Below, in pieces: positions 1-44,531 of a stretch of 44,531 nt of DNA. A model generated the notes under the pieces. The model searched no databases and had not been told where the DNA came from. It was given only the letters and a program-made list of their open reading frames with translations. The translations under genes and the position numbers were made by a program. Positions within the stretch are counted from its first letter, which is position 1; each line of letters begins with the position of its first letter. Source of the DNA: Bacteroidales bacterium (GTDB taxonomy: Bacteria; Bacteroidota; Bacteroidia; Bacteroidales; UBA932); assembly GCA_017848635.1 (NCBI GenBank), contig JAFIHK010000121.1, forward strand, positions 1 through 44,531, read 5' to 3'.

Positions 1-516
1 AACGATGAAAGTGATCCTGTTTCGGGGCACTTGTGGGGCGATGCGGCTGTTGCCTGGTTCGTCTCGAAGAGGCAGATTGCCGAAGGAGAGCCGTTAATTA
101 AAGATATATATACAAAAGGGCTCGGACATGTTGGCAAAGGTGCTTTAGGGGTTAATCTCAGACCAAGGGTAGGAAGGGTTGTTATGCCCGATGGCAAGGA
201 TGTCTTTATTAATGCCTGTAAATACCTGACTGCTACTATAAGATTAATGGCAAAGAGAGCGGGGTGTGATCTCTCTGAGGTTTCGGGCATCATCTGCCAT
301 CAGGCAAACGCAAGAATAGTAGAGAATGTGAGAGATCAATTATCGTTACCGGAGACTCTTTTTTTAAACAATATAAAAGAGCTTGGTAATACAGGGTCGG
401 CTGGATGTGCACTCGTTTTATCCCAAAATATTACAAATTTTAAGAAGAGCGATACAGTTATTCTCTCTGTTTTTGGTGGTGGTTACTCTTGTGGAGGAGC
501 CCTGATTACCTTTTAG
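1..516 (+). CDS. 3-oxoacyl-ACP synthase III family protein (C-terminal part, cut by window edge)
   Basis: This is the 3' end of a ketoacyl-ACP synthase III; the reading frame is open to base 1, so the start lies outside the window. FabH-type enzymes condense an acyl-CoA with malonyl-ACP to start fatty acid synthesis. The visible part carries the conserved GDAA stretch, the catalytic histidine in ICHQANAR and the catalytic asparagine in GNTGSA, and ends with the usual small-residue tail (FGGGYSCGGALITF). The active-site cysteine would be upstream. It could be the housekeeping FabH or a paralogue used in a specialised lipid pathway; the fragment does not decide. It is separated from the leucine operon by about 230 bases. 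Confidence 0.8.
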   Translation, partial: NDESDPVSGHLWGDAAVAWFVSKRQIAEGEPLIKDIYTKGLGHVGKGALGVNLRPRVGRVVMPDGKDVFINACKYLTATIRLMAKRAGCDLSEVSGIICHQANARIVENVRDQLSLPETLFLNNIKELGNTGSAGCALVLSQNITNFKKSDTVILSVFGGGYSCGGALITF

Positions 517-531
517 TTAGAAACTAATTTT
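513..531 (+). terminator. Possible weak terminator of the FabH-like gene
   Basis: TTAGTT and AACTAA form a 6-bp AT-rich stem with a 3-base loop, followed by four T residues. The stem overlaps the stop codon. It is short and low in GC, so this is a weak call. Confidence 0.3.
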
Positions 532-574
532 CTTAAGTGATAAAAAATAATAGTTTAAAAATTGTTCAAAAAGG

Positions 575-604
575 TTATGATATCTCAAAAAAATAATATC
601 TTCG
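575..604 (+). promoter_or_regulatory. Likely promoter of the leu leader and operon
   Basis: TATCTTCG at 597-604 is one base from the Bacteroidota -7 consensus TAnnTTTG. A TTA at 575-577 stands 19 bases upstream in the -33 position. Transcription would begin near 611, so the leader peptide ATG at 613 would be almost at the 5' end. The call rests on pattern only. Confidence 0.4.
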
Positions 605-612
605 CAACTGTT

Positions 613-669
613 ATGAGATCGCAAAACTTACATATTGTAACCCTGCACCTGCTGGATATTAAATCTTAG
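613..669 (+). CDS. leuL: leu operon leader peptide (18 aa)
   Basis: An 18-codon reading frame, MRSQNLHIVTLHLLDIKS, lies just upstream of the leuA terminator hairpin. Four of its 18 residues are leucine; three of these codons (CTG at 643, 649 and 652) are clustered, and two Ile and one Val codon are also present. This is the signature of a leader peptide whose translation senses charged tRNA-Leu. The CTG codons overlap the first strand of a set of competing RNA stems (see the attenuator entry). It ends with TAG inside the second strand, as expected for ribosome-mediated attenuation. No clear Shine-Dalgarno is visible. The gene name is used by analogy with enterobacterial leuL; there is no sequence homology. 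Confidence 0.75.
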   Translation: MRSQNLHIVTLHLLDIKS

Positions 670-737
670 GGGCAGTTTACGGTATGTACCGATAATAAGT
701 AAAATTGTAAGGCTGCCCCACAAGGGCAGCCGTTTTT
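643..737 (+). promoter_or_regulatory. Leucine transcription attenuator (competing stems 1:2, 2:3, 3:4)
   Basis: Four RNA segments can pair in exclusive ways. Segment 1 (643-650, CTGCACCT, made of Leu codons) pairs with segment 2 (668-675, AGGGGCAG) with one mismatch. Segment 2 (669-678) can instead pair with segment 3 (710-719, AGGCTGCCCC) as a 10-bp antiterminator with two G-U pairs. Segment 3 (711-718) can otherwise pair with segment 4 (724-731) as a perfect 8-bp terminator stem followed by five T residues. Ribosome stalling at the Leu codons would cover segment 1, free segment 2 to hold segment 3, and allow read-through into leuA 9 bases beyond. A small CGGTA/TACCG hairpin lies between (680-691). 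Confidence 0.78.
711..737 (+). terminator. leu attenuator terminator
   Basis: GGCTGCCC (711-718) and GGGCAGCC (724-731) form a perfect 8-bp GC-rich stem with a 5-base loop, followed by G and five T residues. It ends only 9 bases before the leuA start, which fits a conditional rather than an end-of-gene terminator. Confidence 0.85.
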
Positions 738-746
738 GTTAATATT

Positions 747-2240
747 ATGGAAAAATTATTTGTATTTGACACTACTTTGAGAGACGGGGAGCAGGTTCCC
801 GGCTGTCAGCTTAACACTATTGAGAAGATAGAACTTGCCAAGGCTCTCGAAATAATGAGAGTGGATGTTATTGAATGTGGATTTCCGGTATCCAGTCCCG
901 GCGATTTTAACTCAATTGTAGAGATATCTAAGGTTATAAAAGATTCTACAATTTGCGCCCTGACAAGGGCTGTTGAAAACGATATAGATGTTGCCGCTGA
1001 TGCTCTGCACTTTGCAAAACGTAAAAGAATTCACACCGGAATCGGAACCTCCGACTCCCATATAAAATATAAATTTCAATCAAACAGGGAGGAGATCATC
1101 GAGAGGGCTGTCAAAGCAGTGAAGTACGCCAGACGCTTTGTTGACGATGTGGAGTTTTATGCAGAAGATGCAGGAAGAACCGAAAATGAGTATCTGGCAA
1201 GAGTCATAGAGGCGGTTATTGCTGCAGGGGCAACAGTCGTGAATATTCCGGACACTACCGGTTACTGTACACCATATGAGTACGGCGAGAAGATCAAATT
1301 CCTGGTTAATAATGTTCCCAATATCGATAGAGCTGTAATATCAACTCACTGTCATAATGATCTGGGAATGGCAACAGCCAATACGCTTGCAGGTGTAATT
1401 AATGGTGCCAGACAGGTAGAGGTAACAATAAACGGAATAGGAGAGAGGGCCGGTAATACTACAATGGAAGAGGTAGTTATGGCTATAGAGAGAAGAAAAG
1501 ATATCCCTGTTTATACAGATATTGACACTAAAATGATCATGAAGAACTCCCGTCTCGTTTCTACACTAATGAGAATGCCCGTTCAACCTAACAAGGCTAT
1601 TGTAGGGAGAAATGCTTTTGCGCACTCATCGGGGATACACCAGGATGGAGTGTTGAAAAACAGGGAGAGTTATGAGATTATCGACCCGGCAGATGTTGGG
1701 GTCAATGAGTCTACAATAGCTCTTACTGCCAGAAGCGGCAGGGCAGCACTTAAGCACCACTACACCAGGCTGAATATTGAGTTATCCTCAGAGGAGCTTG
1801 ATCATGCCTATGAGAAGTTCTTACGTCTGGCCGATGTAAAGAAAGACATCAACGATGATGACCTGCTTGTAATTGTAGGAGTGAACAGAACATCTCAGTC
1901 ACAAAGAATTAAACTGAAATTTCTACAGGTTGTATGTGGAAAATCCTCTGTTCCGATGGCAACGGTTAAGCTAATTATAGATGGTGAAGTAGTAACTGCG
2001 ACCAGTTCGGGCAACGGACCGATTGATGCAGCCTTTAATGCAATCAAGAGCCTGGTACATCGCAAAATTGTTCTTGAAGAGTTCCTGGTTCAGACAATTA
2101 CCAAGGGGGCAGATGATGTCGGGAAGGTTCATGTCCAAATTGAAAACAGGGGAAATCTCTATTATGGATTCTCTGCAAATACCGATATTATAACAGCATC
2201 TGCCGAAGCTTTGGTAGCTGCAATCTCAAAAATAATCTGA
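747..2240 (+). CDS. leuA: 2-isopropylmalate synthase
   Basis: This enzyme catalyses the first committed step of leucine synthesis, joining acetyl-CoA and 2-oxoisovalerate to give 2-isopropylmalate. The 497-residue length fits bacterial LeuA. The N-terminal HMGL-like TIM barrel carries DTTLRDGEQ (residues 8-16, with Arg12 and Asp13), the metal ligands His201 and His203 in HCHND, and the GERAGNT motif (Asn237). A C-terminal domain from about residue 370 matches the leucine-binding regulatory LeuA dimer domain and includes the [14 protein letters not shown] stretch. It is the first gene of leuACDB and is controlled by the attenuator directly upstream. Homocitrate synthase and citramalate synthase are related alternatives, but the operon context fixes the assignment. 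Confidence 0.95.
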
Positions 2241-2241
2241 T

Positions 2242-3636
2242 ATGGGAAAAACAATCGTAGATAAAATATGGGAGTCACATATTGTAAGTGAAATAGAGAA
2301 TGGCCCATCTGTACTCTATATCGACAGACACTTTATTCATGAAGTAACGAGTCCGCAGGCCTTCTCGGGGCTGGATAAAAGGGGACTGCCCGTTTTTCGC
2401 CCGGGAAACACATTTGCCACTTGTGACCACAATGTCCCTACTAAAGACCAGGAGAAGCCGATTCGTGATGAATCATCAAGGATTCCGGTTGAAAAACTGG
2501 CTCAGAATACTCAAAAACATGGGATAAGCTACTTCCCGTTAGGTCACAAAAACAATGGAGTCGTTCATATTATTGGACCTGAGCTCGGACTTACGCAATG
2601 CGGTATGACGATTGTTTGTGGCGATAGTCATACATCCACACACGGAGCTCTTGGAAATATCGCTTTTGGAATTGGTACCAGCGAAGTAGAGATGGTACTT
2701 GCAACTCAGACGCTTTTGCAGAAGAAACCTAAGCAGATGCTTATTAAGGTTGAGGGAGCTCTTGCCAGTGGAGTATGTTCAAAGGATATAATACTCTATA
2801 TAATATCAAAGCTGGGAACCTCTTCAGGAACGGGTTATTTTGTCGAATTTTCCGGAAGTACAATATCTGCACTCTCAATGGAGGAGAGAATGACAATATG
2901 TAATATGAGCATTGAGATGGGTGCAAGGGGAGGTATCATAGCTCCGGATGAGGTTACAATTGAATATCTTGAGGGGCGTGAATTCTCTCCAAAGGGTGAA
3001 AATTGGAAAACTATGAGCAGGCAGTGGTTGAGCTTAAAAAGCGATGAGGATGCTCATTTTGATGTTGTCCACATTTTTAATGCTGAGGAGATTGAACCTA
3101 TGATTACCTACGGCACAAATCCGGGTATGGGGATCCCTATCGGCTCGAGAGTTCCGTTGATAACTAAAGAGTCATCGCAGGAGGCCTCTTTTATGAAATC
3201 GATTGAATATATGGGCTTTGAGATGGGGGAGAGGCTAATTGGTAAGGCCATTGATTATGTATTCATTGGAAGTTGTACTAATGGAAGAATTGAGGATTTC
3301 AGAGCATTTGCTTCTATTGTAAAAGGCAGAAAAAAATCACCGGATGTAGTGGCGTGGCTTGTGCCCGGATCGAAAAGAGTCGAAGGGCAGATAGAGAAGG
3401 AGGGTCTTGGTGATATTTTACGAGAGGCAGGGTTTGAAATCAGAGAACCCGGTTGTTCTGCCTGTTTAGGAATGAACGAGGATAAAGTTCCGGCAGGAAA
3501 ATATGCCGTGTCTACATCCAACAGGAATTTTGAAGGCAGACAGGGGCCAGGTGCAAGAACCATTCTTGCCGGGCCTTATGTGGCTGCAGCAGCAGCAGTA
3601 ACAGGAGTTATAACCGATCCAAGAGAATTTTTATAA
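2242..3636 (+). CDS. leuC: 3-isopropylmalate dehydratase large subunit
   Basis: This aconitase-family subunit, with LeuD, isomerises 2-isopropylmalate to 3-isopropylmalate in the cytoplasm. The 464-residue protein has the three cysteines that bind the [4Fe-4S] cluster: Cys345 in GSCTNGR, and Cys405 and Cys408 in [17 protein letters not shown] near residue 130 is also characteristic. It starts one base after the leuA stop codon, so the two are probably translationally coupled. Homoaconitase is a related possibility, ruled against by the leu context. Confidence 0.95.
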
Positions 3637-3637
3637 T

Positions 3638-4228
3638 ATGAGTTTTGAAAAATTTGAAGTGAGAGTCTCGACCATTAAGGTCCTTCCTCTCGAAAATATC
3701 GATACCGATCAGATTATTCCTGCCAGATTCCTTAAGACAACAACAAGAGAGGGTTTTGGTGATAATCTTTTTTATGACTGGCGCTATAATTCAGATGGAT
3801 CTAAGAACGAGTCATTTGTTATTAATAGCGTAGATAATGGAGCAAAATTTTTAGTGGCCGGAAGAAATTTCGGATGCGGATCCAGCAGAGAGCATGCAGC
3901 ATGGGCTCTGTACGATTATGGATTCAGAGCAGTAATCTCCTCATTTTTTGCAGATATCTTCCGTAATAATGCACTAAACAACGGACTTTTGCCGGTTCAG
4001 GTTTCGGATGAATTTCTCTCTAAGATCTTCAGTGAGGCAGATAGTGATATTAACGCACAAATTGAGATAAATTTGAAAGAGAGGAGTGTAAAGATTTTAA
4101 GCACAGGAGAGTATGAACTCTTTCCTATTGATGATTATAAACAGAGTTGCCTTATTAATGGTTACGATGATATTGATTTTCTATGTGCTCTGAAAAACAA
4201 AGTTGAAGATTTCGAAAACAGGAGATAA
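3638..4228 (+). CDS. leuD: 3-isopropylmalate dehydratase small subunit
   Basis: This is the small (swivel-domain) subunit that completes the isopropylmalate isomerase with LeuC. The 196-residue length is normal for LeuD. The LENIDTDQIIPARFL stretch near the N-terminus and GRNFGCGSSREHAAWAL near residues 76-92 are family hallmarks. It follows leuC by one base, and leuB starts one base after its stop. Confidence 0.95.
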   Translation: MSFEKFEVRVSTIKVLPLENIDTDQIIPARFLKTTTREGFGDNLFYDWRYNSDGSKNESFVINSVDNGAKFLVAGRNFGCGSSREHAAWALYDYGFRAVISSFFADIFRNNALNNGLLPVQVSDEFLSKIFSEADSDINAQIEINLKERSVKILSTGEYELFPIDDYKQSCLINGYDDIDFLCALKNKVEDFENRR

Positions 4229-4229
4229 T

Positions 4230-5294
4230 ATGAAAAAGAGAGTTGCAGTTCTTCCGGGAGATGGTATAGGTCCGGAGATTATTGAACAGTCAATCAAAGT
4301 TTTAAAAGCAATTGAAAATAGATTTGGCCACCAGTTTGAACTTGTATATGGAGATATCGGAGCATGTGCCATAGATAAATACTCCGATCCATATCCTGAA
4401 CTGACTCATAAAATATGCCTTGAGAGTGATGCTATCCTTTTTGGAGCAATAGGTGATCCAAAATATGACAACGATCCAAAGGCCAGAATAAGACCAGAAC
4501 AGGGTTTGCTTAAGATGCGCAAAGAGTTGGGATTGTATGCAAACATTCGTCCTGTTCAGATTTACAAATCTCTTTCACATAGATCTCCTTTAAAGGAGGA
4601 GAAGATTGAGGGGGTGGACCTTGTGGTTGTGAGAGAGCTTACCGGTGGTATCTATTTTGGAGAGAAGGGTCGTAAAAATGGTGGGAGAGAGGCATTTGAT
4701 AACTGTACATATTCCGATTATGAGGTTGAACGGATTGCAAGATTGGCGTTTGAATTGGCTGCAAAACGTAAAAAAAGGGTGACACTCGTAGATAAAGCGA
4801 ATGTGCTTGAAACTTCAAGATTATGGAGAGAGGTGGTTACTGAGGTTCATAAAGAGTATTCTGATATATCACTGGATTATCTGTTTGTAGATAATGCAGC
4901 AATGCAGCTTGTAACAAATCCTGCCAAATTTGATGTTATTCTTACCGAAAATATGTTCGGAGATATTCTAAGCGATGAGGCATCTGTACTGAGCGGCTCA
5001 ATCGGGCTGTTATCATCTGCCTCATTCGGAGAGAAATCACCTCTTTTTGAACCTATTCACGGCTCTTATCCGCAGGCAGCGGGAAAGAATATAGCAAATC
5101 CAATTGCTACAATACTCTCTCTTGCAATGATGTTTGAATATTTTAATGCGACAGATGAGGCAAAAATTATAAGGGAAGCTTGTGCATGGATTATTGAAAA
5201 GGGCTACCTTACCGAGGACCTCTCAGATAAAAAAATCTCCTGCTCAACAAGTGAAACAGGAGATTATATCGTAAACTATATCAGTTTATTATAA
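4230..5294 (+). CDS. leuB: 3-isopropylmalate dehydrogenase
   Basis: This enzyme oxidatively decarboxylates 3-isopropylmalate to 2-oxoisocaproate with NAD+, the last leu-specific step before transamination. I chose the ATG at 4230 (354 aa) over an upstream in-frame ATG at 4203, because MKKRVAVLPGDGIGPEI is the family N-terminus and GGAGA lies just before it at 4221-4225; the longer form would overlap leuD. Visible hallmarks are RPEQGLLKMRKELGLYANIRPV, the substrate/metal site ENMFGDILSDEASVL and the cofactor-side HGSYPQAAGKNIANP. The last 6 bases overlap the convergent phosphate transporter gene, and a minus-strand terminator hairpin is embedded in its 3' coding end. Confidence 0.95.
   Translation: MKKRVAVLPGDGIGPEIIEQSIKVLKAIENRFGHQFELVYGDIGACAIDKYSDPYPELTHKICLESDAILFGAIGDPKYDNDPKARIRPEQGLLKMRKELGLYANIRPVQIYKSLSHRSPLKEEKIEGVDLVVVRELTGGIYFGEKGRKNGGREAFDNCTYSDYEVERIARLAFELAAKRKKRVTLVDKANVLETSRLWREVVTEVHKEYSDISLDYLFVDNAAMQLVTNPAKFDVILTENMFGDILSDEASVLSGSIGLLSSASFGEKSPLFEPIHGSYPQAAGKNIANPIATILSLAMMFEYFNATDEAKIIREACAWIIEKGYLTEDLSDKKISCSTSETGDYIVNYISLL
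5229..5265 (-). terminator. Terminator of the DUF47-PiT operon, inside leuB
   Basis: Read on the minus strand, AATCTCCTG and CAGGAGATT (5257-5265 and 5234-5242) form a perfect 9-bp stem with a 14-base loop, followed at once by a run of T residues (seven A on the plus strand at 5229-5235). It sits 24 bases past the PiT stop codon and within the leuB coding region. On the plus strand there is no T-run, so it should act in one direction. Confidence 0.7.
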
Positions 5295-6317
5295 ATTGAA
5301 AGCGTAGTGCAGGAGGTAATATATTCCTCCAGAAATCAGCAGTGTTGCAGGAATAGTAAATATCCATGCATAGACAATATTTTTTGCTGTTGCCCATCTT
5401 ACCGATGAAAATCCTTTAGTAACACTCACACCGATTATTGATCCGGTAATTGTGTGGGTGGTACTTACCGGGATTCCGAGAAAACCTGTGAAAATGAGCG
5501 TAAATGCTCCTGCTGTCTCAGCTGAAAATCCCTGTACAGGTTTAAGTTTGGCAAGACCATCGCCCAATGTCCTGATCACCTTCCATCCTCCGGTTATTGT
5601 GCCGGCAGCAATTACTGAATAACAGGTAAATATGAGCCAACCAGGAACATGAAAATCTTTTGTTGGATCGTATAGATAAGCTGATACAAATTCATTTGTT
5701 CCGGCAACACTAAAGAGGAGAATTGCAATTATACCCATTGTCTTTTGAGCGTCATTACCACCGTGTCCCAGACTGAATATGGCAGACGAGAATAGTTGCA
5801 TTACCTTGAATATACCCTCAACCTTTTGAGGATGTTTTCTTTTAAATATCCTCATCGTTAGAGCCATCATAAAGAAGCCTAAGATCATTCCAATTAAAGG
5901 AGAGAGTACAATGAAGAGAGCAATTTTAAATATTCCGGTTGCAAAAAGTGAGGTTGATCCATATACAAACCATACCGGACCAATCAACCCTCCGATTAGA
6001 GCGTGAGATACGCTGATAGGCATTCCGTAGTGGGTACAGATATAAACCCAAATTACAGCTCCAATGAGGGCAGAAAGAATCAGATATGGATTAACAACGG
6101 CTGGATCTACTATACCTTTTCCCATTGTATTGGCAACGTGTATTCCGAATATAAATACAGCTGCAAAATTCCAGAACGCAGCCCAGAAAACAGCAGCAGT
6201 AGGGGAGAGAACCTTTGTTGACACTATTGTGGCAATAGAATTTGCCGCATCATTCATTCCATTAAGAAAATCGAACAGAAGTGCCAGAATTATTCCAATT
6301 ATTACTATTGTAAGCAT
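5289..6317 (-). CDS. Inorganic phosphate transporter, PiT family
   Basis: This is a membrane permease that takes up inorganic phosphate, usually as a metal-phosphate complex, driven by cation symport. The 342-residue protein is almost entirely hydrophobic segments. It shows the duplicated PiT signature: LLFDFLNGMNDAANSIATIV near the N-terminus and GHGGNDAQKTMG in the middle, with PVSTTHTITGSI in the second half. The DUF47 gene lies 10 bases upstream and is probably co-transcribed, a pairing common for PiT proteins. Sulfate permeases of the same superfamily are an alternative, but the DUF47 partner favours phosphate. Confidence 0.88.
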   Translation of the reverse strand: MLTIVIIGIILALLFDFLNGMNDAANSIATIVSTKVLSPTAAVFWAAFWNFAAVFIFGIHVANTMGKGIVDPAVVNPYLILSALIGAVIWVYICTHYGMPISVSHALIGGLIGPVWFVYGSTSLFATGIFKIALFIVLSPLIGMILGFFMMALTMRIFKRKHPQKVEGIFKVMQLFSSAIFSLGHGGNDAQKTMGIIAILLFSVAGTNEFVSAYLYDPTKDFHVPGWLIFTCYSVIAAGTITGGWKVIRTLGDGLAKLKPVQGFSAETAGAFTLIFTGFLGIPVSTTHTITGSIIGVSVTKGFSSVRWATAKNIVYAWIFTIPATLLISGGIYYLLHYAFNL

Positions 6318-6327
6318 CAGGCAAAAG

Positions 6328-6978
6328 TTATGCGGATTTTACTATTAATGAGCGAATTGTGTCGCTGATGTCTTTTGCTCTGTCAGTTGTGTCTTCCAAA
6401 GCTTGAACTATGTTTTTATGTTTAACAAGTTCAATGGCATCGGTCTCATTATGAAAAAGATTACTGATAAAGCTCTCATAAAGGTCGTCAACTTTATGCT
6501 CAATCTCTTTAATCCTTAAACACTGCTTAAGAACATATTCGCTGTTTCTCGATAAATTTTCAAGCTGCTTGATTATATCGGTAAGAACCATAGCGTCCTC
6601 CTTGATCAGGTCAACGATAGTAACATCCTCCTCGTAAGTGCTTTTAGGATGGTACATCACTTTTTTACGAGAGCAGTCGTGAATATGATCCAGGAAGGTA
6701 TCAATTCTTGATGCAAGAATGTGAATATCCTCTCTGTCAAAAGGAGTTACAAAGGTTTTGTTAAGTTCGTCATAAATCTTTGCAGTAATGTGATCGCCTT
6801 TACTTTCGAGAATTTTTATCGCTTTGTAATACTCGCCCTGATTCTCATTATTGTTGTCTCTGAATTGAGTAACTAAGATATCGGCGGCATTGCAAATATT
6901 CTCCATCTGGTCGATGAACAGAGGGTAAAACTTCTTCTCTTTTACCACAAAAAGTTGAAAAAATCTATCAATTTTCAT
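6328..6978 (-). CDS. DUF47 (PhoU-like) family protein, PiT accessory
   Basis: This 216-residue, largely helical cytoplasmic protein matches the DUF47/TIGR00153 family, which resembles PhoU and is nearly always encoded beside a PiT phosphate transporter. Members are thought to modulate transport. Visible cues are the KEKKFYPLFIDQMENI N-terminus, a conserved helix with DREDIHILASRIDTFLDHIHDCSRK, and KHKNIVQALEDTTDRAKDISD near the C-terminus; acidic E/DxxxD patterns in PhoU-like proteins bind metal clusters. It is the first gene of a two-gene operon with the transporter. Confidence 0.88.
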   Translation of the reverse strand: MKIDRFFQLFVVKEKKFYPLFIDQMENICNAADILVTQFRDNNNENQGEYYKAIKILESKGDHITAKIYDELNKTFVTPFDREDIHILASRIDTFLDHIHDCSRKKVMYHPKSTYEEDVTIVDLIKEDAMVLTDIIKQLENLSRNSEYVLKQCLRIKEIEHKVDDLYESFISNLFHNETDAIELVKHKNIVQALEDTTDRAKDISDTIRSLIVKSA

Positions 6979-6994
6979 TTGTTAAAAATTTTAA

Positions 6995-7002
6995 CAAAAT
7001 TA
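6995..7002 (-). promoter_or_regulatory. -7 box of the DUF47-PiT operon
   Basis: TAATTTTG on the minus strand is an exact match to TAnnTTTG, 17 bases before the DUF47 start codon. No good TTG is seen at -33. A palindrome, GTTAAAAATTTTAAC (6981-6995), covers the expected start site and could be an operator. Confidence 0.5.
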
Positions 7003-7007
7003 CGACA

Positions 7008-7047
7008 TTGCCTTAAATCTGTCAGTTGAATCACAGATTTAAGGCAA
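7008..7047 (-). terminator. 14-bp inverted repeat after htpG (possible terminator)
   Basis: TTGCCTTAAATCTG (7008-7021) and CAGATTTAAGGCAA (7034-7047) are a perfect 14-bp inverted repeat with a 12-base loop. It lies 37 bases past the htpG stop and directly before the DUF47 -7 box. It lacks the T-run of a classical terminator, so it could equally be a transcript-end stabiliser or an operator over the -33 region of the phosphate operon. Confidence 0.45.
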
Positions 7048-7084
7048 GAAAATTAACGAGATTTTAACAAGTTGTTACATTTAT

Positions 7085-9133
7085 TTATTTTAAAATAGAG
7101 TAAGACCTTTTGATAAACCTATTAAGGCTCTCTCCCTTCAAAATATTATTGGATAAAAGAGATAGGTCACATAATTGATTTATTAACACATTAGATTTTG
7201 CAAATTCTTTAATTGTCTCCCTCTTTCTGTTCTCAATCTGTTCAATCTCCTTTTCGAGCGATGAGATACGGTCACGATCTTCGGTTGTAACCTCTTCCGG
7301 TTTTAATTTAGCACACTTCTCTTTCAGTACTTTAAGCTCACTCTCAGGATTGCTTGCATCCTTCTCAATTTGAGAAAGAAGGTCACCTATCTGCTCTTCT
7401 TTGGTTTCAAGTATCGCAGATATTACCGGGCTAGATGAGTTTACTATTACATTATACGACTCCGGAAGTTGACCGTAAAAGTTCATTCCACCGTTAAGCG
7501 CAGCCATCTCACGGTAACGTCTCATAAATTCCGACTGAGTTATAATAACGGGAGCACTCTCCTCTCCCAGGTTTTCCACACTTACTCCAAAAGTAGCATA
7601 TGTAGGATAAACAGACTCAAAGGCTTTCGATAGAAAGTTAGTATCACTTTCACTCAGGTTATTTGCCGGAGTCTCCTCTTTCCTGATTATCTTGTCTATA
7701 TAATCCGAATCTACTCTGCTGAATTTGGAATCTTTGAACTTAGATTCCAGCAGGTTAACATAGTGAGAGTCCAGCTGACCATCGAATATCAGTACATCAT
7801 AACCCTTTGATCTTGCAGACTCAATATATGAGTACTGTGCCTCCTTATCGGTTGTATAGAGATATACCAGGCGCTTCTCCTTGTCAGTTTGATTAGGCTC
7901 GATTGCCAATTTGTACTCTTCAAAACTGAAATATTTATCGTCGCAGTTTTTAAGGAGGGCAAATTTTTCGGCTCTTTCATAGAATTTATCATCACTGAGC
8001 ATACCATATTCGATAAAAAGCTTAAGATTGTCCCATTTATCCTCCAGGCTCTTCCTCTCATTCTTGAATATCTCCTCCAATCTGTCAGCCACCTTCTTGG
8101 TAATGTGTGCCGATATCTTTTTGACATTTGAGTCACTTTGCAGATAGCTTCTTGAAACATTGAGTGGTATATCCGGAGAATCAATCACTCCGTGAAGCAG
8201 GGTGAGAAAATCGGGAACAATATTCTCCACCGAATCTGTTACAAATACCTGGTTACAGTACAGCTGAATTTTGTTTCTGGATATTTCGAGCTTCTCCTTA
8301 ATCTTTGGGAAGTATAGAATGCCTGTCAGGTTAAATGGAAAATCCACATTCAGATGTATATAAAAGAGGGGATCCTCCTGCATAGGGTAGAGCTCCCGGT
8401 AGAAATTCATATAATCCTCCTCTTTCAGCTCCGACGGTTTTCTTGTCCAAAGAGGTGATACATTGTTAATTATTTTATCTTTTCCGGTCTCAATCTCTTT
8501 TCCATCTTTCCACTCCTTCTCCTTTCCGAAGGCTATTTCAACAGGAAGAAATTTGCAATATTTTCCAAGCAGATAGTTGATTTTTGACTCTTCGGCGTAT
8601 TCGGCATTCTCGTCGTCAAGGTAGAGTGTCACTGTAGTACCGCGCTCCTTCCGTTTACCCTTTGTAATGGAGTAGTTAGGATCTCCGTCGCAACTCCACT
8701 TTACCGGAGTTGCCCCATCTCTCCAAGACAGTGTATCTATTTCCACCCTTTTAGATACCATAAATGATGAGTAGAACCCAAGGCCAAAATGACCTATAAT
8801 ATTGTTTAGCTGGTCTTTATATTTATCAAGAAACTCTCCTGCACTTGAAAATGCAATCTGGTTAATATACTTCTGAACCTCCTCTTCGGTCATTCCAATT
8901 CCATAATCGGAGATCGAAATTGTGCGGGCATCTTTATCTGCAGATACTCTTATTGTGGTTTCACCTACCTCTCCCTTAAGCTCTCCCTTCATTGCGAGAG
9001 CCTTAAGTTTTTGTGTAGCATCTACTGCGTTTGATACAAGCTCCCTTAAAAATATCTCATGATCCGAGTAGAGAAATTTTTTGATAATAGGGAAGATGTT
9101 TTCAGTGGTAACTCCAATTGTTCCTTTTTGCAT
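7085..9133 (-). CDS. htpG: Molecular chaperone HtpG (Hsp90 family)
   Basis: This is the cytoplasmic Hsp90 chaperone, an ATP-driven dimer that helps fold and remodel client proteins. The 682-residue length fits Bacteroidota HtpG. The N-terminal GHKL ATPase domain shows FLRELVSNAVDA (ATP/Mg-binding Glu and Asn), ISDYGIGMT and GHFGLGFYSSFMVS; the middle domain contains LNVSRSYLQSD. The C-terminal domain has lower similarity but runs to a normal end. The gene stands alone between the phosphate operon and the amidase gene. A half-site resembling CIRCE upstream is not a full HrcA operator. Confidence 0.95.
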   Translation of the reverse strand: MQKGTIGVTTENIFPIIKKFLYSDHEIFLRELVSNAVDATQKLKALAMKGELKGEVGETTIRVSADKDARTISISDYGIGMTEEEVQKYINQIAFSSAGEFLDKYKDQLNNIIGHFGLGFYSSFMVSKRVEIDTLSWRDGATPVKWSCDGDPNYSITKGKRKERGTTVTLYLDDENAEYAEESKINYLLGKYCKFLPVEIAFGKEKEWKDGKEIETGKDKIINNVSPLWTRKPSELKEEDYMNFYRELYPMQEDPLFYIHLNVDFPFNLTGILYFPKIKEKLEISRNKIQLYCNQVFVTDSVENIVPDFLTLLHGVIDSPDIPLNVSRSYLQSDSNVKKISAHITKKVADRLEEIFKNERKSLEDKWDNLKLFIEYGMLSDDKFYERAEKFALLKNCDDKYFSFEEYKLAIEPNQTDKEKRLVYLYTTDKEAQYSYIESARSKGYDVLIFDGQLDSHYVNLLESKFKDSKFSRVDSDYIDKIIRKEETPANNLSESDTNFLSKAFESVYPTYATFGVSVENLGEESAPVIITQSEFMRRYREMAALNGGMNFYGQLPESYNVIVNSSSPVISAILETKEEQIGDLLSQIEKDASNPESELKVLKEKCAKLKPEEVTTEDRDRISSLEKEIEQIENRKRETIKEFAKSNVLINQLCDLSLLSNNILKGESLNRFIKRSYSILK

Positions 9134-9199
9134 ATATCTTTAGTTTATTGATTTCTGAGTGCTCAAAAATCAAAGAACATACCAAATAAATAATTAGTT

Positions 9200-9219
9200 A
9201 AAAATCTGCCAAGTTGGCA
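9200..9219 (-). terminator. Possible terminator of the amidase gene
   Basis: On the minus strand TGCC and GGCA pair across a 5-base loop in TGCCAACTTGGCA, followed by GATTTTT. The stem is short. The dyad lies just past the amidase stop and upstream of htpG, so an operator role is also possible. Confidence 0.35.
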
Positions 9220-9222
9220 CAC

Positions 9223-12200
9223 TTACCTGTTTTGGAAGAAATCTGTTATAACTTTAATTATATTATCTATTTGAGGCTGAGCTTTTAGAGCCTCTATCGG
9301 GAATCCAAGTGCAACAGATTTATAGTCGCTTCCTTTGTAAGCAACTCCTGCAGATACATTGCCGTCGGCATATCTGAAAATTGTCCAGGCATTCTCTCCC
9401 GATGGCTCAATACCATCCGGAGCCTCTACCAGGTACTTAGTTTCATTAGGTGTTCTGAAGAATGAGTACTCACCGGAAATCATATATGGGTTTGGTACCG
9501 ATTTTACAACACCTGTATTGCTGGCATTATTTGTTCTCCATTCGTATTTCAATACCTTTTTTGCAAATTCTTTTCCCTCTTTGTCAATTCCGAAGTTATC
9601 ACACAAATCGGTACCGATATTTGCTCCGGATACTATAATGTTGACACCTTTTGAGGCATCCTCAGATATGCGGCTCTTAATCTTATCGGTAAAGACAGCA
9701 AATTTAAGGGGAGTGTGTCCTCTGCCTACAGATGTCTTCAACTGCTTACCCATTATCATATCCAGAATGTCATATTTACTGCCTGACATATCTCCATCTT
9801 CGAATGACTCTCTGCTGCATGAGATATAACTGTAGGATGCTTTTGCAAATGCAATACCGTGAATTACAGGGAAATCAAATGTGTTTCCTGCAATTACCAT
9901 ATTTGCGTAATCTGTATAAGATGATCCGAATCCGGGCGCATCATCATCCATCCACGGAATTTTTCTTCTGAAATCGTACTGGTAACCAATGAATGAAATA
10001 TCTTTAATATATGGAACACCCTCATCTACAACATTATTAAAACCGGCAAGAAGAGTATCTTTACTTTCAAAGGTTGCAGGTGCAGATACTTTTGTGAATC
10101 CGTTAACTATCAATACTTTTCCTTTTGATTGAGGTGCGTTGTAAACACTAAGTACCTCAGACGGGAAGCTTATACCACCCTTATTTACTGCAGCTATCTT
10201 GTAGCTGTATATTTTACCGGCATCTATTTTGGAAGAGTATTTATTATCTAGCACTAATGTTCCGTTGTCAAATCCTGCAGAATCAATTCTGGTATAAACA
10301 ACATAGGCATCTGGTTGAGCTGTAGGCTCCAGAGAATCAGTAGTCGGTAACCAGGATAGCGAAACAACATCCCCATTGACATCAGCCTTAAATTTTCTGA
10401 CAGGAAGTGGTTGAACAACATAGTCAAACCCTTCGGTTGTTGCAAAATATTTGAGCATTCCCTTATATATTGCTCTACTTACAGTAAACCTGAAATTTGG
10501 ATCAAGACCATATTTCATGTCGGCAAAATTTTGATGGGAGAGGAATTCAAGTAGCATTGCCGGCACCTTTGGACTTCTTGATTCTGCATAGACCCTGTCC
10601 CAGATACCTCTTCTCTGCCATATTGGTTCATACTCCTTCCTCACATCATCTACTATCTGTGATTGAATGAATTCGGTCAGATATCTGCTGTATAACCTTG
10701 GTTTGCCATCGGGGAAAAATAGTTCGCCGTTAGAATTTCTTGTATATATCCCGAGTGTTCCGATAATTGAATCATTTAGTGTAGTTCCGGCATCTGTGTG
10801 AAATGCAAAAGAGAGATCAAGAGGAATTCCGTAGCCCTTTTCGGTAGGATTTACTTTGGATCCTCCGCTTAGTACATTCACCCATCTACCTCTGGACATA
10901 TAGTCGTCATTGTAATCATTTGCATTTTTTGTAGCAGAGTATACTGTGTCTGAAAATCCGGCCCACTGGAGCCAATATCTGGCACCTTCGGTAAATCTTG
11001 GCATACCACTTATCTGCGCTTCAACACTAAATGGAATTTTGATTTTTTGAATAGGCTCATTAGATGAACTCTTTCTGTTTTGTTCAATTCCCTCTTCAGA
11101 TGGTTTTCTTGCAATATTTCCCATCCCGCCGCCAAATTTTACGGCATCGGCAGTTACAAACTCTCCCTTTTTCTCTGTTAAGTTACTTAGTCTCACATAT
11201 TGTGTATCTCCTGCACCCTTCATAAACTTGAATGTACCGAGATATACCCAGGTGCTGCCGCCGATTTTCTGATTTACTTTATATTTTGTTATACCTCCCG
11301 CATGGCTTATTTCATAAATAGCAGATTCACTGCTTTTTGGAAGAGATTTATAAGAGACATAAACTGCATATTCGCCGCTTTCGGGAACAGATGGCCTCCA
11401 GTAAACATAACCGGCTTCGCCCTCCTTAATTGTTTCAGAATAAATTGCGCTTCCGGCCTCGAACGGATTTTCACCGGTAAGATAAATATCTTTTGTCTTT
11501 GCAAAGCCGGTTCCTTCGGCTGTTTGCCACTCATTTTTACCGTTAATTGCCGAGAAACCTGTATATGGAGAGTCGTTATCTACAATTACCTCATATTTTT
11601 GAACATCTCTCTCTCTTGGCAGATATAGATTTGCTCCCGCATTTTCCAGCATTGGAACAAGGAACGGGAGTACGTAAGATTGTGTATATAGGTCCTCTAC
11701 GGTCTGGAATAGTTTGGCCCTCTGCCACTCCCAGCGAAGTAGTTTCTGTTCATAGTAGAATCCGTGGCTCTGCCACATTGCTATATTTTTATTATTCAGG
11801 CCTTTCTCAATTTTTACAGGTGAGGATATATCTTTTTTTACGAATACAGGGTCGGAGTGTTTTATCTTTTTACCATCTCTGTTTAACTTATGACTAGGTT
11901 GCTGAGATGGCGCAACAAGGTTTTCAAGTTTAACACCTGTGCAGGATATAACAACTTTTTTGATCTTTGGATCGGAAGAAGTAACTGCTTCAACCATTGA
12001 GTAGATCTTTGCAACATCATTGCTATACAATGGATATTCAGCTAGTTGAGAAGTAAAGTTGATATATAGAACCTTTTTGACAAGCTCTATTGATTGTACA
12101 GAGATTTTACCTCCGACATAAGCTCTTCCTTTAAACATTAGCTGTAACGAATCTGATACACTTTTAAATGAATCGGCCGTAACAGATTGACCAATAGCTT

Positions 12201-12255
12201 TTACGGGCATTATAAATGCAATTGCCAGTAATAGAATTAAACCAGTTTTTTTCAT
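9223..12255 (-). CDS. Exported N-acetylmuramoyl-L-alanine amidase-like protein with inserted golvesin-like domain and FN3 domain
   Basis: A 1010-residue exported protein. I placed the start at 12255, where MKKTGLILLLAIAFIMPVKA forms a signal peptide; an in-frame ATG nine codons earlier adds only a non-signal stretch. Amidase_3-like metal and catalytic residues appear in two separated blocks: His164 (QSHG) with Glu187, and His486 (FAFHTDAG) with Glu570 (MLLEFLSHQN). About 300 residues lie between them, including a golvesin-C-like beta domain (about 225-380, with YVYWRP and GEYAVYVSYK). A fibronectin type III-like domain follows (about 615-705), then a C-terminal domain I do not recognise. Homologues in this phylum are often labelled xanthan lyase or amidase. 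It probably acts on peptidoglycan or another surface polymer; the substrate is not known. Confidence 0.75.
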   Translation of the reverse strand: MKKTGLILLLAIAFIMPVKAIGQSVTADSFKSVSDSLQLMFKGRAYVGGKISVQSIELVKKVLYINFTSQLAEYPLYSNDVAKIYSMVEAVTSSDPKIKKVVISCTGVKLENLVAPSQQPSHKLNRDGKKIKHSDPVFVKKDISSPVKIEKGLNNKNIAMWQSHGFYYEQKLLRWEWQRAKLFQTVEDLYTQSYVLPFLVPMLENAGANLYLPRERDVQKYEVIVDNDSPYTGFSAINGKNEWQTAEGTGFAKTKDIYLTGENPFEAGSAIYSETIKEGEAGYVYWRPSVPESGEYAVYVSYKSLPKSSESAIYEISHAGGITKYKVNQKIGGSTWVYLGTFKFMKGAGDTQYVRLSNLTEKKGEFVTADAVKFGGGMGNIARKPSEEGIEQNRKSSSNEPIQKIKIPFSVEAQISGMPRFTEGARYWLQWAGFSDTVYSATKNANDYNDDYMSRGRWVNVLSGGSKVNPTEKGYGIPLDLSFAFHTDAGTTLNDSIIGTLGIYTRNSNGELFFPDGKPRLYSRYLTEFIQSQIVDDVRKEYEPIWQRRGIWDRVYAESRSPKVPAMLLEFLSHQNFADMKYGLDPNFRFTVSRAIYKGMLKYFATTEGFDYVVQPLPVRKFKADVNGDVVSLSWLPTTDSLEPTAQPDAYVVYTRIDSAGFDNGTLVLDNKYSSKIDAGKIYSYKIAAVNKGGISFPSEVLSVYNAPQSKGKVLIVNGFTKVSAPATFESKDTLLAGFNNVVDEGVPYIKDISFIGYQYDFRRKIPWMDDDAPGFGSSYTDYANMVIAGNTFDFPVIHGIAFAKASYSYISCSRESFEDGDMSGSKYDILDMIMGKQLKTSVGRGHTPLKFAVFTDKIKSRISEDASKGVNIIVSGANIGTDLCDNFGIDKEGKEFAKKVLKYEWRTNNASNTGVVKSVPNPYMISGEYSFFRTPNETKYLVEAPDGIEPSGENAWTIFRYADGNVSAGVAYKGSDYKSVALGFPIEALKAQPQIDNIIKVITDFFQNR

Positions 12256-12279
12256 AATTACATAGAGATATATGGAAAA

Positions 12280-12287
12280 CAAAACTA
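12280..12287 (-). promoter_or_regulatory. -7 box of the amidase gene
   Basis: TAGTTTTG on the minus strand is an exact TAnnTTTG match, 24 bases before the chosen start codon. No clear -33 TTG is seen. It lies back to back with the promoter of the thioredoxin-like gene. Confidence 0.5.
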
Positions 12288-12310
12288 AGGAAAAAAGATT
12301 TAGATTCTCA

Positions 12311-12339
12311 TTGTTATTGCCTTTTTTAAAATAACTTTG
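12311..12339 (+). promoter_or_regulatory. Promoter of the TlpA-like gene
   Basis: TTG (12311-12313) and TAACTTTG (12332-12339, exact -7 consensus) are separated by 18 bases. The predicted start site falls about 15 bases before the ATG at 12361. Confidence 0.6.
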
Positions 12340-12360
12340 TGAGGGATAAACCTTACTAAA

Positions 12361-12906
12361 ATGAAACTTAGATTATTATTTTTAACCGTTGCGATACTCT
12401 CTCTGTCGCAATTCTCATCTGCACAACAGGTACAAACCGGCGATACTCAGTCAAGGGGATACATCGTTAAGGTGGGAGATATTGCTCCCGATTTTGAAAT
12501 TGAATTGACAAATGGTCAAAAATTTATGCTCTCTTCCTTGAGGGGAAAAGTTGTTATGCTTCAGTTTACAGCAAGCTGGTGCAGTGTTTGTCGCAAGGAG
12601 ATGCCTCATATTGAGAGTGATATATGGCTCAAACATAAGGATAACAAAAGTTTCGCCCTATTTGGGATAGATTTAAAGGAATCTGCCGAAATTACCGATA
12701 AGTTTGCTGAGAGTATGAAAATCACATATCCTCTCTCTTTAGATTTAAAAGGAGAGAAGTTTGCTCTCTACACCGAACCAAATGCAGGTGTAACCAGAAA
12801 CATAATTATCGGAAGGGACGGAAGGATTATTATGCTCACAAGACTCTACGATGAAAAAGAGTTTGCAGAAATGGCCAATTTAATAACAAAAGAGCTCTCA
12901 AAGTAA
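12361..12906 (+). CDS. TlpA-like thioredoxin-fold protein (exported)
   Basis: A 181-residue thiol-disulfide oxidoreductase or peroxiredoxin-like protein. Residues 1-21 form a signal peptide ending in FSSAQ, so it acts in the periplasm. The thioredoxin fold begins with VGDIAPDFEIELTNGQ and has the redox-active Cys74-Ser-Val-Cys77 in FTASWCSVCRKEMP, which is closer to TlpA/ResA than to classical thioredoxin. A proline in the GVTRNIIIGRDGRI region, expected as cis-Pro, is not seen. The D-cysteine desulfhydrase-like gene starts 4 bases downstream, so the two are probably co-transcribed. Confidence 0.85.
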   Translation: MKLRLLFLTVAILSLSQFSSAQQVQTGDTQSRGYIVKVGDIAPDFEIELTNGQKFMLSSLRGKVVMLQFTASWCSVCRKEMPHIESDIWLKHKDNKSFALFGIDLKESAEITDKFAESMKITYPLSLDLKGEKFALYTEPNAGVTRNIIIGRDGRIIMLTRLYDEKEFAEMANLITKELSK

Positions 12907-12910
12907 TATT

Positions 12911-13885
12911 ATGCAAAGACTATCATTAGCAAATACCCCTACTAAAATATCCAAGTTGGAGCGATTATCCTCTGAATTGGGTAAAAATATCTGGATTAAA
13001 AGAGATGATCAGACAGGAACTGAAATCTCCGGTAATAAGATACGAAAACTTGAGTACTCACTGAAGCAAGCAATAGATCAGGGTTATGATACCGTAATCA
13101 CATGTGGCGGTCTTCAGTCAAACCACTGCAGGGCTACTGCCGCTGCTGCTGCTCAAATAGGGATGAAGAGCATTCTTCTCCTGAGAGTAACCGATGGTAC
13201 AAAAATAGAGGGTAACTACTTTCTTGACAAGATCCTAGGAGCCGAAGTGATATTCTGTACACCCGAAGAATATAGATTCTCCCGCAACGATATAATGAAC
13301 TCAATTGCTTCCAAAAGGGCTGAATCGGGTCAAAAGGTATATGTTATTCCCGAAGGTGCATCCAATGGAATAGGTTGTATGGGTTACTACTCATGTTACG
13401 AGGAGATTTTGGAGCAGGAGAGAGCAATGGGTGTCGTATTTGATGATATTGTAGTTGCGACTGGATCGGGTGGAACCTATACGGGACTGGTTCTGGCAAA
13501 CAAAATACTTAAAGGTGGAAAAAGGATTACCGGTTTTACGGTATGCGACGACGCCGAATATTTTACCAATGTTTCACTGACTATTGGAAAAGAGGCTCTT
13601 GAGTATATTGGTGTCAACTGTGAGCTTGAACAGAGTGATATTCACTATAATGACAAATATTCAGGAATAGGATATGCATTAAGTACTCCTGAAGAGTTGA
13701 ACTTTATTGCAAAGATAGCATCGCTTGAGGGTTTGATACTTGACCCTGTCTATACAGGTAAGGCAATGAAAGGCTTGTATAGTGAAATAAAATTGGGAAC
13801 CTTCGGAGATTCCAAAAACATTTTGTTTATTCACACCGGAGGATTATTTGGACTATTCCCTAAACAAAATGATTTTATTTTTTAA
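12911..13885 (+). CDS. D-cysteine desulfhydrase / ACC deaminase family PLP enzyme
   Basis: A 324-residue fold-type II PLP enzyme. The cofactor lysine is probably Lys43 in SGNKIRKLEY, followed by GGLQSNHCRATAAAA, the hallmark of the family that holds D-cysteine desulfhydrase (D-cysteine to pyruvate, H2S and ammonia) and ACC deaminase. The glycine-rich loop ATGSGGTYTGL binds the PLP phosphate. Substrate cannot be settled by eye; in gut and anaerobic bacteria D-cysteine desulfhydrase or a broad D-amino acid lyase is the more usual role. It lies 4 bases after the TlpA-like gene. Confidence 0.82.
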   Translation: MQRLSLANTPTKISKLERLSSELGKNIWIKRDDQTGTEISGNKIRKLEYSLKQAIDQGYDTVITCGGLQSNHCRATAAAAAQIGMKSILLLRVTDGTKIEGNYFLDKILGAEVIFCTPEEYRFSRNDIMNSIASKRAESGQKVYVIPEGASNGIGCMGYYSCYEEILEQERAMGVVFDDIVVATGSGGTYTGLVLANKILKGGKRITGFTVCDDAEYFTNVSLTIGKEALEYIGVNCELEQSDIHYNDKYSGIGYALSTPEELNFIAKIASLEGLILDPVYTGKAMKGLYSEIKLGTFGDSKNILFIHTGGLFGLFPKQNDFIF

Positions 13886-13975
13886 AAAAATTTAACTGCC
13901 CGATGTAACTTTTCTGAAAAATGAATGTCAAAGAATTGAGAAAAGTAAATCTGGTTTAGTATTTATGGTAGAGAA

Positions 13976-14006
13976 AAGGCTGTCCTGGTTAATGGGCAGC
14001 CTTTTA
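13976..14006. terminator. Bidirectional terminator between convergent genes
   Basis: AAGGCTGTCC (13976-13985) and GGGCAGCCTT (13994-14003) form a 10-bp stem with one G-U pair and an 8-base loop. T-runs follow on both strands (TTTTATT forward, TTTTCT reverse). It serves the PLP enzyme gene and the convergent P5C dehydrogenase gene. Confidence 0.8.
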
Positions 14007-14029
14007 TTCTTTAACATTGTCTAATCTCT

Positions 14030-15658
14030 CTATCTCTTCATATAGCTATATCTGGGATCACTCATTGAGATCAAGGTCTCTTTAATTGTCCTTGGACTTA
14101 CCCAACGAATCAGATTAAACTCTCCTCCGGCTTTATCATTTGTTCCTGAAGCTCTTGCTCCTCCGAAAGGCTGCATACCAACAACAGCTCCCGTAGGCTT
14201 GTCGTTAATGTAGAAATTACCTGCAGCATATCTTAGTTTTTCGCAAATTGAAGCAACAGCCAGTCTGTCTCTTCCGAATACAGCACCTGTTAAAGCATAT
14301 GGAGAGGTAGTATCACATAACTCAATTGTCTCGTCCAATTTGCTGTCTTCGTATACATAAACAGTCAGAACAGGACCGAAAATCTCCTCCTGCATGCTTT
14401 TAAACTTAGGGTTGGTTGTCAGAATCAGGGTGGGTTTTACAAAATATCCGATGCTCTTATCATATGTTCCTCCGAATATTATCTCTGCTTCATTTGACTG
14501 TTTGGCAAATTCTATATAAGAGACAATATTATCGAATGATTTTTCATCAATAACAGCATTTATAAAATTGTTGCTATCCATAACGTCTCCCATTTTTACA
14601 GTATTACTCCACATCTCCAATTCGCTCTTTATTTCGCTCCAGAGAGATTTTGGAACATACATTCTGGAAGCAGCAGAACACTTTTGCCCCTGGAACTCAA
14701 ATGCACCTGCAAAAGCGCTGGCAGCTACCTCCTTAGCAGGAGCAGATGGGTGTACAAAAATAAAGTCTTTACCACCTGTCTCTCCGATTAATCTGGGATA
14801 GCTCTTATATTTTGGCAGATTTGCTCCGACTTGAGACCATAATCCGTTGAATGTAGAGTTTGAGCCGGTAAAATGGATGCCGGCAAGATGCTCTGAATCT
14901 ATTACATGCTTTCCAATCAATGCGCCACTTCCGCATAGGAAGTTAACAACTCCGTCGGGAAGTCCTGCTTCAATAAATACCTTCATTAAATAGTAATTAG
15001 ATAGTATTGCAGTAGTAGCAGTTTTCCAAACAGTGGTATTACCCATCATTACCGGGGAGAGATTAAGATTGGAGGCAATTGAGGTAAAATTGAACGGACT
15101 TACGGCAAATACGAACCCCTCAAGAGCTCTGTACTCCATACTGTTTATCTGGTTTGAGGCAGATTTTGGCTGCGATTCATATATCTCATTGGCAAATGAT
15201 ACATTGTAGCGAAGAAAATCAATAGTTTCACATGCAGAATCAATTTCGGCCTGGAAAATATTCTTGCTCTGGCCTAGCATTGTAGCCGCATTAATTACAG
15301 GACGATATTTTGTTGCTAACAACTCTGCAATCTTAAGCATTATTGATGCCCTAACTCTCCAGTCTGTTTCTGACCATATTTTGTGGGCTTTCACTGCTGC
15401 ATCAACGGCCATTTTTATCTCTTTTTCACCGGCTTTATGGTAAATTGCAAGGACATGGCCGTGGTTATGAGGCATCACAACCTTCTCAGTATTACCGGTG
15501 CGGATCTCTTTTCCGTCAATAATCAATGGAATTTCGACAACCATTGAAGATTGTCTTTGAAGTTCCGATTCGAGTGCAACTCTTTCGGGACTTCCAGGTA
15601 AATATCCCAAAACCGGTTCATTGCTAGGCTTTGGGAAATTAAAAATCGAGTTATTCAT
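14030..15658 (-). CDS. pruA: L-glutamate gamma-semialdehyde (1-pyrroline-5-carboxylate) dehydrogenase
   Basis: This enzyme oxidises glutamate gamma-semialdehyde to glutamate with NAD+, the second step of proline breakdown and part of arginine or ornithine use. I start it at 15658 (542 aa, MNNSIFNFPKPSNEPV); an upstream in-frame ATG adds eight residues unlike the family. The aldehyde dehydrogenase hallmarks are the general-base Glu in IGETGGKD and the nucleophile Cys327 in FQGQKCSAASR. PFGGARASGTNDKAGG near the C-terminus is typical of the P5CDH subfamily. No proline dehydrogenase is present in the window. Confidence 0.92.
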   Translation of the reverse strand: MNNSIFNFPKPSNEPVLGYLPGSPERVALESELQRQSSMVVEIPLIIDGKEIRTGNTEKVVMPHNHGHVLAIYHKAGEKEIKMAVDAAVKAHKIWSETDWRVRASIMLKIAELLATKYRPVINAATMLGQSKNIFQAEIDSACETIDFLRYNVSFANEIYESQPKSASNQINSMEYRALEGFVFAVSPFNFTSIASNLNLSPVMMGNTTVWKTATTAILSNYYLMKVFIEAGLPDGVVNFLCGSGALIGKHVIDSEHLAGIHFTGSNSTFNGLWSQVGANLPKYKSYPRLIGETGGKDFIFVHPSAPAKEVAASAFAGAFEFQGQKCSAASRMYVPKSLWSEIKSELEMWSNTVKMGDVMDSNNFINAVIDEKSFDNIVSYIEFAKQSNEAEIIFGGTYDKSIGYFVKPTLILTTNPKFKSMQEEIFGPVLTVYVYEDSKLDETIELCDTTSPYALTGAVFGRDRLAVASICEKLRYAAGNFYINDKPTGAVVGMQPFGGARASGTNDKAGGEFNLIRWVSPRTIKETLISMSDPRYSYMKR

Positions 15659-15679
15659 AATTATAAAATGTTTTATAAA

Positions 15680-15687
15680 CAAAAATA
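15680..15687 (-). promoter_or_regulatory. Possible -7 box of pruA
   Basis: TATTTTTG on the minus strand matches TAnnTTTG, 21 bases before the chosen start. No TTG stands at the usual -33 distance. Confidence 0.4.
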
Positions 15688-15751
15688 CTAAAATTAATGC
15701 AACATTTTTAGCCCAAACATCGTCTTAGAGATAAATAAAAATAATAGTGCA

Positions 15752-16567
15752 ATGAAAAAATTATTATCTGTTCTCTCAATTTTACTTTTTGCTGCCACAT
15801 TGTCCGCACAAACTGTAAAGCCTTTCAAAGTGTCGGGCTTTAATGCCATTGATGCTTCAGGTGTATATAATATTGAAGTGGAAAAATCCTCTTCTGAATA
15901 TTTGAATATAGAGACTCAGTTTGAACTTATGAAGTATGTTCAGGTAAGAGTTAAAGATGGAGTTCTTGTGCTCTCACTTAATACCGACGATATGCCAAGG
16001 TCTCTTAAGCGTAACACCCCGGAGATTAAAGCAAAAATAGGAATGAAGAGCCTTAACAAAATTAAGCTCTCGGGAGCTACCAGAATTCTTGTAAAATCTA
16101 AATTTACATCATCTGATTTTAAAGTATATATGAGCGGTGCTTCGGCAGCAGATATTCCTCAGTTGGAGGCAGGCAAATTAAGCCTCGATTTGAGTGGCGC
16201 CTCAAAACTTAAATTCAGTGCCAGTGGCGATTTTGTTGGTATTGATGTTTCAGGGGCATCCTCTTTAGTAGCTAATCTATCTTACTCAGAATTAAATAGT
16301 GAGATTTCAGGAGCATCCTCAGCAAATATTTCAGGATCAGTTAAAACTGCGACCGTAGCCAGTTCTGGTGCAAGTTCTGTTAAAGCAGAAACTTTGAACA
16401 GCGATTTAGTAAAAGCAAGTGCCTCAGGAGCTTCAAAGCTTATTGTAGGTAGAGTTAAAGAGCTCGAAGTTAAAGCATCAGGAGCCTCATCCGTAAGATT
16501 TTACGGGAAACCTGTGGTAAAGATGTGGGAGGTTTCGGGTGCCTCTTCGATAAAGCAGATGGATTAG
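15752..16567 (+). CDS. Head GIN domain-containing exported protein (DUF2807)
   Basis: A 271-residue exported protein with a signal peptide (residues 1-19, ending in LSAQ). The rest is a repetitive beta-helix-like sequence of the head GIN (DUF2807) family, known from Bacteroidota and loosely called putative autotransporter adhesin. The short motif SGAS or SGASS recurs about ten times at irregular intervals, along with the N-terminal FNAIDASGVYNIEVEKS stretch typical of the family. Its biological role is unknown. It is followed by a strong terminator and appears to be a single-gene unit. Confidence 0.85.
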   Translation: MKKLLSVLSILLFAATLSAQTVKPFKVSGFNAIDASGVYNIEVEKSSSEYLNIETQFELMKYVQVRVKDGVLVLSLNTDDMPRSLKRNTPEIKAKIGMKSLNKIKLSGATRILVKSKFTSSDFKVYMSGASAADIPQLEAGKLSLDLSGASKLKFSASGDFVGIDVSGASSLVANLSYSELNSEISGASSANISGSVKTATVASSGASSVKAETLNSDLVKASASGASKLIVGRVKELEVKASGASSVRFYGKPVVKMWEVSGASSIKQMD

Positions 16568-16590
16568 TATTTCCGATTTATTCAAGTTTG

Positions 16591-16627
16591 CCGGTTCTCT
16601 CACCATTGAGCAGAGCCGGTTTTTTTT
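16591..16627 (+). terminator. Terminator after the head GIN gene
   Basis: CCGGTTCT (16591-16598) and AGAGCCGG (16612-16619) make an 8-bp stem with one G-U pair, followed by eight T residues. An inner CTCA/TGAG pairing can extend it. Confidence 0.85.
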
Positions 16628-16636
16628 ATACCTTTA
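16606..16636 (+). promoter_or_regulatory. Possible dipeptidase promoter overlapping the terminator
   Basis: TTG (16606-16608) and TACCTTTA (16629-16636, one base from TAnnTTTG) are 20 bases apart. The -33 element falls in the terminator loop and the -7 box starts right after its T-run. The start site would be about 10 bases before the dipeptidase ATG. Confidence 0.35.
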
Positions 16637-16651
16637 TGAAAAATTTATACG

Positions 16652-17731
16652 ATGGATGCAAACAAACTTCATAAAGAATCAATAGTCCTTGATTCTCATT
16701 GCGATACTCCAATCAGGCTTTTGGATGGAATTGATATCAACCAACTTACAAATGATGGTCATGTAGATTTTCCAAGAATGAAAAAGGGTGGGGTAGATGC
16801 AATATTCTTTGTTCTATATACTTCAAATAAAATGGAGCCTGATTCTGCAACCAGGAGAGCTCTTCAAATGGCTGCCAAAATATACGATACAGTTGAGAAC
16901 TCAAATGGGAAAGTGGTTATATCCACATCTGCCGAAGAGATAATTATAAATAAGAAGAGGGGAAAGCTATCTGTATTAATTGGAATGGAGAACGGCCTTC
17001 CAATACAGAAGGATCTCAGTCTTCTCAGAATTTTTTACGATCTTGGAGTACGATACATGACTCTTACCCACGCTGGTAATAATGAGATTTGTGACTCTTG
17101 TGCAACTAAGGAGAAAAGATGGAACGGATTGAGTCCTTTTGGTGTTGATGTTGTGAAGGAGATGAACAGGCTCGGGATGCTTATAGATGTCTCACATATT
17201 TCGGATGACGCTTTTTACGATGTCCTTAAATATTCAGATGCTCCGGTTGTAGCGACTCACTCTTGTTGCCGGGCAATCTGCAACCATCCAAGGAACCTTA
17301 CCGATCAGATGATTATAGATCTAGCAGCAAAGGGAGGAGTTGTGCAGATAAACTTCTACCCGGCTTTCATAAACAGAGATTATGCAGATAAGTTCTTTCC
17401 TCTTTGTGATATATTTGAAGAAGCAGAAGCAAAATATAAAATAGATCCTGTTAAGTATAAAGATGAATATGAGGCGGCTAAAAGCGAGATGTTTAAAATT
17501 AAAAGACCATCTTACAAAGAGGTTGTTGACCATATCGACCATGTAGTAAAGTTGGTAGGAACTTCTCATGTAGGACTTGGATCCGATTTTGACGGTATAG
17601 AGGTGACACCTGAGGGATTAGAGGGGATCGATAAATTTGGTGTGATTACTAATGAGTTGATATTGAGGGGATACAGCGAGTCTGATATTAAGGGGATATT
17701 GGGCGGAAATTTTCTTAGAATTCTTCAATAA
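16652..17731 (+). CDS. Membrane dipeptidase, peptidase family M19
   Basis: A 359-residue zinc hydrolase of the renal dipeptidase family, which cleaves dipeptides and sometimes other small amides. Zinc ligand positions are visible: His16 and Asp18 in DSHCDTP, the bridging Glu in LIGMENG (near residue 113), and His in DVSHISD and in ATHSCCRAIC. SDFDGIE near the C-terminus is also conserved. No signal peptide or anchor is seen, so it is probably cytoplasmic, as is common in bacteria. The short-chain dehydrogenase starts 10 bases downstream and is probably co-transcribed. Confidence 0.9.
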   Translation: MDANKLHKESIVLDSHCDTPIRLLDGIDINQLTNDGHVDFPRMKKGGVDAIFFVLYTSNKMEPDSATRRALQMAAKIYDTVENSNGKVVISTSAEEIIINKKRGKLSVLIGMENGLPIQKDLSLLRIFYDLGVRYMTLTHAGNNEICDSCATKEKRWNGLSPFGVDVVKEMNRLGMLIDVSHISDDAFYDVLKYSDAPVVATHSCCRAICNHPRNLTDQMIIDLAAKGGVVQINFYPAFINRDYADKFFPLCDIFEEAEAKYKIDPVKYKDEYEAAKSEMFKIKRPSYKEVVDHIDHVVKLVGTSHVGLGSDFDGIEVTPEGLEGIDKFGVITNELILRGYSESDIKGILGGNFLRILQ

Positions 17732-17741
17732 ACATTTTATT

Positions 17742-18503
17742 ATGAAAAAGATAGCATTGGTTACCGGGGCAACATCCGGAATAGGAGAGGCAACTGCATT
17801 AGGTCTTGCAAAGGCTGGTTATGATCTGATTATTACTGGAAGAAGAGACGCACTGCTATCCGAACTAAAAGAGAGAATTGAGAAGATTGATGAGTGTAAA
17901 GTATTGACTCTCTGTTTTGATGTAAGGATTGAGCAGGAGGTAAATAACCATTTACAGAGTCTCCCGGAAGAGTGGAGTAAAATAGATCTTCTGGTCAATA
18001 ATGCAGGTCTTGCAGTTGGATTATCTCCTGTCAATGATGGTGTTATTGATGACTGGGAGAGGATGATCGACACAAATATCAAAGGATTGCTTTATGTTAC
18101 AAGGGCACTGGTGCCACATATGATATCTAATGGAAAGGGACATATAATTAATATAGGATCAATTGCCGGAAAGAGTGTTTATCCAAACGGTAATGTCTAC
18201 TGTGCAACGAAATATGCGGTAGATGCTCTCTCAAAAGGGATGTCCATGGATCTTGTCAACCACAATATTAAAGTATCTCAGGTTTGCCCGGGTGCTGTTG
18301 AGACAGAATTCTCAATAGTTCGTTTTAAGGGAGATAAAGAGAGAGCCGATAATGTTTACAAGGGATTTCAACCATTATCGGCAACCGATGTAGCCGATGC
18401 AATTGTGTTTATTGCAACTGCACCTGACCACGTTAATATAAGTGATATGGTTATAATGCCAAAGGCTCAGGCATCACCGGTTCAAATCTATAAAAAGTTG
18501 TAA
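17742..18503 (+). CDS. Short-chain dehydrogenase/reductase (YdfG-like)
   Basis: A 253-residue classical SDR. The NAD(P)-binding TGATSGIG motif is at residues 8-15, NNAG follows near 86-89, and the catalytic residues are Ser140, Tyr153 and Lys157 (YCATK). The basic GRR after the second strand favours NADP(H). The C-terminal part (CPGAVETEFS, and the NISDMVIMPKAQA end) resembles YdfG-type 3-hydroxy acid dehydrogenases that act on serine, allo-threonine or malonic semialdehyde. The exact substrate is unproven. Its last 16 bases overlap the convergent serine hydrolase gene. Confidence 0.88.
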   Translation: MKKIALVTGATSGIGEATALGLAKAGYDLIITGRRDALLSELKERIEKIDECKVLTLCFDVRIEQEVNNHLQSLPEEWSKIDLLVNNAGLAVGLSPVNDGVIDDWERMIDTNIKGLLYVTRALVPHMISNGKGHIINIGSIAGKSVYPNGNVYCATKYAVDALSKGMSMDLVNHNIKVSQVCPGAVETEFSIVRFKGDKERADNVYKGFQPLSATDVADAIVFIATAPDHVNISDMVIMPKAQASPVQIYKKL

Positions 18504-19591
18504 CTCTTTAGTATAGAGTCACATTTTTCTGCAGTCTGCTCTCGGTCTTTGTCATTTCGATTGGCAAATATCAGGAGCAGAATGTTTTTTGAAGGGTATC
18601 TGGCTGCGTAGATCTGAAACCCTCCATTGTCTCCGGTGTGATAAATCTTGTCGGGATAGCCCTCTCTTTTACTTATGAACCATCCATAACCATAATACTC
18701 ACCTTTTAGAGGATCTATAACATTATGAGGGGAGTGAGCATCGTTTTTCATACTCTCACTGATTAATATATTATTTCTGAGAGCCTTCTCCCACTTCAAA
18801 AACTCATGAGTGCTTGTATATATTCCACCATCTGCTTTTGTCGCAAAGAAACTCTCCTCTCCATAATCATATTCCAGGAACCCTCCGGTACTATCCAGGA
18901 TGTAACCGTGTGCCATTCCGGGAATTGACCTGCCATCCTCAAAATAGAGTGTTGTATTCATCGCTGCCGGGTCGAAAATTCTCTCCTTCATAAACTTTTC
19001 GAAATTCTCTCCAGAGGCTTTCTCAACTATAGAATACATAAGTTGGAATGTTGGATTCATGTACTCATATGATGTTCCTGGCTCAAAATTGAGTTTATCA
19101 AGTGTTTTTAAATATGAGTAGGACTCCTCATCTTTAGAGTATAATACAAAATCTCTGTCAGAACGATCTCGTGCATCGGGAATTCCGGAAGAGTGGGAGA
19201 GCAGATGCTTTAATGTTATTCTGCTATAAAAATCTGCTTTGAAGTCGGGAAACCATTTTTTTACAGGATCATCCAGGTTCAGCTTGCCCTCTTCGCTCAG
19301 AATCATCAGTGCTACTGCTGAAAACTGTTTTGAAACAGAGGCAATATTAAAAAATGTATTTCCGTCAATAGGAACTTTGGTGTTAAGATCTGCAATTCCA
19401 AACCCCTTGTCATATATTATAGAGTCACCCTCTACAAGGAGCACTGCAGCTCCGGGTTGCCCATCCTTATAAAGTGAATTAAAAAGTGAATCAAAAGAGT
19501 TGCTGAGAGCATCATATTTATCTACTCCTCTGTTGTTGCAAGAACTGAGTAAAGCCATAACTGAAATTAATAATAGAATTGACCGTTTCAT
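18488..19591 (-). CDS. Beta-lactamase-family serine hydrolase, lipoprotein
   Basis: A 367-residue class C beta-lactamase-like hydrolase (Pfam Beta-lactamase, PF00144). Residues 1-18 form a lipoprotein signal peptide with lipobox LSSC and lipid-attached Cys18. The active-site SxxK is Ser85-Val-Ser-Lys88, the YxN motif is within YEYMNP, and the KTG-like element is HTGDNGG. Such proteins are usually esterases or D-amino-acid peptidases rather than resistance enzymes; the substrate is unknown. It lies 5 bases after cinA, as the third gene of the pyrD cluster. Confidence 0.85.
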   Translation of the reverse strand: MKRSILLLISVMALLSSCNNRGVDKYDALSNSFDSLFNSLYKDGQPGAAVLLVEGDSIIYDKGFGIADLNTKVPIDGNTFFNIASVSKQFSAVALMILSEEGKLNLDDPVKKWFPDFKADFYSRITLKHLLSHSSGIPDARDRSDRDFVLYSKDEESYSYLKTLDKLNFEPGTSYEYMNPTFQLMYSIVEKASGENFEKFMKERIFDPAAMNTTLYFEDGRSIPGMAHGYILDSTGGFLEYDYGEESFFATKADGGIYTSTHEFLKWEKALRNNILISESMKNDAHSPHNVIDPLKGEYYGYGWFISKREGYPDKIYHTGDNGGFQIYAARYPSKNILLLIFANRNDKDREQTAEKCDSILKSYNFL

Positions 19592-19596
19592 TTTAT

Positions 19597-20862
19597 TTAA
19601 TTGTCAATAAGTTGAAGTCTTAAAAAATTGATTGCTTCAGCAGAGAATCTTTCAATATTACGAATACGATCTCCGGTTGAGATGAAGTTTCTTTCGCTGT
19701 TTGTGACTCCGTCGTAAAAACCGATCCATACACTGCCAACCGGTTTCTCATCGCTGCCTCCGTCAGGCCCGGCAATTCCGGTAACAGAGATTGAAAAATC
19801 ACTTTTTGAGATTTCATGCACCCCTTTTGCCATTTCAGCTGCACACTCTCTGCTGACAGCTCCATATTTAACGAGTGTACTATCTGATACAGATAATAGA
19901 TCCTTCTTTAATTCATTGCTATAGGCTACAACTCCCCCCTTCAAAATATCAGATGCACCAGGTATTGCCGTAAATAGGGATAAAATTTTTCCTCCTGTAC
20001 AAGATTCGGCTATTGAGAGCGTTTTCCCCTTTTCCTTAAGAAGTTTAAAAACCTCATCCTGAAGAGTAGACTCTTCATATCCATAAATATGCTCCCCCAA
20101 TAAATCACTTAGTGATCTGACTCTTTCATCAATCTCCTTATTACATCCCACACTTTTATCTCCATATACAGATAATCTCAATCTTATACCTGTAAGAGGA
20201 TTGGGCAAATAGGCCAGCTTTATATATTCCGGTAGATCCAGTTCCCAATGCTCGATTTTTTTTGCCAATACAGACTCCGGGATTCCGAATGTCATAATTG
20301 TCTTGTGGAAGATTCCTTCAAGCTTTAAAGATTCATTTAAATGATTGATTACCTTTGGTAAAAGATACTCCATCTCATATGGTACTCCAGGTAGTGAGAA
20401 TAGGAGTGACTCTCCAAAATCATTTGAAGATTTTATTTTAAAAAACATTCCGGGAGCAGTACCTTTTATATTTGTAAGGACTGTGCAACTATCGGGTACA
20501 GAGGCTTGTAATCTGTTTAAATCCAGTAACTCCATTCCGCGTCGCCTTGCAAACTCTCTAACGATTTCAAGCTGGGCTTCATTCTCGATATAAGATTTGC
20601 TTCCAGAGAGCTCTCTTAGCGCATCTTTAGTAATATCATCTCTGGTTGGGCCAAGGCCTCCGGTTACTATAACCACATTGTACTTATCGCACAATCTTCT
20701 CAAATTATCAATTATTTCAGCCCTATCATCTTTGATGGAGACCATAGTCTCTACTTTAACACCAATTCTGTTAAGAGCTTGTGATATTGCAGATGAGTTA
20801 GTATCAACTATCTGCCCAATGAGAATCTCATCGCCGATTGTACAAATGGCAGCACTATTCAT
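19597..20862 (-). CDS. cinA: CinA-like protein (NMN amidohydrolase / ADP-ribose pyrophosphatase)
   Basis: A 421-residue two-domain protein. The N-terminal MoCF-biosynthesis-like domain begins with AAICTIGDEILIGQIVDTNS and has VVIVTGGLGPTRDD; in studied CinA proteins it has ADP-ribose pyrophosphatase activity. The C-terminal domain has SIAESCTGGKILSLFTAIPGAS and SVTGIAGPDGGSDEKPVG, the nicotinamide mononucleotide deamidase signature. It probably recycles pyridine nucleotides. The start codon overlaps the pyrD stop by one base (TAATG), so translation is likely coupled. Confidence 0.92.
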   Translation of the reverse strand: MNSAAICTIGDEILIGQIVDTNSSAISQALNRIGVKVETMVSIKDDRAEIIDNLRRLCDKYNVVIVTGGLGPTRDDITKDALRELSGSKSYIENEAQLEIVREFARRRGMELLDLNRLQASVPDSCTVLTNIKGTAPGMFFKIKSSNDFGESLLFSLPGVPYEMEYLLPKVINHLNESLKLEGIFHKTIMTFGIPESVLAKKIEHWELDLPEYIKLAYLPNPLTGIRLRLSVYGDKSVGCNKEIDERVRSLSDLLGEHIYGYEESTLQDEVFKLLKEKGKTLSIAESCTGGKILSLFTAIPGASDILKGGVVAYSNELKKDLLSVSDSTLVKYGAVSRECAAEMAKGVHEISKSDFSISVTGIAGPDGGSDEKPVGSVWIGFYDGVTNSERNFISTGDRIRNIERFSAEAINFLRLQLIDN

Positions 20863-21890
20863 TACCCCTTTGATAATTTTTTCAATATACGTTTTACTAA
20901 TGAAGGTCCACTATATATAAATCCTGTATATATCTGTACTAAAGATGCTCCGGCATCTATCATCTCCTTGGCATCAGCCGGGGTCATTATACCTCCAACA
21001 CCGATAATCGGGAGTTGCCCTTCAGTTTTTTTATGGATATAAGATATGGTTTCAAGACTCTTTTCAAAAAGAGGTCTTCCACTCAAACCACCAGTTCCGG
21101 CAGCATCTATTTCTTCTTTAGATGAAGTTAGGTTATCTCTTGATTTTGTTGTATTTGTGGCAACAATTCCATCCAGGCCTGATACTAATGTCAAATCGAT
21201 AATTTCATCCAGTTGATCTTTTGGCAGATCTGGAGATACCTTTAATAAAATAGGGCGATACTCATCCAGGTATTTTCTTAAGGTAGTTAAACGGTCCACA
21301 ATCTCAGACAAAGATGTAATATCCTGTAATTCAGTTAACCCCTTTACATTTGGACAAGATACATTTACAACGAAGTAGTCAACGAACTCGTATAGCGATG
21401 CAAATGTCTTCTCATAATCCAAAGGAGCATCACTATTCAATGTTGTATTATTTTTGCTTATGTTTCCTCCTATAATAAGTGTTGGTTTATCTCTTTTTAA
21501 AGATGAGACAACACTCTTTACTCCACTATTATTAAGCCCCATACGGTTTATAAGAGCTCTGTCTTTAACTAGTCTGAATACTCTTGGTCTGGGGTTGCCA
21601 ATCTGCTCTTTTGGAGTTACAGAACCTATTTCGACAAAACCAAATCCGAAATTAGCCAGATCATTGTACATCTCGGCATTTTTATCAAAACCTGCGGCCA
21701 TTCCAACAGGATTCTTGAATTTTATACCAAAGACCTCCCTCTCGAGAGAAGGCTTGTTATAGCAGTATAATTGTCTGATAATAAACCTTCCAAAAGGAAT
21801 GTGTCTTAGAATAACAAGTAATTTTCTGACAATGCCGTGGGCTGTTTCAGGTGAAAAGGAGAATAGAATTGGTTTTAATAACTTGTACAT
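20862..21890 (-). CDS. pyrD: Dihydroorotate dehydrogenase (quinone), class 2
   Basis: This enzyme oxidises dihydroorotate to orotate in pyrimidine synthesis, passing electrons to the quinone pool. The 342-residue length and the N-terminal helical extension (MYKLLKPILFSFSPETAHG) mark the membrane-associated class 2 enzyme. FMN-barrel hallmarks are GMAAGFDKN, the catalytic serine in VNVSCPN, and GVGGIMTPADAKEMIDAGASLVQIYT near the C-terminus. It is the first gene of a cluster with cinA and a serine hydrolase. Confidence 0.94.
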   Translation of the reverse strand: MYKLLKPILFSFSPETAHGIVRKLLVILRHIPFGRFIIRQLYCYNKPSLEREVFGIKFKNPVGMAAGFDKNAEMYNDLANFGFGFVEIGSVTPKEQIGNPRPRVFRLVKDRALINRMGLNNSGVKSVVSSLKRDKPTLIIGGNISKNNTTLNSDAPLDYEKTFASLYEFVDYFVVNVSCPNVKGLTELQDITSLSEIVDRLTTLRKYLDEYRPILLKVSPDLPKDQLDEIIDLTLVSGLDGIVATNTTKSRDNLTSSKEEIDAAGTGGLSGRPLFEKSLETISYIHKKTEGQLPIIGVGGIMTPADAKEMIDAGASLVQIYTGFIYSGPSLVKRILKKLSKG

Positions 21891-21906
21891 AATTGAAAAA
21901 TGTACG

Positions 21907-21936
21907 CAAAGATATAAATTAATCTGTTGAGATTAA
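21907..21936 (-). promoter_or_regulatory. pyrD promoter within the 3' end of the regulator gene
   Basis: On the minus strand TTA (21934-21936) and TATCTTTG (21907-21914, exact -7 consensus) are 19 bases apart. The start of transcription would fall about 10 bases before the pyrD ATG. It suggests pyrD can be expressed separately from the regulator. Confidence 0.55.
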
Positions 21937-22353
21937 CTCTTCAAAACTTCTGTCTTCATATATTAGAATTATCTTTTTAACTCTTTTCTCAGGAGTTACT
22001 TTTACAGGCAGTGGTTCTGATTTACTCTCCACACGTGTTATATTTTCAGCAGTTACCTGTTGAGTAATAATTTTATGAGATTCATTTAGAGTATTACTTT
22101 GAGTAAATAGATCTCCCTTTACGCTCTCCTTAACAGGAGAGAGCTCTTTATATACCTTTCCCTTTCCTGTAATAAGCCAGTCAATATTGAGTAGGGGGTA
22201 TTTCGACATAACTTTTTCTATGAAGTCGTAGCTTGGTTTATTTCTTCCTGACAATATATGTGAAATTCCTGATCGTTGAATACCTAATATATCGGCAAAT
22301 CGCGCCGGAGTTAGCTGCTCCAGGCTTAAAAATTGCTCAAGACGCTCTTTCAT
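21919..22353 (-). CDS. Cro/CI-type helix-turn-helix regulator
   Basis: A 144-residue DNA-binding protein. Residues 1-65 form an XRE-type helix-turn-helix domain: LTPARFADILGIQRSGISHILSGRNKPSYDFIEKVMSKYP is the classic pattern, with the recognition helix around RSGISHILSG. LLNIDWLITGKG follows, as in many Bacteroidota members. The remaining 80 residues are polar with no recognised domain and could bind a ligand or a partner. The gene is preceded by three TTACAnnTGTAA palindromes, one covering its own -7 box, so it probably represses itself. Confidence 0.85.
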   Translation of the reverse strand: MKERLEQFLSLEQLTPARFADILGIQRSGISHILSGRNKPSYDFIEKVMSKYPLLNIDWLITGKGKVYKELSPVKESVKGDLFTQSNTLNESHKIITQQVTAENITRVESKSEPLPVKVTPEKRVKKIILIYEDRSFEELISTD

Positions 22354-22370
22354 ATTTGTAAACTTTAGAT

Positions 22371-22429
22371 TTACAAATGTAATATAAATTATGATTACAT
22401 ATGTAATTTATTTAATTTTACAATTGTAA
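22371..22429. promoter_or_regulatory. Operator cluster 1: three TTACAnnTGTAA palindromes
   Basis: Three 12-base sites with perfect TTACA/TGTAA arms lie at 22371-22382 (centre AA), 22395-22406 (centre TA) and 22418-22429 (centre AT). Their centres are 24 and 23 bases apart, close to two turns of the helix, so bound dimers would sit on similar faces. The first covers the regulator gene's -7 box and lies 18 bases before its ATG. They are the natural candidates for binding sites of the adjacent Cro/CI-type protein. Confidence 0.65.
22374..22381 (-). promoter_or_regulatory. -7 box of the regulator gene, inside operator 1
   Basis: TACATTTG on the minus strand is an exact TAnnTTTG match and is contained in the first palindrome. 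Binding there would block transcription of the regulator. No TTG stands at -33. Confidence 0.5.
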
Positions 22430-22821
22430 TCTCGATAATCTATTAAAGCCTATATTTAACCATATTATTCAAATATTTAAAGAGTAATTGAGTAACTATC
22501 TTTATATATAAACAATAAATAGATATAAATCATGTAACATATTGATATAAAGATATAAAAACATTAATTATACTCTATTTGACTATTAAATTAACAATTA
22601 ATGGCTGATTTTGGGGGTTTACGGCTCTATTAAAAGTAAAGATAAATTGCATAAATAACTGGTAAACAATATAATAAAACATAAATATATTTTATCTATT
22701 AGCCATTTACAAATGTATAAATAAACAGATAAGTTACATGGCTTAAATGGTTACAAGAGTAATCATTATTGGTTATTAATGTAATTTACAACTGTAAACA
22801 ATGCTCTGAAATTCAATTATT
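22430..22821. promoter_or_regulatory. AT-rich intergenic region with operator cluster 2
   Basis: This covers most of the only gap longer than 300 bases. It is very AT-rich and holds no convincing gene; the longest small frames are about ten codons. TTACAAATGTAT (22707-22718) and TTACAAGAGTAA (22751-22762) differ from the palindrome by one arm base each, and TTACAACTGTAA (22786-22797) has perfect arms. A further TTACA half-site is at 22734. A short GC-richer patch (22601-22628) stands out, with no function I can assign. Cluster 2 lies just upstream of the queA promoter. Confidence 0.5.
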
Positions 22822-22851
22822 TTTAATTAAATGAATATTTATATAGTTTTG
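22822..22851 (+). promoter_or_regulatory. queA promoter
   Basis: TTT (22822-22824) and TAGTTTTG (22844-22851, exact -7 consensus) are 19 bases apart. Transcription would start near 22858, about 10 bases before the GTG start. The perfect-arm palindrome at 22786-22797 ends 24 bases upstream of the -33 element. Confidence 0.55.
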
Positions 22852-22867
22852 CACAAAATAATCGATT

Positions 22868-24076
22868 GTGAGGCCTGAAATAAAGATTAGCGACTATACA
22901 TATATATTACCGGATGAAAAAATTGCAAAATATCCCCTCCCGGTAAGAGATGAATCAAAACTCTTAATTCTAAAAAACAGATCTGTTTCTGAATCTCAAT
23001 TTAAAAATATCGGAAATTTTATTCCGGATGGATCGTTATTAGTGATAAATGACACCAAAGTAGTCCCTGCAAGATTAATCTTTAGAAAAGTGAGTGGTGC
23101 TTTTATTGAGATATTCTGCCTGGAACCTCACTCTCCTGTTGAATATAATCTCTCCTTTTCATCGAAGGGTTGTTCGGAATGGAGCTGTGTAATAGGTAAT
23201 ATAAAGCGTTTTAAGGATGGATATATCAGAATATATGGTGATTCAGAAGAGATTATCCATACAGATTTAAGGGCGACTCTATTAACCCGCTCAGGAAATG
23301 AAGCAATAGTCCGATTTGAGTGGAATCCGGAATATACTTTTGCTCAGATACTGGATATTTGTGGTAAAGTTCCCATACCACCATATTTAAAGAGGGATAG
23401 CGAATCGGAAGATATTGAGAGATATCAGACAGTTTATGCTATAAACAGAGGGTCTGTAGCAGCGCCAACCGCCGGTCTTCATTTTACCGATAATGTTCTT
23501 AATACGCTAAATAACAGAGGAATAAATATTGAGAGATTATCGCTTCATGTTGGAGCAGGAACATTTGTACCGGTAAAATCGGAGTTGGTTTCCGACCACA
23601 TTATGCACGCAGAGCCTTTTACTGTCTCTCTCTCTTTTCTAAAGAGATTACGCTCTCAGTTGGGTTCCGGAAAAGTGGTTGCTGTTGGAACAACATCTGC
23701 CAGAACACTTGAAAGTCTCTACTACCTTGGATGCAGGTCTATTTCCGGTCAAAAGCCGGATTTTACAGATCAGTGGGAGCCTTATGAGTCAAGCTATGAA
23801 ATATCTGTTGAAGATTCAATCAGCGCCCTTATCAAATGGGTGGAGGATAATGGTTTAAGTGAGCTTACCTCAAGAACCAGGATAATAATTGTTCCTGGTT
23901 TTAAATTTAGATTGACCGATATTCTTATTACAAATTTTCACCAACCTCAGAGTACTCTTTTACTTCTTATTTCGGCATTTATTGGAGAGTTGTGGAGAGA
24001 GGCATACGATTATGCATTAAATAACGGATTCAGATTTTTAAGCTATGGTGATAGCTCTATTATGTTCAGAAATTAG
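22868..24076 (+). CDS. queA: S-adenosylmethionine:tRNA ribosyltransferase-isomerase
   Basis: This enzyme transfers and isomerises the ribose of S-adenosylmethionine to 7-aminomethyl-7-deazaguanine in tRNA, making epoxyqueuosine. The 402-residue protein has family hallmarks: ISDYTYILPDEKIAKYPLPVRDESKLL at the N-terminus, VINDTKVVPARL, AAPTAGLHFT, HVGAGTFVPVKS, and the C-terminal ITNFHQPQSTLLLLISAF. It starts with GTG at 22868; no ATG fits the conserved N-terminus. It may be longer than some QueA proteins because of an insert before residue 160. The palindromes upstream raise the chance of control by the adjacent regulator, which would be unusual for queA. Confidence 0.93.
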   Translation: MRPEIKISDYTYILPDEKIAKYPLPVRDESKLLILKNRSVSESQFKNIGNFIPDGSLLVINDTKVVPARLIFRKVSGAFIEIFCLEPHSPVEYNLSFSSKGCSEWSCVIGNIKRFKDGYIRIYGDSEEIIHTDLRATLLTRSGNEAIVRFEWNPEYTFAQILDICGKVPIPPYLKRDSESEDIERYQTVYAINRGSVAAPTAGLHFTDNVLNTLNNRGINIERLSLHVGAGTFVPVKSELVSDHIMHAEPFTVSLSFLKRLRSQLGSGKVVAVGTTSARTLESLYYLGCRSISGQKPDFTDQWEPYESSYEISVEDSISALIKWVEDNGLSELTSRTRIIIVPGFKFRLTDILITNFHQPQSTLLLLISAFIGELWREAYDYALNNGFRFLSYGDSSIMFRN

Positions 24077-24080
24077 TAGA

Positions 24081-25826
24081 TCAAGAGGTTAGTCTCAACG
24101 CATCATAATATTTAATAAGATGAAATCCCCAGCTAAGAAGCATCTGGCCTGATGATAGCATCACAGGTATAACATTGTTTATCTGACCTTCGGCAATTTT
24201 CAAATACTCTTTTCTGCCTGTATAGATGTACAGATTAATCAGATTGCCTGTCATTACTGAGTTTATAGATGGTAGTATCAGGTCTAGATTTGACTCTCTT
24301 CCAAATGGAAAAATGGACTCCTCTCCCTGTGATTTGGCAAACATACCGTTTTCTCTTTTATAAAATCGTGAAATAGCAGCATCTGTAAGAATTACAGCTT
24401 CGGCAAGATACTCCTCTCCGGCTGTTATTTCGTAAAATGTTAGTAGAGACTGTATATAATAGGTATAATCCGAAAGGGAGGCCCTCTCTCTTTTATCTTT
24501 TCCGCATAGGCATCTGCAGATAAGTTTATCTGATTCAAACACCTCGTTCCGTATATACTCAAATTTATCTTTTGCATATTTTAGCATATCGGAGTTATTC
24601 AGATATTTTGAAGCAAGTGCTATACTGTTTATTGCGTCACAATTGCTTGCCGTTATAAACCTCTTATCTTTAAAATATCCGGTATGCTCTCTTCTTCTTT
24701 TGGATAGTATATCTCTCTCCTCGGGAAAGAGTGCCGATGAGCTCTCAATTCCGTTTATCGGGAGCTGTTTTACATGTTCATCCAGATCCATATTGAAGCC
24801 TAAAGATCTGCCCACCTCCTTATAGTTTTCGGGAAAAAGATATTTAAGCTCCTTTATTGAATAAAAGTAGTAGTGAGAATCCTGAATAGGGGTCAAGAGT
24901 GTTACAGAATTACATATCCCTCCATCTGCCTCGTCCATCTCCTCTTTGATAAACCTGAAGATTTCATTTGCTGTAAATGCAAAAGTATCTTTATTAAAGT
25001 ATTTGGATGCAAGGGCATAGAACATTAGGAACCGGGAATTTTCGGATAATCCCTTTTCAAATAGTGGTTTTAGACAACTGAAATCGGTCGCCTGACGGAA
25101 TATTCCTCCATCTATAGGATCGAATACAGGAGAAAACTGAATGTGATTCAGATAGTTATAAATTATCTTCTCTATGTATTCGCTATCTTTGTAGTGAAGA
25201 TACTCCAACAGATATATAAAATTCGGATCAGGTGTGTAGGGTTTTAATTTGTTGAAAAAGTACTCTGTAAAATCTATCTCCTCCCAGTGACGAAAGTAGT
25301 TGTCAATCACCTCTCTATTTATATTATTGGAGGATTCTCTTACTCTTACCTTTCCAACTTCGGAGAGTGTTTCGGAAAACTCTTCGGCAAGTTTTTGCAG
25401 AAGTTCTCTCTTCTCAATATTGGCAATGATTAGACTTTCGGAAATTTCAGCAAATTCTTCGGGGGTTATTGATGAGAATGCAAGGAGCGGTCTACGGTCG
25501 GGTAGGGCAATAATATTAATCGGTCCATATGAAAAGTCATTTTGCATATGTAAAAGGTCAAGCCCCAAAAGGAAAGTCTCCGGTTTCTCCTCTCTGTCTG
25601 CTATTATTGAAACAAAGTTGTTGTTAAGAATCTCTATTGTCTGCATGTCTCCGAAAAGGGTTGAAGAGAGCTCCCGATTCACAATATTTCCGATGTATCC
25701 GATATGTATAAACAGCAGTTTATTCTCTCTCTCCGCCTTCTTGATCAACTCGTCTGAAACAGCAAAATGCCATTTTATACCCTTGTTGACAAAGAGTTTT
25801 ATATATGGTGATGTGATGTCATTCAT
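24081..25826 (-). CDS. DUF255/YyaL-family protein lacking the thioredoxin CxxC
   Basis: A 581-residue protein of the DUF255 (YyaL, spermatogenesis-associated protein 20) family: an N-terminal thioredoxin-like domain followed by an (alpha/alpha)6-barrel like those of glycoside hydrolases or epimerases. The N-terminus keeps the family frame (ITSPYIKLFVNKGIKWH, ENKLLFIHIGY, then LNNNFVSIIADREEKPE). Where the family normally has a CHWCH motif after IGY, this protein has GNIVN, so both cysteines are replaced by Asn47 and Asn50. It is also shorter than the usual 650-700 residues. It is open and intact, so the change looks tolerated rather than decayed. Function of the family is unclear. It converges on queA with a 4-base gap. 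Confidence 0.75.
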   Translation of the reverse strand: MNDITSPYIKLFVNKGIKWHFAVSDELIKKAERENKLLFIHIGYIGNIVNRELSSTLFGDMQTIEILNNNFVSIIADREEKPETFLLGLDLLHMQNDFSYGPINIIALPDRRPLLAFSSITPEEFAEISESLIIANIEKRELLQKLAEEFSETLSEVGKVRVRESSNNINREVIDNYFRHWEEIDFTEYFFNKLKPYTPDPNFIYLLEYLHYKDSEYIEKIIYNYLNHIQFSPVFDPIDGGIFRQATDFSCLKPLFEKGLSENSRFLMFYALASKYFNKDTFAFTANEIFRFIKEEMDEADGGICNSVTLLTPIQDSHYYFYSIKELKYLFPENYKEVGRSLGFNMDLDEHVKQLPINGIESSSALFPEERDILSKRRREHTGYFKDKRFITASNCDAINSIALASKYLNNSDMLKYAKDKFEYIRNEVFESDKLICRCLCGKDKRERASLSDYTYYIQSLLTFYEITAGEEYLAEAVILTDAAISRFYKRENGMFAKSQGEESIFPFGRESNLDLILPSINSVMTGNLINLYIYTGRKEYLKIAEGQINNVIPVMLSSGQMLLSWGFHLIKYYDALRLTS

Positions 25827-25827
25827 C

Positions 25828-25857
25828 TTGCTTTATGAGTTAATTTGTATATATTTG
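25828..25857 (+). promoter_or_regulatory. Promoter of the acyl-CoA synthetase gene
   Basis: TTG (25828-25830) and TATATTTG (25850-25857, exact) are 19 bases apart, the best match to the Bacteroidota consensus in the window. The start site would be near 25864, 15 bases before the ATG at 25879. The DUF255 gene diverges from just upstream. Confidence 0.7.
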
Positions 25858-25878
25858 TTCTCCCAAAAAAAACGGTAT

Positions 25879-27726
25879 ATGAAAAAAACCATAATCGATT
25901 TGTTTGAGGAATCGGTATCGAAGTACTCAAATAACACATTTATGCTTGAAAAGGTTCACGAATCTTTTCTACCTACAACATATGCCAAAACCAAAGAGCT
26001 TGCTCTAAATTTCGGTGCAGGATTATCTGCAATCGGTCTAAAGAAAGGGGATCATCTGTCGATACTTTCCGAGGGAAGAAATATGTGGATCATCGGCGAG
26101 CTGGCCCTCTTTTATGCCGGAGGGGTGAATGTTCCTCTCTCTATTAAACTGGAAGAGAGTAATGATTTGCTTTTCAGGCTTATACATGCCGATGTTAAGA
26201 TTCTTTTAATATCTGCACGGCAGCTTTCCAAAATAAGAGCGATCAAGGATAAACTCCCTAATATAACCCACATTATTCTCTTCGATAAAATTGAGAAATA
26301 TGAGGATCGTGAAGTATATTATGAGGATATTTACAAGTTGGGGGAGGAGTATCTGAAAAACAATCGTGTGTCATTTCTTGAGATTGGGAGATCGATCAGG
26401 AATGAAGATATTGCCACAATAACCTATACCTCGGGAACTACTGCCGATCCAAAGGGAGTTGTGCTTACTCATAGAAACTATACTGCCAATGTGGAGCAAT
26501 CGCTCTCCTGTATCACTATTCCATCATCCTGGAGAATGTTGATTATCCTCCCGCTAGATCACTGTTTCGCACACGTTGTAGGTTTCTATATAATGATAGC
26601 ATCCGGAGCAACTGTTGCGACAGTTCAGGCCGGAAAGACAGGAATGGACACTCTGAAAAATATTCCGATCAATATAAAGGAGGTAAAGCCACATATTTTA
26701 CTTTCTGTACCAGCTCTGGCAAAGAGTTTCAGAAAAAACATAGAGAATGCGGTAAAGGCTAAAGGCCCTATTGTTGAGTCTATATTCAAGTTTGGTCTTA
26801 AATGCAGTTATATTTACAACAAAGATGGATGGAACAGAGGAAGCGGGCTCTCTTTTCTGTTATTTCCGATTGTATTTATAATTAAACGCTTAATATTGAA
26901 GAAGGTTGCAAGTGCAATGGGTGGAGAGCTACAGTTTTTTGTTGGCGGAGGGGCTCTTCTGGATAAGGAACTTCAACGTTTCTATTATGCTTTAGGTATT
27001 CCGATGTATCAGGGATACGGTCTTTCTGAGGCTACTCCGGTAATTTCTACAAATATTCCTGCCAGACACCGACTCGGATCATCAGGAATCCTTGTTAAGC
27101 CAATGGAGCTTAAAATTGTGGACGGCGATGGAAGGGAGCTGCCTGTTGGGAGCGCAGGAGAAATTGTAATTAAAGGAGAGAATGTCATGGCCGGTTATTG
27201 GAAAAATCCAAAGGCTACTGCTGAGACTGTAAAAGATGGATGGTTGTACACAGGAGACCTGGGTCATATGACAAAAGAGGGTTTTCTCTATGTTCAGGGA
27301 AGGTTTAAAAGTTTGCTAATCTCAAGCGATGGAGAGAAGTACTCTCCTGAGGAGATAGAGGAGATGTTGGTAAGCCAGTCAAAAATCATTCAGCAGGTGA
27401 TGCTTCATAATAATCAAAACCCATATACAATTGCCGTAATTGTTGCAGATAGTTCATCTGCAAACAGCCGCGAAGAGCTTGTAAAGTTAGTATGGGATGA
27501 GATAGAGAAATATAAGGGTAAAGGAGTCTATTCCGGAATGTTTCCGGAAAGGTGGCTTCCGGCTACATTTATACTTGCCGATGAGCCATTTACCGAACAG
27601 AATAAAATGATTAATTCAACAATGAAAATGGTTCGTTCCAAAGTGGAAGAGGCCTATAGGGAGAGAATTGATTTTGCGTACACTCCTGAGGGAAAGAACA
27701 TTTTCAATAAATATAATATTAAATGA
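25879..27726 (+). CDS. Long-chain acyl-CoA synthetase (AMP-binding family)
   Basis: A 615-residue adenylate-forming enzyme that activates fatty acids to acyl-AMP and then acyl-CoA. I start it at 25879 (MKKTIIDLFEESVSKYSNN), which matches the family start and follows a strong promoter. The open frame extends far upstream, but that part only mirrors the DUF255 gene on the other strand. The P-loop TYTSGTTADPKG is at about 182-193, YGLSEATPV near 380, and the hinge YTGDLGHMTKEGF in the last third. A hydrophobic stretch (LSFLLFPIVFIIKRLILKK) suggests membrane association, as in FadD/FAA1-type enzymes. The acyltransferase gene overlaps its stop by 4 bases, so the pair probably feeds exogenous fatty acids into lipids. 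Confidence 0.9.
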   Translation: MKKTIIDLFEESVSKYSNNTFMLEKVHESFLPTTYAKTKELALNFGAGLSAIGLKKGDHLSILSEGRNMWIIGELALFYAGGVNVPLSIKLEESNDLLFRLIHADVKILLISARQLSKIRAIKDKLPNITHIILFDKIEKYEDREVYYEDIYKLGEEYLKNNRVSFLEIGRSIRNEDIATITYTSGTTADPKGVVLTHRNYTANVEQSLSCITIPSSWRMLIILPLDHCFAHVVGFYIMIASGATVATVQAGKTGMDTLKNIPINIKEVKPHILLSVPALAKSFRKNIENAVKAKGPIVESIFKFGLKCSYIYNKDGWNRGSGLSFLLFPIVFIIKRLILKKVASAMGGELQFFVGGGALLDKELQRFYYALGIPMYQGYGLSEATPVISTNIPARHRLGSSGILVKPMELKIVDGDGRELPVGSAGEIVIKGENVMAGYWKNPKATAETVKDGWLYTGDLGHMTKEGFLYVQGRFKSLLISSDGEKYSPEEIEEMLVSQSKIIQQVMLHNNQNPYTIAVIVADSSSANSREELVKLVWDEIEKYKGKGVYSGMFPERWLPATFILADEPFTEQNKMINSTMKMVRSKVEEAYRERIDFAYTPEGKNIFNKYNIK

Positions 27727-28868
27727 TACAGGATAAATTTGAAGATATTCGTCCATACATCGATAGCGAAATAGTTCCGGTAATGAAAAGGATCTCAAAA
27801 CATCCTTTGCTGGATCCAATTCTTGCGTATCTATTTCCGGACAATGAGCCAAATGAACTCAGGAAACAGGTATCTTCAATTAAAAGCGTAGAGGAGTTTC
27901 AGGGCAAAATAATGCTTAGCTCCATACATTCGATTGTTTCAAAAACGTCTACAAGTTTAACTTACAGTGGATTAGAGAATATTTCGGGGGATAAGAAACA
28001 TCTTCTTATATCTAACCACCGCGATATTATTCTCGATTCAGGTATTATTCAGGCAATATTTTATGATAATAATCTGCCCACTTCTGAAATGGCTGTGGGA
28101 GATAACCTTATAACTGAGCAGTTTATCGAAGATGTTGCAAGATCTAACAAGATGATTAAAGTTGTAAGAAGCACAAATCCTCGTGAACTATACAACTCAT
28201 CTTCACTTCTTTCGGAGTACATTAGAAGTGTTATAACAGCAGGTAAGAGCTCAGTATGGATTGCGCAAAGGAACGGGCGTACAAAAGATGGAATTGATGT
28301 AACTGAACAGGGATTGCTCAAGATGTTTGATATGAGCGGTAACGGTAATTTTGTCGATGATTTTGATGAGTTGTCAATTGTTCCAATCTCAATTTCATAT
28401 GAGTATGAGCCTTGTGATCATCTTAAAACCAGAGAGCTCTACATCTCCAGACGACAAAAATACGTCAAGGCAGCAGGAGAGGATATTGTCTCAATTTTAA
28501 CCGGTATAATCCAGGAGTAGGGTGCTATTCATATTCATTTTGGCAAACCTATCTCAAGACATGAGCTGGAGTGTATTTCGGAATTGGAGAAGAACGAAAA
28601 ATTCAAGGCTCTCGCGGAGTTGATAGATAAATATATTGTCTCCGGATATAAACTATTCAAGACAAATTATATTGCATTTGACATTCTTAACGACTCTTCT
28701 GACTACTCATCCCATTACACATCTGAAGATAGGGAGGCTTTTGATGCCTATTACAAAGCTAAAATCTCGGAATTATTTGGTGATAGATCTGAAATAGAAG
28801 AAATTATGTTGTCTATATACGCAAATCCCGTAATAAATAGAAATAGAATTGGTATAGACTTCTTATAA
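27723..28868 (+). pseudogene. 1-acyl-glycerol-3-phosphate acyltransferase-like gene interrupted by an in-frame TAG
   Basis: The frame starting at 27723 (overlapping the acyl-CoA synthetase stop) encodes 265 residues of a PlsC-like acyltransferase with SNHRDIILDS, GDNLITEQFIED and WIAQRNGRTKDG. The substrate motif reads His-x5-Asp rather than the classical His-x4-Asp. It stops at TAG (28518-28520). The same frame then runs on without another stop to 28868, giving 116 further codons (GAIHIHFGKPISRHELE, then KALAELIDKYI and FKTNYIAFDIL), which from memory match the C-terminal part of about 380-residue Bacteroidota homologues. A single nonsense base, a sequencing error or read-through would each explain it. 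TAG ends many other genes here, so it is not generally reassigned. The N-terminal part may still be made as a truncated protein. Confidence 0.7.
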
Positions 28869-28928
28869 TACGATTTTTTTTCTGGATTATCAATATAGAA
28901 ATGAAGTGTCTGCAGAGAGTTTAATACT

Positions 28929-28936
28929 TAAATTTG
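28929..28936 (+). promoter_or_regulatory. -7 box of the lysine fermentation operon
   Basis: TAAATTTG is an exact TAnnTTTG match, 31 bases before the first gene. The -33 position (TGT around 28907-28909) is a poor match. It is the only good -7 match in the 99 bases before the operon. Confidence 0.5.
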
Positions 28937-28967
28937 TGGGATAACTAGCTATTTCCCGATATTTTTT

Positions 28968-29618
28968 ATGAAAAATAAAGTAATCTCCTTGCAAGAAGCC
29001 GTCAATAAAGTAGAGGACGGTATGACTATTATGGTCGGAGGATTTCTGTCTAACGGATCTCCCAATGTAATTATGGACGCTCTGGTAGAAAAGGGAGTCA
29101 AAGATCTGACTCTTATCTGTAATGATACCTCATTCCCCGAAATCGGTCAGGGCAAACTTGTAGCAGCAGGTTTGGTTAAAAAAGTAATTACATCGCATGT
29201 GGGAACTAACCCAGTTACCGGAGATCTGATGAATGCAGGAAAACTGGAAGTTGAATTTTCTCCTCAGGGAACTCTTGCTGAGAGAATCAGGGCTTATGGT
29301 GCAGGTTTGGGTGGAATATTGACTCCAACTGGAATCGGTACTATTGTAGAGAAAGGTAAGCAGATAATTGAGGTCAATGGAAAGAGATATCTGCTGGAAA
29401 CTCCTCTAAGGGCAGATGTTGCCTTTATTGGTGCATCTATTGCCGACAGAGCGGGTAATCTTTATTACAAAGGAAACTCAAGAAATTTTAACCCATTGAT
29501 GGCAATGGCCGCCGATACTGTTATCGCAGAGGTAGATGAGGTTGTGGAGATTGGCGTCATTAAGCCGGAGGATGTTCATACATCTGCAATATTTGTAGAT
29601 TTTATTTACCATAAATAA
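28968..29618 (+). CDS. atoD: Acetoacetate:butyrate/acetate CoA-transferase subunit A
   Basis: A 216-residue family I CoA-transferase alpha subunit. [20 protein letters not shown] and [21 protein letters not shown] (near residue 108-128) are family signatures, and [24 protein letters not shown] near 160 is typical of AtoD/CtfA-type subunits. In lysine fermentation it moves CoA from butyryl-CoA to the acetoacetate released by Kce, freeing butyrate. It is the first gene of the operon and is separated from its partner subunit by nine genes. Acetate rather than butyrate specificity cannot be excluded. Confidence 0.88.
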
Positions 29619-29625
29619 CATTATT

Positions 29626-30012
29626 ATGTCAGAGAGTGTAATGATCAGACTGCGTATGAGCTCACACGATGCTCACTACGGTGGGAATCTTGTTGATGGA
29701 GCAAGAATTGTTCAACTTTTCGGAGATGTTGCAACTGAACTGCTAATCCGCAGGGATGGTGACGAAGGACTCTTCAGAGCGTACGATTCAATAGAATTTT
29801 TAGCACCGGTATATGCCGGAGATTATATTGAAGCAACAGGTGAGATTGTATCTGAGGGCAATACATCAAGAAAAATGGTCTTTACTGCAAAGAAGGTGAT
29901 AATGCCAAGACCGGAAATATCCCCTTCGGCCGCCGATTTTATGGAGGAACCGGTAATCGTGTGCAGAGCCAGCGGAACCTGTGTTACACCTAAAAATTGT
30001 CAAAGAAAATAG
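29626..30012 (+). CDS. kal: 3-aminobutyryl-CoA ammonia-lyase
   Basis: A 128-residue hotdog-fold protein that removes ammonia from L-3-aminobutyryl-CoA to give crotonyl-CoA. The opening [32 protein letters not shown] and [17 protein letters not shown] follow the hotdog/thioesterase pattern, and the size matches Kal of characterised lysine fermenters. Operon position between the CoA-transferase and kce supports the assignment. Without the context it would be called a generic hotdog thioesterase. Confidence 0.88.
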
Positions 30013-30014
30013 AT

Positions 30015-30836
30015 ATGGAAAAACTTATTATAACCGCCGCTATCAGCGGAGCAGAGGTTCTTAAAGAGCATAACCCTGCAGTTCCATATACCAAAGAGGA
30101 GTTTGTAAGGGAGGCTAAAAGCGCATTTGATGCTGGTGCTTCAATCATACACCTTCACGTCAGAACCGATGAGGGTAAACCGACTCAAGACAAAAATCGT
30201 TTCAAGGAGATTATGGATGCTATATATGCAGCATGTCCCGGAGTGATTATTCAACCATCTACAGGAGGTGCTGTTGGAATGTCTAATGATGAGAGGCTTC
30301 AACCAACCGAACTCAATCCTGAAATGGCAACATTGGATTGTGGAACACTTAATTTTGGAGGAGACGATATCTTCGAAAATACCGAAAACACAATCAAATA
30401 TTTCGGAAAGAGAATGATAGAGCGTGGAATTAAACCCGAGCTTGAGGTTTTCGATAAGAGTATGATAGATATGGCTCTTAGACTGCACAAAAAGGGGTAT
30501 ATCGAGTCACCTATGCACTTTGACTTTGTAATGGGCGTTAATGGAGGTATCTCAGGAGAGTTGAGAGATTTTGTATTCTTAAGAGGCAGTATTCCTCAAG
30601 ATGCCACATATACAGTTGCAGGTGTTGGCAGATATGAATTTACACTTGCTGCCGCCGCAATAATAGATGGTGGCCATGTTAGAGTCGGACTTGAGGATAA
30701 TGTATATATTTCAAAGGGAGTTCTTGCAAAATCTAACGGAGAGCTAGTGGAAAAAGTTGTGAGACTTGCTGCCGAATTTGGCAGAGAAATAGCTACTCCT
30801 CAGGAGGCAAGAGCAATTTTAGGGATTGTAAAATAG
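30015..30836 (+). CDS. kce: 3-keto-5-aminohexanoate cleavage enzyme
   Basis: Kce reacts 3-keto-5-aminohexanoate with acetyl-CoA to give L-3-aminobutyryl-CoA and acetoacetate. I start it at 30015 (273 aa), two bases after kal stops; an upstream in-frame ATG at 29997 would overlap kal and add six unlike residues. The TIM barrel has zinc ligands His46 and His48 in IIHLHVR, and Glu227 in GLEDNVY is the probable third ligand. PSTGGAVGM and GSIPQDATYTVAGVGR are typical of this DUF849/BKACE family. Other BKACE members act on different beta-keto acids; the operon fixes the lysine role. Confidence 0.93.
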   Translation: MEKLIITAAISGAEVLKEHNPAVPYTKEEFVREAKSAFDAGASIIHLHVRTDEGKPTQDKNRFKEIMDAIYAACPGVIIQPSTGGAVGMSNDERLQPTELNPEMATLDCGTLNFGGDDIFENTENTIKYFGKRMIERGIKPELEVFDKSMIDMALRLHKKGYIESPMHFDFVMGVNGGISGELRDFVFLRGSIPQDATYTVAGVGRYEFTLAAAAIIDGGHVRVGLEDNVYISKGVLAKSNGELVEKVVRLAAEFGREIATPQEARAILGIVK

Positions 30837-30858
30837 AAATTAACTAACTATAAATTTT

Positions 30859-31899
30859 ATGAAAAAAGGTAACAAATATGGGATTCACAGGGTAATCTCA
30901 CCAAAGGGTGTATTACCTCAACCTGCAGACAAAATTGACAATAATATGGATGAGATCTATGATAATGAGATTCTCATCGATGTTCAGACACTTAATATTG
31001 ATTCTGCCAGCTTCACTCAAATTGAAGAGCAAGCCGGCGGAGATAAGGCAAAAATTGCCGAAATAATGCTTTCGATTGTTGAAAAGCAGGGAAAACACAG
31101 GAATCCCGTTACCGGATCGGGCGGAATGTTATTAGGTACTGTTGAAAAGATTGGTGATGCATTAATTGGCAAAACCGATCTCAAAGTGGGGGATAAAATA
31201 GCAACACTGGTATCACTCTCTCTCACTCCGTTACGAATTGATAAAATTAAGGATATACGTCCTGATATTGATCAGGTGGATATTGACGGAAAGGCCATCC
31301 TTTTCGAAAGTGGTATATATGCCAAGATTCCTGCAGATATGCCTGCAAACCTGGCTTTATCTGCCCTGGATGTAGCAGGAGCTCCTGCTCAGACAGCAAA
31401 ATTAGTTAAACCTGGAGATACAGTATTTATCATCGGAGCTGGCGGAAAATCTGGTATGCTCTGCTGTTACGAAGCTAAAAAGAGAGCAGGAATAACCGGT
31501 AAGGTTATTGGTTTAACTCACAGTGAAAAGAGTACAAAAAGGCTTCAGGAGCTTGGTTTCTGCGACTATGTATTTGCAGCAGACGCAACACAGCCTGTTC
31601 CTGTTCTTGATAAGATAGAGGAGCTTACCGGAGGGAAAATGTGTGATGTTACAATTAATAATGTGAATATCACTGATACAGAGATGACTAGTATTCTTTG
31701 TACAAAGGATACAGGAGTGGTTTACTTCTTCTCAATGGCCACCAGCTTTACAAAGGCTGCACTTGGTGCAGAGGGAGTAGGTAGCGATGTTACCATGATA
31801 GTTGGAAACGGATATACAAAAGGACACGCTGAAATCACCCTCCAGCTCTTAAGAGAGAGTGAGAAACTTAGAAAAGTATTTACTGAACTATATGCATAA
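30859..31899 (+). CDS. kdd: L-erythro-3,5-diaminohexanoate dehydrogenase (copy 1)
   Basis: Kdd deaminates L-erythro-3,5-diaminohexanoate oxidatively to 3-keto-5-aminohexanoate with NAD(P)+. The 346-residue protein opens with YGIHRVISPKGVLPQPA, typical of the family, and has a Rossmann nucleotide-binding loop FIIGAGGKSGMLCCYEA near residue 193. The C-terminal FFSMATSFTKAALGAEGVG block is shared with copy 2. It is intact and in frame. The second kdd starts 8 bases before its stop, in another frame (ATGCATAA). Confidence 0.92.
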   Translation: MKKGNKYGIHRVISPKGVLPQPADKIDNNMDEIYDNEILIDVQTLNIDSASFTQIEEQAGGDKAKIAEIMLSIVEKQGKHRNPVTGSGGMLLGTVEKIGDALIGKTDLKVGDKIATLVSLSLTPLRIDKIKDIRPDIDQVDIDGKAILFESGIYAKIPADMPANLALSALDVAGAPAQTAKLVKPGDTVFIIGAGGKSGMLCCYEAKKRAGITGKVIGLTHSEKSTKRLQELGFCDYVFAADATQPVPVLDKIEELTGGKMCDVTINNVNITDTEMTSILCTKDTGVVYFFSMATSFTKAALGAEGVGSDVTMIVGNGYTKGHAEITLQLLRESEKLRKVFTELYA

Positions 31900-32929
31900 A
31901 ATTGGTTGCCGATACGGTACGCACAGAGTTATTGAACCAAAGGGGACTCTTCCGCAGCCTGCTCTTAAGCTCGATAACAGTATGAGTATTTACAACAATG
32001 AAGTTCTCATTGAGGTAAAGACGCTTAATATTGACTCTGCATCATACAAGCAGATTAAAACAGCTTGCGGGAATGATCCTGCAAAAATGGAGCAGATGAT
32101 CCTGTCAATTGTAAATGAGAGAGGAAAAATGCAGAACCCCGTTACAGGATCAGGAGGAATGTTAATCGGTACAGTTAAAGAGATCGGAGCAGATTTTCCC
32201 GCATACAAGCTTAAAGTGGGAGATAAAATTGCTACTCTGGTATCCTTATCTCTGACACCACTTAAAATCAAAAAAATATTATCTATCTCGGCAGATTCTG
32301 AACAGATAGATGTAGTTGCTCAGGCTATTTTATTTGAAAGCGGTATTTATGCGGTTCTTCCCGATGATATTCCTGAAAAACTTGCACTTGCAGCACTTGA
32401 TGTTGCCGGTGCTCCTGCACAGGTGGACAGGCTGGTAACCGAGGGAGATATTGTATGTATTATCGGAGGTGGTGGTAAATCTGGCGTACTATGCAGCTAT
32501 CAGGCAATGCAAAATGTCGGTAATTACGGGAAAGTTATTGTGGTTGAATATTCTACCGAAAATGCACAACGTATAAAGGATTTGAATCTTGCAACCGATG
32601 TTATTATTGCCGACGCGACCAACGTAATGGACGTCTACGAAAAGGTTATGAAGATTACGGGAGGTAGAGGGTGCGATGTTACAATTAATAATGTAAATGT
32701 TCCATCAACAGAAATGACCTCAATTCTTATAACAAAAGGTCGGGGCAGTGTCTATTTCTTCTCTATGGCTACCAGTTTTACAAAGGCAGCACTTGGTGCC
32801 GAAGGAGTGGGAAAAGATATCAACCTAATTGTTGGAAACGGATATGCAAAAGGTCATGCGGACCTTACTCTTAACATACTCAGAGAATCTAAACCAATCA
32901 GAGAACTATTTGAAAAATTGTATATATAG
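31892..32929 (+). CDS. kdd: L-erythro-3,5-diaminohexanoate dehydrogenase (copy 2)
   Basis: A 345-residue paralogue of the gene directly upstream. I start it at 31892 (MHKIGCRYGTHRVIEPKG), so the two genes overlap by 8 bases; an earlier ATG at 31859 would extend into copy 1 with no family support. It keeps the Rossmann loop (CIIGGGGKSGVLCSYQA), NPVTGSGGMLIGTV and FFSMATSFTKAALGAEGVG. By eye about three residues in five match copy 1, with differences spread evenly, so both copies look functional and not recently duplicated. They may form a hetero-oligomer or differ in cofactor or substrate. Confidence 0.9.
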   Translation: MHKIGCRYGTHRVIEPKGTLPQPALKLDNSMSIYNNEVLIEVKTLNIDSASYKQIKTACGNDPAKMEQMILSIVNERGKMQNPVTGSGGMLIGTVKEIGADFPAYKLKVGDKIATLVSLSLTPLKIKKILSISADSEQIDVVAQAILFESGIYAVLPDDIPEKLALAALDVAGAPAQVDRLVTEGDIVCIIGGGGKSGVLCSYQAMQNVGNYGKVIVVEYSTENAQRIKDLNLATDVIIADATNVMDVYEKVMKITGGRGCDVTINNVNVPSTEMTSILITKGRGSVYFFSMATSFTKAALGAEGVGKDINLIVGNGYAKGHADLTLNILRESKPIRELFEKLYI

Positions 32930-32935
32930 AAAGAT

Positions 32936-34180
32936 ATGTCAATAAGCAGAAGAGAAAAGATGTTTCCGGGAGTTACCGATGAACAGTGGAATGACTGGAA
33001 ATGGCAGGTCAAAAACAGGGTTGAAACCCTTGACCAGTTGAAAAAGTATATAACACTTACAACCGAAGAGGAGGAGGGGGTTAAACAGTCTCTCCAGACA
33101 TTAAGGATGGCAATCACTCCATACTACCTCTCTTTAATTGACCCCGATAACCCAAATTGTCCGGTAAGATTACAAGCTATTCCTAAGGGGCAGGAGACAC
33201 ATCTCTCTGCTGCCGATCTGCTTGATCCTCTTCACGAAGATTCGGACTCTCCGGTTCCGGGATTGACTCATAGATATCCGGACAGAGTTCTTCTTCTTAT
33301 AACTGATATGTGCTCAATGTACTGCAGACACTGTACAAGAAGGAGATATGCAGGTCAAAAGGATAATGAGTCGCCGGCAGATTATATACAGCAGGCTATC
33401 GACTATATTGCAAGAACTCCTCAGGTACGTGATGTCCTGCTTTCAGGAGGTGATGCACTTATGGTATCCGACGCAAAACTGGAATCAATTATTAAAAGAT
33501 TGAGAGCAATTCCTCACGTAGAGATAATAAGAATCGGATCCAGAACTCCTGTGGTTTGTCCACAGAGAATTACAGAAAGTCTTGTAGAGATGCTTAAAAA
33601 GTATCATCCAATATGGTTGAATACCCATTTTAACCATCCTAATGAAATTACGGAGGAGTCAATCAAAGCCTGCGAAAGAATGGCAAATGCAGGTATACCA
33701 TTGGGTAATCAGTCAGTACTGTTGAAAGGCATTAACGACTGTCCAAATATTATGAAGAGATTGGTTCACGGCTTGGTAAAAATGAGAGTAAGACCTTATT
33801 ATATCTATCAATGCGATTTATCGCAGGGACTTGAACACTTCAGAACTCCAGTCTCAAAGGGTATTGAGATAATTGAGTCATTAAGAGGTCACACTTCAGG
33901 ATATGCAGTGCCTACATTTGTTGTAGATGCACCAGGCGGAGGAGGAAAGACTCCGGTTATGCCAAATTATGTTATTTCTCAGGCTCCCGGAAGAGTAGTG
34001 TTGAGAAATTTTGAGGGCATTATTACAACATATACTGAACCGTTAGACTATGAGAATAAGTGTAATTGTCCCGATTGTAATAATGGTGACAAGGTAGAGG
34101 GTGTTGCCTCTCTGCTTAGGGGACAGAGATTGTCAATTGAACCAGAAGTTTATGACAGAAAATCGCGGTTCCACAAATAG
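32936..34180 (+). CDS. kamA: L-lysine 2,3-aminomutase
   Basis: A radical SAM enzyme that converts L-lysine to L-beta-lysine, the entry to the pathway. The 414-residue protein has the cluster-binding Cys126-x3-Cys130-x2-Cys133 (MCSMYCRHC), the PLP lysine Lys338 in PGGGGKTPVMPNY, and C-terminal zinc-type cysteines (CNCPDC). The spacing and numbering match the characterised clostridial enzyme within a residue. The N-terminal WNDWKWQVKNRVETLDQL is also typical. Related EpmB and glutamate 2,3-aminomutases are less likely given the operon. Confidence 0.95.
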   Translation: MSISRREKMFPGVTDEQWNDWKWQVKNRVETLDQLKKYITLTTEEEEGVKQSLQTLRMAITPYYLSLIDPDNPNCPVRLQAIPKGQETHLSAADLLDPLHEDSDSPVPGLTHRYPDRVLLLITDMCSMYCRHCTRRRYAGQKDNESPADYIQQAIDYIARTPQVRDVLLSGGDALMVSDAKLESIIKRLRAIPHVEIIRIGSRTPVVCPQRITESLVEMLKKYHPIWLNTHFNHPNEITEESIKACERMANAGIPLGNQSVLLKGINDCPNIMKRLVHGLVKMRVRPYYIYQCDLSQGLEHFRTPVSKGIEIIESLRGHTSGYAVPTFVVDAPGGGGKTPVMPNYVISQAPGRVVLRNFEGIITTYTEPLDYENKCNCPDCNNGDKVEGVASLLRGQRLSIEPEVYDRKSRFHK

Positions 34181-34185
34181 TATAT

Positions 34186-35217
34186 ATGCCGTTTATAAAG
34201 GATATTCTTAAGCACAGAAGTCTTGCCGTAGCCGGAATGGAGAAAAATACAGGCAAGACTGAGTGTCTTAATTATATTTTGGAAAGAATAGAGAGTAAAA
34301 CATTAAAGATTGCTGTTACATCAATTGGAGTAGATGGAGAATCTACAGATATTGTCACAAGTACATCAAAGCCTGAAATTATAATTAAAGAGGGCATTTA
34401 CTATGCGACTGCCGAAAAGTTCTTTAAAACCAGAGAGTTGGTCTCTGAAATAGTGGACTTGGATTATTATAGTACTGCTGCAGGTAGAGTGGTAACCTCC
34501 TTAGCACATTCTGCCGGCAAAGTTATACTGGCAGGACCATCAGAATCGTCCGCATTAAAGAGCTGGATGAACAGGTTGGGGAGAGAGAGGGGAATTGAAC
34601 ATTTTATAGTTGACGGAGCTCTATCAAGAGTTAGTCAGGCATCTCCGGCTATTTGTGATGCTTTGATACTTGCAACGGGTGCTTCGCTCAGTATAAGTGT
34701 TAATACATTGGTTTCAAAAACTATACACTTGACTGAGCTAATAAAGCTGCCGGCAACCGAATCACTCTCTGAGACAAAAGCAGATAATCTGCCAAATGGA
34801 ATATACTCGATTAATGGGAGTGAAGTTGTAACTCTATTCTCCGGGAGTGTATTTAATATTGACGGAGAATCATTAAAGATAATTGCAAAAGAGAGTTCAA
34901 TATATTTGTGTGGAGTATTGAGTGACAGGTTTATCGAAAGAGTTAAGTGCCTGAAGGAGATTAATATTAAAAATCTTATAATTAAGGATTTTACTCGAAT
35001 TTTTCTCTCTCCGGAAAATATGATATGGTTAGATCATATCGGAATCAGGTTAGAGGTTGTTAAGAGCAGTAATTTACTTGCTATATGTGTTAATCCTGTC
35101 TCACCTTCGGGTTATACTCTTGATTCGGCTCAGGTTTGCGATTTAATTGCGGAGAGAAGCGGGATTGCAGTTTATGATATATACAGATTAAGGGATGAAA
35201 TTAAGAAATGCTATTGA
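34186..35217 (+). CDS. kamB: Lysine 5,6-aminomutase reactivase subunit KamB
   Basis: A 343-residue protein with an N-terminal P-loop-like motif, GMEKNTGKTE (near residues 17-26), and no other catalytic motif I recognise. Its position between kamA and a MutS-like gene matches KamB of lysine fermentation clusters, where KamB and KamC are thought to act as a reactivation system for the adenosylcobalamin-dependent 5,6-aminomutase. The role is inferred from context and family naming. kamC begins 23 bases before its stop in another frame, a sign of coupled translation. Confidence 0.8.
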   Translation: MPFIKDILKHRSLAVAGMEKNTGKTECLNYILERIESKTLKIAVTSIGVDGESTDIVTSTSKPEIIIKEGIYYATAEKFFKTRELVSEIVDLDYYSTAAGRVVTSLAHSAGKVILAGPSESSALKSWMNRLGRERGIEHFIVDGALSRVSQASPAICDALILATGASLSISVNTLVSKTIHLTELIKLPATESLSETKADNLPNGIYSINGSEVVTLFSGSVFNIDGESLKIIAKESSIYLCGVLSDRFIERVKCLKEINIKNLIIKDFTRIFLSPENMIWLDHIGIRLEVVKSSNLLAICVNPVSPSGYTLDSAQVCDLIAERSGIAVYDIYRLRDEIKKCY

Positions 35218-36532
35218 GATACCTTGCGGAATAAGGTACATGATTAATACTCTTGAAACAGCCTCACCTGTTTCAAAGAGGTATTTTCTTGATTCTTCGT
35301 TTCTTAAAGATCCAGAAGAGATTACTAGAGAATACAGTGCTATCAATGAGACTGTTAAAGATATACACAAGAGTGGTTCTACTGTAAATTTAATCTTCAG
35401 TTATATATCCGATCTTAAAGAGATACTTGGAACAATTGAAAAGTTATCATCCGGAGATACATTGGATGATGTTGAGCTATTCGAAATAAAGAGTTTTGCA
35501 TTCATAAGCGAAGCAATCTCCAACTCAATTCACCCATTGAATATTTTAATTCCAAGGGTTGAAAGTATGAAGCAGGTTATTGAGATTCTTGATCCTGACA
35601 GATCTGGTTCAAAGTCTTTCTACATTTTTGATTCGTACAGTGAAGAGCTTGCCCGTATAAGAAGAGAATTGAACTTAAATCCTGGTAATACAAGCCTTTA
35701 TAATAGTTCACTTTTATTAGAACATCAAATTAGAGAGAGAATCTGTTCTGAACTTAAAGTGTTTGGTAAAAATATTAGAGATAACTATTTAAAAATAATA
35801 AAATTAGATATTTTAATTTCTAAAGCTAGACAGATAATTAAACAGAAGCTTTGCATCCCTGAAATTTCAAAAGAGATGATTAGTTTTAAATCACTCTTTA
35901 ACCCGGAAGTTGAGTTCTATCTCTTACAAAATGGAAAGGAGTTTCAAAGAACAGATATTGATCTTACAAATGGTGTTTTGCTTATTACTGGTTCAAACAT
36001 GGGAGGAAAGAGCGTTCTATTAAAAACACTGGCTTTATCTCAGATTCTATGCCATTTTACACTTGGAATACCAAGTGAAAGAGCCAAGATAATGCTTTTT
36101 GATTCTGTGTCTTTACTTACAGGTGACGATCAGAATACAAAAACCGGCTACTCATCTTTCTCTTCTGAAATAATAAGGATTAATGATACAATATGCAGGT
36201 TAAAAAAAGGAGAGAGGTTGCTGGCACTTATTGATGAACCTGCCAGATCAACTAACCCCGCAGAAGGGAGCGCTCTTGCCGAGTCTCTTATAAATATACT
36301 CTCAGAAATAGGGACAGTTAGTGTAGTTACAACTCATTACTCCGTGACCACCGAACGTTGCCGGAGGAAAAGAGTCAAGGGGATTATTGATAATAAAATG
36401 GATTATTCACTTGTAGATGAGCAGGGTTATGAAGTTCCAAAGGAGGCAATTAATATTGCAAGAGTCCTTGGGGCAGATAATGAATGGATTGATAATGCGG
36501 AAAAAATATTCAATGAAAGGAAGCATATATGA
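35195..36532 (+). CDS. kamC: Lysine 5,6-aminomutase reactivase ATPase KamC (MutS-like)
   Basis: A 445-residue protein whose C-terminal third is a MutS-type ABC ATPase: Walker A in TGSNMGGKSVLLKTLAL, Walker B in LLALIDEPARSTNP and the His-containing VTTHYS switch. It lacks the mismatch-recognition N-terminal domains of MutS, so a DNA repair role is unlikely. With KamB it probably uses ATP to exchange damaged cobalamin on KamDE. The start at 35195 overlaps kamB; an internal ATG at 35240 is an alternative. The stop overlaps the kamD start by 4 bases. Confidence 0.85.
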   Translation: MKLRNAIEIPCGIRYMINTLETASPVSKRYFLDSSFLKDPEEITREYSAINETVKDIHKSGSTVNLIFSYISDLKEILGTIEKLSSGDTLDDVELFEIKSFAFISEAISNSIHPLNILIPRVESMKQVIEILDPDRSGSKSFYIFDSYSEELARIRRELNLNPGNTSLYNSSLLLEHQIRERICSELKVFGKNIRDNYLKIIKLDILISKARQIIKQKLCIPEISKEMISFKSLFNPEVEFYLLQNGKEFQRTDIDLTNGVLLITGSNMGGKSVLLKTLALSQILCHFTLGIPSERAKIMLFDSVSLLTGDDQNTKTGYSSFSSEIIRINDTICRLKKGERLLALIDEPARSTNPAEGSALAESLINILSEIGTVSVVTTHYSVTTERCRRKRVKGIIDNKMDYSLVDEQGYEVPKEAINIARVLGADNEWIDNAEKIFNERKHI

Positions 36533-38082
36533 AAAGTAAAATTGGACTGGATTTCAATAAAGTAGCGAGAGCACGAAATTTTGCATCGAGTATCGCGAAC
36601 GATGTTAATAGCTTTGTTTCGGGCTTTACAACAACAGCTGTTGAGCGAACTCTTTGCCGTCTTACCGGTATTGACGGAGTAGATGCAATAGGAGTACCTC
36701 TTCCTAATGTGGTTGTTGATTCTTTAAAGTCAAAAGGTGTACTTGGCGATGGAGTATTATACTACCTGACCAACGCATCGATAGCCTCCGGAAAGAGTTT
36801 TCAGGAGATAGCCGAGGAGATCGCCGAGAAAGGGCTTGATATTACCAGATTTCCGGCTGCCGAAAGAGGTATATTTGAGGCGAAACTATCTGAACTTGTT
36901 GCAGAATCGTTAGGAAGAATATCTGCCAATAGGAATAAAAGAGAAAAATTTATTTCTGAGCACGGAGAGGGGGAGAAGCCATATCTCTACGTGATTGTTG
37001 CAACGGGAAATATATATGAGGATGTTATTCAGGCTCAGGCAGCTGCTAGGCAGGGTGCCGATGTTATTGCGGTAATCAGAACAACCGGCCAGAGTTTGCT
37101 GGATTATGTTCCATATGGTGCTACAACAGAGGGATTCGGAGGAACATTTGCAACCCAGGAGAACTTTAGAATAATGAGGGCAGCTCTTGATGAAACCGGA
37201 AGAGAGTTGAATCGTTATATCAGACTATGTAACTACTGTTCAGGGTTATGTATGCCGGAGATTGCAGCAATGGGTGCTCTTGAGGGTCTCGATGTAATGT
37301 TGAACGATGCACTGTACGGAATTCTTTTCCGCGATATAAATATGCAGAGAACCTTGGTGGATCAATATTTTTCAAGAATAATAAACGGATTTGCCGGAAT
37401 AATAATAAATACAGGTGAAGATAACTATCTGACTACCGCCGATGCTTTCGAAGAGGCACATACTGTGTTGGCATCAGACCTCATTAATGAGCAACTTGCT
37501 CTTTTGGCAGGTATTCCTGAGGAGCAGATGGGTCTCGGACACGCATTTGAAATGGATCCTGAACTGGAGAACGGGTTTCTTTATGAGTTAGCTCAAGCCC
37601 TGATGACCAGAGAGATATTCCCTAATTCTCCTCTCAAATATATGCCTCCTACAAAATTTATGACAGGAAATATATTCAAGGGTCATATTCAGGATGCGCT
37701 TTTTAATATGATCGGAATTTGGACAAGACAGGGCATTCAATTGCTTGGAATGCCAACTGAGGCTATTCACACTCCATTTATGTCAGATAGATATCTCTCG
37801 ATTGAAAATGCAAAATATATATTTTCAAATATGAGAAGTATCGGCGATGAAGTTGAATTTAAAGAGGGTGGAATAGTTAAAGAGAGAGCTACAAAGGTTC
37901 TTAATGAATCAATTTTGCTACTGGAGGAGATTCAGAAGGAGGGACTTTTTAACTCTCTGGAGAAAGGTATTTTTGGAAATGTTAAACGATCCAGAAATGG
38001 TGGAAAAGGACTTGATGGGGTTGTTAAAAAGGAGAATAACTATATTAATCCATTTATTGAAAAAATGAAAGGAGGCAAATAA
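36529..38082 (+). CDS. kamD: Beta-lysine 5,6-aminomutase alpha subunit
   Basis: The large subunit of the adenosylcobalamin- and PLP-dependent aminomutase that turns L-beta-lysine into L-erythro-3,5-diaminohexanoate. The 517-residue length and conserved blocks such as FVSGFTTTAVERTLCRLTGIDG, RTTGQSLLDYVPYGATTEGFGGT and MNDALYGILFRDINMQR-like sequence match KamD. It forms the TIM barrel that holds substrate and PLP over the cobalamin supplied by KamE. The stop overlaps the kamE start by one base (TAATG), fitting a fixed subunit ratio. Confidence 0.94.
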   Translation: MKSKIGLDFNKVARARNFASSIANDVNSFVSGFTTTAVERTLCRLTGIDGVDAIGVPLPNVVVDSLKSKGVLGDGVLYYLTNASIASGKSFQEIAEEIAEKGLDITRFPAAERGIFEAKLSELVAESLGRISANRNKREKFISEHGEGEKPYLYVIVATGNIYEDVIQAQAAARQGADVIAVIRTTGQSLLDYVPYGATTEGFGGTFATQENFRIMRAALDETGRELNRYIRLCNYCSGLCMPEIAAMGALEGLDVMLNDALYGILFRDINMQRTLVDQYFSRIINGFAGIIINTGEDNYLTTADAFEEAHTVLASDLINEQLALLAGIPEEQMGLGHAFEMDPELENGFLYELAQALMTREIFPNSPLKYMPPTKFMTGNIFKGHIQDALFNMIGIWTRQGIQLLGMPTEAIHTPFMSDRYLSIENAKYIFSNMRSIGDEVEFKEGGIVKERATKVLNESILLLEEIQKEGLFNSLEKGIFGNVKRSRNGGKGLDGVVKKENNYINPFIEKMKGGK

Positions 38083-38879
38083 TGAGCGGAGGACTTTATT
38101 CAATGCAGTCTAAAGAGTTTGATAAAACTCTTGATATGACAAAGATCAAACCATATGGCGATACAATTAATGATGGTAAGGTTCAGTTGAGTTTTACTCT
38201 TCCCGTTCCTGCCGGAGAGGAGGCTACAGAGAGTGCCAAAATTCTATTAAAAAAAATGGGGCTCGAAAATCCTCAGGTAGTATTCTTTAAAGAACTTACA
38301 CCGGGATATACATTCTTTAATTGCTACGGCTCTTTAACACATACAGTAGATTATTCATCGGTGTATGTTCCCAAGGTTGAGAGTAATAAAATGGATATGC
38401 ACGAAACCGACGAATATATCAGGGCAAATGTCGGTAGAAAAATTGTAGTAGTAGGAGCCAGTACGGGGACAGATGCACATACAGTTGGTATTGATGCGAT
38501 AATGAATATGAAAGGATATGCAGGGCATTACGGGCTGGAAAGATATGAAATGATTGAGGCATATAACCTTGGCTCACAAGTGCTTAATGAGGATTTTATT
38601 GCTAAGGCAATTGAGCTTAATGCAGATGCTTTGCTAGTTTCCCAGACTGTTACTCAAAAGGATGTCCACATCAAAAATATGGTTGAATTAGTTGAGCTGC
38701 TCGAAGCCGAAGGGCTAAGAGATAAGGTTATATTAATCTGCGGAGGCCCTCGAATCAACCACGAACTTGCAAAAGAACTCGGTTATGACGCAGGGTTCGG
38801 AATGAACTCATATGCCGATGATGTTGCATCTTTTGTGGCTCAGGAATTTGTCAGAAGAAATGAAGTAAAAACGCTATAA
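38082..38879 (+). CDS. kamE: Beta-lysine 5,6-aminomutase beta subunit
   Basis: The small, cobalamin-binding subunit of the 5,6-aminomutase. The 265-residue protein has the base-off/His-on motif Asp131-x-His133-xx-Gly136 (DAHTVG), and Lys144 in NMKGY stands where the clostridial enzyme forms its PLP aldimine. GGPRINHELAKELGYDAGFG near the C-terminus is the usual second half of the B12 Rossmann domain. It follows kamD with a one-base overlap and precedes the CoA-transferase B gene by 2 bases. Confidence 0.95.
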   Translation: MSGGLYSMQSKEFDKTLDMTKIKPYGDTINDGKVQLSFTLPVPAGEEATESAKILLKKMGLENPQVVFFKELTPGYTFFNCYGSLTHTVDYSSVYVPKVESNKMDMHETDEYIRANVGRKIVVVGASTGTDAHTVGIDAIMNMKGYAGHYGLERYEMIEAYNLGSQVLNEDFIAKAIELNADALLVSQTVTQKDVHIKNMVELVELLEAEGLRDKVILICGGPRINHELAKELGYDAGFGMNSYADDVASFVAQEFVRRNEVKTL

Positions 38880-38881
38880 AT

Positions 38882-39541
38882 ATGGATAAAAACGAGGTTA
38901 GAGAAGTCATTGCCAAAAGAGCTGCTCTCGAAATAAAAGACGGAGATGTTGTAAATCTGGGAATAGGTTTGCCAACATTGATCCCCAACTATCTTCCCGA
39001 GGGAATTACTGTAACGCTTCAATCCGAAAACGGTGTTTTAGGGATGGGACCGGAACCTGCATATGGTGAAGAGCTTAAATATTACACCAATGCTGGAAAT
39101 GGCTTTATCACTGTTAATCCAGGGGCATCATGTTTCGATTCTGCTCATTCATTTGCAATAATCAGAGGAGGTCACGTAGATGTAACCTTCCTGGGTGCTC
39201 TTGAAACCGATGAAAAAGGGAATCTCGCAAACTGGATCATTCCAGGTAAAAAGACACCAGGTATGGGAGGAGCAATGGACCTTTTGATCGGAGCAAGAAA
39301 AGTGATCTTAACAATGGAACACACAGCAAAGGGGGCCCATAAAATCTTGACAGAGTGTAATCTGCCACTTACAGCCTCAGGAGAGGTAGATATGATTATA
39401 ACTGAAATGGGAGTAATCGAGGTTACTAAAGAGGGTCTGCTGCTTAAGGAGATCCATCCTGAATTTACAATAGAGCAGGTTCAGGAGGCAACCGGCGCCA
39501 GATTGATTATTTCACCTGATCTCACAAAAATGAAAATATAA
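38882..39541 (+). CDS. atoA: Acetoacetate:butyrate/acetate CoA-transferase subunit B
   Basis: A 219-residue family I CoA-transferase beta subunit. The catalytic glutamate lies in LQSENGVLGMGPEP (near residues 49-62), and GGHVDVTFLGALETDEKGNLANW is typical. It should pair with the subunit A encoded at the start of the operon. Placing the two subunits at opposite ends of a dozen-gene operon is unusual, since they are more often adjacent. Confidence 0.9.
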   Translation: MDKNEVREVIAKRAALEIKDGDVVNLGIGLPTLIPNYLPEGITVTLQSENGVLGMGPEPAYGEELKYYTNAGNGFITVNPGASCFDSAHSFAIIRGGHVDVTFLGALETDEKGNLANWIIPGKKTPGMGGAMDLLIGARKVILTMEHTAKGAHKILTECNLPLTASGEVDMIITEMGVIEVTKEGLLLKEIHPEFTIEQVQEATGARLIISPDLTKMKI

Positions 39542-39547
39542 CTCATT

Positions 39548-40753
39548 ATGAAAAAAGTATTTATTGTATCGGCAAAGAGAACACCGATAGGAAAATTTGG
39601 AGGATCTCTTGCCTCTTTTTCACCGGGAGAACTTGGAGCAAAAGTTATCGGTGAGATTATCGCCGAAACAGGAATCGATGCCTCAAAAATTGATTCAGTG
39701 ATTGCCGGAAGTGTTTTAAATGCGGGCCAGTCTCAAGGTGTTGCCAGACAGGCTGCAATAAAAGCTGGTATTCCTGCAGAAGTGCCTGCGTATGGTGTTA
39801 ATATGGTTTGCGGTAGTGGTATGAAGGCCGTTATGAATGGATATGCAGAGATTTTATCCGGGGCCGCTTCTGTTATTATCGCCGGGGGAACAGAATCCAT
39901 GTCCAATGCTGGATGGATTCTCCCATCATCTGTAAGAAACGGTGTTAAAATGGGCAATATCGCTCTCACCGATCATATGGTTTTTGACGGATTGACTGAT
40001 GCATTCAGTAATGTCCATATGGGTATCACTGCTGAGAATATTGCAGAGAAATATGGTCTCACAAGAGAGGAACAAGATGAGTTTTCATACAAATCACAGG
40101 TAAAAGCAATCGCTGCTGTGGATAATGGATCTTTTGATGAGGAAAATATTAAAATAGAGATTGTTACAAAAAAGGAAACAATTGTGTTTCATAAAGATGA
40201 GTACCCTAACAGGGCCAGTACACCGGAAAAATTGGCAGCTCTTAAGCCTGCATTTAAGAAGGATGGCACCGTTACAGCAGGAAATGCATCGGGTGTAAAT
40301 GACGGAGCATCTTTTGTTATGCTTGCCGATGAAGAAGCTGTAAAGAGATTCAATTTAAAACCACTTGTGGAAATAATCTCTTGTGGACAGGGTGGGGTAG
40401 ATCCATCAATAATGGGAATGGGTCCGGTGCCAGCAATCAGAATGGCTCTTAAAAATTCCGGAATGTCTCTGAAAGAGATGGAGATTATTGAGCTTAATGA
40501 GGCATTTGCTGCCCAATCTTTAGGAGTAATCAAGGAGCTGTGTAACGAGCATGGAGTAGATAAAGACTTTTTTGAGGAGAGATGCAATCTAAACGGTGGA
40601 GCGATAGCTTTGGGACACCCAATAGGTGCATCGGGAAACAGAATTATCGTTACACTTATACACTTGTTAAAAAACAAGGGTAAATCAATAGGTCTCGCAT
40701 CACTCTGTATAGGGGGTGGAATGGGTACAGCAATAATTCTTAAACGCGTCTGA
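39548..40753 (+). CDS. Acetyl-CoA C-acetyltransferase (thiolase)
   Basis: A 401-residue thiolase that splits acetoacetyl-CoA into two acetyl-CoA, the last step of this branch. The acyl-accepting cysteine lies in NMVCGSGMKAV (near residue 88), NEAFAAQ and GGAIALGHPIGASG carry the catalytic Asn and His, and CIGGGMG holds the second cysteine. It is the last gene of the operon and supplies acetyl-CoA both for energy and for the Kce reaction. It overlaps the convergent SulP gene by 14 bases. No terminator is visible. Confidence 0.93.
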   Translation: MKKVFIVSAKRTPIGKFGGSLASFSPGELGAKVIGEIIAETGIDASKIDSVIAGSVLNAGQSQGVARQAAIKAGIPAEVPAYGVNMVCGSGMKAVMNGYAEILSGAASVIIAGGTESMSNAGWILPSSVRNGVKMGNIALTDHMVFDGLTDAFSNVHMGITAENIAEKYGLTREEQDEFSYKSQVKAIAAVDNGSFDEENIKIEIVTKKETIVFHKDEYPNRASTPEKLAALKPAFKKDGTVTAGNASGVNDGASFVMLADEEAVKRFNLKPLVEIISCGQGGVDPSIMGMGPVPAIRMALKNSGMSLKEMEIIELNEAFAAQSLGVIKELCNEHGVDKDFFEERCNLNGGAIALGHPIGASGNRIIVTLIHLLKNKGKSIGLASLCIGGGMGTAIILKRV

Positions 40754-42476
40754 TCGATTTAGAATTATCTTTTATAAAAGAGTCCAGGTATAGGGCTCTT
40801 TCAACAGCAAGGGAGATATGCGGAAGTATATTCTCCCTTCCTATTTCCATGGCAAAACCACTGGATTCAAGATAATTTCTCACATTTTCGTTTACTCCCG
40901 ACAGGACAATTTCAATTTTTTCCTTTCTAGATCTTTTTAAAAGGTTCCTTAGGTTATTTAGTCCTGTAGAATCCATGAACGGAACTTTTCTCATTCTGAT
41001 TATTCTTACCTTAACCTTATGATGTTCAGAGGAGTCAAGTTCATCAAGCTTACTTGCAAGACCAAAGAAGAATGGTCCGTCGATTTCATAAACCTCAATA
41101 CTTTTAGGCAACTGGAATGTCTCAATATCCTCCGGAAACTCTACATTTTCAGTAAGTGCAATCACATTGTTGTCAAGCAGATTTATACTTGAATTATCGG
41201 AGATCCTTTTTACAAACAGTATGATTGCAAGAATTACTCCGACCTCGATTGCTACTGTCAGGTCTATAAATACAGTTAGAAAGAATGTTATCAATAGCAC
41301 GGCAACATCTGCCCTGTGAGCCTTGAAAAGCGACCGGAATGTTCTCCATTCGCTCATGTTATATGCTACAATTATCAGAATTGCCGCAAGGGTAGATAAG
41401 GGAATATAAACCGCATAAGGCATTAAAAAGAGGAAAATCAGCAAAAGGAAGGCTGCATGAATCAGACCAGCTACCGGTGTTTTACCTCCATTATTGATGT
41501 TGGCCATTGTCCTTGCAATAGCTCCTGTTGCAGGAATTCCTCCGAAAAATGGGGTTATAATATTAGTTATCCCTTGTCCTATTAGTTCAGTATTTGAGTC
41601 GTGTCTCTTGCCGGTTACTCCGTCTGCAACCATTGCTGCAAGAAGAGACTCAATAGCACAAAGTATAGCAATTGTGACTGCCGGCTGAAAAAGCATTTTT
41701 ACAGCCTCGAAATCTATTTTTGGAGCTTCCGGTTTTGGAAGAGGAATTCCTCCTGCAAGCTCCGGAAACTTAGTAGCAATGGTAGTAAATTCTATACCGA
41801 ATAATCTGCCGGCTACCAGGGTGAATAGGGTTCCTGCAATAATGGCAATAAGTGATCCGGGGATTTTTTTATTTATTTTTGGCCAGAAGATAATAATCAA
41901 TAGAGATGAGAGGCCAAGAAGTGTCTCATATATGTTAATAGAGCTTATATGATTGAAGTAAGCTATCCATTTGGGTATAAATTCAGATGGAACAGTCTCA
42001 ATAGTAAGACCGAAAAAATCTTTAATCTGTGTAGAGAAAATAACAAGGGCGATACCACTGGTAAAACCGACTACAATTGGGTATGGAATAAACTTTATAA
42101 GGGAACCAAGTTTAAAATAGCCCATTAAAACAAGCATTATTCCTGCTAAAACTGTTGAAATGATAAGCCCGGACATCCCGTATTCAGATACAATCCCAAA
42201 AACAATTACAATAAAAGCCCCCGTAGGCCCTCCGATAAGGAAATTTGAACCCCCGAACAGTGATGTCAAAAGTCCGGCAACTACTGCTGTAATCAGACCT
42301 TGTTGAGGAGTTACTCCGGAGGCAATTCCAAACGCAATCGCTAATGGAAGTGCAACGATCCCCACAATTATACCGGCAATAAAATCGGAAATGAATTTTT
42401 GCTTGTTGTAAGTTCTGTTTTTTAATATTTCAAATAGTTTTGGTCTAAATACCGAGAATATATCTGCCTTCATCAC
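40740..42476 (-). CDS. SulP-family anion transporter with STAS domain
   Basis: A 578-residue membrane transporter with about twelve hydrophobic segments (residues about 25-440) followed by a cytoplasmic STAS domain (about 460-560, with the FMDSTGLNNLRNLLKRS loop). SulP proteins carry sulfate, bicarbonate or other anions. The GGPTGAFIVIVFG and GGIPATGAIARTMANI stretches are hallmarks of the transport domain. It starts 4 bases after the cysteate synthase-like gene on the same strand, so sulfate is a reasonable guess here, though bicarbonate is common in marine and gut SulP proteins. The first two codons are both ATG; either could be the start. Confidence 0.85.
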   Translation of the reverse strand: MMKADIFSVFRPKLFEILKNRTYNKQKFISDFIAGIIVGIVALPLAIAFGIASGVTPQQGLITAVVAGLLTSLFGGSNFLIGGPTGAFIVIVFGIVSEYGMSGLIISTVLAGIMLVLMGYFKLGSLIKFIPYPIVVGFTSGIALVIFSTQIKDFFGLTIETVPSEFIPKWIAYFNHISSINIYETLLGLSSLLIIIFWPKINKKIPGSLIAIIAGTLFTLVAGRLFGIEFTTIATKFPELAGGIPLPKPEAPKIDFEAVKMLFQPAVTIAILCAIESLLAAMVADGVTGKRHDSNTELIGQGITNIITPFFGGIPATGAIARTMANINNGGKTPVAGLIHAAFLLLIFLFLMPYAVYIPLSTLAAILIIVAYNMSEWRTFRSLFKAHRADVAVLLITFFLTVFIDLTVAIEVGVILAIILFVKRISDNSSINLLDNNVIALTENVEFPEDIETFQLPKSIEVYEIDGPFFFGLASKLDELDSSEHHKVKVRIIRMRKVPFMDSTGLNNLRNLLKRSRKEKIEIVLSGVNENVRNYLESSGFAMEIGRENILPHISLAVERALYLDSFIKDNSKSIRRV

Positions 42477-42480
42477 AATT

Positions 42481-43761
42481 TCATTTAAATAGAGCCTCTG
42501 CCATATTAATTATCACCTCTTGTTCCGTACTATTGTCAATTATAAGATCAGGTTCGTGATATATCATATTATACTCCTCTTTTACTCTTTTTTCTCCACC
42601 TCCTGTTATATTCAGCATTAATACTGAATTAGGATCGATACACCTCTTCTTAATTGATTTTATCATTCCGGCAAGAGCAATACCAGCTGCAGGGTGAATA
42701 TCAATACCTTCATACTCTTCAAATAGTCTGCATGCAGCTTCCATTTCACTATTATCTGCAACCTCTATCTCACCACCTGTATCATTGAGTGCATCGAAAA
42801 GTCCTCCTGGTATAGAGTAGGGGGGTCTTCTGTTGGAGAGAACCTTCGCTCCGATTTTTAGTGCATTCTCTCTTGCTATCTCTTCATTTTCGAACACAAT
42901 CGTTCTGCTACCGGCACACCAGGCATCGTACATCGGTGTAAATGGTATATTTTGAGATGGTAGAAGCACCATCTTATTTGACCCGAATCTACCATCCTCA
43001 ATTAACCTGAGATTTGCCTCCCAGGCGGCAATAGTACCGGTTCCGCTACCAATAGCCTGAAAATAGTAGTCAGGGATTCTCCCGATAAAAGTAGTTGCAG
43101 ATAGAACAGTTGTGCCCATTCCATCCCTCCGGGCAATATTGCGAGCCCCTCCCTCTTCAATAAAAATAGGGGACTTACAAATTTTTGCAGATAAATCAAT
43201 GGCATCGAAGTAGTCACTCCCCTTAGGTGTGCAGATTAACTTTACACATGGATCCAGCTTCTCTCTGAACCACATTGCGTCCCTGTTATCAAACGGAACA
43301 ACCAGCAAAAGAGGAATATGATTCTCAGAGCACACCTTTGCAAATGCCCTGGCTGTGTTTCCTGCCGAGGCAACTACCAATATTTTATTACTCTTCTCAG
43401 ATAATCGTGCGCATACAGAGTAGGCCTCTGTCTCTTTAAATGAGCAAGTTGTCATATTGGCACCTATTTCCGGCCAGTATCCGCTGTATGCAATATAAAG
43501 ATTCTTTAGCCCAAGTTTATCGGCAAGTTTTTCACTTTTATAGGTGATTGTTACAGGAGCATTGTTTAGAAATCTGTTTACAGGAAGCCATCCCGAAAAG
43601 CGATATATGCCTAAAGATGAGTCTCTTAAATTCAGCTGTTTTTCAGTATAATCGGCTCTAATTAAAGATGGTTTATCATATGCTGGATCGTTAAGAGTCC
43701 ACCCCTCATCGTTAAATTCTCTACCAGTTGCCAGATTTCTAAGTTTGTATTGAGTCATCAT
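42481..43761 (-). CDS. Cysteate synthase-like PLP enzyme (threonine synthase family)
   Basis: A 426-residue fold-type II PLP enzyme. The PLP lysine is Lys109 in MTTCSFKETEA, and GSGTGT binds the phosphate. The N-terminal KLRNLATGREFNDEGWTLNDP block and the overall sequence resemble cysteate synthase (O-phosphoserine plus sulfite to cysteate), known from methanogen coenzyme M synthesis and present in Bacteroidota that make sulfonolipids. Threonine synthase is the main alternative, but the SFKETEA motif differs from its usual SFKDRG. A SulP anion transporter follows 4 bases downstream, consistent with sulfur use. Substrate not proven. Confidence 0.7.
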   Translation of the reverse strand: MMTQYKLRNLATGREFNDEGWTLNDPAYDKPSLIRADYTEKQLNLRDSSLGIYRFSGWLPVNRFLNNAPVTITYKSEKLADKLGLKNLYIAYSGYWPEIGANMTTCSFKETEAYSVCARLSEKSNKILVVASAGNTARAFAKVCSENHIPLLLVVPFDNRDAMWFREKLDPCVKLICTPKGSDYFDAIDLSAKICKSPIFIEEGGARNIARRDGMGTTVLSATTFIGRIPDYYFQAIGSGTGTIAAWEANLRLIEDGRFGSNKMVLLPSQNIPFTPMYDAWCAGSRTIVFENEEIARENALKIGAKVLSNRRPPYSIPGGLFDALNDTGGEIEVADNSEMEAACRLFEEYEGIDIHPAAGIALAGMIKSIKKRCIDPNSVLMLNITGGGEKRVKEEYNMIYHEPDLIIDNSTEQEVIINMAEALFK

Positions 43762-43778
43762 ATTTAAATTTGAGTTCG

Positions 43779-43808
43779 CAAATATATTTCAATTTAAGCA
43801 TTCATGAA
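43779..43808 (-). promoter_or_regulatory. Likely promoter of the cysteate synthase-like gene
   Basis: TATATTTG on the minus strand (43779-43786, exact -7 match) is 19 bases from TTC (43806-43808) in the -33 position. It lies at the end of the upstream iron-sulfur gene, so the cysteate synthase-SulP pair may be transcribed on its own. Confidence 0.5.
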
Positions 43809-44531
43809 CCACTTCAGCGATATCTTTTACCGGAACTGGTGAGTGAGGGGAGAATGTCTTTTGACAAAGAGGGCATGCAGTGACAATCATTTGTGGATTG
43901 TTTTCTACAAGCTTCTCTATTGAGTGCCTGGTTATGGCATCTCTGTCATCCTTGGTCAGAGTAAGAGATCCTAAACTTCCGCCACAACATATGCTCTCCT
44001 TTTTGGATGCACCGACATACGAGATTTTACCAACCTCTTTAATTACTCTGCGCGGAGCATTGTATATCGAAGATCCTCTGCCCAGCTCACAAGGATCATG
44101 ATAAGCAAGCAGTTTTTCACTTTTATTCAATTTGATTGCACCATTTTTAATAAGAAAATCGAGATATTGTGTGTGGTGCATAATCTTGACTCCCTTTAAA
44201 GAGTACTCCTCGTTAAAAACCTTAAAGCAGATAGGGCAGGAGAGAAGCAGAATAGATGGATGATAATTCAAAATCATCTCCCGGTTCTTTTTAATAAGCT
44301 CTTTTGCATCTTCCGATCTGCCGGCAAGAATTAGCGGCCTTCCACAGCAAATAGTGTTATCTTTATCTAAATGAATGAATTTGACATTTGCTCTTTCGAG
44401 AATACCCTTAAGAGCCCTAATCGCATTCGGATTTAAAGATGACATACATCCACCGTAATATAGTAGCTCCAAACCATCTCCCTGTTTCTCTTCCAATCCT
44501 GGCAGATAGCTGTAATTCTGCAGGGCTGATC
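43789..44531 (-). CDS. HdrB/GlcF-like (Fe-S)-binding protein with CCG domains (N-terminus beyond window)
   Basis: The frame is open to the window edge, so only the C-terminal 247 codons are seen. Two cysteine-rich CCG domains are present: the first has YYGGCMS, ICCGRP and SCPICF; the second has DPCELG, SICCGGSLG and TACPLC. This pattern belongs to the HdrB, HdrD, GlcF and LutA group, which handles electron transfer or disulfide or lactate oxidation through [4Fe-4S] clusters. The missing N-terminus would show whether it has the ferredoxin-like domain of HdrD/GlcF. The gene ends 27 bases before the cysteate synthase-like gene. Confidence 0.75.
   Translation of the reverse strand, partial: SALQNYSYLPGLEEKQGDGLELLYYGGCMSSLNPNAIRALKGILERANVKFIHLDKDNTICCGRPLILAGRSEDAKELIKKNREMILNYHPSILLLSCPICFKVFNEEYSLKGVKIMHHTQYLDFLIKNGAIKLNKSEKLLAYHDPCELGRGSSIYNAPRRVIKEVGKISYVGASKKESICCGGSLGSLTLTKDDRDAITRHSIEKLVENNPQMIVTACPLCQKTFSPHSPVPVKDIAEVVHECLN

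Follow-up and report, generated by a model that had tools for sequence, protein, structure and literature searches.

Transcription attenuation by leader peptides is a well-known type of control, and in a 2010 study that PMC4833913 cites, Lopatovskaya and colleagues reportedly predicted it in several phyla, which may include Bacteroidetes. One survey, from 2010, was aware of no case beyond Proteobacteria and Actinobacteria other than the Firmicutes example that it added itself (PMC2965389), and another, from 2013 and built on Rfam-type models, inferred that such attenuators may have arisen in gamma-proteobacteria and been transferred very rarely (PMC3766115). In Bacteroidota the mechanism is hardly described, and the examples are only briefly reported: the main text of a transcriptome study of Flavobacterium psychrophilum gives one sentence to "strong clues" for leader-peptide attenuation before amino-acid operons (PMC9723704), and a transcriptome map of Bacteroides thetaiotaomicron notes some short ORFs that resemble leader peptides (PMC7366714).

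The locus described here lies in a stretch of 44,531 nucleotides (hereafter the window), which is contig 59 of a 1.97-Mb genome with a completeness of 85%. The named relatives nearest to this genome are Bacteroidales genomes from metagenomes, including Candidatus Cryptobacteroides. The plus strand carries leuA (747-2240; 2-isopropylmalate synthase, TIGR00973, scoring above the cut-off), leuC (2242-3636), leuD (3638-4228) and leuB (4203-5294 as the ORF is listed; the real start may be further inside), giving the gene order leuACDB over ORFs spanning 747-5294. A reading of the sequence alone had proposed a ribosome-mediated leucine attenuator upstream of leuA, and this proposal is supported by folding, by a conserved leucine leader and by co-varying stems in relatives, so that expression of leuACDB is very probably set by the supply of leucyl-tRNA through such an attenuator. 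A probable lysine fermentation cluster lies further along the window (28968-40753); it encodes lysine 2,3-aminomutase and D-lysine 5,6-aminomutase together with a CoA-transferase and a beta-keto acid cleavage enzyme.

The leader ORF occupies positions 613-669 of the plus strand and encodes MRSQNLHIVTLHLLDIKS, with 18 codons running from ATG613 to a TAG stop at 667-669 and a start that agrees with the leader ATG of relatives. Its four Leu codons are at 628, 643, 649 and 652, and the three within 643-654 form a cluster that reads Leu-His-Leu-Leu, as the sequence-only reading had noted except that the three Leu are not consecutive. Relatives likewise keep a short ORF in which codons for leucine, the product of the operon, are clustered. 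By itself the cluster is not significant, as 13% of the 10-40-codon ATG frames in the window carry at least three Leu in four codons; the significance of the locus therefore comes from the stems (z of -3.2 to -3.8) and from conservation.

The leader RNA contains four plus-strand segments that pair in mutually exclusive ways: segment 1, the protector arm (629-650); segment 2, the partner of either segment 1 or segment 3 (669-683); segment 3 (704-719); and segment 4, the 3' arm of the terminator (724-731), followed by a U tract at 733-737. The three stems were folded separately (1:2 as 629-690, 2:3 as 667-722 and 3:4 as 708-738), and z was calculated against dinucleotide shuffles. The 1:2 stem has a folding energy of -23.0 kcal/mol (z -3.8) and consists of a 12-bp outer part (629-640 with 677-688) and an inner part, 643-650 with 669-675, in which 643-646 and 648-650 are the paired bases. 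The pairing of the Leu codons (643-650) with 668-675 put forward earlier thus holds as the inner portion of this stem, and the outer 12 bp had been overlooked. The 2:3 antiterminator (-20.1 kcal/mol, z -3.2) includes the previously indicated 10-bp pairing of 669-678 with 710-719 and is longer than that, with 15 bp predicted between 669-676 and 712-719 and between 677-683 and 704-710. The 3:4 terminator (-17.6 kcal/mol, z -3.7) is as it had been read: a GC-rich, perfect 8-bp stem (711-718, the part of segment 3 that serves as 5' arm, with 724-731) followed by G and T5 (733-737), with the T run ending 9 nt upstream of leuA ATG747. An intrinsic terminator lies between leader and leuA; a terminator scan detects the hairpin at 711-731, where shuffles of the 301-nt region are expected to give 0.2 terminator-like sites. 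The whole leader RNA folds to 1:2 plus 3:4, and when segment 1 is removed (RNA 668-738) the antiterminator fold (-23.6) is preferred over the terminator.

Segment 2 starts 17 nt after the last Leu codon (652) and 2 nt after the beginning of the stop codon, and the median distance from last Leu codon to segment 2 is 24 nt across 40 leaders. With the generally known sizes of ribosome footprints, these distances mean that a ribosome at the Leu codons would free segment 2 and a ribosome at the stop codon would cover it. From this geometry we infer the following response to leucine. Transcription would begin a few bases upstream of AUG613, going by the predicted position of the promoter, and a ribosome would load on an almost leaderless ORF. 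With ample Leu-tRNA, the ribosome would reach the UAG at 667-669 with its footprint over segment 2 (669-683), and after its departure segment 1 would capture segment 2, allowing 3:4 to form and transcription to terminate at 733-737. With scarce Leu-tRNA, the ribosome would stall at the Leu codons (643-654), covering segment 1 with its front edge just short of 669, so that 2:3 would pair, the terminator would not form and leuACDB would be transcribed.

The Leu run in the window, three Leu with a His between them, is weaker than that of relatives (SLLLLGL), and relatives in the clade mostly have 4-6 Leu per eight codons. This difference would fit a decaying attenuator, in which the stems form and the shortened run is nearly unresponsive in this species; we regard such decay as very unlikely, because the three stems are strong and exclusive and because segment 2 is suitably spaced from the Leu codons and the stop.

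Comparison of leuA upstream regions, which had been suggested as a check on the attenuator, found that relatives retain both the Leu-codon frame and mutually exclusive, co-varying stems. With a filter requiring a Leu-rich ORF of 10-40 codons and, 15-130 nt further on, a strong hairpin with a T run, leader and terminator were found together in 63 of the 117 distinct regions upstream of leuA, which come almost entirely from Bacteroidales, against a mean of 0.2 in dinucleotide-shuffled sets. The filter is strict, scoring some clear leaders as negative (L042, L060, L116 and L135 among them). Part of the negative regions seem, by reading, to run directly out of the preceding gene (several Marinilabiliales loci, for example), and others belong to a single genus, g15. 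In genus g15 of the family (L007, L008, L054 and L055) and in the similar locus L064, the leader before leuA is absent. A leader-like frame rich in Ile, Leu and Val was read on the opposite strand in two of these loci, L055 and L008 (in L008 on the minus strand, as MRNATISIIRLVLTLDLLVLVVSTL followed by an ilvD-like start), and in L008 a -7 box is placed just 5 nt upstream of the leuA ATG.

These counts bear on the reading in which the hairpin is merely the terminator of the FabH-like gene upstream and the small Leu-rich frame is due to chance. The hairpin does lie downstream of that gene, which ends at 516 on the same strand, and small Leu-rich frames are common, as noted above for the window. 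In the relatives tested, however, the FabH-like gene was found upstream of leuA in 0 of 23, although leader and terminator stay with leuA, and leuC follows leuA in all 23. The lack of conservation of this gene, the 63 of 117 regions against 0.2 expected and the co-variation of 2:3 described below led us to reject both the upstream terminator and the chance ORF, a combination we consider extremely improbable.

The antiterminator, which excludes the terminator, is maintained by co-variation. In 43 of the 67 genomes compared, the 2:3 duplex was stronger than in shuffled upstream sequence at p ≤ 0.05, with 0 of 200 shuffles matching it in the window. A MAFFT alignment of the clade aligned segment 3 well and the leader region poorly; co-variation was therefore tested by own-versus-foreign pairing instead of column counts, using a set picked for a recognisable terminator and not for 2:3 pairing. 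Segment 2 paired more strongly with segment 3 of the same genome than with those of other genomes, with a mean helix weight of 19.3 versus 14.8 (0 of 5000 permutations; 53 genomes, with kinship not fully removed), and the same held within the clade of the window, at 18.3 versus 15.2 (11 of 5000 permutations; 12 members, kinship again not fully removed). The 2:3 helices are diverse, including GGGGCAG/CTGCCCC, GAGGGCA/TGCCCTC, CGGGCGG/CCGCCCG and GAAGTGAG/CTCACTTC, and ungapped 2:3 pairing is weak in a few relatives (L038, L039 and L044).

The sequence-only reading had also remarked that few such leaders are described in Bacteroidota. This is correct for the literature, with its brief reports, and does not extend to the genomes, as the leaders are common in the order Bacteroidales. 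One of them belongs to Bacteroides fragilis (NZ_CP018937, L117), whose leuA leader is MNQSFIHILLCGIIILLAKVGGSECRA. In L117 and other Bacteroides and Parabacteroides loci, the leuA leaders mix Ile and Leu codons (HILLCGIIILL), whereas those in the clade of the window have mainly Leu, which suggests a shift in the amino acid that is sensed.

Searches of Rfam at gathering and relaxed thresholds matched no leader family, with no match to Leu_leader (RF00512) up to E 10; a weak Phe_leader match at the relaxed threshold (E = 2) was rejected, as it covers the terminator hairpin only. Control of the attenuator without translation of the leader, for example by a leucine-binding aptamer, a T-box or an RNA-binding protein, would suit the length of the 1:2 structure and the standing of the ORF as a predicted frame. 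Against it, the Rfam search matched neither a T-box nor an amino-acid riboswitch, and the 1:2 region of relatives has no common primary sequence or fold; what it shares is limited to an open frame with Leu codons and to the complementary segments. We therefore judge such control highly improbable, and favour attenuation by leader translation.

The start of this translation is placed close to a predicted promoter. A -7 element of the Bacteroidota TAnnTTTG type (consensus from PMC7366714), TATCTTCG, is located at 597-604, and a weak -33-like element, TTATG, is inferred at 575-579, 17 nt upstream of it, where relatives have TTTG or ATTG at similar spacing. The consensus position of the -7 element predicts a transcription start zone at 608-612. 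The earlier remark that leader start and transcription start nearly coincide is borne out insofar as the -7-like box ends 8 nt before ATG613, and, with such boxes centred around -7, a 5' UTR of 2-5 nt is probable for the leader ORF. The leader ATG is 7-8 nt downstream of the box in all 15 clade members (from the genus of the window, g12 and g4). Where a box can be recognised in other leaders from Bacteroidales, the best one is 10-43 nt away from the ATG; within the window, seven further genes have a box of this kind, at 16-31 nt upstream of their start. Translation from ATG577, which is in frame with the leader ORF without an intervening stop, would give a peptide of 30 amino acids (MISQKNNIFATVMRS...) within an attenuator that otherwise works as proposed. 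This start is very unlikely, as it overlaps the predicted promoter and the leaders of relatives start where ATG613 lies, at 7-8 nt past the -7 box.

With ATG613 as the start, it is quite possible, and here put forward tentatively, that one Bacteroidales clade (the genus of the window and at least two neighbouring genera) translates its leucine leader from a near-5'-terminal AUG. The phylum makes scant use of Shine-Dalgarno sites, and 5' UTRs below 10 nt are rare in it. In B. thetaiotaomicron about 3.7% of 5' UTRs are shorter than 10 nt (PMC7366714), and in F. psychrophilum 5.5% of mRNAs are leaderless (PMC9723704). If the leader is indeed translated in this way, quick ribosome loading at a 5'-terminal AUG could keep the first ribosome near RNA polymerase, as attenuation needs. 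Leaderless leader peptides are already known in Actinobacteria (PMC8079986, PMC5784534), so the near-leaderless leucine leader would be a variant rather than a new principle.

Predicted attenuators with His and Ile/Val/Leu leaders also precede hisG and ilvD in the source genome. Upstream of hisG (L137, G000:C41) are a His leader, MNRFFNTNSLHHHHLQLPGRPMTLLC, containing HHHH, and a terminator (AGGCTTGCC..GGCAAGCCT), the 5' arm of which pairs with an upstream segment as a competing antiterminator (-17.4 kcal/mol, 0 of 300 shuffles). Upstream of ilvD (L136, G000:C16), an Ile/Leu/Val-rich leader, MLILVLSLLNINNSVIIVMSQT, is accompanied by a terminator, the loop of which pairs with an upstream GGATCCC (competing pairing -20.8, p = 0.003). 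A search for trpE (PF04715) did not find it in the source genome, which at 85% completeness may reflect a true gap or a missing contig. Taken with the leuA leaders, the hisG and ilvD leaders would make classical leader-peptide attenuation a common control of leucine synthesis in Bacteroidales, including B. fragilis, and at least also of histidine and Ile/Val synthesis, although Rfam models miss it here. In these genomes, annotation can now include the short ORFs upstream of leuA, hisG and ilvD, which can also be tested in culturable Bacteroides.

Anatomically, the locus belongs with the enterobacterial leu attenuators, which act on transcription through a leader peptide, in agreement with the logic first read from the sequence. 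Like the enterobacterial leu attenuator (RF00512), it has a Leu leader ORF, exclusive 1:2, 2:3 and 3:4 pairing and an intrinsic terminator before leuA; unlike it, it gives no Rfam sequence or structure match and has a different leader peptide, a Bacteroidota promoter and a near-leaderless predicted start. With the leaders of F. psychrophilum it shares the phylum and the association with amino-acid operons, whereas the main text of that paper gives no leu anatomy or covariation (PMC9723704). The actinobacterial leu and ilv leaders (leuL1 and leuL2 of Streptomyces lividans, PMC8079986; ilvB of Corynebacterium diphtheriae, PMC5784534; the LEU element, PMC1262725) likewise have a Leu-rich peptide and, in some, a leaderless RNA; actinobacterial leuA leaders lack a typical terminator or have a pseudoknot, whereas the locus in the window combines a full intrinsic terminator with an antiterminator.
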